A DNA stretch of 59,722 nucleotides from positions 1 to 59,722 of the IMG/VR virus record IMGVR_UViG_3300044637_002283; one strand, written 5' to 3'. Positions 1 to 59,722 of this stretch are shown here, in pieces (the stretch's first letter is position 1; every line of letters starts with the position of its first letter). The notes beneath the pieces are model-generated. The model was given only the letters and a program-made list of their open reading frames with translations. It did no database searches and was not told where the DNA came from. The position numbers were made by a program, and so were the translations under genes. Origin of the DNA: a virus.

Positions 1-1
1 C

Positions 2-1480
2 TTGGGTGACGACACCTTCCAGACAGTGCTGGACCTCATCGACAGCAACGCCCTCTACCGTGGTAGTGAGCACCGTCGAGCTGTGCAGGAGTTTCAAAGC
101 CTCCAGCGTGCCTACCGTGCCTCAGGTGACGGCAGCCTGCATGTGTGGAGCAACGTCGGCAACCCTGTGGCACGCTTTCGCAACACGGTGATTGGCACGC
201 TGATCCAGGACCTCAGTGATGGTGTGGACCTCGAGCGTGCCGTGCGCGGTTTTGAGCAGAAGGTGGCCCCCACCAACTACAAGCGCACCACTGCACTCAT
301 CACGCCTGCCATGGTCACCAAGGCAGTGGAGAAGTTGCGTGAGCTGGATCTGGAGCGGAGCATCGAGCGGCGGTTTGCCCGACTGGAAGATGTGAGTGTC
401 AACGACGTGCTGTTTGTGGACAACAGTGTGCAGGCACAGATGCGAGATGGTCTCACCAGCCTGCTCATGGAGGCAGTCGGCTCAGCGCCGCCCAAGAACG
501 TGAGTGGTGTCACTGGCATCCCGGTGGCTGAGTTTGTGAGCGATGTGCTGCCCAAGGCGCGCCGAGTTGAGGTGCTGCTGAAGAATCAGCACCTGGGCAA
601 CTTTGTGAGCGTGACTGCACCTGTGCATGTGCATGTGGATGCTGGTCGGCTGTTCCGCTGGAACAACGATTTTGCGTGGAGCTATGATGGCGAGGTCGCA
701 GACAGCATCAAGGCTCGTGTCAAGCGGGCAGGTGGCAACACCAATGCAGCACTCCGAGTGAGTTTGGCCTGGAGCAACTATGACGACCTTGACATCCATG
801 CTCACTGCCCTGACGGTCACATCTACTACGGCAACCCTGGGCGCATCCTGGACGTGGACATGAATGCAGGCCGAGGCACCACTCGAGAGCCTGTGGAGAA
901 CCTCAGCTGGACTCGTCCGCTTGATGGTGTCTACCGCATTCAGGTCAACCAGTTCAGTCAGCGTGAGACTGACAACGTGGGCTTCACACTGGAGATTGAG
1001 TGCGAGGGCAAGGTCTCTCAGCTGAGCTATCCACTAGGTGTCAAAGGCACGGTGGACTGCATCACCTTCCAGATGGTGCGTGGCGAACTCACTGATCTCA
1101 AGATTGTCAACAAGTCAATCCGAGGCGGTGACGTGTCAACCCAGAAGTGGGGTGTGGCTACGGAAAACTTTGTGCCGGTCAGCACGCTGATGTGCAGTCC
1201 CAACCACTGGGAAAACGCAGGCGGTGTGGGCAACCAGCATTGGTTCTTCATCCTGGAAGGCTGCAAGAATCCCGAGGCCACTCGAGGCATCTACAACGAG
1301 TTCCTGCGAGGCGACCTCGAGCCTCATCGCAAGGTGTTTGAGGTGCTAGGCAACAAGACCAAGTGTGCACCCTCAGATCAGCAACTCAGTGGCGTGGGCT
1401 TCTCACGTGGACGCAACGACGAGGTCACTGTGCGAGTCTCAACCAACAACTCAACTCGTGCCTACAACATCATTTTTTGA
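2..1480 (+). CDS. YfaP/DUF2135-like protein, probably 5'-partial
   Basis: The reading frame is open from the first bases of the window, so the true start may lie upstream; the TTG at position 2 is only the first possible start. In the second half (roughly residues 250-340) there is a beta-rich block with LAWSNYDDLDIHAHCPDG, IYYGNP, LDVDMNAG and a later YRIQVNQF. This is the pattern of the DUF2135/YfaP family (W-x-n-x-x-DLDLHv...G..i.y.n....g..LDvD). The first half (about 240 residues) is not recognised and may be alpha-helical. The family is widespread but its biochemical role is not established. The next gene starts 14 bp downstream, so the two are probably co-transcribed. The family call is fairly secure; the function is unknown. 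Confidence 0.7.
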   Translation: MGDDTFQTVLDLIDSNALYRGSEHRRAVQEFQSLQRAYRASGDGSLHVWSNVGNPVARFRNTVIGTLIQDLSDGVDLERAVRGFEQKVAPTNYKRTTALITPAMVTKAVEKLRELDLERSIERRFARLEDVSVNDVLFVDNSVQAQMRDGLTSLLMEAVGSAPPKNVSGVTGIPVAEFVSDVLPKARRVEVLLKNQHLGNFVSVTAPVHVHVDAGRLFRWNNDFAWSYDGEVADSIKARVKRAGGNTNAALRVSLAWSNYDDLDIHAHCPDGHIYYGNPGRILDVDMNAGRGTTREPVENLSWTRPLDGVYRIQVNQFSQRETDNVGFTLEIECEGKVSQLSYPLGVKGTVDCITFQMVRGELTDLKIVNKSIRGGDVSTQKWGVATENFVPVSTLMCSPNHWENAGGVGNQHWFFILEGCKNPEATRGIYNEFLRGDLEPHRKVFEVLGNKTKCAPSDQQLSGVGFSRGRNDEVTVRVSTNNSTRAYNIIF

Positions 1481-1493
1481 AAGGACACCCAAC

Positions 1494-1898
1494 ATGAACG
1501 ATCTTTTTGTTACCGCTTCTCGACAGGCTTGGCGCTTTCCCAGCACTCGTGGCGAGCTCACCACCGAGCAACTGTGGAGCATGCCACTCCTAGCCAAGAA
1601 TGGCTTTGACCTCAACTCCGTGGCTCGGGGCCTCAACCAAGAGGTCAAGGACCTAGGCGAGGAAAGCTTTGTGGAAACACGGAGCAACCCTGCTCGCTCC
1701 ACTGCTGAAGGCAAGCTGGAACTGGTCAAATCCATCATCGCTGTGCGACAGGAAGAGAACCGGCTGGCCGAGCAGCGTGCCCAGCGTGCTGTGGAGCGTG
1801 CTCGCATCCTGGATGCACTGGCAGCTCGCGAATCCGAAGAGCTCACCAAGGCCAGCAAGGATGAGCTGCTGGCCCGCCTGGCCCAGCTGGACGGCTGA
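1494..1898 (+). CDS. Hypothetical helical protein, 134 aa
   Basis: Start chosen at ATG 1494, preceded by AAGGA (1480-1484). An upstream in-frame ATG would overlap the previous gene by more than 100 bp. The C-terminal half is very rich in Glu, Arg, Ala and Gln (RLAEQRAQRAVERARILDAL) and should form a long charged helix or coiled coil. The N-terminal half has short aromatic motifs (WRFPSTRGELTTEQLWSMPL). I do not recognise the family. The gene is followed at once by a strong intrinsic terminator, so it closes the first transcription unit. Confidence 0.7.
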   Translation: MNDLFVTASRQAWRFPSTRGELTTEQLWSMPLLAKNGFDLNSVARGLNQEVKDLGEESFVETRSNPARSTAEGKLELVKSIIAVRQEENRLAEQRAQRAVERARILDALAARESEELTKASKDELLARLAQLDG

Positions 1899-1904
1899 TT
1901 GCTC

Positions 1905-1939
1905 AAGTGAGGGGTGTGACCGTGCCCCTCACTTTTTCT
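1905..1939 (+). terminator. Intrinsic terminator after the first operon
   Basis: Perfect inverted repeat AAGTGAGGGG (1905-1914) / CCCCTCACTT (1925-1934) with a 10-nt loop, running into TTTTTCT. This is a canonical Rho-independent terminator 7 nt after the stop of the 1494-1898 gene and just before the next promoter. Confidence 0.88.
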
Positions 1940-1940
1940 C

Positions 1941-1968
1941 TTGACTCAGTCTATGTCTGTGCTACTAT
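1941..1968 (+). promoter_or_regulatory. Early sigma70-like promoter
   Basis: TTGACT (1941-1946), 16-bp spacer, TACTAT (1963-1968) preceded by the extended -10 triplet TGC. It lies directly after a terminator and 28 bp before the GTG of the 1996 gene. Member of the repeated early promoter family. Confidence 0.75.
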
Positions 1969-1995
1969 GCCTATTGACACGCAAGAGGTGAGAAC

Positions 1996-2691
1996 GTGAG
2001 CCTGATCAACAAGCGTATTGCAGACAGCATCCGACGCTACCCCACTCTTTATCGCTGCCGTACTGATGTGCTGGAACAGTGGTTTTGTGTGATTGGCAAT
2101 GGCATGGAATGGCAGGATGGACAGCTAGTGAGCATATTTGACGAGCCACCTTTGCGCACTGTGGAACAGCTGGTAGCAGAAAACACCAAGTGGATGAGAG
2201 AGCGGCTGGAGGAAGATGCCAACGAGATGGATGCCTCTACTTTGGCTCGATATCGTGTGATGATCCAGCAGGAGAGCATGCGGATTAGGGCCACCGTCGA
2301 AAATGCCAATGATCTGGCACTAGTGGAGTGGAGCCACAACACACCGACCAGGCTCAGAGACAGCTTCTCAGCCAAAAGCATTTATCCTCTCTGTGCCTAC
2401 AGCCGGATGAGCCAGGTGCCAGATGATGTTGACCCCGAATGGCTTGCAGCAGTGCGTGAGATGATTTTTGTAGTGTTTCGCAGTGAGCCTGACCAGTATG
2501 GATTTGACCCTGAAACCAATGCGAAACAGCACGAGGCCAACATCCAGTTTGCGAGCCAAACTTCGGCTCACTTGGCTCAACGTTTTGGTGATGGTGGTCG
2601 GCCAGCCAGCTATGAATCTTGGTGCTCACGCCAACGGGCATTCAACATCAAGGTCAAGGCAATGATTCAAGACATTTTGACAGGAGTGTAA
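1996..2691 (+). CDS. Hypothetical protein, 231 aa
   Basis: GTG start at 1996 with AAGAGG 8 bp upstream and a good promoter at 1941-1968. The protein is soluble and mostly helical with many Glu/Arg residues in the middle; it has no signal peptide, membrane segment or motif that I recognise. The gene after it starts 4 bp downstream, so they form an operon with 2695-3703. Accessory early gene of unknown function. Confidence 0.7.
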   Translation: MSLINKRIADSIRRYPTLYRCRTDVLEQWFCVIGNGMEWQDGQLVSIFDEPPLRTVEQLVAENTKWMRERLEEDANEMDASTLARYRVMIQQESMRIRATVENANDLALVEWSHNTPTRLRDSFSAKSIYPLCAYSRMSQVPDDVDPEWLAAVREMIFVVFRSEPDQYGFDPETNAKQHEANIQFASQTSAHLAQRFGDGGRPASYESWCSRQRAFNIKVKAMIQDILTGV

Positions 2692-2694
2692 ACC

Positions 2695-3177
2695 GTGCAA
2701 GTCAACAGTGATCAATGGTATGTGAAGTGGTTCCTATGGAACTGCAATATTCTGGACCGGTGGCTCAATCCAGGATACGCTAGTCGACGAGTAGAGAGGG
2801 CTATGAATAAGGGCACCGACCTCTGCACCTTCTTCCGCACAATCCTGCTGGGCACCCTGGTGGCCCTGCTGAACTTGGCTGTGTGGGCGTGGGTGGCGTT
2901 TGTGATGCTGGTGATGCCCTTCCTGCTGTTCAATGTCACAACGGTGGCCATGACTGTGGGACTTTTTGTTGGTGTGTTTGCTGCCGCTATGTTGGTGGCA
3001 ACGGCTGTTGTGGGAGCACCTGAGGCCATCCGGTGGGTGGCAAGAAAGACCAGCAGCGCAGTCAAGAAAGCTCCTCAGCGTGCGCCCACATTCCTACAGG
3101 TGTTTGGGCGCTATCTCATTGGCGTCAAACAGCGTTTTTGCCCCACCATCACCATTAAGGACAACAACAATGATTAA
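2695..3177 (+). CDS. Small membrane protein, 160 aa
   Basis: GTG start 4 bp after the previous stop. Two strongly hydrophobic stretches (about residues 48-75 and 80-105) should span the membrane, followed by a basic C-terminal tail (RKTSSAVKKAPQRAP) expected on the cytoplasmic side. The family is not recognised. Its 3' end overlaps the start of the next gene (also membrane-anchored) by 8 bp, suggesting the two act together at the host inner membrane. Confidence 0.65.
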   Translation: MQVNSDQWYVKWFLWNCNILDRWLNPGYASRRVERAMNKGTDLCTFFRTILLGTLVALLNLAVWAWVAFVMLVMPFLLFNVTTVAMTVGLFVGVFAAAMLVATAVVGAPEAIRWVARKTSSAVKKAPQRAPTFLQVFGRYLIGVKQRFCPTITIKDNNND

Positions 3178-3499
3178 CATCATCCGCAACGGCAGCTTTT
3201 TGATCCCCCCAATGGGAGCAGTGGTGGCTGTGGCTGTCACCAGCCTGGCGCTGTTTTTCATGGTCCTAGGCAGCAAAGAAACTCGAGTGCGAACCTCTGA
3301 CGCACGGTGTGAGGTGGGCGAAGTTGTCAGCGGCAGCGAGACCATCCGCGTCAAGCTGCTGTGTGATGAGGCGGGTGAGAAGACAGCCACCAGCACCGGC
3401 CAGGCCGAAACTGTGCTGGCCATCCTCAAAACCAACCCCGCCACTGTGGTGTGCAATGTCATGCATACTGGCTGGGCACGGGACTGCCGCGTGCCCTAA
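3170..3499 (+). CDS. Membrane-anchored small protein, 109 aa
   Basis: Start chosen at ATG 3170, overlapping the preceding gene by 8 bp, which suggests translational coupling. One N-terminal hydrophobic segment (about residues 12-35, GAVVAVAVTSLALFFMVLG) looks like a signal anchor. The rest is a soluble domain with four cysteines, including a CEV...LLCD pair, that could form disulphides in the periplasm. No family recognised. Confidence 0.62.
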   Translation: MINIIRNGSFLIPPMGAVVAVAVTSLALFFMVLGSKETRVRTSDARCEVGEVVSGSETIRVKLLCDEAGEKTATSTGQAETVLAILKTNPATVVCNVMHTGWARDCRVP

Positions 3500-3511
3500 A
3501 GGATAGAGTAG

Positions 3512-3703
3512 ATGGTAAGGATCATTGGCAAGGACGAGCGGGAGATGCGGCGTGTGACCTGTCGGTTCTGCGCCAGCATTTTGGAGTACACCCAGAGCGA
3601 GACCACCACACGGTGGGTAGGAGACTACAGCGGTGACCGTGAGCAGATTAGAGAGCTGGCTTGCCCGGGATGCGGCAACAAAATTCCGGTGAAATTTTAT
3701 TGA
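3512..3703 (+). CDS. Small zinc-ribbon-like protein, 63 aa
   Basis: ATG 3512 follows AGGATAGAG. Two Cys pairs, CRFC (residue 13 onward) and CPGC (residue 52 onward), spaced by about 35 residues, form a plausible four-cysteine zinc ribbon. The function is unknown; such small zinc proteins in phages often bind nucleic acid or host proteins. Last gene of the operon starting at 1996. Confidence 0.6.
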   Translation: MVRIIGKDEREMRRVTCRFCASILEYTQSETTTRWVGDYSGDREQIRELACPGCGNKIPVKFY

Positions 3704-3712
3704 AAATTCCAG

Positions 3713-3740
3713 TTGACACCTCTGTGATTTGTGCTATTAT
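3713..3740 (+). promoter_or_regulatory. Early sigma70-like promoter
   Basis: TTGACA (3713-3718), 16-bp spacer, TGC then TATTAT (3735-3740), 26 bp before the next gene. The start-site region GGCGTAGAGCA resembles that of sister promoters. Confidence 0.82.
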
Positions 3741-3765
3741 CCAGGCGTAGAGCAAAGGCTAGGTG

Positions 3766-4080
3766 ATGCCAAACGAGTGCCCAGACTGTGACAGCATGTG
3801 GTGCAGACAGCGTGGCTGCCAAGGCAGCATTCCACAACTTCCCCCATATGAGGAGATCCGTCCCATGACCAAGCGTTTTACCATCGAGCGTGTGATCAAG
3901 GTCTATGATGAGGACACCGGTAACCACTTTTATGTGGGTCCCGATGCTGACGGACTTGATGGTATGGAGATTCGAGATGTCAATAGCGAGGGCAAGATTG
4001 ACGCTCGCTTCTTCATAGGGCGCGAGCAAGCTGTGCTGGTGGCACAGGCCATCCTCGAGCTATATGGGGACAAGCAGTGA
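3766..4080 (+). CDS. Hypothetical protein with Cys-rich N-terminus, 104 aa
   Basis: A GTG (3763) and an ATG (3766) are adjacent and in frame; I chose the ATG. The N-terminus has CPDCDSMWC and RQRGC, a possible zinc site. The remainder is an acidic alpha/beta domain (VYDEDTGNHFYVGPDADGLD). No family recognised. The stop overlaps the GTG of the next gene. Confidence 0.65.
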   Translation: MPNECPDCDSMWCRQRGCQGSIPQLPPYEEIRPMTKRFTIERVIKVYDEDTGNHFYVGPDADGLDGMEIRDVNSEGKIDARFFIGREQAVLVAQAILELYGDKQ

Positions 4081-4313
4081 GCCGGGCTGCACTCAAGCCC
4101 AAGCTTGATGATCAGGATCTTGCAGAGATCCGCAAGGATCACGATTGGTGGATGGCAGCCGCTCCTCCCAACTGCGTGTTGATTGGGTGGACCGATCGAG
4201 AAAGCGCAGTGTTTCAACAGGGTCCTGGTCCGTTTCCCAAAACCATCACCATTCCTGGTGTGGCAGCCGAATACATCCACACTCTTCTCAAAGGCAAGGA
4301 ACTCACACCATGA
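4077..4313 (+). CDS. Hypothetical protein, 78 aa
   Basis: GTG start inside GTGA shared with the previous stop (4 bp overlap), a typical translational coupling. The product is small and soluble with no motif that I recognise. It is in turn coupled to the next gene through an ATGA overlap. Confidence 0.6.
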   Translation: MSRAALKPKLDDQDLAEIRKDHDWWMAAAPPNCVLIGWTDRESAVFQQGPGPFPKTITIPGVAAEYIHTLLKGKELTP

Positions 4314-4666
4314 GCAAGCCCAATGCTAGAGACCGGCGCACTGTTGAACGTCGTCGTGATCTTGACCAATACAGCGGACCTTACCGTCTAGAGGACCTAC
4401 CTGAGCTGCAACATGGTGCTGTATTGGTTCTTGACAGCTGGTATGATGAAACCTCAGTGTATCTTGCCTGGGAAGAGCTAGAGAGTGAGGAAGAGTGGAG
4501 GGCTCGAGTCAAAAAGCTCGATGCGGCTGCTGCTCGTCGCGCCCAGAATCCCACACCACGCAAAAGCAAGGAGCAGAGGCTGCTGGAGCAGGCTCGCCAA
4601 AAGCTCACGCCAGAAGAGTTGGCTGCCTTGGTTCGAGATGCCAGGAATAGCTTGACAATGTCCTAA
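4310..4666 (+). CDS. Hypothetical charged helical protein, 118 aa
   Basis: Start at ATG 4310, overlapping the previous TGA by 4 bp. Highly charged (Arg/Glu), with a long predicted helix in the C-terminal half (EEEWRARVKKLDAAAARRA). No known domain. Its last codons overlap the -35 of the next promoter. Confidence 0.6.
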   Translation: MSKPNARDRRTVERRRDLDQYSGPYRLEDLPELQHGAVLVLDSWYDETSVYLAWEELESEEEWRARVKKLDAAAARRAQNPTPRKSKEQRLLEQARQKLTPEELAALVRDARNSLTMS

Positions 4667-4679
4667 AGCCTGCTATAGT
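4652..4679 (+). promoter_or_regulatory. Early sigma70-like promoter
   Basis: TTGACA (4652-4657), 16-bp spacer, CTGC then TATAGT (4674-4679). Drives the 4703 gene. The -35 lies inside the 3' end of the preceding gene. Confidence 0.82.
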
Positions 4680-4702
4680 GGTCACACAAACGAGGAAAGC
4701 TC

Positions 4703-4930
4703 ATGAATCACCAGCAGGACAGAGATCTACAAGTTTGGCTTGTCACGCTCGATGGAACTCAACAGGCCCATAATGTGGTTGTTGAGCTCAAGAAACTAGG
4801 ATTCTTGCAGTTGACGGTAATGGATGCAATTGGCGTGATCACCGGCAGGGCAGATCAGTCTATTGCCGAGGCAGCTCGCATCCTCCCGGGTGTTTTGGAT
4901 GTGGAACCAGAAACTCCAGTGTCAGTTTGA
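4703..4930 (+). CDS. Hypothetical protein, 75 aa
   Basis: ATG start with GAGGA 7 bp upstream. The order of predicted strands and helices (LQVWLVTLDG, NVVVELKKLGF, VIT-GRADQSIAEAARILPGVLDVE) resembles a small ferredoxin-like/BON-type alpha-beta fold, but this is only a resemblance. Function unknown. Confidence 0.6.
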   Translation: MNHQQDRDLQVWLVTLDGTQQAHNVVVELKKLGFLQLTVMDAIGVITGRADQSIAEAARILPGVLDVEPETPVSV

Positions 4931-4951
4931 TATCTCAAGGAGTACCGGATA

Positions 4952-5170
4952 GTGCAGGACGTATTTGGTCAGGATTTGAACGTTGGCGATAAGGTGGCTC
5001 TGACCCCGCACGGATACAAGAGCCTGGTTGTTGGCACGATTGTAGGATTCACAGCACAGCAGGTGCGAGTCAGCTATGAGCGACGACGCCGGTATGGCGA
5101 TACGGAGGAGACCACAATCCTTCGACCTCCCGGTGATTTGGTCAAAGCCCCAGAACATTTTACCTCTTGA
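4952..5170 (+). CDS. Small SH3/KOW-like protein, 72 aa
   Basis: GTG start, AAGGAG at 4937-4942. The pattern LNVGDKVALTPHGYKSLVVG is typical of small SH3/KOW-like barrels (a 'D.V' turn followed by G-separated strands). Such folds often bind RNA or proteins. Function not known; the end of the gene overlaps the next promoter. Confidence 0.58.
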   Translation: MQDVFGQDLNVGDKVALTPHGYKSLVVGTIVGFTAQQVRVSYERRRRYGDTEETTILRPPGDLVKAPEHFTS

Positions 5171-5194
5171 CATTCAGCTCGAGTCTGCTATAAT
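5167..5194 (+). promoter_or_regulatory. Early sigma70-like promoter (best match)
   Basis: TTGACA (5167-5172), 16 bp, CTGC then TATAAT (5189-5194): both hexamers match the sigma70 consensus, with an extended -10. Confidence 0.88.
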
Positions 5195-5219
5195 CCCCAC
5201 ATCAAGCGAGGACAGCACC

Positions 5220-5489
5220 ATGTCAATCAACACCAGTGAGCTTTGGGTTGTGGTCTATATCCACAATAATCCCTACAGCTTTGACACTGGCATGCCGGAC
5301 ACGGTCTACCTCAAGCGGGAGGAGGCTGAAGCTGCCTGCCGTGAGCTCAACAGCATGCCCAAAACTTTCAGTTGGGAACGCGAAAATCCCTATTCTGCTG
5401 AAAGCCTGTATGATCGCATGCTGACTATTCGGGACGAGAGTCGGCGAGAAGGTGAGCGAGACGAGCGTCGCAACGCTGACGGCTACTAG
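5220..5489 (+). CDS. Hypothetical protein, 89 aa
   Basis: ATG 5220 is chosen because GAGGACAG lies just upstream and the promoter at 5167-5194 excludes earlier starts. Contains WVVVYIHNN..., then a helix with EEAEAACRELN, a layout seen in many small phage proteins. Very acidic/basic C-terminus (RREGERDERRN). Function unknown. Confidence 0.62.
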   Translation: MSINTSELWVVVYIHNNPYSFDTGMPDTVYLKREEAEAACRELNSMPKTFSWERENPYSAESLYDRMLTIRDESRREGERDERRNADGY

Positions 5490-5497
5490 GGGGAAAA

Positions 5498-5722
5498 GTG
5501 ACCATCAACCGCAAGGCGTTTCAAACACCACAGAAAACTTGGCATGCAGTCAAGTGGACTCGCAAGGGGCGAGGATCCTACACTGATTTCGAAGCGGCCA
5601 AAAGGTGGTGCAACGCTCATGCTGGAGTCTACAGAGGTGACTGGTGTTACCATTATGGCCCTTGGGAATTCAAGTTTCGCGACCCCGCTATAGCCTTGAT
5701 GTTTCAACTTACATGGTGCTAG
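5498..5722 (+). CDS. Small protein of the local 'DA..F.L.W' family, 74 aa
   Basis: GTG start after AGGGGGAAAA. The C-terminus has W-x-F-K-F-R-D-P-A-I-A-L-M-F-Q-L-T-W, closely like the ends of the proteins at 16801, 19306 and 19558 in this window. They look like paralogues of one small fold ending in a helix that carries the F.L.W motif. Function unknown. Confidence 0.62.
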   Translation: MTINRKAFQTPQKTWHAVKWTRKGRGSYTDFEAAKRWCNAHAGVYRGDWCYHYGPWEFKFRDPAIALMFQLTWC

Positions 5723-5723
5723 T

Positions 5724-5978
5724 ATGAAATGGGAATGGACTCTGTCCGTAGTTGCTGAGCGTGATGCCTCAGGCAAGCGTCGTCGACTTGAGGAGCATGA
5801 GACAGCCGTGGAGGTGCAAGATGGTGGACAGGCACAGCTTGTGGAGTTTGCAAACACCAGTGAGACCGGGCTGTTTGTGCGCTTGCAGAGCTGGGATGAT
5901 CAGCGCGAGCATACCGAAATGGCTCAGTTGCTGAACAAGCGAGTGCGAGTCACTGTGGAGGTGCTGGACGATGAATGA
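5724..5978 (+). CDS. Hypothetical protein, 84 aa
   Basis: ATG directly after the previous stop (1-bp gap). Predicted all-beta with an acidic surface. No family recognised. Overlaps the next gene by 8 bp. Confidence 0.6.
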   Translation: MKWEWTLSVVAERDASGKRRRLEEHETAVEVQDGGQAQLVEFANTSETGLFVRLQSWDDQREHTEMAQLLNKRVRVTVEVLDDE

Positions 5979-6285
5979 AGTTTCAAAGATGATTTGTGTG
6001 GGCATGATCCTGGCTTCAAAAAAGCGCAAGCCTGACAGCTTGTTTGTGGTCACGCATCTCTATCAGCGAGAGTACGCCAATGGTAATCTCGCTGATAGAG
6101 CAACAGGATTGATAATTAGCAAAAAGCGTGACCCTGAACCTTGGCTCGAAACTCGGGCTCACGGTGCTCCCCCTCCGGGGATTGATGGGAGTGAGCTCCG
6201 CGACCTAGATGTTAGAAGTCTCGAGCAGATGTTTCCCCATGTGTGGTTTGATCCAGTTGTGCCAGAGCATGAGGAAGACAAGTGA
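5971..6285 (+). CDS. Hypothetical protein, 104 aa
   Basis: ATG 5971 overlaps the previous stop by 8 bp. Begins with a beta strand (KMICVGMILASKKRKPD). Soluble, with no recognised motif. Ends just before a new promoter. Confidence 0.6.
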   Translation: MNEVSKMICVGMILASKKRKPDSLFVVTHLYQREYANGNLADRATGLIISKKRDPEPWLETRAHGAPPPGIDGSELRDLDVRSLEQMFPHVWFDPVVPEHEEDK

Positions 6286-6295
6286 ATTTTTCTGG

Positions 6296-6323
6296 TTGAC
6301 AATCTTCTCTAGGCTGCTACAAT
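6296..6323 (+). promoter_or_regulatory. Early sigma70-like promoter
   Basis: TTGACA (6296-6301), 16 bp, CTGC then TACAAT (6318-6323), followed by GGCGGGGCAAGCA, which is shared in form with the starts at 15797 and 17688. Confidence 0.83.
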
Positions 6324-6349
6324 GGCGGGGCAAGCAAGGAGCTAGAGCG

Positions 6350-6505
6350 ATGGACGACCTCAGCAAACTGATTGGGCGCACTGTAGCCAAAGCCGAAATG
6401 TTTGGAGACGGTTATTTCCGGCTCACGTTTGAGGACGGAAGCGAGCTGGATGTGATGGCGCACGGCACTGAGCCGCAGTGGTTGAGTGTTGACTTCACCG
6501 ATTGA
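6350..6505 (+). CDS. Very small protein, 51 aa; paralogue of the 8100 gene
   Basis: ATG 6350 with AAGGAG upstream (6336-6341). The sequence LIGRTVAKAEMFGDGYFRLTFEDGSELDV aligns along its whole length with the 53-aa protein at 8100-8261 (FVGRTV...GDEYLEIRFDDGTCLTV...SWLDVD). Short beta-hairpin-rich protein. The paralogy supports it being a real gene despite its size. Confidence 0.65.
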   Translation: MDDLSKLIGRTVAKAEMFGDGYFRLTFEDGSELDVMAHGTEPQWLSVDFTD

Positions 6506-6530
6506 CAGAGCAGTAGCCTTCAGCTAGTAT
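6502..6530 (+). promoter_or_regulatory. Early sigma70-like promoter
   Basis: TTGACA (6502-6507), 17 bp, TAGTAT (6525-6530). The -35 overlaps the stop of the preceding gene. Slightly weaker -10 than its sisters. Confidence 0.7.
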
Positions 6531-6555
6531 GCGCTACCAAAAGAGGAGTTGTGCT

Positions 6556-6864
6556 ATGCAGTTTGTTGTTATTGATCTCAAGACTCGCTGCCTGGTGAAG
6601 CATCCGCGCACTCGGAAGGAAACCTACAGCACTGAGCGTGCTGCCAAAGCGGCGAAGACCCGCTTGACCAAAATTGATATGGACGCCTATCTCGCAGGCA
6701 AAAAGTATCCTCGCTCCGACTATGAGGTTATGGACGAGGCAACATACAAGGCACAGGTGCCCATGCGGGAGGTCACTAATCTTATGACGGGAGCCACCGT
6801 GCTCGAGCGTGCTGACACACCGTGGCACTGTTCAGTCGGTAGTGAGAGTTACTGGAGCAGCTGA
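6556..6864 (+). CDS. Hypothetical protein, 102 aa
   Basis: ATG 6556 chosen because AGAGGAG (6543-6549) is ideally spaced. Lys/Arg-rich in the middle (ERAAKAAKTRLTK). No recognised family. A new gene begins 1 bp after its stop. Confidence 0.6.
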   Translation: MQFVVIDLKTRCLVKHPRTRKETYSTERAAKAAKTRLTKIDMDAYLAGKKYPRSDYEVMDEATYKAQVPMREVTNLMTGATVLERADTPWHCSVGSESYWSS

Positions 6865-6865
6865 C

Positions 6866-7183
6866 GTGAGTAAACTGGTGACAGATGGTCATGTGGCTGT
6901 GCTCTACAGCCCAGGTTTTGGATCATGTTGGTATGACCCCAGCTTTCCCTCCTGCCTAACTGATCCCGCAGTAGTAGATTGGGTGATGGCGGGAAAACCC
7001 AAAAGCCAATTGAGAGAAATTATAACCTATCTCGCTCTAGCTTACGGTGAGGAATTCGGGATTGGCGGGTTGGATCAGCTCGCAGTCTCATGGATCCCTG
7101 AGGGCACACGGTTTGTGGTGCATGACTATGATGGCAGCGAATATATCTTGCGAGAAGATAAAATGCCGTGGAGTGTGGCATAA
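6866..7183 (+). CDS. Hypothetical protein, 105 aa
   Basis: GTG 6866 chosen: GGAGCAG sits 6-12 bp upstream and earlier in-frame ATGs would overlap the previous gene. Middle region TYLALAYGEEFGIGGLDQLAVSWIP followed by F-V-V-H-D-Y-D-G-S-E is seen in small phage proteins of unknown role. Confidence 0.62.
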   Translation: MSKLVTDGHVAVLYSPGFGSCWYDPSFPSCLTDPAVVDWVMAGKPKSQLREIITYLALAYGEEFGIGGLDQLAVSWIPEGTRFVVHDYDGSEYILREDKMPWSVA

Positions 7184-7198
7184 TCCAGAAAAAACTGG

Positions 7199-7226
7199 TT
7201 GACTGAAACCAAAACTTTGCTAATAT
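7199..7226 (+). promoter_or_regulatory. Early sigma70-like promoter
   Basis: TTGACT (7199-7204), 16 bp, TTGC then TAATAT (7221-7226). A small hairpin CCAG-AAAAAA-CTGG sits just upstream. Confidence 0.75.
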
Positions 7227-7277
7227 GTGAGCACGCAAGCAGCAGGGGCTGGTTGCACAACAGGAAAGAAGGTTACA

Positions 7278-7508
7278 ATGGGTATCAGCACTGAACTGGC
7301 TCGGAAGATCCTCTCGGACGAGATCGACATCTATGATGCGGTGGCATATGGTGAAGGCTGCACCAACGAGGAGCATAACTACCTGCAGAACATGTATGAC
7401 GAGATTGCTGCTGAGCACTTCCTGCATCGGGACGATGCCTCTGAAGAGATCATGGAACGCATCTACGATTGCATTTATGACGACTTTGGCGAGGAGGCTG
7501 TGGCGTAA
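7278..7508 (+). CDS. Small acidic protein, 76 aa
   Basis: ATG 7278, with AGGAAAGAAGG just upstream. Strongly acidic, helical; no recognised family. Its charge would suit mimicry of nucleic acid or inhibition of a host protein, but that is only a guess. Confidence 0.6.
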   Translation: MGISTELARKILSDEIDIYDAVAYGEGCTNEEHNYLQNMYDEIAAEHFLHRDDASEEIMERIYDCIYDDFGEEAVA

Positions 7509-7552
7509 CAGCCACACCCACCACAGCAACAAGCAGAACTGAGGTACCAAAA

Positions 7553-7834
7553 ATGAACACGCAAACTTCTGTTTCCGAATGCCTCCAGGAAGCTGACGAG
7601 GTGATCCAGAGCCTGAAGGAAGCAGGCTATGACTACAGCCACAAGCGTGCCGAGATTGCTCTGCTGTTTGATACTCAGCTCTACAACGGCAACTGGGACT
7701 GCACCACGGACTTTGACGATGGTACCCCGGACCTCCGATTGATCCAGGAGGACGAGTATGACCAGCACATGGATGATGAGGACAAGCCTGACTCAGTCAC
7801 CTATGCTGCCGGGCACTATGTGATGCTGGCCTAG
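7553..7834 (+). CDS. Small acidic protein, 93 aa
   Basis: ATG 7553 after GAGG (7541-7544). Acidic C-terminal half (EDEYDQHMDDEDKPD). Helical N-terminus. No recognised family. Probably in one operon with 7278 and 7845. Confidence 0.6.
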   Translation: MNTQTSVSECLQEADEVIQSLKEAGYDYSHKRAEIALLFDTQLYNGNWDCTTDFDDGTPDLRLIQEDEYDQHMDDEDKPDSVTYAAGHYVMLA

Positions 7835-7844
7835 GAACACAAAA

Positions 7845-8087
7845 ATGATAGCCACCATCACACTTTGGACCATGCTGCTGTGGGCCGAATCTCGAGCATC
7901 CAGCAGTTCCTTGGAATCTACCCAGATAAATGGGTTTGCGACCCAAGAGGCGTGTTTGACCGCCCTGGCACAAATCACCGGGATCAACAAGCGTCTCCAA
8001 AATGAGAGAGGGAGTGCAAGGTCAGGCGAGACTGGTGTGGACTTCAAGCTGACGATGTGCATTCCTGTCGAAACTCCCAAGAGTTGA
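7845..8087 (+). CDS. Small protein with possible signal peptide, 80 aa
   Basis: ATG 7845 follows AGGA. The first 15 residues are hydrophobic and end in small residues (MIATITLWTMLLWAESRAS), resembling a short signal peptide cut near Ala. Two cysteines remain in the mature part. Possibly exported; function unknown. Confidence 0.55.
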   Translation: MIATITLWTMLLWAESRASSSSLESTQINGFATQEACLTALAQITGINKRLQNERGSARSGETGVDFKLTMCIPVETPKS

Positions 8088-8099
8088 TGGAGACAGCAA

Positions 8100-8261
8100 A
8101 TGTGGGACGAAGAGCTTAGGAAGTTTGTGGGTCGCACTGTGGAGAGCATCACTCGCTATGGTGATGAGTATCTCGAGATTCGCTTTGATGATGGCACCTG
8201 TCTCACTGTGGGCTCTCGGGGCAGTGAGGAAAGTTGGCTGGATGTAGATTCTTTGGGTTGA
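8100..8261 (+). CDS. Very small protein, 53 aa; paralogue of the 6350 gene
   Basis: ATG 8100 after GGAGACAG. Translation contains FVGRTVESI, GDEYLEIRFDDG, and ends SWLDVDSLG. It matches the 6350-6505 product at about the same positions (GRTV, G-D, FEDG/FDDG, WLxVD), which argues that both are real genes from a duplication. Its stop overlaps the -35 of the next promoter. Confidence 0.62.
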   Translation: MWDEELRKFVGRTVESITRYGDEYLEIRFDDGTCLTVGSRGSEESWLDVDSLG

Positions 8262-8285
8262 CCCCTGCTCAAACCCTGCTATAGT
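8258..8285 (+). promoter_or_regulatory. Early sigma70-like promoter
   Basis: TTGACC (8258-8263), 16 bp, CTGC then TATAGT (8280-8285). Drives the 8313 gene. Confidence 0.78.
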
Positions 8286-8312
8286 GTGGTTGCAAGAGAG
8301 GAGACCGCAGAC

Positions 8313-8564
8313 ATGATGAGGGCTGTGAAAGCGTTGATGGGCTGGCGTAAGGTGGTTAATGACAGCCTTACAGATGTGTCGTTTGGGTCAAACGGTGGAG
8401 GCGAGTGGATGGCACAGGAACTGCTCTCCATGTCAGACGCTGACCGTATCGCCCTTGCTGCCGAACTGCTGGCAGGGACGGGATACGAGACCCGGCGTAC
8501 GGAGCGTGCAGGCTCTGATGTGGCGGATTTTTTGCTGTGCGGCGCTTCAATGAAGAGGGAGTAG
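8313..8564 (+). CDS. Hypothetical protein, 83 aa
   Basis: Double ATG at 8313/8316 with AGAGAGGAG upstream; the promoter at 8258 rules out earlier starts. Contains a Leu/Ala-rich helix (DADRIALAAELLAGTGYE). Unknown function. Confidence 0.6.
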   Translation: MMRAVKALMGWRKVVNDSLTDVSFGSNGGGEWMAQELLSMSDADRIALAAELLAGTGYETRRTERAGSDVADFLLCGASMKRE

Positions 8565-8569
8565 TAGAG

Positions 8570-8821
8570 ATGAACCTCAGCAAGCTCAAAGTGATCCAGA
8601 CCACATATGCGCTAGAGCGTGAGGACTACGTGTATCGCATTACAGTGGACGAGGATGGTTGGGTCATCATCAAGAGGACTGACTCCCAGCATCCCATGTG
8701 GACGCATGGGGCTCTCACCCAGGCTTATGACGCGGTCTGTGAAAAGTTTGTGGTGATGATCCGTGTGGAAAACATGCGTCTCCGTCCCGATGAGGCTGAA
8801 AAAGTGCTTGCAGGGCTTTGA
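8570..8821 (+). CDS. Hypothetical protein, 83 aa
   Basis: ATG 8570 preceded by GAGGGAG (8556-8562). Pattern of strands, VYRITVDEDGWVIIKR, followed by a helix with AYDAVCEKF. No family recognised. Its 3' end overlaps the promoter for 8864. Confidence 0.6.
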   Translation: MNLSKLKVIQTTYALEREDYVYRITVDEDGWVIIKRTDSQHPMWTHGALTQAYDAVCEKFVVMIRVENMRLRPDEAEKVLAGL

Positions 8822-8836
8822 AGCTGGTGCTATATT
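8808..8836 (+). promoter_or_regulatory. Early sigma70-like promoter
   Basis: TTGCAG (8808-8813), 17 bp, GTGC then TATATT (8831-8836). The -35 is weaker than in other members; the extended -10 is good. Confidence 0.6.
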
Positions 8837-8863
8837 GAGTTTGCACAACAGGGACACGGTGAT

Positions 8864-9295
8864 ATGGCCTACATGAACCAAACTCGCAAGAATGAGATCA
8901 CTCCTGCTGTGAAGCGTGTGCTGAGCAAGTATAAGATCAAGGGCACGCTGAGTGTGCGCAATCACAGCACCTTGGTGCTGAGCATCAAATCCGGCAGCAT
9001 TGATTTCTGCCAGAATTGGTATGACAAGTGGACTGCCGAACATGCGCGCCGCCCCACTGCACATCAGCCCACAGAGGTTCCGGACCACATTGATGTGAAT
9101 GTGCATCACATTGGGAGCCACTTTTCCGGACGTGCAGAAAAGTGCCTCCAGGAGTTGCTGAACGCTATGAACGAAGGCAACTGGAACCGGAGCGATGTCC
9201 AGACCGATTATTTTGACCGTGGATGGCACGTTTCAATGGGCATTGGTCGTTGGAACAAGCCCTACGTTTTTGAGAAGGTTAGCAAAGGTGTTTGA
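8864..9295 (+). CDS. LPD29-like domain protein, 143 aa
   Basis: ATG 8864. The C-terminal stretch NRSDVQTDYFDRGWHVSMGI followed by GRWNKPYV is the pattern of the LPD29 domain (large polyvalent protein associated domain 29: N-S-D-x-x-T-D-Y-F-D-x-G-Y/W...G-x-W-x-K-P-Y). LPD domains occur in phage and plasmid proteins, often in multidomain proteins injected or expressed early; their function is not known. Here it stands alone with an N-terminal basic helical region (TPAVKRVLSKYKIKG). The next gene overlaps its end. Confidence 0.7.
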   Translation: MAYMNQTRKNEITPAVKRVLSKYKIKGTLSVRNHSTLVLSIKSGSIDFCQNWYDKWTAEHARRPTAHQPTEVPDHIDVNVHHIGSHFSGRAEKCLQELLNAMNEGNWNRSDVQTDYFDRGWHVSMGIGRWNKPYVFEKVSKGV

Positions 9296-9521
9296 AAAGC
9301 GTCTATGGCTGGTCAAACTCAGCTTTAGAGATGATCGTCAGAGAGAGTTGGGCACTAGTGAGTTCTCAGTGATGGCTCGAACTCATTGGGGTGCTCAGAG
9401 AGAAGTACGTCGTCAGGTAGAGATCATGCGACACAGCTATGGCCAGATGTATCCAGGCCAATCAGTGTCGATCTACAGCACTGTGAGCCTAGGAGTTGGT
9501 GAGTTCATCTGCGTAGCCTAG
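9288..9521 (+). CDS. Hypothetical protein, 77 aa
   Basis: GTG 9288 chosen; it overlaps the 3' end of the LPD29 gene by 8 bp, implying translational coupling. Basic, mixed alpha/beta, no recognised motif. Confidence 0.55.
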   Translation: MFEKRLWLVKLSFRDDRQRELGTSEFSVMARTHWGAQREVRRQVEIMRHSYGQMYPGQSVSIYSTVSLGVGEFICVA

Positions 9522-9571
9522 TTTGGAAAACATGCGCCTTAACCCTGCATTGCGATAGCGAGGAAACATAC

Positions 9572-9970
9572 ATGACTCGAAACGAGTTTGACGGTTACAT
9601 TCGGCTGGTGTTCAGCAGCGCAAGCAATTGGCGCGGCGAAGACCACATTTGGTGGCCACATGGAACCGATCTCTACTACGAGGTCACATGGATCACAGGT
9701 GGGATGACAGGGGGCAACTGTTGGGGGGACAGTGCTGAGCACAGTGTGAGCAGTGAGCCTGAGCCCTCTCTTGAACTGCTGGATCAATTCTTGGATGAGG
9801 TGTGCCCAGATCTCACTGCTCGGCAGTATCGCCGGCTACTTGCAGAGGTTCCTTATCGAGACAGCTACACTGACTACGAGTATTATGGCAACCACACCAC
9901 ACGTGGCAAGAAGGTTGTATCCTTCAAGGACCTCTACAAGTGGTTGTGCCAGGAAGTTTGGAAGTGCTGA
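9572..9970 (+). CDS. Hypothetical protein, 132 aa
   Basis: ATG with GAGGA at 9560-9564. Rich in Trp and Tyr; the middle contains an acidic helix (LELLDQFLDEVCPDL) and the C-terminus KVVSFKDLYKWLCQEVWK. No family recognised. Overlaps the next gene. Confidence 0.62.
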   Translation: MTRNEFDGYIRLVFSSASNWRGEDHIWWPHGTDLYYEVTWITGGMTGGNCWGDSAEHSVSSEPEPSLELLDQFLDEVCPDLTARQYRRLLAEVPYRDSYTDYEYYGNHTTRGKKVVSFKDLYKWLCQEVWKC

Positions 9971-10371
9971 TTACCTGTATCGCTGGCCTGCCCGGCAGTG
10001 GCAAAACCCATCTCATGGACAAGATTAGCGACCAATACCCACCGCTCAGAGCATGGGCGGTAGATGACATAACCGAGCTGGGGCAGTTGCCAGGAGTGCA
10101 TGCTGTATTCCATCTTGACCATCTCATTATCGCCGATCCTCACTTCTGTAGAGAGAGCACCAGGGTACGTGCAGAGACTTTGCTGACGGGTTGGTATAAC
10201 CGGCCCATAGAATGGATCTTTTTTGAGAACAATCCCCAACGATGCCGCGAGAACGTGCACTGTAGGAACGATCAACGGAGGGTGTTGGGGATGATCCACA
10301 TCCTAAGTCAACTCTATACCATTCCAGCAGGGGCTGATGTGCGGCCAGTATATTGTCGCATAGACTCATAA
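9964..10371 (+). CDS. Small P-loop NTPase/kinase-like protein, 135 aa
   Basis: GTG 9964 chosen, overlapping the previous stop by 7 bp; it places the first strand and Walker A right at the N-terminus (ITCIAGLPGSGKTHL), as in small kinases. A second acidic strand end (FHLDHLIIADPHF) may be the Walker B or substrate motif. FFENNP in the middle resembles the DxxN/FENNP signature of phage-type P-loop kinases. The protein is short for a full nucleotide kinase (135 vs about 180 aa). Substrate unknown. Confidence 0.65.
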   Translation: MLITCIAGLPGSGKTHLMDKISDQYPPLRAWAVDDITELGQLPGVHAVFHLDHLIIADPHFCRESTRVRAETLLTGWYNRPIEWIFFENNPQRCRENVHCRNDQRRVLGMIHILSQLYTIPAGADVRPVYCRIDS

Positions 10372-10375
10372 TTTT

Positions 10376-10404
10376 TAGGTCTTGATCAAGACTCCTGCTA
10401 TACT
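10376..10404 (+). promoter_or_regulatory. Possible extended -10 promoter for the UXS gene
   Basis: CCTGC then TATACT (10399-10404). No good -35 at 16-17 bp (TAGGTC); TTGATC at 10382 is too close. Likely relies on the extended -10. Confidence 0.45.
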
Positions 10405-10423
10405 CAAGGCAGGAGAAACATGA

Positions 10424-11365
10424 ATGAAGAAAATACTTGTAACTGGTGGGGCTGGGTTTTTGGGCAGCCACTTGTGTGAAAGACTTGTGGCCCGAGGACA
10501 CCATGTGCTGTGTGTGGACAACTATTTTACTGGATCAAAATCCAACATACAGCATTTGTTAAGCAGTTCCAATTTTGAGGTCATACGTCATGACGTCTGT
10601 GTGCCCTTATATGTGGAGGTAGATGAAATCTATAATCTTGCCTGTCCTGCAAGTCCCAAAAGTTATCAAAAAGATCCTATTCAAACCATGAAAACCAGTT
10701 TTATGGGATCTTATAATCTATTAGGCTTGGCCAAACGCACAAAAGCAAAGATCTTTCAAGCCAGCACTAGCGAAATTTATGGCGATCCTTTTGTTCATCC
10801 GCAACCAGAATCCTACTGGGGCAATGTAAATCCTCTGGGCCCGCGTGCCTGTTACGATGAAGGCAAACGTGCTGCTGAAACACTTTTTATGGACTATAAC
10901 CGGCAACACAATGTTGACGTTCGGGTGGCTAGGATCTTCAACACCTACGGACCGCGCATGAGTGTTGATGATGGGAGAGTAGTTAGTAATTTTATTGTGC
11001 AGGCGTTACAAGGGCTGCCTTTGAGTGTGTATGGTGAAGGCACCCAAACACGTAGCTTCTGTTATGTTGATGACCTAATTGATGGCATTTTGACATTGAT
11101 GGAGTCCACATCTTCTGGCTCACAACCTGTGAATTTAGGCAATCCTCATGAGGTAACAGTCAGGAGCCTTGCAGAGCAAATCCAACGCCTCACAGGGTCC
11201 ACTAGCCGGATTTTAAATTTACCGTTGCCTGTAGATGATCCACAACAGCGTCAAGCTGATATTACTAGAGCAACAAGCATACTGGGTTGGGAGCCAAAAA
11301 TCCCTCTTGAGCAAGGACTACAAAAAACTATAGCCTATTTCCAACAGGTGCTGACCAATGCCTAA
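10424..11365 (+). CDS. UDP-glucuronate decarboxylase (UXS)-like SDR
   Basis: Extended SDR of 313 aa, the usual length for bacterial UXS. It shows the NAD-binding [11 protein letters not shown] near residue 8, the UXS hallmark [20 protein letters not shown] then [17 protein letters not shown], the active-site S-T-S-E and catalytic Y-D-E-G-K, and the [11 protein letters not shown] segment. These enzymes convert UDP-glucuronate to UDP-xylose, a sugar donor. AGGAG precedes the ATG. Together with the glycosyltransferase at 19840 and FkbM methyltransferase at 58915 it suggests glycan synthesis or modification. A dTDP-glucose dehydratase-like role is the alternative. Overlaps purN by 8 bp. Confidence 0.88.
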
Positions 11366-11993
11366 GGTAACAACCGCAGTTTTTATCAGTGGACGAGGCA
11401 GCAATCTCTTGAGCCTTCTCAAGGCACAAAATGATTCCCATTGCCCCTTTCAAATTCAATTGGTGGTTAGTAACAATGAGGATGCGGGCGGATTGAAACT
11501 AGCACAAGATCATGGCGTGCAATGGGCAATCTTTCCCAACAGTGCGTACAAAAAAGATAGGGAAGGTCAAGAGGGGGCTATTCACCAACTTTTGGTGGAA
11601 CAAAAGATTGAGCTAGTTGCGCTGGCTGGCTACATGCGGGTTTTGACTCCGTGGTTTGTTGCACAATGGAGTCAACGAATTATCAATATTCATCCCAGCT
11701 TGTTGCCCAAATATCCTGGATTACACACTCACCAAAGGGCTTTGGCAGCAGGGGATCAAGAACACGGTTGCACGGTACACTATGTTACAAAAGTGTTGGA
11801 TGCTGGTCCTATTATCCTACAAGCCAAGGTTCCTGTAGAGCCTGGAGATACAGAATCTGATTTGAGTCTTAGGGTATTGGTGCAAGAACACCTAATCTAT
11901 CCCCAGGCATTGTCCTTGGTTTCCCAGCAACTCTGCGACAAAAAAATAGTGGGAGAAAAAGGCATTTCGCTGGAAAAACCGGTAGACAGCTGA
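11358..11993 (+). CDS. purN: Phosphoribosylglycinamide formyltransferase
   Basis: Transfers a formyl group from 10-formyl-THF to GAR, the third step of purine synthesis. The 211-aa length fits PurN. Visible motifs: [13 protein letters not shown] at the N-terminus (phosphate-binding), the formyl-transfer core [20 protein letters not shown] with the catalytic Asn/His, and [18 protein letters not shown] with the catalytic Asp. The ATG overlaps the UXS stop by 8 bp, so the two form one unit. purM lies 1.1 kb downstream. Lower GC in this block than in the surrounding small genes hints at separate acquisition. Confidence 0.93.
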
Positions 11994-12010
11994 GATGGTG
12001 ATGCTATTAT
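11983..12010 (+). promoter_or_regulatory. Early sigma70-like promoter
   Basis: TAGACA (11983-11988), 16 bp, ATGC then TATTAT (12005-12010), overlapping the end of purN. Drives the 12046 gene. Confidence 0.68.
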
Positions 12011-12045
12011 GCGGTTGTAGGCAACGAAACAGAGGATGCTACACG

Positions 12046-12528
12046 ATGAACACCAAGCAGTTCAACATCATTGGTATTAGCCGCTTCCAGGGCGTGCTGA
12101 CCTTCCGCGTTAGCAACGGCAGCATCAAGCACCGTGAGACTGTGCTGGCACGCGAAGGGCACACTGAGGTGCAGTTCAAGACCCTCCCGCAGCCCATGAC
12201 CAAGGCTGATGCTGTGGCTTGGATGCGCAGCCAGGGCGTGGACGCTGTGGTGCCGGCCAAGAATCTCAAGAAGAAGATTGAGGCCATCTTGGCTGCTGAG
12301 CGGGAAGCTGCTGCTCAGAAGGCTGCCAAGGATTGGGCCGAGATGCAGACCAACAGCATGAGCAAGCTGGCTGCCAAGCGGGCCCGGGACGCTGCTCGCA
12401 AGCGGGAGAAGCGTGCTGCTGAGCGTGCGGCTCAAGAGGCTGCTAAGCAGCAGGGCATCAACCAGCTGATGGGGGCGGTTGACCAGGAGTTTGGGGTGGA
12501 TGTGGAGCGTGAGCTGGCGGGGGAGTAA
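12046..12528 (+). CDS. Hypothetical basic/coiled-coil protein, 160 aa
   Basis: ATG 12046 with AGAGGATG (12031-12038) upstream. N-terminal 80 residues form a small alpha/beta domain; residues 80-145 are an almost unbroken helix of Ala, Arg, Lys, Glu (KRARDAARKREKRAAERAAQ), likely a coiled coil that could contact nucleic acid. High-GC codon use as in the early genes. No known family. Confidence 0.65.
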   Translation: MNTKQFNIIGISRFQGVLTFRVSNGSIKHRETVLAREGHTEVQFKTLPQPMTKADAVAWMRSQGVDAVVPAKNLKKKIEAILAAEREAAAQKAAKDWAEMQTNSMSKLAAKRARDAARKREKRAAERAAQEAAKQQGINQLMGAVDQEFGVDVERELAGE

Positions 12529-12542
12529 GCAGAGGAATATGG

Positions 12543-12575
12543 AACTGGTGGGGTGACGAACCCGTAAACCCAGTT
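12543..12575 (+). ncRNA. RNA hairpin element, copy 1
   Basis: Stem AACTGG (12543-12548) / CCAGTT (12570-12575) enclosing a 21-nt loop (12549-12569) TGGGGTGACGAACCCGTAAA-C. Inside it GGG and CCC can form a second short stem. The same loop recurs in copy 2 with one base change, while the stem differs by compensatory changes, so the RNA structure is conserved. No known family identified. Confidence 0.7.
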
Positions 12576-12581
12576 TGACAC

Positions 12582-12632
12582 CAAGAAAGCGGCTGGTGGG
12601 GTGATGAACCCGTAAACCCAGCCGCTTTCTTG
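12582..12632 (+). ncRNA. RNA hairpin element, copy 2 with a 15-bp stem
   Basis: Perfect stem CAAGAAAGCGGCTGG (12582-12596) / CCAGCCGCTTTCTTG (12618-12632), loop 12597-12617 identical to copy 1 except T for C at 12605. The long stem could act as a transcription roadblock, but no U-tract follows, so it is not a standard terminator. It lies in the leader between the 12046 gene and the ParB-like gene at 12667 and could be a binding site for a ligand or protein. Confidence 0.72.
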
Positions 12633-12666
12633 TGAGTAAATAGGGGAACAAACAAAGGATGGGTCA

Positions 12667-13068
12667 GTGAGAGCAAGTGATTTTTTGTCGCCAAAAATTC
12701 AGTTAACTGAAAGCATAACTGGTAGCGAAATGCTGACTCTCTACAAAAGCATGCATCACGAAGAGCCCACTAATCCTGCTATGGTCAACTGGATCAAAAG
12801 TCAAGACTGGGGCATAAAAATGATCAACCCGCAAGACTTTCCAGATCACTATGGTGATGTGCTGCCAGATGATCCTTTTAATCGGGTAATTGATATTGAC
12901 GATGAGATTGTGAAAAAGCTAACCATCAAACTAGAGCGTGGAGAGCAAGTGGACCCTGTGATTATGGGACCAAATGGCAGTGTTGTTGACGGCAACCACC
13001 GAGCGCAAGCTGCCAAGGAGGCTAGTGTAAGCATCTTGGCATATGTTCCCATGGGGCAAACTGTTTGA
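12667..13068 (+). CDS. ParB/Srx-fold domain protein, 133 aa
   Basis: GTG start; weak ribosome site (AAAGGATGGG about 6 bp upstream). The C-terminal part has LERGEQVDPVIMGPNGSVVD followed by GNHRAQAAKEA, the ParB-type CTPase/nuclease signature (P-i-x-x-x-x-G-x-x-x-D-G-N-H-R-x-x-A). Many phages carry such small stand-alone ParB-like proteins, with roles in DNA handling or as nucleases or transferases. N-terminal half unknown. Preceded by the tandem RNA hairpins, which might regulate it. Confidence 0.75.
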   Translation: MRASDFLSPKIQLTESITGSEMLTLYKSMHHEEPTNPAMVNWIKSQDWGIKMINPQDFPDHYGDVLPDDPFNRVIDIDDEIVKKLTIKLERGEQVDPVIMGPNGSVVDGNHRAQAAKEASVSILAYVPMGQTV

Positions 13069-13093
13069 CGCAAGCTTGATAAGATCGCATACT
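13065..13093 (+). promoter_or_regulatory. Possible promoter for purM (leaderless)
   Basis: TTGACG (13065-13070), 17 bp, CATACT (13088-13093). The ATG of purM begins 7 bp after the -10, so a transcript from here would start at or near the A of ATG. No Shine-Dalgarno sequence is present. Confidence 0.45.
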
Positions 13094-13099
13094 TGACCC

Positions 13100-14098
13100 A
13101 TGAGCACATATCAAGAAGCTGGCGTTAACATAACTGCTGGAGAAGAGTTTGTTGACCAAATAAGGCCCTTGGCCCAATCCACACACCGAAAGGGCGTGTT
13201 GGGCACAATAGGCGGCTTTGGCGCAGTGTTTGACATCGGCAGCTTGGGCATGCGTGACCCCCTGCTGGTTAGCACAACTGATGGCGTGGGAACAAAGCTG
13301 TCACTTGTCAAAGAGGCAGGCACACGCCTTCAAGGCTTGGGGCAAGACCTAGTTGCTATGTGTGTGAATGATCTTGTGACAACAGGTGCAACGCCACTTT
13401 ATTTCTTGGACTATCTGGCTGTGAACAAGCTGGATCCCTCTACGCATGTTGATATCATAGAGGGCATTGCAGAAGCTTGCAGAACATCTGGTTGTGCACT
13501 AGTGGGCGGTGAAACAGCAGAAATGCCAGGAGTCTACAGCCCAGGCGATTTTGATTTGGCTGGATTCGCTGTGGGTGCTGTAGAGCGCAACAGGCTGCTT
13601 CCTAAAAATGTTTCTGTAGGTGATGCAGTAATTGCTCTGCCCAGCAGCGGAGTGCACAGCAATGGGTTCAGCCTCGTGAGGAAAATCCTTCACGACAGTG
13701 GCACAAGTCTTGATGCGCTTGTGCCTTGGGACCTTACAAAAACTTTTGGTCAAGTGTTATCTACTCCCACTGCCCTTTATGTCAGCACAATTTTGGAACT
13801 GCACACAAAAGGCCTACTTACGGCTGCTGCACACATCACTGGTGGAGGCCTGTATAGCAATCTCAAGCGTGTGTTGCCAAGTGATCTTGATTTTGAAAAA
13901 ACCAGAGGTTGTCCGGTGCCTGAAGTATTTCGTTGGCTACAAACCGCAGGGCATGTCTCAGACACTGAAATGCACTCTGTGTTCAATATGGGCGTGGGCA
14001 TGTGTTTGATCTCCAACCAACCCAGCAAAGTAGTTGAGCTGTTGTGGGCGCAAGATCAAGCCTGTTACCTTATTGGGCATGTAATCAATAAGCGATGA
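13100..14098 (+). CDS. purM: Phosphoribosylaminoimidazole (AIR) synthetase
   Basis: ATP-dependent ring closure of FGAM to AIR, step five of purine synthesis. 332 aa, near the usual 340-350. Motifs: GFGAVFDIG and LLVSTTDGVGTKLSLV (ATP/substrate loop), QDLVAMCVNDLVTTGATPLY, CALVGGETAEMPGVYSPGDF and ITGGGLYSNLKRVLP. The DGVGTK and GGETAEMPG signatures are intact, so the enzyme should be active. Overlaps the following small gene by 4 bp (ATGA). With purN this suggests the phage boosts purine supply for genome replication. Confidence 0.95.
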   Translation: MSTYQEAGVNITAGEEFVDQIRPLAQSTHRKGVLGTIGGFGAVFDIGSLGMRDPLLVSTTDGVGTKLSLVKEAGTRLQGLGQDLVAMCVNDLVTTGATPLYFLDYLAVNKLDPSTHVDIIEGIAEACRTSGCALVGGETAEMPGVYSPGDFDLAGFAVGAVERNRLLPKNVSVGDAVIALPSSGVHSNGFSLVRKILHDSGTSLDALVPWDLTKTFGQVLSTPTALYVSTILELHTKGLLTAAAHITGGGLYSNLKRVLPSDLDFEKTRGCPVPEVFRWLQTAGHVSDTEMHSVFNMGVGMCLISNQPSKVVELLWAQDQACYLIGHVINKR

Positions 14099-14292
14099 AG
14101 TATCGTGTGGAGATTTGGGAGGCAGTGCGTGGTTTAGAGCCCACTCTTATTCACGTATTGCTGTTCAACACCTTAGATGACGCCCTTACAAGAGCTAGAT
14201 CCACTACCTTAGCCAACACCTTGCCTTTGGCTCCTGATTGGTACTCATTCAGTAAGGGACCATATGTTCAAACCGAAAGCATTACAATATGA
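14095..14292 (+). CDS. Hypothetical protein, 65 aa
   Basis: ATG overlaps the purM stop and its own stop overlaps the pyrB ATG, so it is translated within a tightly coupled purM-pyrB operon. Predicted ferredoxin-like alpha/beta (YRVEIWEAVRG...TLDDALTRARS). Position suggests a link to nucleotide metabolism, but no family is recognised. Confidence 0.6.
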   Translation: MKYRVEIWEAVRGLEPTLIHVLLFNTLDDALTRARSTTLANTLPLAPDWYSFSKGPYVQTESITI

Positions 14293-15188
14293 CCCTTCCT
14301 CACTTGCTGAGCATTGATCAGTTTGACCTCACAAGTATACACACATTATTCACAACTGTGAAAGGCATTGAACTGGGCCTCACCCAACCAGTAGCTCAAG
14401 GGAAGGTATGTACTAACCTCTTCTACGAGCCCAGCACACGCACCAGCAGTAGTTTTTATTCAGCCATGGTGCGGCTAGGTGGCGCTGTCATCCCCATCAA
14501 TGATGTCAGCTTCAGCTCTGTCAGCAAGGGTGAGAACCTAGAAGACACTATTCGCACTTTGGCCAGCTATTCAGACTGCATTGTGTTGCGCCATCCCGAA
14601 AAAGGGGCAGCTCAATGGGCTGCGGCTGTAAGTCCTGTTCCTATCATCAATGCAGGCGATGGAGTTGGTGAGCATCCCACACAAGCTCTCCTAGACCTCT
14701 ATACCATCCAGCGGCATGTGGGCTTGACTCGTCCCATTGACGTGTGCCTAATGGGTGACTTGCGTCATGGTCGAACTGTGCACAGCCTCACCAGGTTACT
14801 GCGTCTATATGATGTGAGACTGCACATGGTGAGTCCACCAGGTCTGGAGATGCCGCAAGAACTCACAGAGGAAACAGACAAGCTTTACACCAGCATTGAC
14901 GAATGTGTGGACAAGGTGGATGTGATCTATGTTACCCGTGTGCAGAAGGAGCGGATTGCGCCGAATCTACAAAGCACGATGGGCAAGTATCAGCTCACTC
15001 CTCAGCACATGAGCCAGGCCAAGAGCAGCAGCATCATCATGCACCCTTTGCCGCGTGTTGACGAGCTGCCCAGCAGCTTGGACAGTGATCCCCGGGCCGT
15101 GTACTTCAAGCAGATGCGCTATGGTCTCTATGTGCGTCAAGCTATCTTTCTCCACATGTTCAGTGACAGCGTGCCTTGGAAGTTTTAG
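14289..15188 (+). CDS. pyrB: Aspartate carbamoyltransferase catalytic chain
   Basis: Condenses carbamoyl phosphate with aspartate, the first committed step of pyrimidine synthesis. 299 aa, typical of the catalytic chain. Carbamoyl-phosphate loop FYEPSTRTSSSF (S-T-R-T-S), the GVGEHPTQALLDLYTI motif, GDLRHGRTVHSL, and a C-terminal HPLPRVDEL (H-P-L-P-R) identify the ATCase/OTCase family; HPTQALLDLYTI and HPLPR with D-E favour ATCase. No regulatory chain (pyrI) is in the window. pyrB is an uncommon phage gene. Coupled to the preceding small gene by a 4-bp overlap. Confidence 0.92.
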   Translation: MTLPHLLSIDQFDLTSIHTLFTTVKGIELGLTQPVAQGKVCTNLFYEPSTRTSSSFYSAMVRLGGAVIPINDVSFSSVSKGENLEDTIRTLASYSDCIVLRHPEKGAAQWAAAVSPVPIINAGDGVGEHPTQALLDLYTIQRHVGLTRPIDVCLMGDLRHGRTVHSLTRLLRLYDVRLHMVSPPGLEMPQELTEETDKLYTSIDECVDKVDVIYVTRVQKERIAPNLQSTMGKYQLTPQHMSQAKSSSIIMHPLPRVDELPSSLDSDPRAVYFKQMRYGLYVRQAIFLHMFSDSVPWKF

Positions 15189-15189
15189 G

Positions 15190-15217
15190 TTGACATCTAA
15201 ACACTTCTCTGTATAGT
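15190..15217 (+). promoter_or_regulatory. Early sigma70-like promoter
   Basis: TTGACA (15190-15195), 16 bp, TATAGT (15212-15217), just after the pyrB stop. Confidence 0.8.
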
Positions 15218-15243
15218 GCGCTTGAATCCGCAAAGAGGCAACT

Positions 15244-15591
15244 ATGTTTGGCTTCATGAAAAGTTGGTTTACTCAGCCGTCTCTGTCCGTCAGATCCGCC
15301 CAGGATCTCAGCTACTTAGAGCTAATTGAAGAACTGCGAACCAGGGATGATATTGAAATCTTTGCCCGCTTGCGGTTTCGAGATCAGTGGGTGAAGAATT
15401 TTCACGAGAAAAATCCTGGTGCAAAAGTTCCAAGTGGTTTCCTCATGAGGTTTGGTGCACTGGACAGAGTGGCCTCAGAACGCATGCTGAAACTGATGAA
15501 CGAACTCAGAGTCATGCGTGAGCTACCAGAAATCAGCCATGAAAAGCTGGAGAAGCACCTTGCGGGCTCCTATCCAAAGAGCATGCGATGA
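15244..15591 (+). CDS. Hypothetical protein, 115 aa
   Basis: ATG 15244 preceded by AAAGAGG. Helical, charged, soluble; no recognised family. Its stop overlaps the ATG of a small membrane protein. Confidence 0.62.
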   Translation: MFGFMKSWFTQPSLSVRSAQDLSYLELIEELRTRDDIEIFARLRFRDQWVKNFHEKNPGAKVPSGFLMRFGALDRVASERMLKLMNELRVMRELPEISHEKLEKHLAGSYPKSMR

Positions 15592-15764
15592 ACCAATTGA
15601 TCGAGTTGAGTTTTTTCCTGCCCGAAATGGTTCTTTTTGGGGCAGGGCTATACACTTGGTATCATCTTTTCACCTCCATTGGAAAGTGGAGCTGGAAGCG
15701 AGTGGCTCTATACCTCTACGGTGCAGCTTGTGTCTACAGCCTTTGGATCATGGGTTACCAATAG
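15588..15764 (+). CDS. Small two-helix membrane protein, 58 aa
   Basis: ATG 15588 overlaps the previous stop (ATGA). Translation begins MNQLIELSFFLPEMVLFGAG and ends SLWIMGYQ; two hydrophobic segments (about residues 6-26 and 38-56) are separated by a basic loop (GKWSWKR). Likely an inner-membrane protein. The coupling and membrane pattern support it as a gene; no family recognised. Confidence 0.6.
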   Translation: MNQLIELSFFLPEMVLFGAGLYTWYHLFTSIGKWSWKRVALYLYGAACVYSLWIMGYQ

Positions 15765-15768
15765 CTGG

Positions 15769-15796
15769 TTGACATGCCATCAAAAGCTGCTATATT
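15769..15796 (+). promoter_or_regulatory. Early sigma70-like promoter
   Basis: TTGACA (15769-15774), 16 bp, GCTGC then TATATT (15791-15796), followed by GGCGGGGTAGAGCA. Confidence 0.83.
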
Positions 15797-15822
15797 GGCG
15801 GGGTAGAGCACGGAGACAGTAG

Positions 15823-16545
15823 ATGAGCAACTGGAAGGTAGAACCTGCTGCACCGCACACGGTGGAAGGCATGATCTGCTCTCTTGCAGGCGTGTGCGAC
15901 GGTGCAAGGCAGCATGACCAACAAGGGTTTTCTGGTGCAGACACTGAGTTTGGCCACAGCTTGGCCAATCGTGCTCAGCAAGGTAGGCCCTTCACGCTGA
16001 AGCAAGCGCAGGCTGCATTGAAGCTCGTGAACAAATACCGCCGACAAATTGGTGGGACGGACTTTGTGAAAGCGTTCCTGGAACAGCCAGTGTTCAAGCT
16101 TGCACCGCTGGATCCCAACGCAGCAGTTGGCAACCTCGAAGGCAGGCATCACAATCCGCGGCGTATCATCAGCGAACAGAAGACTGCGGTGTTCCACTTC
16201 CCTTACAATCCGGACTTGGTGGCTGCGCTGAAGATGGTCCGAGGCGAGCACAAGGGCGAAAAGTATCGGGCACAGTGGGAGCCCTCCCGCAAGGTTTGGT
16301 TGTGCCCTGTGAACGAAAGCAGCATCTGGAGCATCATGGATGTTGCAGATAAGTTTGAGTTTGAGGTGGAAGATCGTTTCACCACTTACTTGGAGCGTGT
16401 GCGAGAAAAGACGGAAGAAAGTCGAGTTCATCTCATGCTGACAGGCGGCCAGCATGTGACATTGGCAGGCGACACACTGATTGTGTCGGTTGACGACGCT
16501 GCCATTCTCAAGGAGATCGAAGATGAGCTCAACACTGACGCCTGA
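15823..16545 (+). CDS. HARP-like domain protein, 240 aa
   Basis: ATG 15823 after GGAGACAG. Residues about 125-180 (TAVFHFPYNPDLVAALKMVR, then YRAQWEPSRKVWLCPV) fit the HARP-domain pattern (F-x-x-x-Y-n-x-x-l-v-x-x-l...y...r-x-W-x-x-P). In eukaryotic SMARCAL1 this domain lets a SNF2 motor reanneal DNA. A SNF2 motor is encoded 1.2 kb downstream. The N-terminal 120 residues, with TLKQAQAALKLVNKYRRQIGG, are not recognised. The call rests on pattern resemblance and context. Confidence 0.5.
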   Translation: MSNWKVEPAAPHTVEGMICSLAGVCDGARQHDQQGFSGADTEFGHSLANRAQQGRPFTLKQAQAALKLVNKYRRQIGGTDFVKAFLEQPVFKLAPLDPNAAVGNLEGRHHNPRRIISEQKTAVFHFPYNPDLVAALKMVRGEHKGEKYRAQWEPSRKVWLCPVNESSIWSIMDVADKFEFEVEDRFTTYLERVREKTEESRVHLMLTGGQHVTLAGDTLIVSVDDAAILKEIEDELNTDA

Positions 16546-16804
16546 TTGGATTGACAGAGACCTACTGGCAGAGGCATTTCGAGAGATGCCTACCCCACAT
16601 GGTGCCACCTTCGACGATGGCCGCCGCTGGTGTGGACGGTGTGAGAAGCCTGTGCTCACATGTGAGGCAGTGGTTGGGGATGGTTGGGCTGACAAGATCT
16701 GTCAGCGTTGCACCAGCATCTGGCCCGAGTTCAGCGACCTCTACCAGCTGCAACTGCTGATGGCGGATGAGGATGAAGATTATTTTCCGGATACTATGCA
16801 TTGA
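16523..16804 (+). CDS. Small zinc-finger-like protein, 93 aa
   Basis: ATG 16523 overlaps the preceding gene by 23 bp. Has CGRC and, about 22 residues later, CQRC: a likely four-cysteine zinc site (WCGRCEKPVLTCE...KICQRCTSIW). Acidic C-terminus. Function unknown. Confidence 0.6.
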   Translation: MSSTLTPDWIDRDLLAEAFREMPTPHGATFDDGRRWCGRCEKPVLTCEAVVGDGWADKICQRCTSIWPEFSDLYQLQLLMADEDEDYFPDTMH

Positions 16805-17082
16805 CGCTGACAGCTCTAGACCAAATTCAATTCCCTCTCAATCTGCTCAAAACCCGTGACGCTGATCAGTGGCCCTATATGATTGAGGTTTTAGACGTGC
16901 CCAATATTACTTTGAAAAGAAACCAAACACTGGGGCTACAGCTTTTTGGCACTCCTGATGCAGAGAGTTGCAGCAGCCGATGGTCATGGCATGCCATCAG
17001 CATCCATAATTTCTCATGTGTGAGGTTTTGGTTCCGGTCCAAGGATGACTTGACACAATTTGCGTTGATGATGGAAAGGTAG
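16801..17082 (+). CDS. Small protein of the 'DA..F.L.W' family, 93 aa
   Basis: TTG start overlapping the previous stop (TTGA). The C-terminus, W-H-A-I-S-I...VRFWFRSKDDLTQFALMMER, matches the layout of proteins at 5498, 19306 and 19558 (aromatic strand, then F-x-x-x-x-D-x-x-x-F-x-L). Probable divergent paralogue. Function unknown. Confidence 0.55.
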   Translation: MTLTALDQIQFPLNLLKTRDADQWPYMIEVLDVPNITLKRNQTLGLQLFGTPDAESCSSRWSWHAISIHNFSCVRFWFRSKDDLTQFALMMER

Positions 17083-17085
17083 AAT

Positions 17086-17457
17086 ATGGGTATCGAAGAT
17101 CTCAAGGGCATCACTCTGCTCAACATTGAGCTTGAACGCGAGCCAGACCAGCTCATGTTTTACAGCGAGTGCGGGCGTAGGTGGCGAATGTGGCACTGTC
17201 AAGACTGCTGTGAGAATGTTGTCCTCCAAGACATCATTGGCGAGCTAAGTGACCTCGTTGGTGCGCCTATTCTTGTGGCTGAGGAGCGTGTGAATGGAAG
17301 CGAGACTGAATGGGGGCACGAGACCTGGACATTTTCCGAACTAGCTACCATCAAGGGCAGCGTGACACTGAGATGGCTGGGTGAGAGCAACGGCTACTAC
17401 AGCGAAGCAGTGGATTTTGAACAGTTGATGAGTGTAGAGGAGAGTCTCCGAGCATGA
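17086..17457 (+). CDS. Hypothetical protein, 123 aa
   Basis: ATG 4 bp after the previous stop. Domain with W-R-M-W-H-C-Q-D-C-C-E-N-V and GDLVGAPILVAEERVN-like strands; repeated W and Y suggest a beta-rich fold. Related proteins occur in phages as small unknown genes. Coupled by a 4-bp overlap to the next gene. Confidence 0.6.
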   Translation: MGIEDLKGITLLNIELEREPDQLMFYSECGRRWRMWHCQDCCENVVLQDIIGELSDLVGAPILVAEERVNGSETEWGHETWTFSELATIKGSVTLRWLGESNGYYSEAVDFEQLMSVEESLRA

Positions 17458-17651
17458 GCAGCTACCTAGTGATCCGTCAAGACGACAACGGTGTGTGCAC
17501 AATTTTGGCCGACAAGCTCAGTGAGCACGAAAGCCGGCGCTTGGTTGAGATGATGACCAAGCGTGGACACAAGGCCACTTACTTTGCCCAACTATATCTC
17601 AACCCTCATCAGCGCCAGCAGATTCTCATCACTCATCATGTGAATCTCTAG
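17454..17651 (+). CDS. Hypothetical protein, 65 aa
   Basis: ATG overlaps the previous TGA. Pattern of strand, helix, strand (YLVIRQDDNGVCTILADKLS...YFAQLYLNP). No family recognised. Confidence 0.58.
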   Translation: MSSYLVIRQDDNGVCTILADKLSEHESRRLVEMMTKRGHKATYFAQLYLNPHQRQQILITHHVNL

Positions 17652-17659
17652 ATTTAGGA

Positions 17660-17687
17660 TTGACCATCCCTTCAAACCTGCTACAAT
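17660..17687 (+). promoter_or_regulatory. Early sigma70-like promoter for the SNF2 gene
   Basis: TTGACC (17660-17665), 16 bp, CCTGC then TACAAT (17682-17687), followed by GCAGGGGTAGGAAGGAG. Confidence 0.8.
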
Positions 17688-17711
17688 GCAGGGGTAGGAA
17701 GGAGAGCTTAC

Positions 17712-19319
17712 ATGTTGACTGTTCCAGCCTCGATTGAGAATGCTCGCAAGGTGCTGCGACTCAGCACCAAGCACAACCTCAAGGTTGATCCCCGAGTTGA
17801 AGCTTTCTTGAACAGCATCCCTCGGGTCACCCAGCTGGAAGGTTTCAACTTCAAGCTGAAGCCTTACCAGGCAGAGGCTGTTGCGTGGTTGGAGAGCCAG
17901 CTGGGAGTTGGACTGTTGGCTGAAGAACAGGGACTGGGAAAGACCGTTGAGGTTATGGCCTACGCCCACAAGAATCAGCTGTTTCCTATGATGGTAGTGC
18001 TGCCCAATACTCTTAAGTTGAATTGGCGGAATGAAATCATCGCGATGACTGGCACTCGGTACCAAATCAATGTGGTGGGCACTTCCTACAGCAAGCGTGC
18101 CACTGCTGAGCGAGCTGCTCGGCATCCCAATGTCATCTACAGCAAGCGGCCCACAGCCGGTTGCGACATCTACCTTGTGAACTACGACATCCTCAGTAGC
18201 AACCTCGACGACATCGAGGCATTGAATCTCAAGTTCATGGCGGTGGATGAGAGCCACAAGATCAAGAATCCCAGTGCCAAGCGCACACAGGCTTACATGC
18301 GGCTAGCTACTGGTGAGGTGGAGGAAAAGCTCAAGGGCGGTGTGCGCAAGACTCACAAGGTCAGCAAGCCTGTGCCGCGTGTGGTTCTGATTTCAGGCAC
18401 TCCAATGGTAAACAGGCCGGCAGAGCTGTGGAGCACTGTCAGGAGCTTGGCCAGCTATGTGCCGCAGTTCAGCACTTGGAACAAGTTCGCATGGCGCTTC
18501 TGCAACCCGGTGAATAACGGGCATGGTTGGAACTTCGGTGGCAGCTCGAACATGGATGAACTGCACCAGCTGCTGACAAGCCACCTCATGCTGCGTCGCT
18601 TGAAGCGGGACGTGCTGAAGGAGCTGCCGCCCAAGGTGTATCAGGTTATCCCACTGGAGTTTGACCGTGCGGAGTATGACAGCGTAGAGCGAGCCTTCAA
18701 GGGAATTGATTGGAAAGCTGGCCTTGAGACTATGATCCGCTTGGGCAGCAATGCTCCCAAGAGCGATGAGCGCATTGTTGCGATGCAGAAGCTGCGTGAG
18801 GTGGCTGCGCTCAGCAAGCTCGCCAGCACTGTAGAGTGGATTCGAGATTATACTGAAAACGGCGAGAAGCTGGTGGTGTTTGCCCACAACCGGGCGGTGA
18901 TTGACCATATCCAAGGTGCGCTAGCTGCGGACCAGGAGTGGGGCGGAAAGGTTGGAGTTATCTACGGTGGGGTCAGCAACGAAGAGCGTGCACAGGCTGT
19001 TGAGGCTTTTCAGAATGATCCCAAGACCCGAGTGATTTTGGTTAGCATCTCTGCTGGTGGTTTTGGCCTTACCCTTACGGCTGCAAATGCGGTGGCGTTT
19101 GTGCAGACGCCGTGGAGCCCTGGAGAAATTCAGCAGTGTGCAGACCGTGTGCACCGCATTGGTCAAACTAGCGACCAGGTTACGATTTTCAACTTGGTGG
19201 CTGAAAATACTATCGAAGAGATGATGGCAGACATGCTGTTCAGCAAGGGGCAGGTGCTGGATGCGGGATTGGATGGTGGGGCTGTGGTGAACACAGTGGA
19301 CTTGCGTGCAGCGGGTTAA
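17712..19319 (+). CDS. SNF2-family helicase/translocase
   Basis: ATG 17712 with AAGGAGAG upstream. 535 aa with a complete SF2/SNF2 motor: Q-motif region FKLKPYQAEAVAWL, Walker A EEQGLGKTVEV, DESH box (VDESHKIKNP), motif III SGTPMVNRPAELW, and the C-terminal lobe with VIYGGVSNEERAQAVEAF, GFGLTLTAANAV and motif VI QCADRVHRIGQT. These proteins move along double-stranded DNA without full unwinding. The order of motifs and length resemble SMARCAL1/HepA-type proteins without their accessory domain, which may be supplied by the HARP-like protein at 15823. It could take the place of UvsW in fork remodelling. Confidence 0.9.
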   Translation: MLTVPASIENARKVLRLSTKHNLKVDPRVEAFLNSIPRVTQLEGFNFKLKPYQAEAVAWLESQLGVGLLAEEQGLGKTVEVMAYAHKNQLFPMMVVLPNTLKLNWRNEIIAMTGTRYQINVVGTSYSKRATAERAARHPNVIYSKRPTAGCDIYLVNYDILSSNLDDIEALNLKFMAVDESHKIKNPSAKRTQAYMRLATGEVEEKLKGGVRKTHKVSKPVPRVVLISGTPMVNRPAELWSTVRSLASYVPQFSTWNKFAWRFCNPVNNGHGWNFGGSSNMDELHQLLTSHLMLRRLKRDVLKELPPKVYQVIPLEFDRAEYDSVERAFKGIDWKAGLETMIRLGSNAPKSDERIVAMQKLREVAALSKLASTVEWIRDYTENGEKLVVFAHNRAVIDHIQGALAADQEWGGKVGVIYGGVSNEERAQAVEAFQNDPKTRVILVSISAGGFGLTLTAANAVAFVQTPWSPGEIQQCADRVHRIGQTSDQVTIFNLVAENTIEEMMADMLFSKGQVLDAGLDGGAVVNTVDLRAAG

Positions 19320-19554
19320 CCGGGATCTGGAAGCGGACTACAGCCAGTGGCACGAGGTGCCTATTGAGGCAGACAACCCAGTGCCTTTGCCCCATCTTTT
19401 GGACGTGTTGGGCGAGCTGCGATGGAGTTGGCTGAAGAAGACACCTGGAGGCAGCTACTGGCTCCAGTGGCACAGTGGGGTCAACCCCAAACGATATCAA
19501 CTGGTGTTTGAGCGTGAAGAAGATGCTCTGCTGTTCAGGTTGACGTGGACCTAG
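19306..19554 (+). CDS. Small protein of the 'DA..F.L.W' family, 82 aa
   Basis: GTG 19306 overlaps the helicase stop by 14 bp. Ends Y-Q-L-V-F-E-R-E-E-D-A-L-L-F-R-L-T-W-T, clearly matching the ends of the 5498 and 19558 proteins. A WSWLKKTPGGSYWLQW segment precedes. Function unknown. Confidence 0.6.
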   Translation: MQRVNRDLEADYSQWHEVPIEADNPVPLPHLLDVLGELRWSWLKKTPGGSYWLQWHSGVNPKRYQLVFEREEDALLFRLTWT

Positions 19555-19557
19555 CGC

Positions 19558-19800
19558 ATGTATGAGACCACAGTCTTGCCTCAATGGCCACATATGGTAG
19601 TGCTGGAAGGCATGTCTCTTGCTGAGCACGAAAACATGCTGCTGTGGTTGATAGATACCTTGGGCCAACCGGACTTTTTCAAAGCAAGTAGCCGATGGAG
19701 CTATCGTTCTCTGTCATCTCACCAACATTATGAAAAAATTTGGGTGAGCTTTCGGAGCCAAGAGGATGCCAGCTTGTTTGCCCTCTTGTGGGGAAGGTAG
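19558..19800 (+). CDS. Small protein of the 'DA..F.L.W' family, 80 aa
   Basis: ATG 3 bp after the previous stop, probable tandem duplicate of it. Ends W-V-S-F-R-S-Q-E-D-A-S-L-F-A-L-L-W-G-R. Function unknown. Confidence 0.62.
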   Translation: MYETTVLPQWPHMVVLEGMSLAEHENMLLWLIDTLGQPDFFKASSRWSYRSLSSHQHYEKIWVSFRSQEDASLFALLWGR

Positions 19801-19804
19801 CATA

Positions 19805-19833
19805 TTGACAACCTTTGGGGTTTCTGATACGCT
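19805..19833 (+). promoter_or_regulatory. Possible promoter
   Basis: TTGACA (19805-19810), 17 bp, TGA then TACGCT (19828-19833). Good -35, poor -10; 6 bp before the ATG of the glycosyltransferase gene. Confidence 0.35.
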
Positions 19834-19839
19834 TTAAGT

Positions 19840-20505
19840 ATGACACTTGATTATTCCATTTGGCTTATTTCACAAAATTTTGACGATTTACAATTTGCCA
19901 ACAGCAAATTACAAAACAATACAGTGAATTGGTTCAATGGCAGCAATTATCCCAGTTTTTCCCTGCTGGTGAACGATTGTGTTCACCAGAGTCCTACAGA
20001 AACAACTATCATACTTTGTAATCGCGTTGCCCCCTCTGACGAAAATATTCAATTGATTTTACAAAAGCTGGATGAAGGGTTTGCCTTTGTGGCGTTGTAT
20101 GATTTCCGTTTTTTTGGTATCAAAAAGGAATTGTTTAGGCAAATAGGTGGCTTGGACGAGAAGTTTCCTGGAGGCTTTGAAGACGATGATTTCATATTGC
20201 GATTGATTGGCAACAATCTAGCCTGCTATATTACACAAGAGGCTGAGTATTTCTGGGCCCCCAGCACTTGGGCCCCTTCAGGACAATATCTTGGCATAAG
20301 CTATTTTCAAGAAAAATGGATCAGTTGGCCGGATGCAGTCAACACAACTGAGATGTATAAAAGATTGCCCGACAGTTTTAAACAACGAGATTGGGGACCC
20401 AGGACGCCAGGTGAGTTCTTGTCATGCAAGGAACACAGCTATGTTCAGTCTTGGTTATGCAAGTATTTTTACTTGAACTCAATCAGGAAAATTTGTGATT
20501 TTTAA
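19840..20505 (+). CDS. Glycosyltransferase-like protein (GT-A type), 221 aa
   Basis: The middle has FFGIKKELFRQIGGLDEKFP followed by GGFEDDDFILRL. This is the acceptor-side signature of family 2-type GT-A glycosyltransferases (G-G-F/L-D-E...E-D-x-D-x-x-x-R). The nucleotide-binding N-terminal half is short and degenerate; no clear DxD is visible, so the protein may be a reduced enzyme. It would transfer a sugar to a phage or host glycan, in line with the UXS (10424) and FkbM (58915) genes. Weak ribosome site. AT-rich compared with the genes before it. Confidence 0.72.
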   Translation: MTLDYSIWLISQNFDDLQFANSKLQNNTVNWFNGSNYPSFSLLVNDCVHQSPTETTIILCNRVAPSDENIQLILQKLDEGFAFVALYDFRFFGIKKELFRQIGGLDEKFPGGFEDDDFILRLIGNNLACYITQEAEYFWAPSTWAPSGQYLGISYFQEKWISWPDAVNTTEMYKRLPDSFKQRDWGPRTPGEFLSCKEHSYVQSWLCKYFYLNSIRKICDF

Positions 20506-20661
20506 GATATGTTATGCCTCTACATACAGGCCGGTGGCATACCAACCAGTGACATGTGAACTACTACGCCCTAAAGGCACCTAGCTTTCCGCGGCAGATT
20601 GTAACTAGCCATGTATTGAAATTCATACCTCCTTTTAATTTTTTCCAAGAGTGATTGTCAA
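20506..20661. other. Intergenic gap with no recognised feature
   Basis: About 155 bp between the glycosyltransferase and the structural gene at 20676. I see no gene, tRNA or strong hairpin; only the late-type promoter at its end. Confidence 0.6.
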
Positions 20662-20669
20662 TTTAAATA
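20662..20669 (+). promoter_or_regulatory. Possible late promoter
   Basis: TTTAAATA, 6 of 8 to the T4 late consensus TATAAATA, 6 bp before ATG 20676. The very short leader makes it uncertain. Confidence 0.35.
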
Positions 20670-20675
20670 AGTGTT

Positions 20676-21899
20676 ATGAATCAACCAATAGATCCTTGCC
20701 AGGGCGTGAGCCTCACAGTTACATTTCCAAAGTTTGAATGCACTGATGGTGTATTACCCAATTTCAACAATCTTGATGAGTTTGGCCGAGGGCTAGGCAG
20801 CATACCAGGGCAATTGGGTCAGATAGCTCAATGCACTGTTACTGCCACAGCCAAACAAATTTCGGATGCAATAGACAGTTTACTGAAATTATTTGACAAA
20901 ACCTTTGGGACCACACTAGGCAGCGTGGACAATCCTGTGTACGGCCCTAACCTCAAAGTCCCAGAACAAGAAATGGGTGTACGACTGCGAGCACTGTTTA
21001 ATGAGTTCAAACTCTATTTGGAACTCAAGTTATTGGACATTTTGGGCAGGATTATTCCCAACTTGAGCTTTTTGAATATACCGTTGCCGTTCCTGCCCAA
21101 CTGTACAGTGCGTGATCTTCTTAGTGCAGAGGGTAGAGCTAAAATAAGAGCTGCAATTGGCGCTCGCCAAGATCAAATAGCAAAAGCCTTGGGCCTACCT
21201 TGGAATATCACATTTGATGGAACATTGGGTTTGAAGAACGATGAAATGCGCCAACAAAGCCTAATCAGTAGAGTATGGAGTGAGTTCCACAAAGGTTTAT
21301 TGAGCCTAATCAACAGAGGTTTCCGAGCACTAAGAGCTTTGACTGAACCGATCAAAAAAATTTGGCAAGCCCTGCGCTTACCAGACCTTCCCAATTTGGT
21401 GGCCCTAAATTTTGAAGAGCTTTTCAATAGTGTGTGGCAACCCATCAAAGACTTGGCCATCAGTGCTAATGAAAAAATGCAGCGCATGATTGATTACTTT
21501 CTTGAGTTTGATATAAAAAACTTTTTGGACAAGGCATTTAGTCCCTTGTTGAAATTCATAGCTTGGCCTTTTCCCACAAAAGTCAAACAGCTTCTCAAAA
21601 TATCTGACCCACCCAAAGATCTCAATCTTGAGAGCAAGGAAACCCGCTTCAACAGCATAATGCAGGCTGTGAAAGACTTGTTTGAACAAATTCCTACTCT
21701 GATATTGGAACTGTGGATGAAGCTTGTCGTGGGGTTCTTCAAAGCTATCTTGAAGTTTGTTCCCATACTCAAAGAAATCTTCAAGTACATTCCCTTCACC
21801 TTCTGCACATTTATTGGGCTGGTGTTAAGTCCCATTTTGGGACTGGGAAGTGCAGTGGCTGGCCTTATTCCTCCTGGAATCTCAGTGCAACAAACTTAG
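20676..21899 (+). CDS. Putative structural protein, 407 aa
   Basis: Long amphipathic helical stretches in the middle (ALTEPIKKIWQALRLPDLPN; FKAILKFVPILKEIFKYIPF) and a hydrophobic, Gly/Pro-rich C-terminus that may span or insert into a membrane. I recognise no domain. It faces the gp5 gene with interlocked stops, so it may be a virion or baseplate-associated protein, but this is inference. Confidence 0.55.
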   Translation: MNQPIDPCQGVSLTVTFPKFECTDGVLPNFNNLDEFGRGLGSIPGQLGQIAQCTVTATAKQISDAIDSLLKLFDKTFGTTLGSVDNPVYGPNLKVPEQEMGVRLRALFNEFKLYLELKLLDILGRIIPNLSFLNIPLPFLPNCTVRDLLSAEGRAKIRAAIGARQDQIAKALGLPWNITFDGTLGLKNDEMRQQSLISRVWSEFHKGLLSLINRGFRALRALTEPIKKIWQALRLPDLPNLVALNFEELFNSVWQPIKDLAISANEKMQRMIDYFLEFDIKNFLDKAFSPLLKFIAWPFPTKVKQLLKISDPPKDLNLESKETRFNSIMQAVKDLFEQIPTLILELWMKLVVGFFKAILKFVPILKEIFKYIPFTFCTFIGLVLSPILGLGSAVAGLIPPGISVQQT

Positions 21900-24673
21900 C
21901 CGCACTGAGTTCCATTCAGTTGATCAAAAATGGTCTTTGCTGTATTGAATCTGTTTTGAGCTTCTGGGGTAATTGTTCCCTGCCGTCCCAACAGCCCTGA
22001 TGAACTGATCTCGTAGTATTCATTTACTGCTCTAGCTGCTGACTCAGGACTGTTGGTTGCCAACATCTTGGAGTAGGCACTGCGATGTGTGTTCTTGAAT
22101 TCCCAATCCACAAAGTCTAGGCTTTTATACAAGGCAGTGTCGTTTGATAGTTGACTCAATTGTGGCCAACTTACACCAATAGCCCGTGGCATATTTTTGA
22201 AACGATCGGAATTCCATTGAGCCAAGCCTTTGAAGGTGGGGTTGCTGTCCACTCGGGGATTCAAGGCACTTTCAATAGTGAAATTGCCCAGCAAGCCAGC
22301 AATGTGTTCGGGTTGATAACCTTTGCCCTTCAAGTAACACCAAGCTTTTTTGGCTTGATTGGAATCAAATCCTTTGCCAGCCCCACTTGCTGCTGCACTG
22401 AAGTCTGCATCAGGTCTAGCTTGGCCACTGAACAAAAATGCGTTGTTGAGACGGCGAGTTTTGAGTTCAAACTTTTCTTCGTTGTTACAAGCCAAAATCC
22501 ATCGACTCATTTCATTTGGAACTTTGTTGTAGTCTCCGCTGCTGATCATGCCAGTGATGCCGCTCTTGTCAAAGTTGTCAGAGCCAATGTTGTAGATGAA
22601 GTCTGCTAAACTATTGAACTGATCTTGTGTTAATAGGTTGCTACCAATGCTGCTGTGAATCTTGCCTTCAATTTTTTTGATGTCTGTTTTCAACAACACC
22701 TTCATATTGGTTTCGCTTATACCCTCTCCAACATTCAATTGCGTGCTGATCTGAGTGCCAGAATCGTCTGTTGCATTCAAGGTAACTGTGTTGTTTTGAA
22801 GTTCTTCACTTGATAACAAATGACCATAACCCAACAGCTTTTGCCCGCTTTTGCATGCATCGTCAAAGGGCTTGCCAATCAAATTGCCACCCAAACCTTC
22901 ATGATCAATTATGATTTGAATACCACGGTTGTTAACTGTCCACTCTGTGGAGGGGAGCAATACTCTGGGACCCAACGGTTTGAATTCATATTGTGGAGTC
23001 CCACCTTCGTCCCAACTTTGCCCAATGTGCAAGCCAGTTTGACCATTCACTATTCCATATACTTGGAGTGGTTTGTCTTGTGCTGGACTCACTTGCCCCA
23101 CTTTGTAAGTGCTTTCAGGTGGAGTGATTTTCCTCTGCACTAGGCCTGTGTTGGAATAACCTGGGCCTGAAACACTTCTTTGTCTCCAAGGATCAGCTCC
23201 TGGCAGTCTGCTGACAATGGTTTGAACAATCTGAATGCTTCTTGCAGGACTCACTACATTCTGCAACTGCACTCTTTCTTCCGTTCGAATGTCAGGCGAT
23301 AATGCAACTACTCCTGGTACAGCAGTTATGGGATTATCTGGATTGGTGGGCTTGGCTGCATCTGGTAAATTAGCAACATTCAAGACTGTTTTTGGACCAG
23401 TGTTCACACTTCCTGCACCAGAACGCAAGTTTACAGATCCATTGCCTTGAACTTTGACATCAGCACCACCTACTAAATTCAAGGTACCTGTGCTTTGAAC
23501 TTTTACATCAGCACTGGCAACTAAATTTAAGTTACCATTTGTGCTTCTTAACCTTACGTCACCTGTGCTGCTGGCATCAACATTGCCTCCTGCAAACAAG
23601 CGAATATTACCAGTCAAGTTTTTGATGTCAATGTTGCTTTCTTGAGTGGTGAGAAATATGCCATAATTGCTTCTGTATTGTAGGCTGCCTACAGCAGTGT
23701 TGTAGATATTTGAATTACTGACAAGATGCATATTTCCTTGACTGAACAACAAAACATCTCCACCACTGCTGATGTTGAAGGGCTTTTTGCTGAACATGCG
23801 TGTTTCATCTAGGCTTCTCATTTTGATGCTGCCACCAGCTTCAATATTCACATCTCTGTCAGCATGTAAATTGATGTCTTGTCCGGCACTGACACTTACA
23901 CTCTTTTGTCCAAAAATGTCAATGTTGCCTTCTTTGTCCATCTCTATCCTGGCTCTGTTTGGACCAGTGTTGATTATGATTCTATCTTTTGTATCATGAA
24001 TAACAATTTGAGCTAGGCCACGAGTTTGCAGGCGGATGAAAGCGTCTTCTGGGGTGTCGTCCATAACGAAGGTGTGCCCATATGGGGTTCGGATACCCAT
24101 AGTGCGAATACCCTGTTGCATACCTCTCGGTGCTGGTCCACCTTGTTCAATAGGGAGGTTAACTCCTCCAGATTCTCGAGCTGCATCGTAACCTGATAAA
24201 AACGTTGGTGATTCACCAGTGAATATATTTGGGTTCTGCTCTTGTGGATTGCTGGCAGGAGTGCTGGCAGGAGTGCTGGGAGTCATATGATTGCGGTCAA
24301 CTTGGAACAAACATCCAAACCAAACCCCTCGGCTAGGATCGCCATTTATGAAACAAACCAGCACTTGGTTATTGAGGTCAGGTGGTATGAATGTCATACC
24401 ATAGTCTGTTTGTGAGCTTGTGGGATTTAGGTTTACATCAGCTACGTTTGATGCCCCAGCAAATGGACTGGCGTAATCACAAATGATCCACGTTGCTTCA
24501 TTATTGATTGCTCCACCAAGTTCAGGGATCCAAACTCGGATACGTCCCATGTTGCGAGCATCATTTACGTCTCGTATTAGGCCAAGATAAATTTTGTCCC
24601 AGGTGGCACGTAGCCCCCCAGGCTCTAGCTCATAAGCTCCAGGTAAATTTACTGTTTGTTTTAATGTTGCCAT
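21896..24673 (-). CDS. gp5: Baseplate central spike (gp5-like) with two lysozyme-type domains
   Basis: 925 aa. Residues about 25-130 form the gp5/VgrG OB-fold (RVWIPELGGA...DLNNQVLVCFINGDP). Residues 190-430 are repeats of the needle beta-helix (VSVSAGQDINLHADRDVNIE). Residues 580-750 resemble T4-type GH24 lysozyme (IIDHEGLGGN, with Glu592 as candidate acid, and KLLGYGH). Residues 765-915 match the phage tail lysozyme domain (AWCYLKGKGYQPEHIAGLLG, FTIESALNP). In T4 the lysozyme sits between OB-fold and helix; here both enzyme-like domains follow the helix. Role: trimeric spike that pierces the outer membrane and digests peptidoglycan. The last codons interlock with the convergent 20676 gene. 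Confidence 0.88.
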   Translation of the reverse strand: MATLKQTVNLPGAYELEPGGLRATWDKIYLGLIRDVNDARNMGRIRVWIPELGGAINNEATWIICDYASPFAGASNVADVNLNPTSSQTDYGMTFIPPDLNNQVLVCFINGDPSRGVWFGCLFQVDRNHMTPSTPASTPASNPQEQNPNIFTGESPTFLSGYDAARESGGVNLPIEQGGPAPRGMQQGIRTMGIRTPYGHTFVMDDTPEDAFIRLQTRGLAQIVIHDTKDRIIINTGPNRARIEMDKEGNIDIFGQKSVSVSAGQDINLHADRDVNIEAGGSIKMRSLDETRMFSKKPFNISSGGDVLLFSQGNMHLVSNSNIYNTAVGSLQYRSNYGIFLTTQESNIDIKNLTGNIRLFAGGNVDASSTGDVRLRSTNGNLNLVASADVKVQSTGTLNLVGGADVKVQGNGSVNLRSGAGSVNTGPKTVLNVANLPDAAKPTNPDNPITAVPGVVALSPDIRTEERVQLQNVVSPARSIQIVQTIVSRLPGADPWRQRSVSGPGYSNTGLVQRKITPPESTYKVGQVSPAQDKPLQVYGIVNGQTGLHIGQSWDEGGTPQYEFKPLGPRVLLPSTEWTVNNRGIQIIIDHEGLGGNLIGKPFDDACKSGQKLLGYGHLLSSEELQNNTVTLNATDDSGTQISTQLNVGEGISETNMKVLLKTDIKKIEGKIHSSIGSNLLTQDQFNSLADFIYNIGSDNFDKSGITGMISSGDYNKVPNEMSRWILACNNEEKFELKTRRLNNAFLFSGQARPDADFSAAASGAGKGFDSNQAKKAWCYLKGKGYQPEHIAGLLGNFTIESALNPRVDSNPTFKGLAQWNSDRFKNMPRAIGVSWPQLSQLSNDTALYKSLDFVDWEFKNTHRSAYSKMLATNSPESAARAVNEYYEISSSGLLGRQGTITPEAQNRFNTAKTIFDQLNGTQCG

Positions 24674-24688
24674 TTATAGCTTCTCAAA

Positions 24689-26998
24689 TTATTGATTTAT
24701 ACCTGTTCTCAAAACTGCCGGTACAGTACCAAACTCTGTTCGCGAGTCGCCCAAATTACTCAAAAGGTCACGGGTTGCTTCACATCGTTGGGTAAATTTC
24801 CCGTCTCTGAATATGTGTGTTACTTGCACCATCATATAGAGAGCATTGAAAAAATCAACATCATCACGCAAGTCCATAAACCCTGTGTTTTCGTCAGGAA
24901 TAGTTCCTGCCCGGAAAGCCAACATAAAAAATGCATCGTAAGGTTGGTAAACGGCGTATTCATCTATATAGACTGGAACTCCTGACTGTTGACCAAAATA
25001 TGTCTGTTGTATATAACTTCTCAACTGTCTATCTCTTTCTATATTTGAAGCCCCTAACCAGTAAGGATCACCACGTATCTCCATTGTGATATTCACCATA
25101 TCTTGCATGCGAGCATAAATTTGTTGTGTTACACTGGCATAAACTTTACGAACATCCGTATCAGTAGCAGTCTGAGGCCTTAGTTGATTTATAATATCTC
25201 TAGTATCTTGGATGTAGGTAAGCTGAGCAGGCAATGTCCTATTATTACTACTAAATTCGTCCTCACTAAATTCAACACGTCTTCGCCTTGTTCGTGCAGC
25301 ATCCCGCTCTCTTTGGAGCTGCTCCCGTAAGCCGGTTACTGGAGATTGAGTTTGACCAAAACTGCCATATGCGTCTTCTAATGTCTGAGCCACATTTGGG
25401 TCAAATACTACTAACGACCCTTGAGCTAAGGCACGGCGCGCTGCCTCATCTTCTTGTTCTATTTCTCGTAAACGACGCTCACCAGCAGCAATTTGAGTGT
25501 CTAATACAACAGCATCAGACGCCTGTGCGCCAGCCCTAAGCCTCCGCAATCTAAGTAACTCTTGTTGAGTTTGATCGTATTCTTGAAGCGCAGTCTGTCT
25601 ACGAGCTAAGGCGCTTTGTAAGTCGCCTAGAGAAGTACGCAGTGCACTAAATGCACTTGGCAAAACTGTTTCATTTGTCATAGGCAAAGGTATCCAATGC
25701 AGTGCATTGAATTGAACATCAAGATTTATAATCTCTGTGTTGTTTCCTGTGTAAAAATACAAATAAGCCTTTTTCAGTAGCTTAACAGTCCCAGTATTAA
25801 TACTTGCTAATCTAGCATCGTGAAATTCGTTTACAAGTTGGAAAGCTCGGCCAAATTCTTGGCTAGCTATAGCTCTGCGGGTCTGTTTAACTCCAATATA
25901 AAATTGGAATTGCCTTATATAATCATTTCTTATGTAGTCCCACCCAATGTTTTTTACTACACACTCAATCCAAGGAACTTTTATGATACCTGACCTATCA
26001 TCTGGTATAAAAAATGTAATGTCTTGAATTGATGCACAGACGTCATCTACTAACGCACCAATGCTTATGCCTTTACCAGCAATAAATTGAACTTTGTCTC
26101 CTACTTGCCTAAAACTAGCACGCCGGTTGTTGATTTGTGGGCTAAACTGGATTTTTTGATTTCTCAATGCCTCCTCAATGAAAAATTGATAAATTACAAC
26201 CTGTGTTTGTTGATCTTGTGGCCGTTGACTACTTCTTAAATCAATATAAAACTGATTTAGTTCATCTTCCAATTTTCCAAAAAATTCACCAACTGTTTTA
26301 TCAAAGTCTATAATATTTTGCCCAGGCAGTACCCCTCCTGGATCAGAAATGCCTATCCTTCCACTTCCTAGTTCAATAGTATAAGTTTGTGGTAAAAGAT
26401 AGAATGAGTTTTTGAATGCCATATTATTATTAACAGCGGCTTTCATTCTATAAATGGTTCCTGCAGCCGTAAGTGTATTCGACAAATCAACTATATTAAG
26501 TTTGTAGACTTTAAAAAACTTTCTTTGGGCATTGGCAACTATATTTCCGTCAGCATCGTAATAGTTGAACCATAACATCAAAAATATAGGAGCTAATCGC
26601 CAATTAAGGTTACCTAGTTGCTTGCTGCTTTCAAAAATTTTGTCAGGTAAGCTCATATTATACGGTTCTGCAATCACCATGTCTACTTCTACTGAGGTTG
26701 CATTTTTAGTACGAAAATTATGGCTTACAGCATCTTTTATTTCACATTCTATTATATTGAACCCAGCCGTAACTCCACTTTCAGCCACAACAACATATCT
26801 AACCTCATTTAGGTACAATTTTTCATCAATATCATCTTCATCAGCTTCTCTATCATTTACCAAAACTAATTGTAAATGATATGTGTATCTGTCATGAGAA
26901 TTTAGCATATTATCTTCTGGGCTGAAATTTAGGCCTTTAAGAGCGAGCTCACTTAAAATGCGTCGAAGATAATGATTAGTCACAAGTGGGGTAGCCAT
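24689..26998 (-). CDS. Putative baseplate hub protein (gp27-like?), 769 aa
   Basis: Lies between gp5 and gp53 in the same operon, 15 bp upstream of gp5. N-terminal 230 residues are beta-rich (YHLQLVLVNDREADEDD; FNIIECEIKDAVSHNF). A charged coiled coil occurs at about residues 480-530 (TALQEYDQTQQELLRLRRLR). The segment AYLYFYTGNNTEIINLDVQF resembles hub proteins of aquatic T4-like phages. T4 gp27 is much shorter (391 aa) and the coiled-coil insert is unlike it, so the gp27 assignment is tentative; a baseplate role is likely. Confidence 0.6.
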   Translation of the reverse strand: MATPLVTNHYLRRILSELALKGLNFSPEDNMLNSHDRYTYHLQLVLVNDREADEDDIDEKLYLNEVRYVVVAESGVTAGFNIIECEIKDAVSHNFRTKNATSVEVDMVIAEPYNMSLPDKIFESSKQLGNLNWRLAPIFLMLWFNYYDADGNIVANAQRKFFKVYKLNIVDLSNTLTAAGTIYRMKAAVNNNMAFKNSFYLLPQTYTIELGSGRIGISDPGGVLPGQNIIDFDKTVGEFFGKLEDELNQFYIDLRSSQRPQDQQTQVVIYQFFIEEALRNQKIQFSPQINNRRASFRQVGDKVQFIAGKGISIGALVDDVCASIQDITFFIPDDRSGIIKVPWIECVVKNIGWDYIRNDYIRQFQFYIGVKQTRRAIASQEFGRAFQLVNEFHDARLASINTGTVKLLKKAYLYFYTGNNTEIINLDVQFNALHWIPLPMTNETVLPSAFSALRTSLGDLQSALARRQTALQEYDQTQQELLRLRRLRAGAQASDAVVLDTQIAAGERRLREIEQEDEAARRALAQGSLVVFDPNVAQTLEDAYGSFGQTQSPVTGLREQLQRERDAARTRRRRVEFSEDEFSSNNRTLPAQLTYIQDTRDIINQLRPQTATDTDVRKVYASVTQQIYARMQDMVNITMEIRGDPYWLGASNIERDRQLRSYIQQTYFGQQSGVPVYIDEYAVYQPYDAFFMLAFRAGTIPDENTGFMDLRDDVDFFNALYMMVQVTHIFRDGKFTQRCEATRDLLSNLGDSRTEFGTVPAVLRTGINQ

Positions 26999-27297
26999 TA
27001 CAAACTACTTTCTATACTAAGCTGGTTAGGTGCATAAATTGTTATCCCAGGAACGAAATCATAAATTGGATCCACAATTTGATCAGGATTTAGGATAGCA
27101 AACGCCCACCATGCCCGGGGATTCTGATATAGTTCAAAACTCAATAAGTCAGGCCGATGTAGATGCCGTTGTGCCAAAGTAACAATTAGATCGTCAGTTG
27201 TTCTTGTGAGCAATGGAGGTCGCCAAAAATCCAGATATGTAGTGTTTTGTGGAGTACGATAGTAAGGACTACTGCGTAGATAAGTTACTGTTGTCAT
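26998..27297 (-). CDS. gp53: Baseplate wedge protein gp53-like
   Basis: 99 aa with the gp53 core RPDLLSFELYQNPRAWWAFA-ILNPDQI-DPIYDFVPGITIYAP: a small LysM-like baseplate wedge clamp (W-x-x-F-x-x-x-N-x-x-x-I-x-D-P-x-x-D...G-x-x-i-x-i-P). It is half the length of T4 gp53 (196 aa) and consists of the core only. Its start touches the stop of the upstream 28256 gene, and its stop touches the next start. Confidence 0.82.
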   Translation of the reverse strand: MTTVTYLRSSPYYRTPQNTTYLDFWRPPLLTRTTDDLIVTLAQRHLHRPDLLSFELYQNPRAWWAFAILNPDQIVDPIYDFVPGITIYAPNQLSIESSL

Positions 27298-28256
27298 TAG
27301 ATGAAATCACTTTGACTTGGGTCACCATTGATGTATTTGGGCAACTCGAATCTCTTCCGCAATGTGGTAGGAGTGTGTTGCACAATCAATGTTACTGAAA
27401 TTTTAAACAAGCTGGGTAACCAAACACCTTTTGTAGCTGACGGTGTTTGTTGTTGAACACTGGCTCCAGGAGGATTGTTCAATGGATCGTCCCAATTCCG
27501 GTTTGCAGGCTGGGTAACACCAGGCAAACCTTGCAACGCTAGGCCAGGTTCGCCAGCATCTTCAAGCTGTTGTGGCGACCTAATTATTGGTGTGGGTCGC
27601 ACTGTAGGTTGATTAGTAGCAGGCAGCCCACTAGCCACTTGAACATAGTCTACATCATCTGGAAATCCAATACTATAGCTCTTGACTATGACTGGCAAGT
27701 TGTTGAACACAAAGGGACCGTAGGCATTGAACAAGAGAATAGGAGGAGGTGTGCCTGCATCTTTGTCATTTTCACCAAAATGCATCTTGCTCATGGTTCT
27801 CAAAAAGTGTATGCATGCCAAGGCATAGCGTCCTTCTTTTTGATTTTGAACAGTGAATTGACCATCCACACTGAATGAAGTTGCAGGAGTACGTGCAAAT
27901 ATATGAAAGTCTTGGTTTGTATGTACAGTGCTAATGGTTTGATAATCAATGTCTTGTTGATAGTTGATTGTAGGTGTGTAGGGCCAAACCATGCCATTGT
28001 TTGTTTCTCGCAAAGGATCCAATAATCCCTTGCCCAACACGCGATTAGCAGCAGCTGGTCTGGGCCGCAGGCTTACACGTCGGTTAGTGGGATCTTGATT
28101 GTTGAGTGTTCCCAACAAATTCACACCATCTCCAATTCCAAAACCGCCAAACACCCCGCGTGGAAAAATAGCAGAGGCAGCCGACCCCACAACGTTGTTT
28201 ACAAGTCCACCAACCAAAGAACCAGTGTTAACACCAAAACCACCAAATCTAGGCAT
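27297..28256 (-). CDS. Putative tail tube/baseplate junction protein (gp48/gp54-like)
   Basis: 319 aa. Gly/Val-rich N-terminus (residues 1-50), then a beta-rich domain with FSVDGQFTVQNQKEGRYALA, IHFLRTMSKMHFGENDKDAG, GTPPP and, near the C-terminus, ISVTLIVQHTPTTLRKRF. The 'F.L.....KM.FG....AGTPPP....' region is characteristic of the tube-like initiator proteins gp48/gp54 as I remember them. It is the first gene of the gp53-hub-gp5 operon, preceded by a late promoter. The family assignment is moderate; the baseplate role is likely. Confidence 0.58.
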   Translation of the reverse strand: MPRFGGFGVNTGSLVGGLVNNVVGSAASAIFPRGVFGGFGIGDGVNLLGTLNNQDPTNRRVSLRPRPAAANRVLGKGLLDPLRETNNGMVWPYTPTINYQQDIDYQTISTVHTNQDFHIFARTPATSFSVDGQFTVQNQKEGRYALACIHFLRTMSKMHFGENDKDAGTPPPILLFNAYGPFVFNNLPVIVKSYSIGFPDDVDYVQVASGLPATNQPTVRPTPIIRSPQQLEDAGEPGLALQGLPGVTQPANRNWDDPLNNPPGASVQQQTPSATKGVWLPSLFKISVTLIVQHTPTTLRKRFELPKYINGDPSQSDFI

Positions 28257-28286
28257 GCAATTCTTTCCTCAAAAATATTAGCCAAA

Positions 28287-28294
28287 TATTTATG
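28287..28294 (-). promoter_or_regulatory. Late promoter for the baseplate operon
   Basis: CATAAATA on the minus strand, 7/8 match to TATAAATA, 31 bp before the ATG at 28256, with GAGGAAAG as ribosome site. Confidence 0.72.
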
Positions 28295-28313
28295 TGCTGG
28301 AAACCAGCTGGAA

Positions 28314-28321
28314 TCTAAATA
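28314..28321 (+). promoter_or_regulatory. Possible late promoter
   Basis: TCTAAATA just before ATG 28329; divergent from the baseplate promoter at 28287. Short leader. Confidence 0.4.
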
Positions 28322-28328
28322 CTAGATC

Positions 28329-29162
28329 ATGAAACAGTTTGAACTCTCCCCACAATTAGTTTTTGAAGGCGGCAACGTATTCAAAACCTCAGATGGCTAT
28401 CCACGCACCACTCGTATCCCACTGGCTTTGATCAGTCCCACGTTGGATTGGCTGGAAAAAATCACAGGGCTGCCTATGCATGGCATGACCTTGGGCAGTG
28501 TTGGCAAAAAAGCCAGCAGTGGGGATATCGACATTGTAGTCGACAGCAAGAAAATGTCAAAAGCCCAATTTGCCCAAAGTCTCCAAAACTGGGTGTTGAG
28601 CCAAGGTTTGAACCCCAAAGAGTATGTGAAGCCTGCTGGAGAAGTTCATCTGTTGACACCAATTGCAGGTGATCCCAAGAATGGCTTCGTGCAAACTGAC
28701 TTTTTCTTCCATGATGATCCTCAATGGATGAAATTCAGCATGCAGAGTCCAGGAGACGCCAGCAACTACACTGGTGCAGAAAGAAATCAACTCATGAGCA
28801 GTATTGCCAAAGCATTGGGAATGAAATACAGTTGGCAACGTGGACTGTTGAATCGGGAAGATGAATCTGTTATCTCCACTGATCCTGATGTGATTGCACA
28901 AAAGCTATTGGGGCCCAGATTCACTCACGACAGCTTCCAAAGTGTTGAAACTATTCAACGAGCCATCAAAGGCAATAGGGCTATTCATCAAGGGTTGACT
29001 GAGTTGATTCAAACTCTAAGGAGCTTGGATAAATTAGGGCCCACTGGCAAACCCACAATGGATGTGAAAACTGGGAAGTTTAAGCAGAAATCTCCCAGTG
29101 AGCAACGCAAATCAGAAGAAGAAGCTGCAAGGATTGAGCAGTTGACAGGTGTAGCTGTTTAG
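28329..29162 (+). CDS. Pol-beta-type nucleotidyltransferase, 277 aa
   Basis: Residues 55-71, L-G-S-V-G-K-K-A-S-S-G-D-I-D-I-V-V, give the classic G-S...D-x-D (Asp66, Asp68) of the polymerase-beta nucleotidyltransferase fold, and the third carboxylate is likely Asp124 in VQTDFFF. Such enzymes add nucleotides to RNA, proteins or small molecules. It shares interlocked stop codons with the tri-domain enzyme on the opposite strand; the pairing suggests a joint role in nucleic-acid repair or modification, but the substrate cannot be read from sequence. C-terminal 60 residues are charged, helical and possibly binding. Confidence 0.75.
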   Translation: MKQFELSPQLVFEGGNVFKTSDGYPRTTRIPLALISPTLDWLEKITGLPMHGMTLGSVGKKASSGDIDIVVDSKKMSKAQFAQSLQNWVLSQGLNPKEYVKPAGEVHLLTPIAGDPKNGFVQTDFFFHDDPQWMKFSMQSPGDASNYTGAERNQLMSSIAKALGMKYSWQRGLLNREDESVISTDPDVIAQKLLGPRFTHDSFQSVETIQRAIKGNRAIHQGLTELIQTLRSLDKLGPTGKPTMDVKTGKFKQKSPSEQRKSEEEAARIEQLTGVAV

Positions 29163-31378
29163 CTTTTGTTTCCGTATCGGGGATCAATTGGCTTGACATG
29201 AATCTGATCAAACAGCAGAGGAAAGTTGGGCAAAACTTTTGGTAGGTCTGTTCTCTCCAACCAATTGTAATTTACGCTGCTGTGTGGAATGAAGTTGGGG
29301 AAATCGTGAGTTCCGCCCTTGCTCTTCAAATGATGATGAAATTTGTGTGCCAGGTCACAATCTAGGTCTAGGCACAGGGCTTTGTCGCCCATTTTGGTCC
29401 AACCTTTTATTTGTGCTGGCACAACCACAGTGTTACCATGCATGCTCATGAGGTGAGGCACTGGTTTTTGGCTATACAAAACAGTCATGTGAAGATCATC
29501 AGTATTCATACAGGGAACACCTTGACTTTCACACCATTCTTTGAGCTCTCGAGCATTTTTGGGACTCATGCTCAAAACAACTATGGTGCCAGCAGCGTGC
29601 TCATGAGCTTCCATTACTGTGTTCCTAGGGTGCTTGAGATAGCGTCGAACTGATTGGAACAGCCTATTGGAAAGTTCATCATCCAAACCCACAGCTTGGT
29701 GGAAAGCCTTTTTGTCTTTGTTCAAAACAGCCTCACGTGCCTTGGTGCCGCTTATTCCACTAACGCCAATGCCATCTGGATGCCGTTCTCCAGCTGATAC
29801 AATTTCAATCGTCACTGGTTGACGTTGATGTTTTTCACGTATTTCTGGACTGTTCCAAGAGTCAAAAAGGTCTTTCATGCCCTGCACACGATCTTCGCCG
29901 GCAACAAATACAAAATGTCTATAGCCTTTGTTGTAGAGCCATTCTGCGGCTTGCAGCGGAGTTTTGATGCTCTCATCCTGCACCACATGATCTTGGTGTT
30001 GAGACATAATCTCTTGGAAAAACTCCAGCTTTTCCGCCCAAGGCAATGGATTCTTTTTTCCGTCTTGACTGTGACTCAAAAAGATCCAATAGTCACCCTT
30101 GCCAGCGTGTTTGGCCATTGTGTTAACCAAGTGCTGATGACCACGAGTGGGAGGATTCATCCTCCCAAAGGTCCAAACTACCCGGTTGTGTTCTTGTTCC
30201 ATCAATGAATCAGGCTCGCCTTTTCTCATAAATTGGGCACGATTTACAAACTTCACTATTCCAGTGGGAGTTACAGCCACAAATCCCTCATGTCCTGGAT
30301 CTCCACCCAAACTAGCACCCACTGTCCCATCTGTTTGACGGTCCATTTGTTTCTTGAGATCCAGCTTCAAACTTGTTAACAAACTTACTATCCGCCACAC
30401 GCTATTGTAACCATGGATGTGGCTTTGAATCCATTTCAAACACTTGGCCTGCATTGCAGGGCTAGCAGTACTGTTGAGCCCTGTAAGCCACTCCAAAAAC
30501 TCTCTACTCACATGGCTAAATGTGGAACTACCACGTTCTGCCTTTTTGGCCAAAAAGCTTTTCATCAAGCCAGGAAGGCTCAAGATTTCATGACTGGCTA
30601 GTTGTCCTCTGTCCAAAAATGATTTCACACTTACAGCATGCACTCTAAACAAGTGGGATAATTTGTCAACTAAGTTTTTATCCAGGTTCAAACTTTTGAG
30701 CATGGTGGCTTCATGAGGTAGGATAGCCAGTCCTTGATCAGTGCGAAAGCCATATTGACTAATGTTTCGCAAGGCTTCTGGTTCCTGATCTTCAGGGCTT
30801 TGATAAACACTGTGCATGACCACGCCAGCACTGCTGTTGGCAATCATTTCACCATATTGACTGTTGACAGGCACACGATAAGTTATTTTGTTGGGTGTAA
30901 ATTCATATGCCCCATCTACAATGGGAGGTACACCAGTCCACAACAAATCCGCTTGAACGTAACCGATAAATCCTTTTGGGGTAACTTTTTTCAACAATGG
31001 GTAGAGACTGGCTATTTTGTTGGCATATGCCAGTCGAGCACTCTTTGCACTGGGGCTGGTGTCTTTCATTTTCCTGCTCATGAGCATATTGACAATATCC
31101 TCAGGGCTTGTGGTTAAACCATTGTATTTTTTACTGCTGAATCCAGCTTTGTCTGTTAACACAAATTTATAGTCTTTCCATCCAGAAATCAAGGCTGGTG
31201 TTCCATCCATTTTTATACTAACATACTCGGGTTGATGAGCAGTTGTGCTCAGTATATGAAAAGCTCTTTTGGCACCATCTAACCCCTCATCGAAGATCAT
31301 GTCTTCTGGATGCTCGATACGGGCTTTGGCCTCAGTCAAAGAGAGATTTACTACTGGTAATAAGTCAAACAGCTTCAT
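29159..31378 (-). CDS. Tri-domain enzyme: ligase-like, nucleotidylyltransferase, 2H phosphoesterase
   Basis: 739 aa. Domain 1 (about 25-390): covalent nucleotidyltransferase motif I K56-M-D-G-T, with a motif IV-like E364-G-F-V and motif V-like V-K376-F, as in RNA/DNA ligases. Domain 2 (400-560): W-T-F-G-R-M-N-P-P-T-R-G-H414, the HxGH-type nucleotidylyltransferase signature, plus I-S-G-T-K-A-R548. Domain 3 (595-735): H630-M-T632 and H699-S-S701, the two HxT/S motifs of 2H phosphoesterases. Such a set could seal, adenylate and trim RNA ends or rework a nucleotide. All catalytic residues are present. I know no characterised protein with this arrangement. Confidence 0.78.
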   Translation of the reverse strand: MKLFDLLPVVNLSLTEAKARIEHPEDMIFDEGLDGAKRAFHILSTTAHQPEYVSIKMDGTPALISGWKDYKFVLTDKAGFSSKKYNGLTTSPEDIVNMLMSRKMKDTSPSAKSARLAYANKIASLYPLLKKVTPKGFIGYVQADLLWTGVPPIVDGAYEFTPNKITYRVPVNSQYGEMIANSSAGVVMHSVYQSPEDQEPEALRNISQYGFRTDQGLAILPHEATMLKSLNLDKNLVDKLSHLFRVHAVSVKSFLDRGQLASHEILSLPGLMKSFLAKKAERGSSTFSHVSREFLEWLTGLNSTASPAMQAKCLKWIQSHIHGYNSVWRIVSLLTSLKLDLKKQMDRQTDGTVGASLGGDPGHEGFVAVTPTGIVKFVNRAQFMRKGEPDSLMEQEHNRVVWTFGRMNPPTRGHQHLVNTMAKHAGKGDYWIFLSHSQDGKKNPLPWAEKLEFFQEIMSQHQDHVVQDESIKTPLQAAEWLYNKGYRHFVFVAGEDRVQGMKDLFDSWNSPEIREKHQRQPVTIEIVSAGERHPDGIGVSGISGTKAREAVLNKDKKAFHQAVGLDDELSNRLFQSVRRYLKHPRNTVMEAHEHAAGTIVVLSMSPKNARELKEWCESQGVPCMNTDDLHMTVLYSQKPVPHLMSMHGNTVVVPAQIKGWTKMGDKALCLDLDCDLAHKFHHHLKSKGGTHDFPNFIPHSSVNYNWLERTDLPKVLPNFPLLFDQIHVKPIDPRYGNKS

Positions 31379-31417
31379 TGTTACGCCCCAACATAATCTT
31401 TTGGCAATCTATTGAAT

Positions 31418-31425
31418 TATTTAAC
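31418..31425 (-). promoter_or_regulatory. Possible late promoter for the tri-domain gene
   Basis: GTTAAATA on the minus strand, about 40 bp before the ATG at 31378. Confidence 0.5.
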
Positions 31426-31498
31426 AGATCAAGGCGTCCATTTTGACTTCTTCTGTAACCAATTACAAAATTTAGGGTTTCAAACACAAAGGACTATA

Positions 31499-32344
31499 AT
31501 GGCATTGGTTCCCAAGATCAAATATCTAACAAACAAAGATTTATTGTCTGCAATCCATGAAAGTAAGCTTACTTTTTGTGAATTTGTTGACAAAAAATAC
31601 ACTGATTTTGATGTCATTGTATATGATCTTGCAGCAGCAACTCCAGAAGTTTTGGACGCTGCTCGACACAAAAAGCTAGCTAACAAAATGGCTGAAGAAA
31701 AGAAAGCCAGCGGCAGCAAGACTTTTGAATCTTCATTAACATTGGATAATGTGCCTTTGGATGAAATTGTTGTGAGGCTTATGACTTTTGTGCACATTCC
31801 GTTAAACCCTGCCAAAGCTGACAAAGCCAAAAATCAGGCAGAAAAACACATCAGATGCAATTTCCCTCCTTTTCAACATTGGATTTTCCAAAACAATGAA
31901 TGGAAATGTGTGGGCAAGAGTCATCACAAAAAGGGTGAATTCACCTTAACTGGCGGTAGGATTACTGATAGACTGGCTGCTATGTGGATCAAATTGGTTG
32001 ATCGCTATGGGCATAGAGGCAACTGGAGAGGTTACACTTATCTTGACGAAATGAAAGCGCAAGCACTGGTGCAATTGGCACAAGTGGGACTTCAATTTGA
32101 TGAAGCTAAAAGCTCAAACCCCTTTGCTTATTATACTACCGTAAGTAGTACAAGTTTTCTCAAGATATTACAACTGGAAAAGAGAAGTCAACACATAAGA
32201 GATGATCTTTTGATCATGCATGGTGCAACACCCAGTCACACCCGACAGACCGAGGATCAGTTGGCACAACAACTGGGATTTGACAATGCAGAAGCAGCAG
32301 TCCCACTTGTTGTGCCCCAAATGAGCCCAACTGGCCCCATCTAG
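31499..32344 (+). CDS. gp55: Late-transcription sigma factor, gp55-like
   Basis: ATG 31499 chosen because AAAGGA lies upstream; the longer frame from a TTG is less likely. The C-terminal core, GNWRGYTYLDEMKAQALVQL, FDEAKSSNPFAYYTTVSST and SFLKILQLEKRSQ, is the gp55 signature of a reduced sigma region 2. gp55 replaces host sigma and recognises TATAAATA, the motif found upstream of many structural genes here. The N-terminal 130 residues (KIKYLTNKDLLSAIHESKL) are unlike T4 gp55 (185 aa), so this is a longer form (281 aa). Stops interlock with the downstream minus-strand homing endonuclease. Confidence 0.85.
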   Translation: MALVPKIKYLTNKDLLSAIHESKLTFCEFVDKKYTDFDVIVYDLAAATPEVLDAARHKKLANKMAEEKKASGSKTFESSLTLDNVPLDEIVVRLMTFVHIPLNPAKADKAKNQAEKHIRCNFPPFQHWIFQNNEWKCVGKSHHKKGEFTLTGGRITDRLAAMWIKLVDRYGHRGNWRGYTYLDEMKAQALVQLAQVGLQFDEAKSSNPFAYYTTVSSTSFLKILQLEKRSQHIRDDLLIMHGATPSHTRQTEDQLAQQLGFDNAEAAVPLVVPQMSPTGPI

Positions 32345-34062
32345 TATTTTTTGATCCACACTGCGTTGCCTGCATCATAAAAACGATTGTAGCCCAAATT
32401 TTTGGCAATTTCTTGCTCTGTATTGCCCGCAGCTAAGCCTTGTATTTTGTGTTTTTGAAATTTAAGTCGGCTCTGAACGTCATTTATATTTTTCCAATAC
32501 CAATAATTGGGTGGACTGATATGACTTAACTCAAAGCCTGTTTTTTCGTAACCATTTCCCAGTCCCCAGTTCAAGTTACTGTAGGACACCAAGCTTTTGA
32601 ATCCCAACTCCTGATGTGCATGATTCAAAAGCTTGCTAAGCCCTCCTGGCACATGATACCCAGGCAAAATACAATAACGGGCCAGCTCATAATCACTCCC
32701 TTTGCTATACCTAGTTTTGACAAAGCTAGCAAGTGCAACAAGCGACCCGTTGTGTTCCAAACCCCAAATATGTTTGGTTGGTATGTTGCCCTGCAAGTGT
32801 GAGTTCTGAATAAATGTTTTAGCTGTTCCAAAATCCACAACTGTAATGTTGCATTTACGTGCACCAACAATTGTTTTTTTCAAACCCACTACGTGTGACA
32901 ATCTGTCAAATATAATATTGGGTTTTTGCACCATCTCATGTTCCCAAATTTGAACAAGCCTTACACCTTTTTCAAGAGCTTGTTTCCATTTATTTTGATG
33001 ATATTTTTTGTCTCCTATTTGGCAATCTGAATGATAAAAGATGCCATTAAACTCAATACCCACATTTAAATCTGGAAGATAAAAGTCAATCTCCAATGGC
33101 TTGATAACTTGCCTATTCCATTGCTCAAAAGATATGTTATTATCCCACAACCATTGTTTGATCTTTGTTTCTCCCCAACTTTCTTTTCTTGGATAACAAG
33201 CAAAACAACGCAAATCAGATTCTCTTTTCAAGGCAACACTGAATTGGTTATGGCATTTTTGGCAAACAAACGAATGTTCAGAATAACGATGTGAGTCCAA
33301 AAATTCTTCTTGAGTGAATAACGGAGTGTAATCAGTCCTATTTGTAATATAGGAATCCCAAGATTTTTGCCGAAAAGTTTTCCTATTGGTCTCCCTATGC
33401 TCTGTTGTCAAAAACGGGGCCACAACACCATATTTTGAGAGGTTGGTTTTTTTGGTTTTAACTAACACCTCCAGGTTTTGAGCAGGAACAGGTGCTCCAT
33501 AAGTGTTTTGAAACACCTCTATAGTTTTGGTTCTTATATCAGGATGTTGCTGAGGAAAGTTTACTCCCCAATTTTCCTGGATCGTTTTTTGTGCTTTGTC
33601 TAAAACAACAGGATTTAAGGTTGGAGCTTTTGCGCCATACTTTTCAAAACATGTGGTCTCAGCTTTGGCTTTGACCTTGTCATGTTGACTTGCATACTCA
33701 AAACCATACTTTTGAAGGTTGGTATTTTTACGTTTTTCGTGAATATGATTTATTTCATCTCTAGTGCGGCTGTGTCGAACGCTTTCCTGATATTCACGAT
33801 TACAGGAGCATTGAGATTGATTACCACAGAATTTTCTGAACCCTAGAACCATATTATTGAAAGTCCTGAACTTACCACTCTGTTCACACCAACTGTTTTC
33901 TGCATTAGTGTTATGAACGTATGCATAAAATTTAGCTGCAATTGGGCCTTCACAAGGAAATAATTTGTCTAGCTCTTCTTTGTGTATAGGCAACAACTTT
34001 GTCAACCTATTTGGTGTAATCTCCTTGTTCAACCAAAGTTCTTTCAATTCTGCCAAATTCAC
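32341..34062 (-). CDS. Putative homing endonuclease, Vsr/PD-(D/E)XK-type, 573 aa
   Basis: N-terminal 230 residues carry repeats of the type T-x-x-x-x-F-E-K-Y-G-A-x-A-P (about five copies, K-T-N-L-S-K-Y-G-V-V), typical of DNA-contacting repeats in phage endonucleases. Then a CxxC pair (CQKCHNQF...CFACYP) and a Vsr-like nuclease core PLEIDFYLPDLNVGIEFNG-IFYHSD with Asp and Glu as catalytic candidates. The C-terminal 170 residues resemble an acetyltransferase-like fold (HLQGNIPTKHIWGLEHNGSL). A second member lies at 57159-58778. Free-standing homing genes of this kind are common near T4-like structural genes. Confidence 0.72.
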   Translation of the reverse strand: MNLAELKELWLNKEITPNRLTKLLPIHKEELDKLFPCEGPIAAKFYAYVHNTNAENSWCEQSGKFRTFNNMVLGFRKFCGNQSQCSCNREYQESVRHSRTRDEINHIHEKRKNTNLQKYGFEYASQHDKVKAKAETTCFEKYGAKAPTLNPVVLDKAQKTIQENWGVNFPQQHPDIRTKTIEVFQNTYGAPVPAQNLEVLVKTKKTNLSKYGVVAPFLTTEHRETNRKTFRQKSWDSYITNRTDYTPLFTQEEFLDSHRYSEHSFVCQKCHNQFSVALKRESDLRCFACYPRKESWGETKIKQWLWDNNISFEQWNRQVIKPLEIDFYLPDLNVGIEFNGIFYHSDCQIGDKKYHQNKWKQALEKGVRLVQIWEHEMVQKPNIIFDRLSHVVGLKKTIVGARKCNITVVDFGTAKTFIQNSHLQGNIPTKHIWGLEHNGSLVALASFVKTRYSKGSDYELARYCILPGYHVPGGLSKLLNHAHQELGFKSLVSYSNLNWGLGNGYEKTGFELSHISPPNYWYWKNINDVQSRLKFQKHKIQGLAAGNTEQEIAKNLGYNRFYDAGNAVWIKKY

Positions 34063-34088
34063 AATTTTTCTCCAACCCTATTGCATAT

Positions 34089-34096
34089 TATTTATA
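34089..34096 (-). promoter_or_regulatory. Late promoter (perfect T4 consensus)
   Basis: TATAAATA on the minus strand, 8/8, 27 bp before the ATG at 34062 of the homing endonuclease. Confidence 0.82.
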
Positions 34097-34136
34097 TATC
34101 ATAATGAATATCACAAATCTAGGTCCTGCCCACCTG

Positions 34137-34165
34137 TTGAACTAACAGTTTTTATCAGCTATACT
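34137..34165 (+). promoter_or_regulatory. Sigma70-like promoter for gp47-gp46
   Basis: TTGAAC (34137-34142), 17 bp, GC then TATACT (34160-34165), followed by AAGGAG at 34173. Confidence 0.6.
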
Positions 34166-34189
34166 CTGACTCAAGGAGACTTTTGAGTC

Positions 34190-35221
34190 ATGACTATCAA
34201 TCTAGACAATGTTGATTTTTCAAAAGTAATTGCCATAACTGATGTGCATTTTGGCATGCGGAACAACTCCAAACAGCACAACACTTGGTGTACTGAGTTT
34301 TTGGAGTTTGTGGTCAAACGAGCACAAGAGCTGAAAATCAAAACACTCTTGTTTTTGGGCGACTGGAGTCACAACCGCAACAGTGTGAACATCAGCACAC
34401 TCAATTACAGCCACAATGGCATGAAACTGCTAAACAACAATTTTGACAATGTGATAATGCTCTTGGGCAACCATGATCTCTATTTTCGAGATACTCTAGA
34501 GCTGCACAGTATTCCCTATGCACAGGATTTTTCAAATATTCACCTAATTGACAAAATCACCACAGTCAAAGACTATTGTTTTGTTCCTTGGTTGGTGGGT
34601 GATGAGTATAAGTTGATTCAAAAAATCAAACAGCCTTATTTGTTTTGTCATGCTGAAATTGCCAAGTTCCGGATGAATGCCATGGTGGAAATGCCCGATC
34701 ATGGCGGCTTGAACAGTGAACACTTTCAAAATCAAAAATTGGTGTTCAGTGGGCATTTTCACAAAAGGCAGCGAAAGGGCAACATTTGTTATATTGGCAA
34801 TGCCTTTCCTCACAACTTTGCAGATGCGGGAGACGATGATAGAGGGTTGATGATCTGGACTCCTGGAACTGATCCCATATTTGAAAAATGGCTTAGTGCA
34901 CCCAAGTATCGCACGTATAACCTTACAGAGGCACTTCAGGATCCTACCGGCTTGATAGACAACAAAACTTTCGCACGGATAACAGTAGATGCTGACTTAA
35001 CTTATGAAGACCTTGCCTTCATTAGAGAGTTATTTGAAACTCAGCTAGCTGCCTTGGATGTGAGTTTTATTCATGGCAGAAGTGATGGAGATGACACTGT
35101 TCTTGATGATAGTGAAATCAATTTTGAAAGCGTTGACTCAATTGTGGTGTCACATTTGAATAGTATTGAAAGCACTACAATGAACAAACAACGCTTGATT
35201 GAAATCTATCAGAGTATTTGA
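34190..35221 (+). CDS. gp47: Recombination endonuclease subunit, gp47/Mre11-like
   Basis: 343 aa, matching T4 gp47 (339 aa). Calcineurin-type metallophosphoesterase motifs are all present: ITDVHFGMR (motif I), FLGDWSHNRN (II), LLGNHDLYF (III), CHAE and FSGHFHKRQR (IV/V). It pairs with gp46 to resect DNA ends for recombination-dependent replication. Ribosome site AAGGAG. The stop overlaps the gp46 start by 4 bp, so the two are co-translated. Confidence 0.93.
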   Translation: MTINLDNVDFSKVIAITDVHFGMRNNSKQHNTWCTEFLEFVVKRAQELKIKTLLFLGDWSHNRNSVNISTLNYSHNGMKLLNNNFDNVIMLLGNHDLYFRDTLELHSIPYAQDFSNIHLIDKITTVKDYCFVPWLVGDEYKLIQKIKQPYLFCHAEIAKFRMNAMVEMPDHGGLNSEHFQNQKLVFSGHFHKRQRKGNICYIGNAFPHNFADAGDDDRGLMIWTPGTDPIFEKWLSAPKYRTYNLTEALQDPTGLIDNKTFARITVDADLTYEDLAFIRELFETQLAALDVSFIHGRSDGDDTVLDDSEINFESVDSIVVSHLNSIESTTMNKQRLIEIYQSI

Positions 35222-36999
35222 ACTTGATCATCCTCAAAAACGTCACAATCAAAAACTTCATGAGTGTGGGTGCTGTTACACAATCAGTTACTCTCACACA
35301 ACCTGGCTTGACTCTTGTATTGGGCGAGAATCTAGACTTGGGCGGCAACGGCAACCGGAATGGTGTTGGCAAATCGACGCTGATTTCAGCCATTTGTTAT
35401 GCCCTGTATGGTCAAGCTCTTACTAACATCAAGAAAAACAATCTCATCAACAGCATCAACAAAAAGAACATGGTGGTGAGTATTGAGTTTGAAGCCCACG
35501 GCAACAGCTACAAAATTGAACGTGGCCGTGCCCCTAGTTTTTTCCGCTATGTTGTAAATGATGAATCAGTAAATGAAAACAAAAGTGCAGACGAAGCTCA
35601 AGGCGAAAACAAAGATACTCAGAAAGAGATTGAGAAGGTATTGGGCATCAGCCACACCATGTTCAAACACATTGTGGCTTTGAACACCTATACTGAGCCA
35701 TTTTTGAGCATGGGTGCTGGAAAACAGCGAGAAATAATTGAAGAGCTGTTGGGAATTACATTACTGTCTCAGAAGGCAGAAAACCTCAAAAAGCTTATTC
35801 AAACAACCAAACAAACTATTGAACAAGAAGAGTTCAAAATACATACTATCAAAAACAGCAATACACGTATTTTGAGCACTATTGAAAGTTTGAATCAAAA
35901 AACCCAACAGTGGGATACTCAACATCAGAACAAAATTCAAGACTTGGAAAATGCACTAGATGCTTTGAGTCATCTTGATGTTGAGCAGGAAATTCAAAGT
36001 CACAAAGACAATCTTGTGTATCGTGAACTTCAAACAGCATTGAAGAATGTGCGCAGCCAAAGCCAAACAAAAACACAGCATGGAACACAGCTGAAGGCGC
36101 AACAAAACAACTGGTTAACTCAGTATAGTCAAATTCAAGACCACAACTGCGCAATGTGTGGTCAAAAGATTCATGACGAGAAACAAACACATCTGCTGGA
36201 CGACCTTGAGCACAAAATTACCAAACTGGACAGCAGCATTCAAACACTGGAACAGGAATGCCTGAGTTTGACACAAGAACTGGATGAGCTCATGGGTCTG
36301 TCTAGTGCTGTATCGCTAAACCAAACATTTTACAAAAGCATTGATGAGGCATATGAGCATCGAAACAGTCTCACACTTCTTAGTGGTGAACTGGACAAAC
36401 TTAAGCTTGAAACCAATCCTTATCAAGCCCAAGTGGGTAATTTAAATGACACACTGCAAGAAGTCACTTATGATTCACTAAATGAACTCAGCCAACTCAA
36501 AGACCATCAAGAGTTTCTCTTGAAGCTGCTAACAAACAAAGACAGCTTCATCCGAAAGCGTATTATTGATCAAAACCTCAGCTACTTGAATCACAGACTG
36601 GGTGAATATCTAGCTGGATTGATGTTGCCACACCAAGTTAAATTCAGCAACGACTTGGGAGTTGAGATCATGCATATGGGCGTAGACTTTGACTTTGACA
36701 GTCTCAGCCGAGGTGAACGCACAAGAGTTTGTTTGGCACTCAGCTGGGCATTCCGAGACATTTTTGAAAACATGAACACCAGCATCAACTTCATGGCTGT
36801 TGATGAGATCCTTGATGTGGGACTTGACAGCACAGGACTTGAAAGATCTCTAGAGACGCTTAAGGCTATGAGCAGAGATCGGAACAAGAACATTTTGTTG
36901 ATCTCACATAGAGAAGAGCTAACAAGTCGCTGCGATCGAGTTTTGTATGTTATCAAAGAGTTAGGTTTCACTCGTTTCAGCTATGAAAGCGGTGAGTAA
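35218..36999 (+). CDS. gp46: Recombination ATPase, gp46/Rad50-like
   Basis: 593 aa (T4: 560). TTG start in TTGA overlapping the gp47 stop. Walker A GGNGNRNGVGKSTLISA (about residues 40-56), long coiled coil (residues 180-430) broken by the zinc hook C-A-M-C-G-Q, signature motif SLSRGERTRVCLALSW and Walker B FMAVDEILDVGLDS. The hook dimerises two arms; with gp47 the complex processes DNA ends. Tight overlap supports translational coupling. Confidence 0.93.
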   Translation: MNLIILKNVTIKNFMSVGAVTQSVTLTQPGLTLVLGENLDLGGNGNRNGVGKSTLISAICYALYGQALTNIKKNNLINSINKKNMVVSIEFEAHGNSYKIERGRAPSFFRYVVNDESVNENKSADEAQGENKDTQKEIEKVLGISHTMFKHIVALNTYTEPFLSMGAGKQREIIEELLGITLLSQKAENLKKLIQTTKQTIEQEEFKIHTIKNSNTRILSTIESLNQKTQQWDTQHQNKIQDLENALDALSHLDVEQEIQSHKDNLVYRELQTALKNVRSQSQTKTQHGTQLKAQQNNWLTQYSQIQDHNCAMCGQKIHDEKQTHLLDDLEHKITKLDSSIQTLEQECLSLTQELDELMGLSSAVSLNQTFYKSIDEAYEHRNSLTLLSGELDKLKLETNPYQAQVGNLNDTLQEVTYDSLNELSQLKDHQEFLLKLLTNKDSFIRKRIIDQNLSYLNHRLGEYLAGLMLPHQVKFSNDLGVEIMHMGVDFDFDSLSRGERTRVCLALSWAFRDIFENMNTSINFMAVDEILDVGLDSTGLERSLETLKAMSRDRNKNILLISHREELTSRCDRVLYVIKELGFTRFSYESGE

Positions 37000-37011
37000 T
37001 TATCTGTACTC

Positions 37012-37019
37012 CATAAATA
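37012..37019 (+). promoter_or_regulatory. Late promoter before the GIY-YIG gene
   Basis: CATAAATA, 7/8 to T4 late consensus, upstream of the hairpin and ATG 37085. Confidence 0.6.
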
Positions 37020-37028
37020 TAGATATAT

Positions 37029-37058
37029 GCCGGTCACGACCCTGGCAGGTCCACCGGC
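37029..37058 (+). promoter_or_regulatory. 5'-leader hairpin of the GIY-YIG homing gene
   Basis: Stem GCCGGT (37029-37034) / ACCGGC (37053-37058), with inner GACC (37038-37041) / GGTC (37048-37051) and loop CTGGCA. It lies between the late promoter and the ribosome site (AAGGGAG, 37070-37076). T4 homing endonuclease genes commonly carry leader hairpins that limit early translation. Confidence 0.6.
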
Positions 37059-37084
37059 TCTATCGCTTTAAGGGAGCAACAGCT

Positions 37085-37909
37085 ATGTCTATTTATCGTA
37101 ATATCAAACCCTTTGGGTTTTATGTGTATGCCTACTTAAGAAAAACAACATCCAACAATGGTCCTGCAGGAACCCCTTATTATATTGGAAAAGGGACCGG
37201 CATACGTTACAAAGAAAACCACGGAACTCTACCTGTACCAAAAGAAGCATGGAGGATTGTTGTCCTTGAACAAGGATTAACTAATCTTGGTGCTGTTGCG
37301 CTCGAAAGAAGGCTGATACTCTGGTGGGGACGCCTGGATAATAACACAGGTATATTACACAATCGAACTGATGGCGGGGATGGGGCAGTTGGGAAGATAG
37401 TCTCTGATGAATCAAGAATGAAAGCAAGTGTTAACAATTGTGGCAAAAAAAGAAGTGCAGAAACAATCAAGAACATAAAAGATGCATTATCTCTTATCGA
37501 CAGGTCAGGAGAGAATCATCCGTTATATGGCAAAAAGCATTCTGATGAAGCTAGATCTAAAATGAGCGAAGCTAAAAAAGGCAGGTCCTATGAAGAAATT
37601 TATGGCCCAAAAGCAGAAGAGATGCGAGCTGCACGCTCACAAAAATCTCGGGGACGAAGTCTGTCTGCTGAGACCAAAGAAAAGATAAGTTTAGCAAATC
37701 GAGGCAAGAAAAAACCTGCAGGCTTTGGAGTCCGAATGTCCGCAGTAAGGTCTGGCCAAAAAGTCTCTGAAGAAATTTTGAAGAAGAGAGCACAGATATT
37801 CGAAGCAACAAAACAAACTTGTGAACATTGCGGGAATATCTTTGGTTTAGCGAACTATATCAGATGGCATGGTCCTAATTGCAAAACTCAACCTAACCAA
37901 CTACTATAG
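37085..37909 (+). CDS. GIY-YIG homing endonuclease, 274 aa
   Basis: ATG 37085 after AAGGGAG. N-terminal GIY-YIG-type nuclease (FYVYAYLRK...TPYYIGKGTGIRY). Residues 130-225 hold three or four NUMOD3-like DNA-binding motifs (GKKRSAETIKNIKDA; GKKHSDEARSKMSEAKKG; GRSLSAETKEKISLANRG). The C-terminus has a zinc finger (CEHCGNIFGLANYIRWHGPNC). Free-standing, inserted between gp46 and the minus-strand nuclease gene; preceded by its own late promoter and hairpin. Not an intron product as no split gene flanks it. Confidence 0.88.
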   Translation: MSIYRNIKPFGFYVYAYLRKTTSNNGPAGTPYYIGKGTGIRYKENHGTLPVPKEAWRIVVLEQGLTNLGAVALERRLILWWGRLDNNTGILHNRTDGGDGAVGKIVSDESRMKASVNNCGKKRSAETIKNIKDALSLIDRSGENHPLYGKKHSDEARSKMSEAKKGRSYEEIYGPKAEEMRAARSQKSRGRSLSAETKEKISLANRGKKKPAGFGVRMSAVRSGQKVSEEILKKRAQIFEATKQTCEHCGNIFGLANYIRWHGPNCKTQPNQLL

Positions 37910-37924
37910 GCGATTCGATTGGGA

Positions 37925-38440
37925 TTATACACCAGCAGTATAACTCAGTTCAGCAATCTTCAGCTTGTTTTGTTCAAAAAATGGCTCAAACTCTGTTATT
38001 ACAAAGGTTTTGTAACGTGCGTGGTTTTCAACCGTGAAGTCAGCCAAATGTTTTTGATCAAAACAAGCATAACTTCCTTTGTGATTGATGCGTATGACAA
38101 CAAACCACAAATCTTCTGGATCACATGTGTCAAGTGTTTGCTCTATCCAAGCATCCAGTTGTTTGATATCTCCATTGCACATGAGTCGATGCCACGGAAA
38201 GTCTTGATAAAACTTACTTTCAATCACCAGCTTTTTCATATGGGAAGGTGGAATGAGATCACTTTTGAAGTAGCTGATTTGCGTAGCATCCATAGTGTCT
38301 TTTCTCTTGGTGTTTGCTCCTCCAATGAAGGCACCAGAATTAGGAACCCTAATAAATTTGGCTTCATATAACGTTGTGAGAAACTTGGCTATCCGTAATT
38401 CGCCTGCATTTCCTTTTGCCTTGCCTTTGGACCCTGCCAT
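37925..38440 (-). CDS. PD-(D/E)XK-like nuclease (resolvase type), 171 aa
   Basis: N-terminus KGNAGELRIAKFLTTLYEAK then VPNSGAFIGGANTKRKD...SDLIPP and the core V-I-E-S-K-F-Y-Q-D-F. This E...D...E-x-K layout fits a Holliday-junction-resolvase or VRR-NUC type nuclease (Glu in GELRIA, Asp in SDLIPP, E-S-K). It is smaller than T4 gp49 and unrelated to it. Role could be junction cleavage or DNA degradation. The gene is convergent with the GIY-YIG gene. Confidence 0.62.
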   Translation of the reverse strand: MAGSKGKAKGNAGELRIAKFLTTLYEAKFIRVPNSGAFIGGANTKRKDTMDATQISYFKSDLIPPSHMKKLVIESKFYQDFPWHRLMCNGDIKQLDAWIEQTLDTCDPEDLWFVVIRINHKGSYACFDQKHLADFTVENHARYKTFVITEFEPFFEQNKLKIAELSYTAGV

Positions 38441-38479
38441 ATGTTTTTTCCTGTAATCCAGAAAAAGCTCTGGAAGTCT

Positions 38480-38508
38480 TTGATTTTATAGTTTTAGATG
38501 GCTATAAT
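38480..38508 (+). promoter_or_regulatory. Sigma70-like promoter for the 38533 gene
   Basis: TTGATT (38480-38485), 17 bp, TATAAT (38503-38508). A good non-late promoter in an otherwise late region; it leaves a 20-nt leader before ATG 38533. Confidence 0.65.
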
Positions 38509-38532
38509 CAAAATAACAAAAGAGCATTTCAA

Positions 38533-39342
38533 ATGAAGCACAACAAGCCACAACACCGCAGCATTTTTATTGTAGTTGATCCAGTAGATCAAAATCGGCT
38601 CAATAGTTTTTTCCGACAAGAGTTGGGATTTTACAATACCCTTGTAGGAACCTTTGGAAGTCGTGTAAGAGCATTTCCACAAACTATTCTCAACATCACA
38701 CACGATCAAGCATCACTCTTTTGTGATCTAGCCAAATACAATCTCAACATTCGCGAATTGGTGAAAAAGCCTCAAGAATGGCCTGAACAACTGAAAAGTT
38801 ATTTTCCAGTTGCTTTTGACAGACTCACACAAAAAACAATTTTGACCGAAGCGCAAATTATGATGTTTGAATCTGCCGGAGCCAATCGCTGGATTATGAT
38901 TCCAGAAGCCAAAAAACAGATGGCTAGAGCAGTTATTGATTTTTACAAAGAGCAAGCAGACATTTTGGCTCATCCCCAATCAAGCGATATAATTGAGGTG
39001 GCTTACAAGACACCACCCAGCAGCTTGAGTGAGTTGGAAATCAGCAACAAACGTCATGCACAGATCCCTCGTAATGAAATCAAATACAAATACAACAACA
39101 CTGAACAACATACAGAAATTTGGACTCCGTTAACTACAAAACCCATTATTATTCCGCATTTTAACCTTAACGAATACAATCGATGGACAACAGCAATAGT
39201 CAAGCAAGAGAGTGGTAGATTCTGTGAATACAACACACCTTGGGTAATTGACTTCAAAAATACAAAAAACAATTATCTTTTGAAATATCTAGACAGCACA
39301 GCACGTAGTCCAGGCAATTATAGAATCAGCAACTACGCATAA
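38533..39342 (+). CDS. Protein of unknown function beside the candidate RNA, 269 aa
   Basis: ATG 38533 is chosen because the promoter at 38480-38508 ends just upstream; a longer frame from 38416 overlaps the nuclease gene start. Ribosome site weak. Sequence is mixed, with IFIVVDPVDQNRLNSFFRQE at the N-terminus, an aromatic-rich middle and a Tyr/Asn-rich C-terminal third (EIKYKYNNTEQHTEIWTPL). I see no catalytic motif; no RuvC, HNH or zinc-ribbon pattern. A hairpin-rich, gene-free segment begins about 20 bp downstream on the same strand, so the protein may act with that RNA; this is inference only. Confidence 0.65.
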   Translation: MKHNKPQHRSIFIVVDPVDQNRLNSFFRQELGFYNTLVGTFGSRVRAFPQTILNITHDQASLFCDLAKYNLNIRELVKKPQEWPEQLKSYFPVAFDRLTQKTILTEAQIMMFESAGANRWIMIPEAKKQMARAVIDFYKEQADILAHPQSSDIIEVAYKTPPSSLSELEISNKRHAQIPRNEIKYKYNNTEQHTEIWTPLTTKPIIIPHFNLNEYNRWTTAIVKQESGRFCEYNTPWVIDFKNTKNNYLLKYLDSTARSPGNYRISNYA

Positions 39343-39364
39343 CAGAGTATATTTTTAAAACATA

Positions 39365-39728
39365 GTGGCTTTATATGATGGTGTAGTGTCCATCCGTATC
39401 TACCAGGCGCGAAGGCCGGGGAAAATTGCGTATGAGGGTTTACGGTTCTATGCCCTCGCCACAAAAGTGAACAAAAAGGATCCAGCCTCTCACTGTCCCG
39501 TGACGCTGGAAGGGGTTCAGTCAACAGCCTGTCTGACTGAATTCCCTGCGTGTGTGATGAGCACATAACCGAGAAGGCAGCTCCATGAGCATAAGTCCGA
39601 GAAGAGAGTCAGGAACGCTGGAAATAGGTTCTCCGCCAGCTGGAAGCAATTCCCAAGACGAGACAGGCAGGCCGAAGCCCTATACGAAAGCCTTTTCACA
39701 CTTCTCCTCCCGGTGGGGAGAAGTGTGA
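39365..39728 (+). ncRNA. Candidate structured RNA of unknown family, about 360 nt
   Basis: Gene-free, GC-richer than flanks and dense in strong hairpins: GAGGG 39434-39438 / CCCTC 39453-39457; TCCAGC 39481-39486 / GCTGGA 39505-39510 with TCAC/GTGA inside; TTCAGTCA 39516-39523 / TGACTGAA 39534-39541; GCTC/GAGC 39580-39590; GCTGG 39617-39621 / CCAGC 39636-39640; GGC-CGAA-GCC 39670-39679; and a 12-bp closing stem at 39696-39728. No match to tmRNA, RNase P, 6S, group I or II intron core, as far as I can compare from memory. Strand assigned plus because the upstream gene and its promoter read that way; the minus strand is not excluded. Confidence 0.6.
39696..39728. repeat. 12-bp perfect inverted repeat ending the candidate RNA
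   Basis: TCACACTTCTCC (39696-39707) / GGAGAAGTGTGA (39717-39728), loop TCCCGGTGG. No T-run on either side, so not a normal intrinsic terminator; more likely the terminal stem of an RNA or a processing site. Confidence 0.75.
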
Positions 39729-39848
39729 CTTCCTCCCTAACGAAATACCCAGAACTATTATCAGTCCAACAAGTATCCTATTCCAGATCCAATAATATCA
39801 TCAATAAGATCATTGAGATTCATACTAGATCACGCCCAGCTAAAATTA
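39729..39848. other. AT-rich spacer, no recognised gene
   Basis: Between the candidate RNA and the end of the gp26 frameshift extension. Only a 20-codon minus-strand frame (beginning MNLNDLIDDI) is seen, too short to support. Confidence 0.55.
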
Positions 39849-40088
39849 TCACTTCTTTGATTGAGCCTTCCTATAAGCTTCGGCTTGCATCTCATAGTGT
39901 TTGGAAATAGTTCCACTCAAAGATTTCATCTGTGAAGTGGTGAGACGCCAAGCTTCACTGTAGGTGAGTCCTCCGTTCATGTAATACACTAGGTTGGCAA
40001 TATCGCTTTCAATCATTTCCACTTCTTTTTCGCAGCTTCTCAGTACTTGGGTGATGGCTACATGATCACCCCTGAGAAGCTTTAGTCG
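39849..40088 (-). CDS. -1 frame extension of gp26 (79 codons)
   Basis: Open frame in the -1 phase to gp26, from the slip site to TGA at 39849-39851. It encodes RLKLLRGDHVAITQVLRSCE...KEVEMIESDIANLVYYMNG... ending RKAQSKK. It has no start codon near its beginning (first in-frame GTG/ATG are 25 codons in and lack a ribosome site), so it should be made only as a gp26 fusion of 276 + 79 residues. The layout equals lambda gpG-T, where the frameshifted tail recruits the major tail protein while the common part binds the tape measure. In T4 a separate gene, 51, follows gene 26; this extension may be its counterpart. Confidence 0.78.
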   Translation of the reverse strand, partial: RLKLLRGDHVAITQVLRSCEKEVEMIESDIANLVYYMNGGLTYSEAWRLTTSQMKSLSGTISKHYEMQAEAYRKAQSKK

Positions 40089-40094
40089 AAAAAA
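40034..40094 (-). promoter_or_regulatory. Programmed -1 ribosomal frameshift signal
   Basis: Read on the minus strand: slippery heptamer T TTT TTC (40094-40088) in the correct phase, then a 6-nt spacer GACTAA (40087-40082) holding the zero-frame stop, then a stem-loop (40081-40034): 10-bp perfect outer stem AGCTTCTCAG / CTGAGAAGCT and a 7-bp perfect inner stem GGGTGAT / ATCACCC with a 9-nt loop and a 5-nt bulge on one side. All three parts of a canonical -1 frameshift site are present with ideal spacing. Confidence 0.88.
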
Positions 40095-40915
40095 CTTGTG
40101 GGATCAAAGTCAATTGACTGGCTCCAAGTGTGTGAGCAACCGTCGCATTGAAAAGAGGTTTCGGTATCAATACCAGTTTTGTTGAGCTCTTTCAACTTGT
40201 CGATGATGGCGTTGGCACTGGTTGTGGGAATACCTTTCACAAACTCTTGAATGTATTCTTGATTGGTGACCAGTTCACCACTACTGATTATTTTGATTTC
40301 AGTTATGCTCATGGCCATGATGTCCAATGTGCGTTTGGCCATGTGATTCACTTGTTTGGTCACACTACTGATCTTTTCTGCATCAGTTGTGTCTGTTTCT
40401 TGTAACACTTTGATGCTTCTGGCTTGTTCCACTTCATTCAACAGTTGTAGATTTCTCTGCTCAAAGTTGTAAGGACGCAGGAAAACTTGGAGTGCTCCAT
40501 CTATTTCAATATAGGTGGGGCCTTCAACATAAGTTTGTGTTTCGATAAATGCAGAGAGGTCTATACCAAAGTTGTGCTCTTTTCCACAACTGGGACATGT
40601 GGTGTCTATTTCCATAGTTGACCCTGCACTGGCAATTCTTATGGCAACAAGTAGGGTGTTGATGTCAGGCTCCACAAGCTTCTTGGGATCTTTGACTCCA
40701 GGAACACAGTTTCGGAAAACACTCAACAATGCATCGCCATTCAACAGCGCATCAGGAGTTTTCAACATGATTTGATCAATAGCAGTCAACGGATACACTG
40801 CCATTTCGCCATTGGCTGAAGTCTCAAGGAAATCACTAGGATAAAATTTGCCTCGTGTTGGCAATTGTGCATAGGCCTTGGGTGTGTGAAAGTATTGACT
40901 CAATGGATTACTCAT
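40082..40915 (-). CDS. gp26: gp26-like baseplate hub / tail assembly protein
   Basis: 277 aa with the T4 gp26 (T4_baseplate family) pattern: PTRGKFYP near the N-terminus, YPLTAIDQIMLKTPDALLNG, CVPGVKDPKKLVEPDINTLL then ATRIAS-like region, and two CxxC pairs (CPSCGKEHNF about residue 110, CDGCSHTW near the C-terminus) that likely bind zinc. It is divergently transcribed from the tape-measure-like gene. T4 gp26 is needed for hub assembly and is absent from virions, consistent with a chaperone-like role. Two codons before its stop is a -1 frameshift site. Late promoter CTTAAATA lies upstream. Confidence 0.82.
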   Translation of the reverse strand: MSNPLSQYFHTPKAYAQLPTRGKFYPSDFLETSANGEMAVYPLTAIDQIMLKTPDALLNGDALLSVFRNCVPGVKDPKKLVEPDINTLLVAIRIASAGSTMEIDTTCPSCGKEHNFGIDLSAFIETQTYVEGPTYIEIDGALQVFLRPYNFEQRNLQLLNEVEQARSIKVLQETDTTDAEKISSVTKQVNHMAKRTLDIMAMSITEIKIISSGELVTNQEYIQEFVKGIPTTSANAIIDKLKELNKTGIDTETSFQCDGCSHTWSQSIDFDPTSFFD

Positions 40916-40952
40916 TACTGGCGCCCTATTATCTAAGTATGTTATTCCCTAG

Positions 40953-40960
40953 TATTTAAG
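40953..40960 (-). promoter_or_regulatory. Late promoter for gp26
   Basis: CTTAAATA on the minus strand, 38 bp before the gp26 ATG; forms a divergent pair with the one at 40964. Confidence 0.62.
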
Positions 40961-40963
40961 GGG

Positions 40964-40971
40964 CTTAAATA
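40964..40971 (+). promoter_or_regulatory. Late promoter for the tape-measure gene
   Basis: CTTAAATA on the plus strand, 30 bp before ATG 41002. Identical octamer to its divergent partner, only 3 bp away. Confidence 0.62.
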
Positions 40972-41001
40972 TGGGTAGTCTCCTGTTGTGAGAAAATTTG
41001 T

Positions 41002-43326
41002 ATGAGTTTTACAGCTAGTGAATTGAAAGATATCAGCAAGAATTGGGCCCAGGAGCGCACTCTCGGAGAGTTGCGTGACAAGATGGCGTCAAACAACAGT
41101 ATTTTGGCTGCTATTGCTAAAGAAAAGTTCAACTTAGATGCTGCAACTATTCGCTCATTTGAAGATGCTATTGATGATGCCAAAGATGGCTTGACAGAAC
41201 TTCAAAATAGTGCGGAGAAAGCTAAAAGGGCTCAGGTCAATCAACTGCGTCATGAACAACGCATGCAAGGCTATGAACAGGAAATCAAAGGCAATTACAA
41301 ACGCAGTGTTGATGATTTACGCTCAAGCTTAGACAAAATGAGTCGATTTGACAGCAGTAGACTGTATGAAGGTGTCACAAGTGGTATCAACAGCTTAAGC
41401 TATAATTTCCGTAAGGCAGATGGTAGTGCAACTGGGTTAAGCACAGCATTTGCTGGCTTGAACAAAGTGGTGGCTGTTGTTGCTGCTGGTGTGGGAATTT
41501 TTGCTAGCGGAATGCCAGCTTTTCAGGCCATGGCAAACACCGGTGTTACTTTTGGCGGCAGTCTTGAAAAGATGCAGGAAATGGTTGGTCGTACAGGTTT
41601 GAAGCTGGAAGAGTTTCAAGGACTTGTTGGGCAATTTGGTACTACAATTGGTGGAGTGGGTGAAGAAAATTTTGCCAAATTGATTCGGGCAACACAAACA
41701 GCTACTAGGGAGTTTGGTATGTACGGCCAGACGTCTCAACAACAGGCTGAGTCCGTTAGTTTCTTTGTGAACAGCTTAGTCGAAGGTGGGCTTTCATTCC
41801 AGCAAGCAAGCGCAATGAACGAACAAGGCACTGCACAATATTTGCGTGAGCTTACAGCACTTACTATTTTAACTGGCAAAGATAGAAAAACATTAGAGGC
41901 TAGACAAAAAGAGCTAGATCAAGATAGATTTATTAGACTTCGGGTTAGGCAATTGGAACAGACCAATCCTGAAGCGGCAGCAACATTTAAGAAAAACACT
42001 GGCCAATTGGCAATGGACATAGGGCCTAAATTGACAAGAGCCATAGCAGGCATGCAATATGGGCTTATGCCTCCTGACGAGCAAATGCGCGCCTTTATGA
42101 GCATAGGCGGGACAATGTCTGGAATGGAGCAATTGTCTAGGCAGCTAACATCAGGATCTACCTTAGACATGATGGAAGGAGCTGGGAATTTAAAACGTAA
42201 TTTTAGCCAAGGACAGGGCTTAAATGATTTTGTAACACAGGCGTATCTGGGAAGTAAGTACGCAGGAGCAGGTGACATAGCTGATGAATTATATGGAGAC
42301 GCAGCACGGGCAAAGGCGGCTGAAGCGCAGCCAGGAGGTATGCAGAGGATACTTGATATCTTCACCGGAAGAGGTGGAAACTTAGATCAAGCTACTACTG
42401 CCATGCAAAAAGTGACTATGGATACTGCTCGTATCACTGGTGACTTCAAGGCAGCGCTCTGGGCAGCTACACAACAGTTGGGCTTGTTTACGAAAGTTCT
42501 TGAACCCTTGGCAGCAGCAACTGGCGCAGGCGCAGGAGCAGCAAACTCATTTTATGGAATGGCTGCCAGTGGTATGTCCGGAGCAGCTTCGGCCTTAATG
42601 ACAGGAGCTGCTGTGGCATTGATGCCTAAATTGCTGGCAAGTACAGCTTTAAAAGCTGCAATACCACGGTTACTGGGAGGAGGAGGCTTGGGTTTGACTT
42701 CAATGCTGGGCTCAACAGGAATGATGTCTGGTATGATGGGCGGGGCTGGTAATCTTGCTGCTAGAGGAGGGTTGTTAGGAATGACAGGAAATCGCTTACT
42801 AGGTTCGGGGTTAAGTAGAGGCATTTTAGGAGGAGGTTTAGGAGGACTCGCAGGAGGGATGGCGGGCGCAGGACTTGGTAGCATGCTGGGCCTTGGCTCA
42901 TTTGGTAGTGGTGCCTTAGGCGTATTAGGTGGGGCAGCAGGCGGCTTCTTGATGGGTGGGCCGGTGGGGGCACTTGTAGGTGGTCTGGGTGCTGCACTAC
43001 CTATGCTTATAAGTTCAGCAAGTGCATCAGAAGCAAGGCCAGGTGATCAAACTGGCAATGCTGGTGGTTTATTACAAGATTCAACTGCACTTGTTGAAAT
43101 GCAAGCAAGCAGCACGTCATATGTTTCTGCTATGGCTGCACTTGTAAGTAGAGTAGCAGCACAAGCCACTATGACTAGTCTTGCTCCACCAATAGCACCG
43201 CAAAACGATGCACTATTAGGTATGGTCACTACCTTGAACAGCACAGTGGCAGCACAAACACCCTACATCCAAGATCAAGCAAGACAAGCACGTATCACAG
43301 CTGGAATAATTGGTGACTTTGCCTAG
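41002..43326 (+). CDS. Putative tail tape measure protein, 774 aa
   Basis: N-terminal 100 residues are helical and charged (coiled coil). Residues 120-480 are long helical segments with Gln/Ala/Thr. Residues 510-680 are extremely rich in Gly, Ala, Leu and Met (GGGLGLTSMLGS; GLGGLAGGMAGAGLG; GPVGALVGGLGAALPMLISS), i.e. hydrophobic, membrane-active segments typical of tape measures. Neighbouring gp26 with its frameshift tail, the usual chaperone pair of a tape measure, supports the call. T4 gp29 is shorter (590 aa). No sequence family recognised directly. Confidence 0.68.
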   Translation: MSFTASELKDISKNWAQERTLGELRDKMASNNSILAAIAKEKFNLDAATIRSFEDAIDDAKDGLTELQNSAEKAKRAQVNQLRHEQRMQGYEQEIKGNYKRSVDDLRSSLDKMSRFDSSRLYEGVTSGINSLSYNFRKADGSATGLSTAFAGLNKVVAVVAAGVGIFASGMPAFQAMANTGVTFGGSLEKMQEMVGRTGLKLEEFQGLVGQFGTTIGGVGEENFAKLIRATQTATREFGMYGQTSQQQAESVSFFVNSLVEGGLSFQQASAMNEQGTAQYLRELTALTILTGKDRKTLEARQKELDQDRFIRLRVRQLEQTNPEAAATFKKNTGQLAMDIGPKLTRAIAGMQYGLMPPDEQMRAFMSIGGTMSGMEQLSRQLTSGSTLDMMEGAGNLKRNFSQGQGLNDFVTQAYLGSKYAGAGDIADELYGDAARAKAAEAQPGGMQRILDIFTGRGGNLDQATTAMQKVTMDTARITGDFKAALWAATQQLGLFTKVLEPLAAATGAGAGAANSFYGMAASGMSGAASALMTGAAVALMPKLLASTALKAAIPRLLGGGGLGLTSMLGSTGMMSGMMGGAGNLAARGGLLGMTGNRLLGSGLSRGILGGGLGGLAGGMAGAGLGSMLGLGSFGSGALGVLGGAAGGFLMGGPVGALVGGLGAALPMLISSASASEARPGDQTGNAGGLLQDSTALVEMQASSTSYVSAMAALVSRVAAQATMTSLAPPIAPQNDALLGMVTTLNSTVAAQTPYIQDQARQARITAGIIGDFA

Positions 43327-43356
43327 AGGTAATCTTTTTTCTGGGTATTTTTCTCA

Positions 43357-43364
43357 CATAAATA
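43357..43364 (+). promoter_or_regulatory. Late promoter for the portal gene
   Basis: CATAAATA (7/8), 28 bp before ATG 43392. Confidence 0.72.
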
Positions 43365-43391
43365 TCAAAAACCGAGAGAAACAGAACCCTG

Positions 43392-45149
43392 ATGGCTTGG
43401 AAAAAATATTTCACAACAGTACCGAGTCAAGCTAGACTCACTGCAAGACTAGCAGAAATCAACAAAGACAACAGTCAAGGTGCAACCACTACAAAATTCA
43501 GCAGTTATTTGCCTGAAGTCTATGCTGGTGCTCCAAACCGAGTTGAACGCTATGTGGCTTATGAACAAGCTGATTTAGATAGTGAAATCAATCGCAGCTT
43601 GGACACTATTGCTGAGTTCTGCACACAAAACCAAAGTGATGATGAGCCTATTCCTTTCCGATTTATTTGGAAAGGTGATGTTACTGAAACTGAAACAGAA
43701 CTTTTGGCCAGTGCACTTCAACAATGGTGCAGCATCAATAAACTGAATCAACGAATCTTCAAAATATTCCGTAATACTGTCAAATACGGTGATCAATTTT
43801 TCGTCCGAGATCCAGAAACCTATGAGCTGTTGTGGGTAGATTCAGCCAAAGTGGAAAAAATCATTGTCAATGAGGCACAAGGCAAAAAAATTGAACAATA
43901 TGTGATTAGAGATTTGGATTTCAATTTACAAAGTCTAGTGGCAACCAACCCTCTTGTGCATGATCAATACAGTTTCCCAGGAGGTTACCCTCGTAGTGCG
44001 AACCCAGCAGCTGGTGCAGGCAACATCAACTATGGACAGCCCACAACACCTGGCGGCCGTACCAGCAGATTTTACAATCCAGCCAACAGCATGGCAATTG
44101 ATGCCAACCACGTGGTGCATCTCAGTTTAAGTGAAGGCTTGGATCAATATTGGCCTTTTGGCACCAGCATCATTGAAGCAGTTTACAAAACTTACAAACA
44201 AAAAGACCTTTTGGAAGACTGCATTCTCATTTACCGTATTGTGCGTGCACCTGAGCGCAGAGTGTTTAAGATTGACGTGGGTCAGCTGCAAGGTCAACGT
44301 GCCATGCAGTATGTTGAAAGAGTCAAAAACGAAATTTACCAAAGGCGACTCCCAAACCGCACAGGTGGTGGCTCAAGTATTATTGACAGCGCCTATAATC
44401 CCATAAGCATTACAGAAGATTTCTTCCTTGCAACCAACAGTGAACAACGCGGCACAACTATTGACACTTTGAACGCTGGCGAAAACTTGGGCACTATTGA
44501 CGACTTGAAATACTTCAACAACAAGTTGATGCGCGGGCTGGGTATTCCCAGCAGCTATTTGCCCACTGGACCAGATGATGGCACAGCAGTTTACAACGAT
44601 GGCAAAGTGGGAACAGCATTTATCCAAGAGTATAGATTCAACAAATATTGCCAAAGATTGCAGAACAGTCTTGCGCCAACATTGGATATGGAATTTAAAT
44701 TGTTTTTGAAGTTCCGTGGCATTGAGGTACACAGCAGTTTGTTTGAGTTGGCATTTAACGTTCCACAAAGTTTCAGTCAATATCGCAACATGAGCATTGA
44801 CACTGAGCGTGTTAACCTCTTCAGTTCAGCTATGAACAGTGATGCAAGAGCTTACATGAGCAAGAGATATGCGCTCAAGCGTTATCTAGGATGGACAGAA
44901 GAAGATATTCTGGAAAATGAGCGGATGTGGAAAGAAGAAAACAACGACAAAGTCAAAGGCAAGACTGGCACCAGCCCCATTGAAGACAGGGGTGTGGGAC
45001 TGGGATCAATAGGGATACGCCCTTCACCAGAGCCTGATTTTGGTATGGGTGGACCTGAGATGCCTCCTGAAGCCCCGCTTGAGACACCGGGATTTGAAAC
45101 ACCTGAAGTTGCTCCAGGTGCTGAAACACCTCCAACTGAAACACAGTAA
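43392..45149 (+). CDS. gp20: Portal vertex protein, gp20-like
   Basis: 585 aa (T4: 524). N-terminal YLPEVYAGAPNRVERYVAYE and DSEINRSLDTIAEFCTQN; core with FKIFRNTVKYGDQFFV, EGLDQYWPFGTSIIEAVYKT, YRIVRAPERRVFKIDVG and YFNNKLMRGLGIPSSYLP are gp20 hallmarks. It forms the 12-mer ring through which DNA is packaged. The last 50 residues are a Pro/Glu/Thr-rich tail (PEMPPEAPLETPGFETPEVA), unlike T4. Preceded by a late promoter. Confidence 0.93.
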   Translation: MAWKKYFTTVPSQARLTARLAEINKDNSQGATTTKFSSYLPEVYAGAPNRVERYVAYEQADLDSEINRSLDTIAEFCTQNQSDDEPIPFRFIWKGDVTETETELLASALQQWCSINKLNQRIFKIFRNTVKYGDQFFVRDPETYELLWVDSAKVEKIIVNEAQGKKIEQYVIRDLDFNLQSLVATNPLVHDQYSFPGGYPRSANPAAGAGNINYGQPTTPGGRTSRFYNPANSMAIDANHVVHLSLSEGLDQYWPFGTSIIEAVYKTYKQKDLLEDCILIYRIVRAPERRVFKIDVGQLQGQRAMQYVERVKNEIYQRRLPNRTGGGSSIIDSAYNPISITEDFFLATNSEQRGTTIDTLNAGENLGTIDDLKYFNNKLMRGLGIPSSYLPTGPDDGTAVYNDGKVGTAFIQEYRFNKYCQRLQNSLAPTLDMEFKLFLKFRGIEVHSSLFELAFNVPQSFSQYRNMSIDTERVNLFSSAMNSDARAYMSKRYALKRYLGWTEEDILENERMWKEENNDKVKGKTGTSPIEDRGVGLGSIGIRPSPEPDFGMGGPEMPPEAPLETPGFETPEVAPGAETPPTETQ

Positions 45150-45152
45150 ATA
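45145..45152 (+). promoter_or_regulatory. Possible late promoter
   Basis: AGTAAATA overlapping the portal stop, 6 bp before ATG 45158. Weak. Confidence 0.35.
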
Positions 45153-45157
45153 TCAAG

Positions 45158-47134
45158 ATGAATACAAATATCACAAAGACCAATGGCACTACGCTGGCAA
45201 GTATTCCGCCAGGACAGTATAACAGCACAGTTTCCAGTTTGATCCTATTTGGTAAGAATTTTGCCAATTACGGTACTTATTTGAATGAAAATCTTGTTCA
45301 TCTCATGGAAAATTTTGCCGACCAAAGTCCTCCACAAAGTCCCACACAAGGACAGCTTTGGTACAAAACCACAGACAAACAAATGTATGTTTGGGAAGGC
45401 AGTGTTTGGAAACTGCTAAATGCAGAAAGCCTGCAACAGATTGCTGATGCAATTGTTAAAAATCGCATTTACGTTGCAGAAAGTGGTAATGATACCAACA
45501 GTGGACAAAGTTGGTATAGCGCCAAGCGAACTGTGAAAGCTGCATGTGCTGAAGCAGCTAGACAAATTGCCACAGGTGCATTCCGACCTGATCACACAGC
45601 TATATTAGTAGCAGCTGGTGACTATACTGAAGACTGTCCTATTGAAATTCCGCCAGGTGTCAGCATTATTGGCGATAATCTTAGAGCTGTTTCCATACGA
45701 CCAAGAGTCGCAACTACTGATGTATTTTATTTGAACAGCAAGTGTTATGTGTATGGCATTACTGTAAGAGATCATAGATTGAATCCATCAGCATTGGATA
45801 TAACTCCAGCAGGTTATGCCAACACAAGTGGAGTGAATACATCTGCACTGATCTCTACAACTCGACAAACAGGATTTGCCTTTGGCTTTGCTCCAGGTGC
45901 AGACATCTTGGTCAGTCCCTATGTACAAAACTGTTCCAGCATTAGTGGCGATCCAGACACTGGATCAGGGATTTACCCAGGTGGTGGCGGTGTGTTGATT
46001 GATCCCAGTGTTTTGGGACCCAATAATAGGATTCACAGCATTGTTATTGACGCATTTACTCAAATCAATCTTGGTGGTATCGGCGTCAAAGTCATTGGCA
46101 AAGGCTACATGCAGTTGGTGAGTTTTTTCGTTAACTTCTGCCAGTTTGGCTTGCTGTGCCTTGATGGTGGTCACGTGACTGCATTGAACAGCAATTGCAG
46201 TTTTGGCAATTATGCTCTTTGGAGTCAAGGACACCGGTATCTTGAAACCACTGACAGCCCTGTGGCTGTAAATCAAACTTGGGCCACCAATGGTGTCAGT
46301 TCTGATTTTGTCACAACGGGTGGCACTTATGTTTTGCCAAATCAATTCAGTGACTTGGAAGTGCAATTTTTAGACACTGCAACACCGTTGCTGCCCACTG
46401 TTGACTATACAATATCAAAAGGTGTAACAGCGGGTGGTTTGCCTTGTTCAGTTATTAGCTTGAAGTCTTTGCCCATAGCTGGCCGGCAATTGCGAGCCAG
46501 GATCAAGTTTGGCTCCTTGATTGAAGCCAGCGGCTATACCATGAGCTATGCTGGTGCTGGCTTGGATTATGCCAAACTCAGCCCCAGTCAAGATGGCAGT
46601 GGCTACGCTGATCCCAACAAATATACTATTGCACTAGCTGGTGGACGTGTATTCCATACCACAACTGACGAAAGCGGAGACTTTTATGTGGGGGCTGTGA
46701 CACCCAATCCAGCGTTTCAAGTTGGCGGATTGACTATTGCCAATGGCGGAGGCAGCTATAACGTAGGGGATACATTGAATTTCATTACCCCAGCCAACGT
46801 TAACAGCACCTATGCTGTGCCCACAACACTTAAGGTTTTGAGTGTGTCCAGTGGTGTTATTACAAGTGTTGCGATTCTTATTCCTGGATACTATCTACTT
46901 TCGGCGCCAGGTAGCACAACAATTGGCAGTTTGCCCACAAATCCCATTAGTGCAACGTCAACAAGTGGTGGTGGATCGTCAGCTACTTTTAACTTCGTGT
47001 GGGAGAAACCTCCTGCCAGACCCAGTTTCCGCATAAATCAGAGACGAGGTGCTATTGATGGACGCAGCTTTTATCAAAGCATCTTTGGATTTATGACTCC
47101 CTTTATACTTGCTCTTTCACGCAAAGGATCTTAA
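45158..47134 (+). CDS. Tail fibre/spike-like protein with beta-helix, 658 aa
   Basis: N-terminus (residues 1-85) contains FADQSPPQSPTQGQLWYKTT-D-MYVWEGSVWKLL, a module common at the N-terminus of fibre proteins in aquatic T4-like phages. Then YVAESGNDTNSGQSWYSAK, AAGDYTEDCPIEIPPGVSII, NSKCYVYGITVRDHRLN and further Ile/Asn-rich repeats: a right-handed beta-helix as in pectate-lyase-like receptor-binding spikes. C-terminal 150 residues are Gly/Ser-rich. It probably binds or digests a host surface glycan. No catalytic residues can be assigned. Confidence 0.75.
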   Translation: MNTNITKTNGTTLASIPPGQYNSTVSSLILFGKNFANYGTYLNENLVHLMENFADQSPPQSPTQGQLWYKTTDKQMYVWEGSVWKLLNAESLQQIADAIVKNRIYVAESGNDTNSGQSWYSAKRTVKAACAEAARQIATGAFRPDHTAILVAAGDYTEDCPIEIPPGVSIIGDNLRAVSIRPRVATTDVFYLNSKCYVYGITVRDHRLNPSALDITPAGYANTSGVNTSALISTTRQTGFAFGFAPGADILVSPYVQNCSSISGDPDTGSGIYPGGGGVLIDPSVLGPNNRIHSIVIDAFTQINLGGIGVKVIGKGYMQLVSFFVNFCQFGLLCLDGGHVTALNSNCSFGNYALWSQGHRYLETTDSPVAVNQTWATNGVSSDFVTTGGTYVLPNQFSDLEVQFLDTATPLLPTVDYTISKGVTAGGLPCSVISLKSLPIAGRQLRARIKFGSLIEASGYTMSYAGAGLDYAKLSPSQDGSGYADPNKYTIALAGGRVFHTTTDESGDFYVGAVTPNPAFQVGGLTIANGGGSYNVGDTLNFITPANVNSTYAVPTTLKVLSVSSGVITSVAILIPGYYLLSAPGSTTIGSLPTNPISATSTSGGGSSATFNFVWEKPPARPSFRINQRRGAIDGRSFYQSIFGFMTPFILALSRKGS

Positions 47135-47137
47135 CAT

Positions 47138-47608
47138 ATGCCTGCACCTATTTTTAACTTTCGTAATGTCAAAGTTAGAGTTACAAATGATCAACCCACA
47201 ACCATTTACAAAGTTTCAAGTTACGATCAAACTATTCCCAACACAACATTGCCTCCAGGTGTAGATCCAACTGAAGTCAGTATTGTGTTGTTGACTGTTC
47301 AATGCAGCAACATTACAGGCAGTCCCAGCAGTCCTACTCTACGGAAAACCATCAATCTCAGTGTATGGATTGATAATCCTCCTGATCCAGCCTATCTGCC
47401 CACTGGTAGACGTTACCTTGTTAACAATTACACAATTATTCCCAACAACGCTTTTGACCCCTTGAATGGCAATTTGATCATGAGCAGCGGAGATACCTTG
47501 GTTGTACAAGTAAGTAATCCTCCAGCAGAAACAACCAATACCAGTACTGATAACTGTGTTGATGTTGTTGTAAGCCTATTGGAAATTGCCAATGCGACTG
47601 CCAATTAA
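47138..47608 (+). CDS. Small structural protein of the fibre cluster, 156 aa
   Basis: ATG 3 bp after the fibre gene stop, and 9 bp before the next gene. All-beta composition (Thr, Asn, Pro, Val) with TIYKVSSYDQTIPNTTLPPG, as in virion-attached beta-sandwich proteins. Likely part of the fibre or neck; no family recognised. Confidence 0.62.
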   Translation: MPAPIFNFRNVKVRVTNDQPTTIYKVSSYDQTIPNTTLPPGVDPTEVSIVLLTVQCSNITGSPSSPTLRKTINLSVWIDNPPDPAYLPTGRRYLVNNYTIIPNNAFDPLNGNLIMSSGDTLVVQVSNPPAETTNTSTDNCVDVVVSLLEIANATAN

Positions 47609-47617
47609 GGACTAAGC

Positions 47618-48172
47618 ATGCCAAAGCTACTTGATAACCGCGTTGTTGGATCAGCTGATCTTATTGATGTGCAACTGGAAGGTGTTCCAGCTGGCTTGGT
47701 ATTGAAAGTCTCTGCCAACGGAGAGCAATTCTTTTTTGGGCAACAAATTGGACCACCTGGACCTCCAGGTATTATTGGCACAGCAGGGAGCCCTGGCCCT
47801 CAAGGACCACCAGGAGATGACACATTTGTTGTTGGTCCACCTGGGCCTCCTGGTCCTCCTGGTATGGGAGGGGGAATTCCTGGAAGCCCAGGAGTTCAAG
47901 GACCTCCAGGTCCAAACAAAGGCCCGCCAGGCGATCAAGGACCCAATGGTGATACTGGGCCAACAGGACCACAAATAACTGATCAACAACATTATGCAGC
48001 AGTTTTCAGCACTGCTGGTCCACAAACATGGACAGCGCCACCTGGTGTTAGGCGTGCTAGAATAACACTGATCGGTGGAGGGGCTGGGGGAACGTTGGGC
48101 ATTTATGTGCCTCCAGGTTCAGTTCCACCTACAGAAGGTGGCCCTGGGGCTGGCGGCGGAGGACTATTTTGA
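47618..48172 (+). CDS. Collagen-like fibre protein, N-terminal piece (split)
   Basis: 184 aa. N-terminus [20 protein letters not shown] then a (G-P-P)n collagen-like region ([29 protein letters not shown]) and the first part of a glycine-rich domain ([20 protein letters not shown]) that halts at TGA 48170-48172. The two following paralogues (48679, 49612) run on without a break, so this gene is interrupted. The missing C-terminal part is at 48299-48679 in the same reading phase, after a 126-nt segment with several stops. Confidence 0.78.
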
Positions 48173-48298
48173 TTACCATAAGTAGTAACAGAGTCGTAGC
48201 ATAAGACAGCCATTGTCTATTATAGGGATTTAAGGCTATGCAACGCTGGGACTAAACAGTTGGGGTGTAACAATGGATAGCTATAGAGGATTACTGTT
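48173..48298 (+). other. 126-nt intervening segment splitting a fibre gene
   Basis: Begins right after TGA 48172, with in-frame stops at 48179 and 48197 among others. GATTAC occurs at both ends (48171-48176 and 48289-48294). CCATTGT and ACAATGG inside can pair (7 bp), as can AGACA and TGTCT. It ends with AGAGGA 8 bp before ATG 48299, so the second part can be translated on its own. Confidence 0.6.
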
Positions 48299-48679
48299 AT
48301 GAGTGGAAGCATTGGCGGATGGTTTACTGGCCTGGCTGGAGGCTCTGGAGCAATTTTACGGCTGTGGGTAGATATAATCCCAAATGCCACCTATAATCTT
48401 CAAGTTGGTGCTGGAGGTCAAGGGCAAACATCTGCCACAGTTCCTCCAACAAATGGAGGCAACACTACTATGAGCGGACCAGGTGGAGTATTTTATTCTG
48501 CTGGAGGCGGCGTAGCAGTGAGTGGAGGCAATGCAGGCACGACACCAAACATAATTTGGCCCTTGGTACCTGGATCATATCTCCATGGTTTGGCAGGTGC
48601 AGGAGGCGATCCCACTAAGCCAAATCCTGCAGGGTCAAATGGCTCAGCTGGCCTTATTTTGATTGAATGGATTAACTAA
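48299..48679 (+). CDS. Collagen-like fibre protein, C-terminal glycine-rich piece
   Basis: 126 aa, ATG with AGAGGA upstream. Starts inside the Gly-rich domain ([20 protein letters not shown]), includes the conserved strand [11 protein letters not shown] and ends with GLILIEWIN, the same end as paralogues 49608 (ALIEWI) and 50547 (AVLIEYV). It completes the domain begun at 47618. Overlaps the next ATG by 1 bp (TAATG). Confidence 0.72.
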
Positions 48680-49608
48680 TGCCTCGCTTACTTGATAACC
48701 GTATTGTTGGCCCATCACGAGACGTTTTGACTACAACATTATATGGGGCACCTGCCGGGTATGTGTTACGAGTATCCCCCACAGGAGATACACTTGTGGT
48801 CACAACCCCAGGTGGCCCACTGGGTCCTCCAGGTCCTCCTGGCCCCGCTGGACTAGCAGGGCCTGTTGGGCCACCTGGAGCCAGCAGTGCATTAGTAGGT
48901 GATACAGGTCCCCCAGGTCCTCCTGGTCCTGCAGGAGGACCTCCTGGTCCTGCAGGTTTAACTGGACCAACGGGACCAGGCGGGGGACCAGTGGGTCCTC
49001 CAGGACCGCCTGGAATTACTGGACCTATTGGGCCGCCTAGTGGCAATCAAGATATAAATGCAGCACAACTTGTGTCTCCTGGTGTATGGACAGCACCCCC
49101 AGGTGTGTTTTCTGTTAAGCTGACACTTATTGGAGCAGGGGGAGGCGGTAGTTTGCCCGTGAGTGGGGGTAGTCCAATTGAATTTGACAATAGTGCTCAA
49201 TCTGGTTGGACAATACAAGGTATTCCTGGAAGCAGTGGTGGCGTAAATGAACAATGGGTAACTGTGCAGGGCGGACAAAATTACAATGTCACAATAGGAG
49301 TTGGGGGTAGTGGAGCTATAATATCTGGAGGTGGGGTGTACCCCAATGAAAATAATATTCCAACATATTACCCACAATATATATACGTTCCACCAAGTCC
49401 TGGCACCCCTACAACATGGAGTGGTCCAGGCAGTCCCACAGTCGTAGCAGGCGGCGGCCCATCAGCAGGCACCCCCGCAGGAATTCTGGGTACTCCTGGA
49501 GTGAATTCCCCCTTAAGTGTGGGATTGGGTGTGGCAACAGTCTATGGATTTGGGGCAGGAGCAGAACAACAGGGCGGCCCTGGTGCAGCACTTATAGAAT
49601 GGATTTAA
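48679..49608 (+). CDS. Collagen-like, glycine-rich fibre protein, 309 aa
   Basis: N-terminus [37 protein letters not shown]; residues 45-125 are collagen-like with many G-P-P/G-P-x triplets ([10 protein letters not shown]); then a Gly-rich beta domain ([20 protein letters not shown]) ending ALIEWI. The Gly-rich domain resembles the tip domains of receptor-binding adhesins in T4-like phages. Intact counterpart of the split gene at 47618. Starts within TAATG of the previous gene. Confidence 0.82.
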
Positions 49609-49611
49609 AAG

Positions 49612-50547
49612 ATGCCAAAACTTCTTGATAAGCGTATAATAGGCGGGTCTGCAGACGTCCTGAATACAATACTGATTGGTGTGCCTGCTGGGTTGCCCCT
49701 TATAGTGGCGCCAACAGGCGCCGCTTTGCTGTTGGGTCCAGCCACAAGTTTTCCAGGCGTAAGGGGGCCTACAGGGCCTACAGGATTGGGAGGAGCGCCA
49801 GGATTTGGTGGATTTCCTGCCCCTCCAGGTGTAAAAGGTGCCACTGGGTCTGCTGGGCAGCCTGGCCCATTAGCAGGACCACCAGGCACACTAGGGGCAA
49901 CCGGGCCAGTAGGTGGCGCTGGCCCGACCGGAGACCCAGGGGCAACAGGAACTCTTGGTTTTCCAGGACCCCAAGGGACAGGCCAAAAATTAGCAGTAGC
50001 TGGCTTTTTGTCTCCCAGTACATGGGCTGTGCCTGCTACAACTACTAATGTAAAAATCACAACTGTGGGCGGAGGAGGAGCAGGTGGTTGGGGAGCAATT
50101 TATACAACACAGGATTACACAGGTGCTGACGGCGGCTATGCTGATGGTCCCACTATAAAACTAATTGGAGGCAAGGGTGGACCAGGTGCCGCTATAGAAA
50201 CATGGATACCGGTCACGGCAGGCAGTAATTTGCAAGTAATAGTTGGAGGTGGTGGGGCTGCTAACATTAGTAATTCTGGAAACCCTGGCACGCCCAGCCA
50301 ACTTTTGGATCAAAGTGGAATAGCCCTTGTTACAGCAGGTGGTGGAAGCGGCGGCCTCAATGCCAACATCTTCACACCCGGTGCCAATGGTGCGAGAGGA
50401 ACTGCCACCAGCATAGGCCCGCTGGTTTACTTGAATGCTGACTTAGGCCTTAGGTTTGGTTACGGGGGCGTGGGCCGAGACGATACATCAGCATCAGGTG
50501 GACAACCAGGTGCAGTTCTTATAGAATATGTTGCTGTAGGTCCTTAA
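49612..50547 (+). CDS. Collagen-like, glycine-rich fibre protein, 311 aa
   Basis: Third tandem paralogue. N-terminus [20 protein letters not shown]; collagen-like region residues 45-120 with more degenerate G-x-y triplets ([13 protein letters not shown]); Gly-rich domain ([15 protein letters not shown]) ending [11 protein letters not shown]. Its stop interlocks with that of the hydroxylase gene on the other strand. Probable receptor-binding fibre or whisker. Confidence 0.8.
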
Positions 50548-51152
50548 CGCAGTGCTGGACCAGTTAACCAAGCCACCAAAGTGCGGCGTAACCCACTTGT
50601 AACGGGTGTTACTCTATGCAGAACAAAGCTGGGAAAAACGGCTACAAGGCCTAGATCCTTGCTAATGGTTTGTGGATCAGCGCCTAACTTAACTTGTAGA
50701 TTGCCACCTTCATACTCACAGGGATCGCTCAATTGTAAAACTACACTGAGTTTTCGAGGACCGTGGTTTGTGGAAGTGATGCCACTGTCAATATGCCAGG
50801 TGTAGTGACCCTCATCATCCCCGTAGTATTCAGTGTATTGCAGGTGTTCACCAAATCCCCACAAATCAAAGCGAAAATGCTGGCCATTTAAATTACGAAC
50901 AATATTACCCAAGCGTTGATAAATCCAATCAGTGTCAGGACTGGCTTCAATCCAACTGGTTTTGCTTTTGCGTATTTGTTCATAATTTTGAGCGGGATCA
51001 AATCCACCAATTACCGCTTTTCCTGGCTGTCTAGCCTGCCCTAGTTGAATTATCTTTTTTATATCATCTCCTGAAAATCCATCTTTCCAGGTTGCTACGT
51101 TTGCCTCACCAGCGCCAAAGCTGGGACTTGGTAAAAATTGATAAATTGACAC
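50544..51152 (-). CDS. 2OG-Fe(II) oxygenase, PKHD/prolyl-4-hydroxylase type
   Basis: GTG at 51152 is chosen because GGGAG lies 7 bp upstream; a TTG start at 51203 would add 17 residues but has no ribosome site. Iron-binding triad: H-I-D (YTWHIDSGI) and the distal His in [15 protein letters not shown], followed by the 2OG-binding Arg ([10 protein letters not shown]). The [11 protein letters not shown] segment and [16 protein letters not shown] match PiuC-like PKHD hydroxylases. They hydroxylate protein prolines or small molecules. Its neighbours are rich in G-P-P repeats, the classic substrate of prolyl hydroxylases. Confidence 0.88.
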
Positions 51153-51201
51153 TCTGTTGCTCCCTTTGATTTGAACTATACAAGGGCCTTTGTTTCTCTG
51201 C

Positions 51202-51209
51202 AATAAATA
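51202..51209 (+). promoter_or_regulatory. Late promoter for the prohead-core gene
   Basis: AATAAATA (7/8), 6 bp before ATG 51215. Confidence 0.5.
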
Positions 51210-51214
51210 GATTT

Positions 51215-51442
51215 ATGAGAGCAATGGATTTAGATAGTGCTGGCTATTACAGCCCAGACCAAGATCATTATACTATGCAAAATCAGTATGACCCGCGTCG
51301 ACCCAAGATTACAATCGCACATTTAAATCAAATGAAAAGAATGCGTAGTGCCAAGAAATTGGAAAATCTTGTGCGCAGAGATCTTTTGGGCCTGTTGTAT
51401 GGCGCTCCCTCTGCTGAAGGCGGCGGAATGCCAGGCATGTAG
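51215..51442 (+). CDS. Small prohead core protein candidate (gp67-like position)
   Basis: 75 aa, ATG start. Basic middle (IAHLNQMKRMRSAKKLENLV) and Gly/Pro-rich end (APSAEGGGMPGM). In T4 the order is 20-67-68-21-22-23; this gene precedes the acidic 51539 gene and gp21, and its size matches gp67 (80 aa), but composition is basic while T4 gp67 is acidic, so the assignment rests on position. Confidence 0.5.
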   Translation: MRAMDLDSAGYYSPDQDHYTMQNQYDPRRPKITIAHLNQMKRMRSAKKLENLVRRDLLGLLYGAPSAEGGGMPGM

Positions 51443-51492
51443 TCTAAAATTGCCTTATTTTCCATATAAATCCAAGTTATTCTTCAACTCCT

Positions 51493-51500
51493 TCTAAATA
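51493..51500 (+). promoter_or_regulatory. Late promoter for the acidic prohead gene
   Basis: TCTAAATA, 39 bp before ATG 51539; CATATAAATCC at 51464 is a second, weaker match. Confidence 0.5.
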
Positions 51501-51538
51501 AACACAGAGTCTATCAACTTTACCAAAGGAGACAAACT

Positions 51539-52900
51539 ATGGCTAATAGCAAGCTGTTGAAGGTAATGGATTACCTTATCAACGAGCAAGAAGACAAGGC
51601 TCGTGACCTGTTGCACCAAATCTTCATTGAGAAGGCACGTGCAATTCACGAGGAAATGCTAAGTGACGACGAGCATGAAATGGACAGGGACGAGGGCAGA
51701 AATCTCGGAGATGACATTGAATTTCACAAAGAAGAAATTGAGAATGAAGAGCATTATGGCGACGGCACAATGGAAGATGTTGACCTCGATGACGCGGTTG
51801 AAGATCTCACAGTAAGTGCTGGCGATGATGAAGATGCTGACGATGTTGATGTTGACGTGGAAGACGATGACATAGACATGGACGCTGAAGACGACATGGA
51901 CGATGAAGACGACATGGACGATGAAGAAATGGATGCTGATGAAGCTGAAATGGATGCAGACATGGACCACGACGAGGAAGCTGAAGGCGAGCGTCTAAAA
52001 GACATTGAGCAAGCAATTGAAGAGTTGACTGCTGAATTTGAAGCTATGAAGGCTGAACTACATGGTGAACATGGTGATGCAGAGGGAGATAAAATGCCCC
52101 TGCAGGAAATGGCAGATTCGGGCACTACGCCTGGTGGTAAACAGTACAAAATTAGCGGCGATTTTGAAACCGTGACTGTTAATGGAACTTCTTACCCAAT
52201 CCGCAAACTGAGTGGTCAAGGGGACAACCCCGACTACGTAATAGATGACATCCATATTGGTCAAACATATCAGGACATGCCACACCCTGACGCGGATGAG
52301 GAAGACTATGAGGAAGAATATGAAGTCTGGACAGAAGCACCAGGACAAGCAGATAACACCCTACACGTTGGTACGTGGGATGAGTGCTGGAACTTTTTAA
52401 TTGATCAACTAGGAAGTGAAGACCATTCGCGTTTGAAAAGACGCCTACAGCGCGATGCTAGCGGTGGTGGCATGAGAGAAGGCTGGATGGACAACACTGA
52501 CGACCTTGATGAAGACTATGATGATCTTGATGAAGCCATTGCCCTCGATACAGTTCATGTTGATCTCAAGAAAGTTGGCGAAGTTGGCTCAGGAAAGTTT
52601 TCTCGTAGTGATGTAAGCAAGCATAGCCCAGTGCCCAAAGGCGTTCAAAGCCCTGTTCCAGGTGCCAAGCCAGTTGTGACAGGCAAGGGATCAAAGGCTG
52701 ATGGATATCATCTTCAATCTGCCCCCACAAGTGCCAGTATGAACTTGTCCAACCGTCGCAAGAAGGCTAGTGAAGACATGACTCATGTCAGCAAGGAAGG
52801 CAGCACAAAGGCCATGTTGAACAAAGATCGTTCAGAAGGTTTTGGCGCCGCCAACGTTCGCAGCCCACTGGGCAGCACCGGCACAACACCAAAGAAGTAA
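51539..52900 (+). CDS. Acidic prohead core protein (gp68-like position), 453 aa
   Basis: ATG with AAGGAG. Helical start (MANSKLLKVMDYLINEQEDK), then residues 45-165 almost only Asp, Glu, Met, His (DDDIDMDAEDDMDDEDDMDD), a DNA-mimicking stretch; a middle alpha/beta domain (GKQYKISGDFETVTVNGTSY, about 200-300); a basic, disordered C-terminal third with SPVPKGVQSPVPG repeats. Gene order matches T4 67/68 (small core proteins), though it is far longer than T4 gp68 (141 aa). Likely part of the scaffold core; the assignment is by position. Confidence 0.6.
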   Translation: MANSKLLKVMDYLINEQEDKARDLLHQIFIEKARAIHEEMLSDDEHEMDRDEGRNLGDDIEFHKEEIENEEHYGDGTMEDVDLDDAVEDLTVSAGDDEDADDVDVDVEDDDIDMDAEDDMDDEDDMDDEEMDADEAEMDADMDHDEEAEGERLKDIEQAIEELTAEFEAMKAELHGEHGDAEGDKMPLQEMADSGTTPGGKQYKISGDFETVTVNGTSYPIRKLSGQGDNPDYVIDDIHIGQTYQDMPHPDADEEDYEEEYEVWTEAPGQADNTLHVGTWDECWNFLIDQLGSEDHSRLKRRLQRDASGGGMREGWMDNTDDLDEDYDDLDEAIALDTVHVDLKKVGEVGSGKFSRSDVSKHSPVPKGVQSPVPGAKPVVTGKGSKADGYHLQSAPTSASMNLSNRRKKASEDMTHVSKEGSTKAMLNKDRSEGFGAANVRSPLGSTGTTPKK

Positions 52901-52916
52901 TTTATCAACAAGAAAT

Positions 52917-52945
52917 TATGCTGTAACTCAAAAGGTTACAGCATA
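52917..52945 (+). terminator. Terminator-like hairpin between core gene and gp21
   Basis: TATGCTGTAAC (52917-52927) / GTTACAGCATA (52935-52945), 11 bp perfect, loop TCAAAAG, then GTTCTTTG. T-poor tail, so possibly attenuating. Confidence 0.6.
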
Positions 52946-53001
52946 GTTCTTTGAAAAAACACTGGTTTCTTACTGGAAATCCAGCTGTTTCAGATAGTGT
53001 T

Positions 53002-53009
53002 GTTAAATA
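53002..53009 (+). promoter_or_regulatory. Late promoter for gp21
   Basis: GTTAAATA, 32 bp before ATG 53041; it separates gp21-22-23 from the upstream core gene. Confidence 0.55.
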
Positions 53010-53040
53010 TTGTTACTACGAAACTAAACAGGAAACAAAA

Positions 53041-53673
53041 ATGGTCTCAATTCTGCAAGAACACTTGCATTTTGATGATGCACAAATGAAGGTTGTTACC
53101 GAAGCCATAGAAGGTGGTCATAAAAACCTCTTCATGGAAGGAATCTTCATTCAAGGCGGAATCAAAAATCATAACGGAAGAGTCTATCCTGTAGACGAGA
53201 TTCGCAAAGCCGTAGAGCTAGTAAATTCAAGCATATCCAAAGACAATGGGGTACCTGGTGAACTGGATCATCCACAAGAGCTTCAAATTCATCTAGATCG
53301 CGTAAGCCACAGCATTCAAAAAATGTGGATAGACGGTCCCAATGGCCTTGGTAAGTTGAAAGTATTACCAACACCTTGCGGTCAAATTGCAAAAACCTTG
53401 CTTGAGAGTGGTGTAAAACTTGGCGTTTCATCACGTGGCTCAGGCAATGTCGATCCCTATGGGAACGTTTCAGATTTTGAAATGTTAACAGTCGACATAG
53501 TGGCCAAACCTTCAGCCCCAAGTGCATATCCTGTGCCTGTATATGAGGCTATGTATCACAGAAGGCTCGGCAGCAACATCAGAGACTTGGCAGAAAGCGT
53601 GCGTCATGATGAGAAGGCTCAAAAGCATCTCACCAAGACCCTGCTCCGCTGGGTTAACGAGTTGAAGATTTAA
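53041..53673 (+). CDS. gp21: Prohead core protease, gp21-like
   Basis: ATG 53041 chosen: CAGGAAAC just upstream and a late promoter at 53002, which lies inside the longer frame. 210 aa (T4: 212). Catalytic His in PGELDHPQEL and Ser in LGVSSRGSGN, as in the T4 prohead serine protease family; MEGIFIQGGIKNHNGRVYP is the typical N-terminus. It cleaves gp22, gp23 and core proteins during head maturation. A likely site in gp23 is L-F-E (see 54905). Followed by gp22 with an 18-bp gap. Confidence 0.93.
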   Translation: MVSILQEHLHFDDAQMKVVTEAIEGGHKNLFMEGIFIQGGIKNHNGRVYPVDEIRKAVELVNSSISKDNGVPGELDHPQELQIHLDRVSHSIQKMWIDGPNGLGKLKVLPTPCGQIAKTLLESGVKLGVSSRGSGNVDPYGNVSDFEMLTVDIVAKPSAPSAYPVPVYEAMYHRRLGSNIRDLAESVRHDEKAQKHLTKTLLRWVNELKI

Positions 53674-53691
53674 CAAGGAGACGCCAGTCCT

Positions 53692-54897
53692 ATGGAAAAA
53701 CAACTACAAGAGCTCCTGGAGAACGAAGTGCTTGGCCCCGAAGCCAAAACTGCCCTTCAGGAAGCATTCACAAACAAGCTCAAAGAAGCTGAGACAAAGC
53801 TCCAAGAAAGTTATGCTCATCGCTTCGAGCACGAGCGCGGATTGCTTGTGGAAGCCATGGACAAGATGTTGAACGATGTTGTGAGAAAAGAACTCAGTGA
53901 GTTCTCTCAAGACAAGCAAGCAGTAGCAGCCAAAAAGGTGCAGCTCACCCAGGCTGTTAGTGAGGCAAAATCCACTTACAACAAAAAGCTGGCCCAACAT
54001 GTGAAAATGATGGAACAGTTTATGCAAGGTGAAATCCGCAAGGAAATTACTGAGTTCAAAGCCGACAGAAAACAGTTGGCCGTTCAACGCAAATCTATGG
54101 CTACCGAACTGCTGGAGAGTAAGAAAAACGCTCAAGCAGCCCTCGAAGCTAAAATTGGCAAACTGGAGAACTTTGTTCTTCAGCAATTGTCAGAAGAAAT
54201 TTCCGAATTTCAATCTGACAAAAAGGCTCTGGTAGAGCAACGAGTCAAACTGGCAAGCGAAGCAAAACGCAAGCTGGATGAAACCCAACGCTCATTTGTC
54301 AACAGAGCAACCACTGTGGTTGATAAAACCTTGAACGAGGTCATCAAGCGCGAGTTGGTGCAATGGAGAGACGATATCAAAATTGCTCGTGAGAACAATT
54401 TTGGTCGTAAAATATTCGAAGCTGTGGCCGCTGAATTTATGACCAGCTACCTTGCAGAAGGTACTCAAGTCAAAAAGCTCAGTGATCAACTCAAGACGCA
54501 ACAAGCAGCACTAGCTGAGGCACAAAAGGCAATTCATGAGAAAGAAAATCTCTTGGAAAGCGTTCGTGCACAAAGCCGTGCAGCACAAGCTCAGCTTCAA
54601 AGAGCCCAAGTGCTCAATGAGCTGTTGAACCCCTTGGCCAGAGACAAGAAAAAGATCATGGAAAGCCTTTTGGAAGATGTGAAAACCACACACCTCAAAG
54701 AAAGCTATCACAGATACTTGCCCGCAGTGTTGAACCAAAATGCACCAGCCGCACCAAAGGCTGTGCAAGCAAAACCCAGCAGAGCTGTGGCACATTCCGG
54801 AGACCGCGTAAGTCTCGTGGAAACACAACAAAACCCAACTGAAGATCGCGATCTTCAAAATATCTTGTATTTGGCCGGTGTCGCCAAAGCACAATAA
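53692..54897 (+). CDS. gp22: Prohead scaffold protein, gp22-like
   Basis: 401 aa, helical nearly throughout, with repeats of E-I-T-E-F-K-A-D-R-K type (YNKKLAQHVKMMEQFM; QQLSEEISEFQSDKKALVEQ) expected from the coiled-coil scaffold that templates the T4 head. T4 gp22 is 269 aa. C-terminal SRAVAHSGDRVSLVETQQ resembles the gp22 tail. ATG with AAGGAG (53676-53681). It lies between gp21 and gp23, as in T4. Confidence 0.85.
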   Translation: MEKQLQELLENEVLGPEAKTALQEAFTNKLKEAETKLQESYAHRFEHERGLLVEAMDKMLNDVVRKELSEFSQDKQAVAAKKVQLTQAVSEAKSTYNKKLAQHVKMMEQFMQGEIRKEITEFKADRKQLAVQRKSMATELLESKKNAQAALEAKIGKLENFVLQQLSEEISEFQSDKKALVEQRVKLASEAKRKLDETQRSFVNRATTVVDKTLNEVIKRELVQWRDDIKIARENNFGRKIFEAVAAEFMTSYLAEGTQVKKLSDQLKTQQAALAEAQKAIHEKENLLESVRAQSRAAQAQLQRAQVLNELLNPLARDKKKIMESLLEDVKTTHLKESYHRYLPAVLNQNAPAAPKAVQAKPSRAVAHSGDRVSLVETQQNPTEDRDLQNILYLAGVAKAQ

Positions 54898-54904
54898 GGA
54901 GAAA

Positions 54905-56119
54905 ATGACTATGAAAGGCAACCTTTTTGAAGCCAACTGGAATCTCACCAGAGACGCTCTTTGCGAAGGCCTCACCGGCAATCGCAAGAAAGTTATGGAA
55001 GTGGTTCTTGAGAATACCAAGCGTGACCTAAGCAGCAAAGCAGGCATCTTGTTTGAAAACGCAACACCTGGTTCAACAAGCCAAGGCAACGTTGCTACCC
55101 TAAACAAGGTTATCCTGCCCGTTATCCGTCGAGTGATGCCAACTGTTATCGCTAACGAGATCATCGGCGTGCAACCAATGACAGGTCCCGTTGGGCAAAT
55201 CCACACCCTGCGTGTGCGTTATGCCGACACATACCCCAATCCAGCAGTAGCTGGTGGCGTGATTGCTGGTACTGAAGCTCTCAGCCCCTTTGACATTGCT
55301 CGCTTTTACAGCGGTAATGGCGATGTGAACAACCCTCGCGGTGCTGCTGCTGCAACACTTGAAGGCACAGCTGGCAAGAGACTAAACATCCAGATCTTGA
55401 AAGAGACTGTGGAAGCCAAGACCCGCAAGCTCAGCGCTCGCTGGACTTTCGAGGCTGCACAAGATGCACAAGCCCAACAAGGCATTGACATCGAAGCTGA
55501 GATTATGGCTGCTCTAGCTCAAGAAATCACAGCTGAAATTGACCAAGAGATCCTAAACAGCCTGCGCAACCTAGCTGGCATCACTCTCACATACGACCAA
55601 GGCGCTGTCTCCGGCACTGCCACATTCGTTGGTGACGAGCATGCTGCTCTTGCTGTCTTGATCAACCGTGGTGCAAACTTGATTGCTGCTCGCACACGTC
55701 GTGGTGCTGGTAACTGGGTTGTGGTTTCCCCCACAGCACTGACAATCCTGCAAAGCGCAACAACTTCCGCTTTCGCTCGCACAACTGAAGGCACATTCGA
55801 AGCTCCAACCAACACCAAGTTCGTTGGCGTTTTGAACAACTCAGTTCGCGTGTATGTGGACCAATATGCTGCTGATGATACCCCTGTGCTAGTTGGTTAC
55901 AAGGGTCCTGGCGAAATTGATGCGGCTGCGTATTATTGCCCATATGTGCCACTGACAAGCAGTGGTGTTGTGATTGATCCCAACACCTTCGAACCAGTGG
56001 TATCTTTCATGTCACGATATGGTTACTTGGAACTCAGCAACGTAGCAAGTTCACTTGGTAATGCTGCTGACTACTTGGCTGGCATCGCCATAAATACTGC
56101 GAATTTGAAATTTCTTTAA
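54905..56119 (+). CDS. gp23: Major capsid protein, gp23-like
   Basis: ATG 54905 chosen after AAGGAGAAA; 404 aa (T4: 521). HK97-like capsid fold: conserved VILPVIRRVMPTVIANEIIG-VQPMTGPVGQIHTLRVRY near residues 68-107, and NWVVVSPTALTILQSA, VLVGYKGPGEIDAAAYYCPY, VVSFMSRYGYLEL in the C-terminal half. The pro-peptide is likely cut after L49-F50-E51, the gp21 site (L-x-E). Shorter than T4 by loss of insertion-domain loops. Followed by a bidirectional terminator. Confidence 0.95.
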   Translation: MTMKGNLFEANWNLTRDALCEGLTGNRKKVMEVVLENTKRDLSSKAGILFENATPGSTSQGNVATLNKVILPVIRRVMPTVIANEIIGVQPMTGPVGQIHTLRVRYADTYPNPAVAGGVIAGTEALSPFDIARFYSGNGDVNNPRGAAAATLEGTAGKRLNIQILKETVEAKTRKLSARWTFEAAQDAQAQQGIDIEAEIMAALAQEITAEIDQEILNSLRNLAGITLTYDQGAVSGTATFVGDEHAALAVLINRGANLIAARTRRGAGNWVVVSPTALTILQSATTSAFARTTEGTFEAPTNTKFVGVLNNSVRVYVDQYAADDTPVLVGYKGPGEIDAAAYYCPYVPLTSSGVVIDPNTFEPVVSFMSRYGYLELSNVASSLGNAADYLAGIAINTANLKFL

Positions 56120-56169
56120 GTTATTGATATCATTAGCTTTTTTTGAAGCTAATGGTGGAAAACGACAAA

Positions 56170-56201
56170 ATAAAACCCCGGGAGAGATCCCGGGGTTTTA
56201 T
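56170..56201. terminator. Strong bidirectional terminator after gp23
   Basis: ATAAAACCCCGGGA (56170-56183) / TCCCGGGGTTTTAT (56188-56201), loop GAGA; A-run on one side and T-run on the other, so it works in both directions and ends gp23 and the minus-strand homing gene. Confidence 0.9.
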
Positions 56202-56202
56202 C

Positions 56203-57057
56203 TTAAAACAATGTGCAACCTTGCAGTAACAATTGCTCTCTCCAATCATCAGCCAATGCACCAGGAACTTTGATGCGGAATATTTGGTACCCTTGCGCAA
56301 TAGCGTTTGCAGTCTTGCGTGCATCTCGTGCTTGAGTCTTAGCGAGCCCTTCAAGTTTAATAGATTCTGCATCATCTTTCTTACCATATAAATTCTTGTT
56401 GTAATGATATGGTCCATCTATTTCAACTAATATTTTTTCATTTATTACGAAGTCATAAAGAAACAATCCGACACGTACAAATTTGCGATATATCAGCCCT
56501 GATTCAATAAGGATTTGTTCAAACTGTAGCTCCGGTTTAGTATTGAATAATTTCATTCCAAGCTTGTCTGGATTTTCCGCCATAAACTTCAGTCTACCCC
56601 GACTGTAATTTTCCTTTTGTTCATCAGTAGCCTTGCTGCCGCGCCGTGCAGCCCACATCTGTTCAACCTTTTGTTGCACTAGTGCAGGATCTCTAGTTTG
56701 TGCTATGTGACTCATTCTCTTTTTGAATTCGTCACTACGTTTGTAGCCTTTTTGAGGACTGCCACCATTACTCTCTAAAAATTTCTGGTAACTTTCTTTT
56801 TGCCGCTCCACAGCTTCTCTAGGCATAATTTTACCCTTGTTACCAACACCAATTTTTTGTTTGGTTTCTTCGCTGTGTTTTCTGCCAGTCCGCACTTGTT
56901 TTTGTTTGGCACGCAACTCCTCTGTCCATGGCTTCATTGCGCTAACAGGATTCCCAGGAAATTTTTCTTGATACTCTTGACTTGATAAACCATGGCTTTT
57001 GAGGTGCTTACCTACCAAGGTGCCCAATTGTCTTTTGCAGATTTGACATTCGATCAT
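56203..57057 (-). CDS. Homing endonuclease with NUMOD3 and PD-(D/E)XK domain, 284 aa
   Basis: N-terminal zinc-finger-like CQICKRQLGTLVGKHLKSHG; residues 60-90 carry NUMOD3 (GRKHSEETKQKIGVGNKGK) and a related repeat follows. C-terminal nuclease core LYDFVINEKILVEIDGPYHY (DUF559/Vsr-like, Asp-Glu-x-Asp). Late promoter TATAAATA upstream; terminators on both sides. Free-standing mobile gene. Confidence 0.8.
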   Translation of the reverse strand: MIECQICKRQLGTLVGKHLKSHGLSSQEYQEKFPGNPVSAMKPWTEELRAKQKQVRTGRKHSEETKQKIGVGNKGKIMPREAVERQKESYQKFLESNGGSPQKGYKRSDEFKKRMSHIAQTRDPALVQQKVEQMWAARRGSKATDEQKENYSRGRLKFMAENPDKLGMKLFNTKPELQFEQILIESGLIYRKFVRVGLFLYDFVINEKILVEIDGPYHYNKNLYGKKDDAESIKLEGLAKTQARDARKTANAIAQGYQIFRIKVPGALADDWREQLLLQGCTLF

Positions 57058-57086
57058 TTAACAAACTCTCCAATTTAAGTTTGTTG

Positions 57087-57094
57087 TATTTATA
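57087..57094 (-). promoter_or_regulatory. Late promoter (perfect consensus)
   Basis: TATAAATA on the minus strand, 30 bp before the ATG at 57057. Confidence 0.82.
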
Positions 57095-57131
57095 GCGATA
57101 TGTCAAATCCAGTATCAAATGAGGCTACGAC

Positions 57132-57159
57132 AAAAGCCTGGGATTTCTCCCAGGCTTTT
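57132..57159. terminator. Bidirectional terminator between homing genes
   Basis: AAAAGCCTGGGA (57132-57143) / TCCCAGGCTTTT (57148-57159), loop TTTC. Ends the 58778-57159 gene; also works in the plus direction. Confidence 0.88.
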
Positions 57160-58778
57160 CATGTTTTATACCATATCCATTTAGCGTTGCCACAATCCCA
57201 AATCCTTTCCAAGCCTGCCCCTTGGGCCATGGAATATTCAGTGCAGCCTTCTGTAACAAGATGGGGATACTTTTTGATCATGGACTGTTTGTTGAATGTA
57301 AATCTATGATATCGTTTGAAGTCAGGATTTTTGAGACTGAAATACCAATAATTGGGTGGGGTATCTTCAAAGCGCCTAAATCCCAGATGTGCAAGATATA
57401 ACCCTTGGCCCCATCTGAGGTCAGCATAACTGAGCACACTTTGGGGCTGATATGTTTTCTCAAAATGATTAAACAATCTTGCAGCAATACCAGCATAATG
57501 CTGCCCATCTGTGCTGAATCGCACCATTTCCCACTGCCAAACTTCTTTGGGCTTTGTGAACTTTCGACCTTGACTGAATGTCATCACAGCAACCAATTTT
57601 TGATTTAGGTCATATGCACCCACAGCAACTTCTGCTTTGGCTGCGCCACTTATATGATGGGTGTTCAAGAAATCTGTTGCTTGACTACTGGAGATGCAAG
57701 AGAGTCTGAGGCATCGGGCCCCGGGCCCTCGTTTATTGATGCCCAATATTTGTGATAGCCTAGATTTCACAATTTGTGATCTATTGAGCCATTCATCCTC
57801 AAATATGGTTATCAATTTGATGCCTTGGTCTCGACAGGCAATATATTTGTTCTTGTGATACCCTCGTTGTTTGTGACGCTGACTATGCCAATATAAGCCA
57901 CAATATTCTATGCCAAGGTGCTGACTCTCACTATAGAGGTCAATTTCCTGCTTGTTAAGCAAGGTTGTTCGAGTTTTCTCAAAATCAACAAAACCTTGAG
58001 CTTTCAACCAGCTGTTCAACTGTAGTTCAGCTGATATTTCATTTGGCTGGCGGATTCCCCATATTTTGAGGTATTTGAGTATTGTGGTCTCACAAACAGC
58101 TAGTTCTTGAGCCATATTTGATATATTTGATGTTTCAAACATGGTTTTGAGCGCAACAGGATCATTAAGCACTTGGTTTGCAAGAGAACTATAATTTTTC
58201 TGAGCTGGGTTTGAGACACCGTATTTGTTATTAAGAGTTTCTGTTGTTTTGGCGATCACATCCTGCCTCTTGCTATGCCAATCTACGCCATACTGCTCTA
58301 GGCATTGTTGTCTTATCCTTTCCACATTTTTAGGATCCTTCATGGGATTGTTCACTAATCGATGAGTATCTACGTGGGGAAGGCAGAACGCATTTGACAC
58401 CCCATATGTATTTTCAAGTGTTTGTTGTGCTTTAGCTTTGGATTTAGGATTTGCTAGCCCTACACCGCCGTTCTCTTTGAGAACCTTAACACGACGTTCT
58501 GTTGCAGCAGCCTTGGCATGCACACACTCTTTTGAACAGAATTCTCTGTGACCCTTGGTTATGCTAATAAAGCTTACTGATTTTCCACATACACATGCAG
58601 GGGGCTGGCTAAGCTGTTTAACATAGCAATAGATCTTCTCGCTCAATAGATCACAGTACTGGCTTGCACTCCAAGAATTCACAGTGGTCAACAAGTTCAC
58701 GTCATGTTTGACTCTAGTTGCAATACCATCTATCTTGTGATTGCTTAGCAGATTTTGGATCTTTTCAAGTGGTGTCAT
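57159..58778 (-). CDS. Putative homing endonuclease, Vsr-like, 539 aa
   Basis: Same architecture as the gene at 32341: N-terminal repeats of the type C-L-E-Q-Y-G-V-D-W / T-L-N-N-K-Y-G-V-S-N-P, a CVCG..CSKEC zinc site at about residues 60-90, Vsr-like nuclease E-I-D-L-Y-S-E-S-Q-H-L-G-I-E-Y-C-G-L-Y-W, and the C-terminal HISGAAKAEVAVGAY domain ending in NYWYF. Stop next to a bidirectional terminator. Late-type promoter upstream. Free-standing mobile gene. Confidence 0.75.
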   Translation of the reverse strand: MTPLEKIQNLLSNHKIDGIATRVKHDVNLLTTVNSWSASQYCDLLSEKIYCYVKQLSQPPACVCGKSVSFISITKGHREFCSKECVHAKAAATERRVKVLKENGGVGLANPKSKAKAQQTLENTYGVSNAFCLPHVDTHRLVNNPMKDPKNVERIRQQCLEQYGVDWHSKRQDVIAKTTETLNNKYGVSNPAQKNYSSLANQVLNDPVALKTMFETSNISNMAQELAVCETTILKYLKIWGIRQPNEISAELQLNSWLKAQGFVDFEKTRTTLLNKQEIDLYSESQHLGIEYCGLYWHSQRHKQRGYHKNKYIACRDQGIKLITIFEDEWLNRSQIVKSRLSQILGINKRGPGARCLRLSCISSSQATDFLNTHHISGAAKAEVAVGAYDLNQKLVAVMTFSQGRKFTKPKEVWQWEMVRFSTDGQHYAGIAARLFNHFEKTYQPQSVLSYADLRWGQGLYLAHLGFRRFEDTPPNYWYFSLKNPDFKRYHRFTFNKQSMIKKYPHLVTEGCTEYSMAQGAGLERIWDCGNAKWIWYKT

Positions 58779-58810
58779 AATAGGGCCTTGTGTGATAGAT
58801 GTTACACTAC

Positions 58811-58818
58811 TATTTACA
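58811..58818 (-). promoter_or_regulatory. Possible late promoter
   Basis: TGTAAATA on the minus strand, 33 bp before the ATG at 58778. Confidence 0.5.
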
Positions 58819-58914
58819 CATATAATAGGGATCTGTATCCAATAAAGTCAATATTGACACACCCCCTTCCCTAAGCCAAACTCTACTTGATTACCTATAC
58901 TCAGGAATAATACG

Positions 58915-59722
58915 ATGGAACGGCTACCCGACCTCAAAACAGAAGTTTTGCCATTCAATGGTTTGAATCTACACATAAACAAAGCTGACTTCTGGAGCAG
59001 CAAGCTACGTCTCCAAAATGACAATTGGTTGTTCAAGAAATGGTGGAAAAGCTGGAAGTCACTGGGACTGGAAGGACCAGGACTGCTGTTGGATATTGGT
59101 GCAAACTATGGTGTTGCCAGCTGGGAATTTTTGAGTCAAAGCTTCTGTAGTCAAACAATTATGTTTGAACCCATTCAAGAAAATTGTGAATGCATAATGC
59201 GTAGCTATGCAGGCAAGGAAAGCATTTATCAAATCCACAACCAGGCAGTGAGTCAACAAAGTGGAGAAATCAGCTTTCAATACAATCCCAAACAAACTGG
59301 CACCAGCCATATTGTGGGATCAGAGGGCGGAAACCGCACTGTGAAAACTGTTTGCATTGACAGCCTTGATCTTCCCAAAATCAAGCTCATGAAAATTGAT
59401 GTTGAAGGTCATGAGCTTGATGTTCTCAAAGGTGCGGCTGCCCGTATTCAACAAGACCAACCTTGGATATTCTTTGAATGCAATCACAATAATGCAGTGG
59501 AACTGCAAAAAGTCACTAATGTAATCAATTGGTTCTTGGAACATGATTATGTTCCTATTAGTAGTAGCTATCATCAAATTTTGACTGAAACTGATATCAG
59601 GGCCAGCAGCCTCGCAAGCAACAGCATCCTGGCAGGTGTGAACGATCTATTGGCTGTGCCTCGAGCCCTGCTGCCCAGCAACAGTGAGAAAGTCCATCTC
59701 TACAAAGTGTATCAGGAGCAAT
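58915..59722 (+). CDS. FkbM-family methyltransferase, 3'-partial
   Basis: ATG 58915 preceded by AGGA; the frame is open to the end of the window, so the C-terminus is missing. Contains the SAM-binding GPGLLLDIGANYGVASWEF, the acidic strand-end MFEPIQEN and the FkbM hallmark KIKLMKIDVEGHELDVLKGA. FkbM enzymes O-methylate sugars or other small groups. Expected partner: a glycan made with UXS and glycosyltransferase products. No late promoter is obvious. Confidence 0.88.
   Translation, partial: MERLPDLKTEVLPFNGLNLHINKADFWSSKLRLQNDNWLFKKWWKSWKSLGLEGPGLLLDIGANYGVASWEFLSQSFCSQTIMFEPIQENCECIMRSYAGKESIYQIHNQAVSQQSGEISFQYNPKQTGTSHIVGSEGGNRTVKTVCIDSLDLPKIKLMKIDVEGHELDVLKGAAARIQQDQPWIFFECNHNNAVELQKVTNVINWFLEHDYVPISSSYHQILTETDIRASSLASNSILAGVNDLLAVPRALLPSNSEKVHLYKVYQEQ

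Follow-up and report, generated by a model that had tools for sequence, protein, structure and literature searches.

Organization of the gp26 Locus

We have analyzed a stretch of viral DNA of 59,722 bases (IMG/VR virus record IMGVR_UViG_3300044637_002283), hereafter called the window. It contains a gene of the T4_baseplate family, gp26, whose 3′ end carries the elements of a putative −1 frameshift cassette. The features of the locus are collected in Table 1, where TAC stands for tail assembly chaperone; TAC-N is the short product, TAC-C the extension, and TAC-NC the fusion of the two.

Table 1. Positions in the window of gp26, the elements at its 3′ end and the divergent neighboring gene
Feature	Position	Strand	Basis
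gp26 (TAC-N), 277 aa	40915-40082	minus	T4_baseplate family
Slippery heptamer T TTT TTC, in phase X XXY YYZ	40094-40088	minus	Conserved place in relatives
Zero-frame stop TAA, one codon past the slip site	40084-40082	minus	
Putative two-part stimulatory stem-loop	40081-40034	minus	Stability compared with shuffles; compensatory changes in relatives
−1 frame extension (TAC-C), 79 aa and TGA stop	40088-39849	minus	Homologous extension in relatives
Tape-measure-like gene, 774 aa	41002-43326	plus	Divergent from gp26; position and annotation of relatives

The protein encoded by gp26 matched the Pfam family PF12322 (T4_baseplate) over residues 53-276, with 65.9 bits against a gathering cut-off of 24.5 (E = 5.5e-18), and PHROG 150 ("baseplate hub") with E = 4.5e-20. 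AlphaFold2 was supplied with alignments of the fetched loci, and the N part and the extension were modeled as separate pieces. The model of the N part is confident (pLDDT 93); that of the extension has four helices (pLDDT 90). The best fold matches among phage proteins were "baseplate hub (assembly)" proteins, together with many uncharacterized ones.

The gp26 protein also matched PHROG 1854 (P1 PmgB-like) weakly (E = 7e-5). The gene for PmgB lies just upstream of the tape-measure gene of P1, and its product has been suggested to be a tape-measure chaperone (PMC9024508). The weak match, taken with the place and suggested role of PmgB, hints that PmgB may belong to the same family as gp26.

Comparison with one relative, L034, revealed an uneven distribution of differences along the gene. 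The two sequences differ at ~12-27 sites per 75 nt over positions 40915-40315, and show almost no differences from ~40315 through 39250. The alignment thus places a sharp recombination breakpoint inside gp26 at ~40315.

The Slip Site and the −1 Frame

Read on the minus strand, gp26 ends AGT TTT TTC GAC TAA. A first-pass annotation of this DNA had proposed a −1 frameshift cassette here, and its coordinates for the heptamer, spacer, stem-loop and −1 frame all hold on re-reading of the sequence. The T TTT TTC heptamer is indeed in phase for simultaneous slippage, and it is separated from the stem-loop by the 6 nt spacer GACTAA, which includes the stop. This distance falls inside the ~5-9 nt range expected for a stimulatory structure. 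Such an arrangement is rare in the window. Counting both strands, there are 105 open reading frames of 100 aa or longer; an in-phase X XXY YYZ heptamer within the last 45 nt occurs in 2 of them, and gp26 alone of these two has an open −1 frame beyond it (79 codons, compared with 0 for the other).

The −1 frame is open from 40088 to 39852 and closed by TGA at 39851-39849. Translation confirms the 79 codons that had been proposed, and a predicted fusion of 276 + 79 = 355 aa. The extension had also been described as having no start codon of its own. This is correct for its first 22 codons, but codon 23 is a GTG and codon 25 (40016-40014) an ATG; these could give at most a piece of 55-57 aa, without the conserved N-terminal part.

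Conservation of the Cassette in Relatives

A profile search of IMG/VR with gp26 yielded at least 582 stretches that code for relatives. The best 80 of these were taken, and named phages were added. The relatives were picked by gp26 protein sequence alone, ignoring the slip site, and reduction at 85% protein identity left 64 non-redundant sequences, the window included.

All 64 sequences contain an in-phase slippery heptamer near the end of gp26. It is T TTT TTC in 52 of them, A AAT TTT in 9 and T TTT TTT in 3, and the zero-frame stop follows 3 to 33 nt past the heptamer. Tandem A AAT TTT TTC sites are found in other lineages of the gp26 family. The heptamer has been swapped for other slippery heptamers and not lost, which argues for selection on slippage; the predicted conservation is therefore borne out, and neutral loss was seen in none of the 64.

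The extension is also conserved as a protein. In 63 sequences the −1 frame codes for a homologous stretch of 70-93 codons; L067, with 51, is the exception. A single domain emerges on alignment of the extensions, and its consensus is R..LL...PE.I...L....K....I.........YM.GG.....AW.LS...R....K.I. The additional named giant phages RaK2, CBB, XbC2 and Erwinia phage pEa_SNUABM_47 all have T TTT TTC followed by the extension. In the public records of these four phages, and of PA5oct, 121Q, Munch, Atu_ph07 and Phosso, the long form is unannotated; the records either omit the extension or list it as a small hypothetical gene by itself.

The Downstream Stem-Loop

The stem-loop comprises an outer stem of 10 bp (40081-40072 with 40043-40034) and an inner stem of 7 bp (40071-40065 with 40055-40049). 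Its stability was compared with that of 300 shuffled sequences, obtained by permuting codons among synonymous positions of the −1 frame, which keeps both the protein and the codon set. The minimum free energy was −24.3 kcal/mol for the window, compared with −12.0 ± 2.8 kcal/mol for the shuffles (z = −4.5), none of which was as stable.

Over the 66 nt past the slip site, the 64 sequences have a mean z of −2.0, with 53% below −2; the combined z of ~−16 assumes independent sequences, an assumption that holds only in part. In 26 of the 64, a helix with no fewer than 8 bp is anchored where expected, compared with 7.2 predicted by synonymous shuffling. The exact stem geometry of the window is common to 11 sequences. 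Covariation in the hairpin, which the first-pass annotation had named as a sign in favor, is found in part: the outer stem in these 11 contains paired changes such as C-G to T-A and A-T to G-C, although this group was defined by pairing, so that its paired-change count alone is not independent proof. In a minority of relatives the structure is weak or absent (for example Munch, z +1.4, and L042, z +1.0). Judged by these comparisons as a whole, the downstream hairpin is conserved as a structure across the relatives. An Rfam search gave no frameshift element or other RNA at the gathering threshold; two sub-threshold matches nearby were taken as chance.

A separate observation concerns the region beyond the extension. 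An intergenic block of ~400-500 nt (39250-39750) lies between convergent genes: the extension, with its stop at 39849, on one side and a plus-strand open reading frame ending at 39342 on the other. It is 93.4% identical to L008, compared with ~81% for the gp26 gene. A strong hairpin is present in it, and one of its short motifs, GGTATTTCGTTAG, recurs in L013. There was no match in Rfam at threshold and none in the phage collection, and the fold z was −1 to −2. The block is possibly an unknown non-coding RNA or a terminator region. Elsewhere in the window, an open reading frame at 36983-37909 overlaps the end of a gene for an AAA/SMC-type (gp46-like) ATPase (35218-36999). By eye, its translation looks like that of a putative GIY-YIG homing endonuclease.

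The Tape-Measure-Like Neighbor

The product of the gene divergent from gp26 gave no match above cut-off in Pfam or PHROG, and T4 gp29 did not align with it by either BLASTP or hhalign. It has weak similarity (E = 6e-4) to the syntenic gene of Phosso, and the gene at the same place is annotated as tape measure or similar in RaK2 and Erwinia phage pEa_SNUABM_47. From its position and the annotation of the relatives, it is probably the tape-measure gene.

A distant member of the gp26 family, gp90 of Streptomyces phage LuckySocke (L130, 1845-2723; PHROG 150, E = 2e-16), is encoded between a tail-tube gene and a long minor-tail or tape-measure-like gene. This is the canonical position for a TAC. 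In LuckySocke the extension-like sequence lies open in the +1 frame, not in the −1 frame; no standard −1 heptamer is present, and the annotated gp91 starts within this sequence. The arrangement possibly reflects recoding, by a +1 shift or otherwise, or else a gene with its own start.

Comparison with T4, Lambda and Other Phages

Frameshifting is reportedly conserved in several groups of T4-like phages, and T4 itself is said to use genes 26 and 51. T4 gp26 and T4 gp51 each match PF12322 over the whole length of the model, so that the domain of the window gp26 is present in both. There is no slip heptamer at the end of T4 gp26. The gp51 protein runs ~48 residues past the PF12322 domain, from the point equivalent to the slip site of the window, where the match stops at residue 276, the last one before the slip. 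On the basis of these match ends, the fusion is laid out like gp51 and the short form like T4 gp26. Profile comparison of the extension with the C-terminus of gp51 gave a weak match (E = 0.03), aligned at the right residues. It had been noted that T4 keeps genes 26 and 51 apart. There are indeed two genes, but that description overlooks that gp51 is a full gp26-domain protein with a C-terminal extension. By this comparison T4 gp51 would be the long form, encoded as its own gene. The short and long forms of T4 come from two genes on opposite strands, whereas the window has one gene and a predicted slip.

The TACs of T4-like phages have been identified by Vladimirov, Gautam & Davidson (2022; Virology 566:9-15, doi 10.1016/j.virol.2021.11.003). 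As cited in PMC10885494, that study includes T4-like phages with separate short and long genes in place of frameshifting, and as cited in PMC12846349, poly-T slippery sequences in the TAC-N genes of T4-like phages. So described, these TACs are like the window in having a gp26-family TAC-N, a poly-T slip, and short and long forms. The first-pass annotation knew of no published −1 frameshift in this family. That claim to novelty falls because, according to both citing papers, TAC-N frameshifting in T4-like phages was published in 2022; the window cassette is a well-supported further example of an already published principle. A conserved −1 frameshift with a GTTTTT slip motif has also been described at the TAC locus of Pseudomonas phage Adele and other Vandenendeviridae and Andersonviridae (PMC12846349). 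These belong to other phage families, and are like the window in their poly-T slip and open −1 frame.

The cassette had been put forward as analogous to the G/GT system of lambda, and this fits every test run. Like gpG/gpGT, it would combine a −1 slip close to the end of the gene with a short and a long product, and its neighbor is probably a tape-measure gene. In lambda, however, the chaperone gene lies upstream of the tape-measure gene, whereas gp26 is divergent from its tape-measure-like neighbor. No homology to lambda G/GT or lambda-type TACs emerged from searches of the PDB, which gave no match by sequence and no significant match by fold, with HK97 gp13 (a TAC, 2ob9) at E = 4.1. By analogy, then, it is the working principle alone that is common to lambda G/GT and the window cassette.

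Mechanism and Alternative Explanations

We consider it very probable, from the sequence evidence, that the gp26 locus, as the TAC gene of a T4-like virus related to giant phages, makes both TAC-N and TAC-NC by −1 programmed frameshifting. Most ribosomes would stop at the zero-frame TAA, giving TAC-N. A minority would pause at the stem-loop and slip back by one base on the heptamer, with the tRNAs on TTT TTC re-pairing with TTT TTT. These ribosomes would bypass the stop in the −1 frame, giving the rarer TAC-NC, and the ratio of TAC-N to TAC-NC would be set by the slip rate. By analogy with lambda, TAC-N may coat the tape-measure protein (probably the product of the divergent gene), and the C-domain of TAC-NC may recruit tail-tube subunits. 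The slip site, the structure, the homologous extension and their conservation are visible in the sequences, and from these we infer slippage and a rate for it; lambda provides the model for that rate, the stoichiometry and the chaperone roles.

The extension might instead be a small gene of its own, with translation re-initiating at, or coupled to, the gp26 stop and no frameshift involved. In 4 of the 64 sequences (L036, Phosso, Atu_ph07 and 121Q) an ATG occurs no more than four codons from the slip site, and independent initiation may take place there; for Phosso and 121Q the annotation has an open reading frame of its own at the extension. None of the sequence-level refutations named in the first-pass annotation came about, however, and most relatives have no early start for the extension: in the window there is none in the first 22 codons, and 24 of the 64 have no ATG, GTG or TTG in the first 25. 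The heptamer is retained even in those sequences with the ATG. Moreover, the ATG arrangement is not conserved, since several lineages have their gp26 stop 9-33 nt farther downstream. We regard a separate gene as very improbable. Since a change of one base would restore a continuous frame, the extension might otherwise be a decayed remnant, or the result of a sequencing or assembly indel in a once continuous gene. However, dozens of independent contigs, and named complete genomes as well, have this frame break in an identical position, and the extension is conserved as a protein. This conservation refutes decay or an indel, to which we assign a negligible probability.

A further explanation accepts the frameshift, but takes the products to be assembly factors for the baseplate hub with no role as tape-measure chaperones. 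Names used in the databases ("baseplate hub", "baseplate hub assembly") favor this, and tape-measure binding is here argued from analogy. We think it unlikely, given the tape-measure-like neighbor, the N/NC architecture, the gene order in LuckySocke and the TAC assignment published for T4-like phages, as cited in later papers. The two roles are not mutually exclusive.

Implications for T4-Related Phages

The preferred reading, programmed frameshifting, may have a variant in the four relatives with an early ATG. Phosso, Atu_ph07, 121Q and L036 might conceivably make three products, TAC-N, TAC-NC and a free TAC-C, as a way-station toward the two-gene mode of T4; this is speculative, and we give it a small chance on their sequences. 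If true, then together with the lineages containing tandem A AAT TTT TTC sites, the family would show how phages change their control of protein ratios. Whether or not such a variant exists, TACs are very probably made by frameshifting as a rule in a wide range of T4-related phages, both giant and environmental, and it is the two-gene arrangement of T4 that looks like the exception.

Follow-up and report, generated by a model that had tools for sequence, protein, structure and literature searches.

A 2OG-Fe(II) oxygenase that looks like a prolyl 4-hydroxylase (P4H) is encoded directly beside collagen-like fibre genes in the T4-like phage described here, and across many unrelated phages its enzyme family is recurrently, and clade by clade, associated with such genes. 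As the enzyme adjoins collagen-like genes here and its relatives do likewise in many phages, some phages probably subject their fibres to chemical hydroxylation, and fibre modification is the likely role of this enzyme. On the strength of sequence comparison and a structure model, we give an even chance to the more specific proposal that the enzyme is of P4H type and would hydroxylate prolines of the neighbouring collagen-like fibre shafts.

The window, by which we mean the whole 59.7-kb stretch of viral DNA analysed, is a piece of a T4-like jumbo phage in which gp20, gp21 and gp23 are all present, and near-identical contigs (L002, L004) extend to 310-329 kb. Inserted between gp20 and gp21 are genes for a fibre-like protein and a further small product, along with three collagen-bearing ORFs; the 2OG-Fe(II) oxygenase is encoded there too, in the opposite direction (Table 1). 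The original prediction spoke of three collagen-like fibre genes; three ORFs do carry collagen repeats, but what had been taken for the first gene is two ORFs, a shaft and a separate tip. Fibre gene 1 is broken by stops, with the tip ORF carrying its own Shine-Dalgarno-like site, and the same split is found in four lineages. Since the spacer and the frame of the break vary by lineage, and stop and start overlap as ATGA in L012, a split gene is likelier than an intron or structured RNA, which were rejected for want of a credible Rfam match.

The Gly-X-Y runs of the fibres are short and interrupted, such that the window fibres reach only 19.6 and 21 bits against the Pfam Collagen model PF01391 (gathering score 27.2), yet they are plain by eye and kept in sister lineages. 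Proline occupies the Y position in 11 of 22 triplets of gene 1a, 9 of 22 of gene 2 and 4 of 18 of gene 3. This is unusually high for phage collagens: of 103 unselected loci, 1% have a Y-proline fraction of at least 0.3. The interlocked stop codons of the enzyme and fibre gene 3 are present as predicted. They show, through a 4-nt overlap, that the two genes are adjacent, but they do not imply co-expression: the enzyme lies on the opposite strand, convergent to the fibre genes and outside their operon, and since it is not co-transcribed with fibre gene 3 we attach no functional weight to the interlocking. Scans for promoters and terminators gave scores not above those of shuffled sequence.

Table 1. 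Features of the fibre cassette and flanking genes in the window (positions are those of the whole stretch).
Feature	Position	Strand	Evidence or remark
gp20 portal protein, left boundary of cassette	43392..45149	+	PF07230 8e-101
Upstream tail-fibre-like protein	45158..47134	+	phrog_5342 2e-42
Collagen-like fibre gene 1a (shaft), 184 aa	47618..48172	+	22 Gly-X-Y triplets; Pfam Collagen 8e-4, under cut-off
Fibre gene 1b (separate glycine-rich tip), 126 aa	48299..48679	+	phrog_863 0.009
Collagen-like fibre gene 2, 309 aa	48679..49608	+	22 Gly-X-Y triplets; phrog tail families
Collagen-like fibre gene 3, 311 aa, convergent with enzyme	49612..50547	+	18 Gly-X-Y triplets; Gly_rich_2 2e-4, under cut-off
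TTAA common to both convergent stops	50544..50547		4-nt overlap; + strand TAA 50545-50547, - strand TAA 50546-50544
P4H-like 2OG-Fe(II) dioxygenase, 202 aa, GTG start	50544..51152	-	PF13640 5e-14; reading frame 50547-51152 plus stop
W195 codon	50568..50570	-	Trp243 equivalent of algal P4H (alignment)
R189 codon, predicted 2OG carboxylate contact	50586..50588	-	+10 from H179; algal P4H has Lys there
H179 codon, third iron ligand	50616..50618	-	Conserved in relatives
R133 codon	50754..50756	-	Arg161 equivalent of algal P4H (alignment)
H120-x-D122 codons, iron ligands	50787..50795	-	Conserved in relatives
Y117 codon	50802..50804	-	Tyr140 equivalent of algal P4H (alignment)
Small gene of phrog_13986, right boundary of cassette	51215..51442	+	gp67-like by position
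gp21 protease	at 52951		Downstream of phrog_13986 gene
gp23 capsid	at 54878		Downstream of gp21

The same gene order is found in all close relatives with enough flanking sequence (L002-L006 and L008-L013; four lineages, enzyme 90-100% identical), and its recurrence in every one of them argues that the arrangement is not due to chance. Strong purifying selection acts on the enzyme: against two sister lineages dN is 0.053 and 0.063, with dS saturated at about 2 or more. In these same two lineages, the more distant ones, the fibres have diverged far more than the enzyme, with the G-P-P repeats retained. A reverse search with fibre gene 2 returned the same phage lineages only, plus one weak unrelated match that lacks the enzyme.

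The enzyme gene begins with a GTG preceded by AGGGAG; in two sister lineages the start codon at this position is ATG. The protein matches phrog_61 (E=5e-29), and PF13640 is its sole Pfam domain above cut-off. The predicted H-x-D...H triad and arginine are all in place (H120, D122, H179 and R189) and are fully or nearly conserved in an alignment of 37 phage relatives; a basic residue about 10 positions past the second histidine, here Arg and not Lys, together with the triad marks members of the PHD/P4H type. The motif Tyr140-x-x-His143-x-Asp145 of the algal P4H aligns on Y117-x-x-H120-x-D122, and its Glu127 on E102. Y117, R133 and W195 are invariant or more than 90% conserved among the 37 relatives. 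In the algal enzyme Tyr140 contacts the target proline (PMC9676403), and Arg161 and Trp243 serve in binding or positioning it (PMC5684110).

Comparisons with solved structures point in the same direction. A profile built from the 37 phage relatives matched the algal P4H (2jig/3gze, 3e-16), the Bacillus anthracis P4H (3itq/5hv0, 4e-16) and the P4H 5c5t (2e-15) nearly as well as the PKHD protein 3dkq (2e-18), with a further match to the procollagen lysyl hydroxylase/glycosyltransferase 6ax6 (4e-4). An AF2 model of the enzyme (pLDDT 91) was placed by Foldseek nearest to PHD2 (TM 0.72), 3dkq and a P. putida P4H (TM 0.70). With the single sequence, the nearest solved proteins were 3dkq and PiuC, and the likeness to PKHD-type YbiX/PiuC consists in 3dkq being the best single PDB match. 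The original prediction had called the enzyme PKHD-like, a label that reflects this pairwise similarity and that we do not retain: the four PKHD equivalog models NF003972-NF003975 score far under their cut-offs (64.9 v 143, 46.6 v 180, 38.2 v 399 and 35.4 v 336 bits). That the closest single PDB match is a PKHD protein, of unknown substrate, counts against the P4H reading. 3dkq has a Phe at the site where the phage family and P4H share a Tyr. By profile matches, modelled fold and pocket residues, that Tyr included, the window enzyme resembles a P4H.

With the Chlamydomonas and B. anthracis P4H the window enzyme shares the DSBH fold, the HxD...H motif and the equivalents of Tyr140, Arg161 and Trp243, but it is phage-encoded and has Arg rather than Lys for 2OG at H+10 and, at 202 aa, no peptide-binding domain. 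PHD2/EGLN proteins give the best Foldseek matches and have the Arg-type 2OG site, but are only about 18% identical to the phage enzyme, which has no HIF-like substrate. The animal collagen P4H (alpha2beta2) differs in having a peptide-substrate-binding domain and a PDI partner, and PLOD/LH3 in having GT_PLOD and GT25 domains, the window enzyme being without any GT domain. In marine phages, Phold has assigned an EGLN3-like structure to 2OG oxygenases, among which PHROG 61 is named, with no link drawn to fibres or collagen (PMC12774648).

Co-occurrence of the two kinds of gene in other phages, which the original prediction proposed as a check, was borne out in a sample of IMG/VR made up of 120 GPP, 120 GPT and 107 new any-GXY loci and 120 random loci. 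Homologues of the enzyme were present in 21 of the 347 collagen loci as against 2 of the 120 random ones; 15 of the 21 lay within 1 kb of the collagen gene, with a mean distance percentile of 0.26 (0.5 expected). Counted from the enzyme side, a collagen ORF was present in 17 of 56 enzyme loci versus 2 of 120 random loci, or about 6 of 44 when the window lineage is left out. On a tree of 84 enzymes, whose collagen fraction is raised because loci were partly picked by collagen patterns, the collagen label requires 11 changes compared with 25.9 when shuffled (0 of 500 shuffles as low), and at least six changes are forced by well-supported branches. The sister of the window enzyme (L344) comes from a different phage and is encoded 773 bp from a collagen fibre gene. 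These two form a supported clade with L015, also collagen-adjacent, and L014, which lies on a 6-kb contig without collagen. It should be noted that the class A/B profiles were seeded mainly from collagen-adjacent members.

Other phages encode, beside K-rich collagens, a protein some 610 aa long that carries GT25 (PF01755) and GT_PLOD (PF25342, up to 4e-49) domains and a C-terminal 2OG domain that keeps HxD...H...K, which is the architecture of the collagen modifiers LH3 and mimivirus L230. Lysine modification of mimivirus collagen has been described (Luther 2011, as cited in PMC12220804). GT_PLOD was found in 4 of 31 collagen loci with at least 15% lysine at Y and in none of 262 with less (p=1e-4), and 30 of 59 PLOD-like loci hold a collagen ORF, all 30 with at least 18% Y-lysine (mean 0.39). 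A frequent order in these loci runs from collagen fibre through 2OG enzyme to PLOD-like protein, the genes abutting or near one another, and the cassette is present in three cultured cyanophages (S-PRM1, S-8S55 and S-CAM9). For enzymes related to that of the window, it speaks for chemistry directed at protein and at fibres. The window locus itself is not a copy of it, since GT_PLOD is absent from the window and from its 309-329 kb relatives, and the enzyme is convergent with the fibres.

The enzyme could instead be an auxiliary metabolic or host-directed 2OG oxygenase, acting on a small molecule, a sugar or a host protein and lying in a variable fibre region by accident. The family is present in 356 phage records, mostly marine, and some copies adjoin tRNA, ribonucleotide reductase or sugar genes; the literature proposes roles for such enzymes in DNA repair (PMC2984593, PMC9146016) or in capsule or secondary metabolism (PMC7824862). 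The original prediction held that finding the enzyme widely in phages lacking collagen-like repeats would refute it. This is what the family as a whole shows, 16 of 20 checked records with a homologue having no run of nine GXY triplets anywhere and no run of five near the enzyme, though the whole-record pattern would miss short interrupted runs such as those of the window; it does not describe the window clade, in which three of four members are collagen-adjacent. The clustering of the collagen label on the tree, the fixed gene order across four lineages and the conserved collagen-2OG-PLOD cassette, which suggests fibre modification, likewise stand against an accidental location, and we consider this alternative unlikely, if far from negligible. 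Homologues also occur beside or near annotated fibre genes without collagen (e.g. Sf-CH1b, S-RSM4 and Bellamy), so that fibre modification may be broader than collagen, or the proximity may reflect the variable fibre region.

If the enzyme does modify fibres, proline is the best-supported of the predicted target residues. Of the non-redundant window-class enzymes, 22 lie no more than 1.5 kb from a collagen gene; in all 22 cases the neighbouring collagen has at least 10% proline in X or Y, and of 13 residues tested proline alone reaches 10% in every one (threonine does so in 19, the rest in fewer). Proline at this level was found in 12 of 12 neighbours picked without a proline pattern versus 63 of 102 background collagens (p=0.008). 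At PLOD-bearing collagen loci, a window-class enzyme accompanies 13 of 16 proline-rich repeats and 1 of 14 proline-poor ones, a contrast that its raw p value (6e-5) overstates, since many rows are near-copies. The proline correlation is no more than suggestive: no residue is commoner in collagens than proline, and related sequences were counted among the loci. G-P-P as the specific substrate, as first proposed, fared less well: Y-position proline, tried as a predictor of enzyme adjacency, showed no association (Fisher p=0.72), and many neighbours have proline in X only, as GPT or GPK, or in Y only (X only in L195, L293 and L189; Y only in L344, L036 and L015). In (PPG)n, the B. anthracis P4H hydroxylates prolines at X as well as at Y (PMC8968730). 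The original interpretation is partly supported: the P4H-like fold and pocket, synteny, the collagen association and the proline found in all 22 neighbours speak for it, and G-P-P specificity is not supported.

The wide variation of the neighbouring collagens (Y = P, T, K, Q or A), and the family enzymes near fibre genes without collagen, would also fit a fibre-modifying hydroxylase with another target, be it Thr, Ser, Asn, Lys, the glycine-rich tip or an N-terminal domain. This we regard as quite improbable, given that no other residue is so constant among the neighbours and that the pocket residues correspond to the ones with which P4H holds its proline. An AlkB-like DNA or RNA repair dioxygenase, proposed for cyanophage 2OG enzymes near uvsX/uvsY (PMC2984593), is very improbable here, since the fold and profile matches are to protein prolyl hydroxylases and not to AlkB, and no repair gene was identified with Pfam and PHROG profiles within the cassette (43392-51442).

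Based on this analysis we can outline how hydroxylation of collagen-shaft prolines might proceed. Using host iron, 2-oxoglutarate and oxygen, the enzyme would hydroxylate prolines in the shafts of the adjoining tail fibres before the fibre trimer assembles, and the hydroxylated fibre would thereby be stabilised or decorated. That the substrate is these fibres, that the residue is proline, whether at X, at Y or at both, and that stability is affected are inferences. A wider view, which we put forward tentatively as falling just short of an even bet, is that T4-like phages, marine ones and others, mature the collagen of their tail fibres themselves, with a P4H-like enzyme alone, as in the window, or with an LH3-like lysyl hydroxylase/glycosyltransferase as partner; the fibre shaft would then be hydroxylated and glycosylated, as animals and mimivirus do with collagen.

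Our search of open-access papers found none that links phage 2OG enzymes to collagen fibres or describes prolyl hydroxylation of phage fibres. Few unexplained genes are as common in marine T4-like phages as those for 2OG-Fe(II) oxygenases, and one cyanophage carries nine copies (PMC9146016). The link to collagen fibres gives one subgroup of these enzymes a concrete, testable substrate. If that link is real, the construction of the phage's host-recognition organ would involve hydroxylation of protein that depends on oxygen and iron, and enzymes that modify collagen could be sought in phages.

Phage-encoded proteins that combine GT25, GT_PLOD and 2OG domains adjoin lysine-rich collagen-like tail fibres, and their domain architecture is that of the LH3/mimivirus collagen lysyl-hydroxylase. 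In these phages a 2OG enzyme of the same class as the one in the window is often sandwiched between the lysine-rich collagen-like fibre gene and the gene of this type. Since phrog_61 matches the S-PRM1 protein over nearly the full length of the family (3.8e-268), the name of that family, which reads only '2OG-Fe(II) oxygenase', masks the glycosyltransferase domains.

Features located in the window, its relatives and the compared phage loci
Feature	Location	Strand	Remarks
GT25-GT_PLOD-2OG carriers	L189, L226, L366, L223, L017, L023; L549 (S-PRM1), L550 (S-8S55), L551 (S-CAM9); L566-L624		
Break in first fibre gene	window 48172-48299		same split in close relatives L008, L011, L012
Second collagen-like run	G002:C1:72414-72994; G001:C1:354 onward	minus	GPT type; jumbo relatives
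Second PF13640 oxygenase	G002:C1:29530-29790		310-kb relative; distant from fibre cassette
739-aa protein (DUF6267, cytidylyltransferase-like domain, Acb1 anti-CBASS domain)	window 29159-31378	minus	

In the 735-kb phage record LR756501, matches to the Gly-X-Y pattern number in the thousands and lie elsewhere in the record than its homologue of the enzyme (46% identical), around which collagen is absent up to 10 kb. Separately, a second, longer collagen-like run was seen in the jumbo phage to which the window belongs, distant from the enzyme.

The shaft and the glycine-rich tip of the first collagen fibre gene are separate ORFs in four lineages, among which the spacer and frame at the break differ; in L012 the two ORFs overlap by ATGA.
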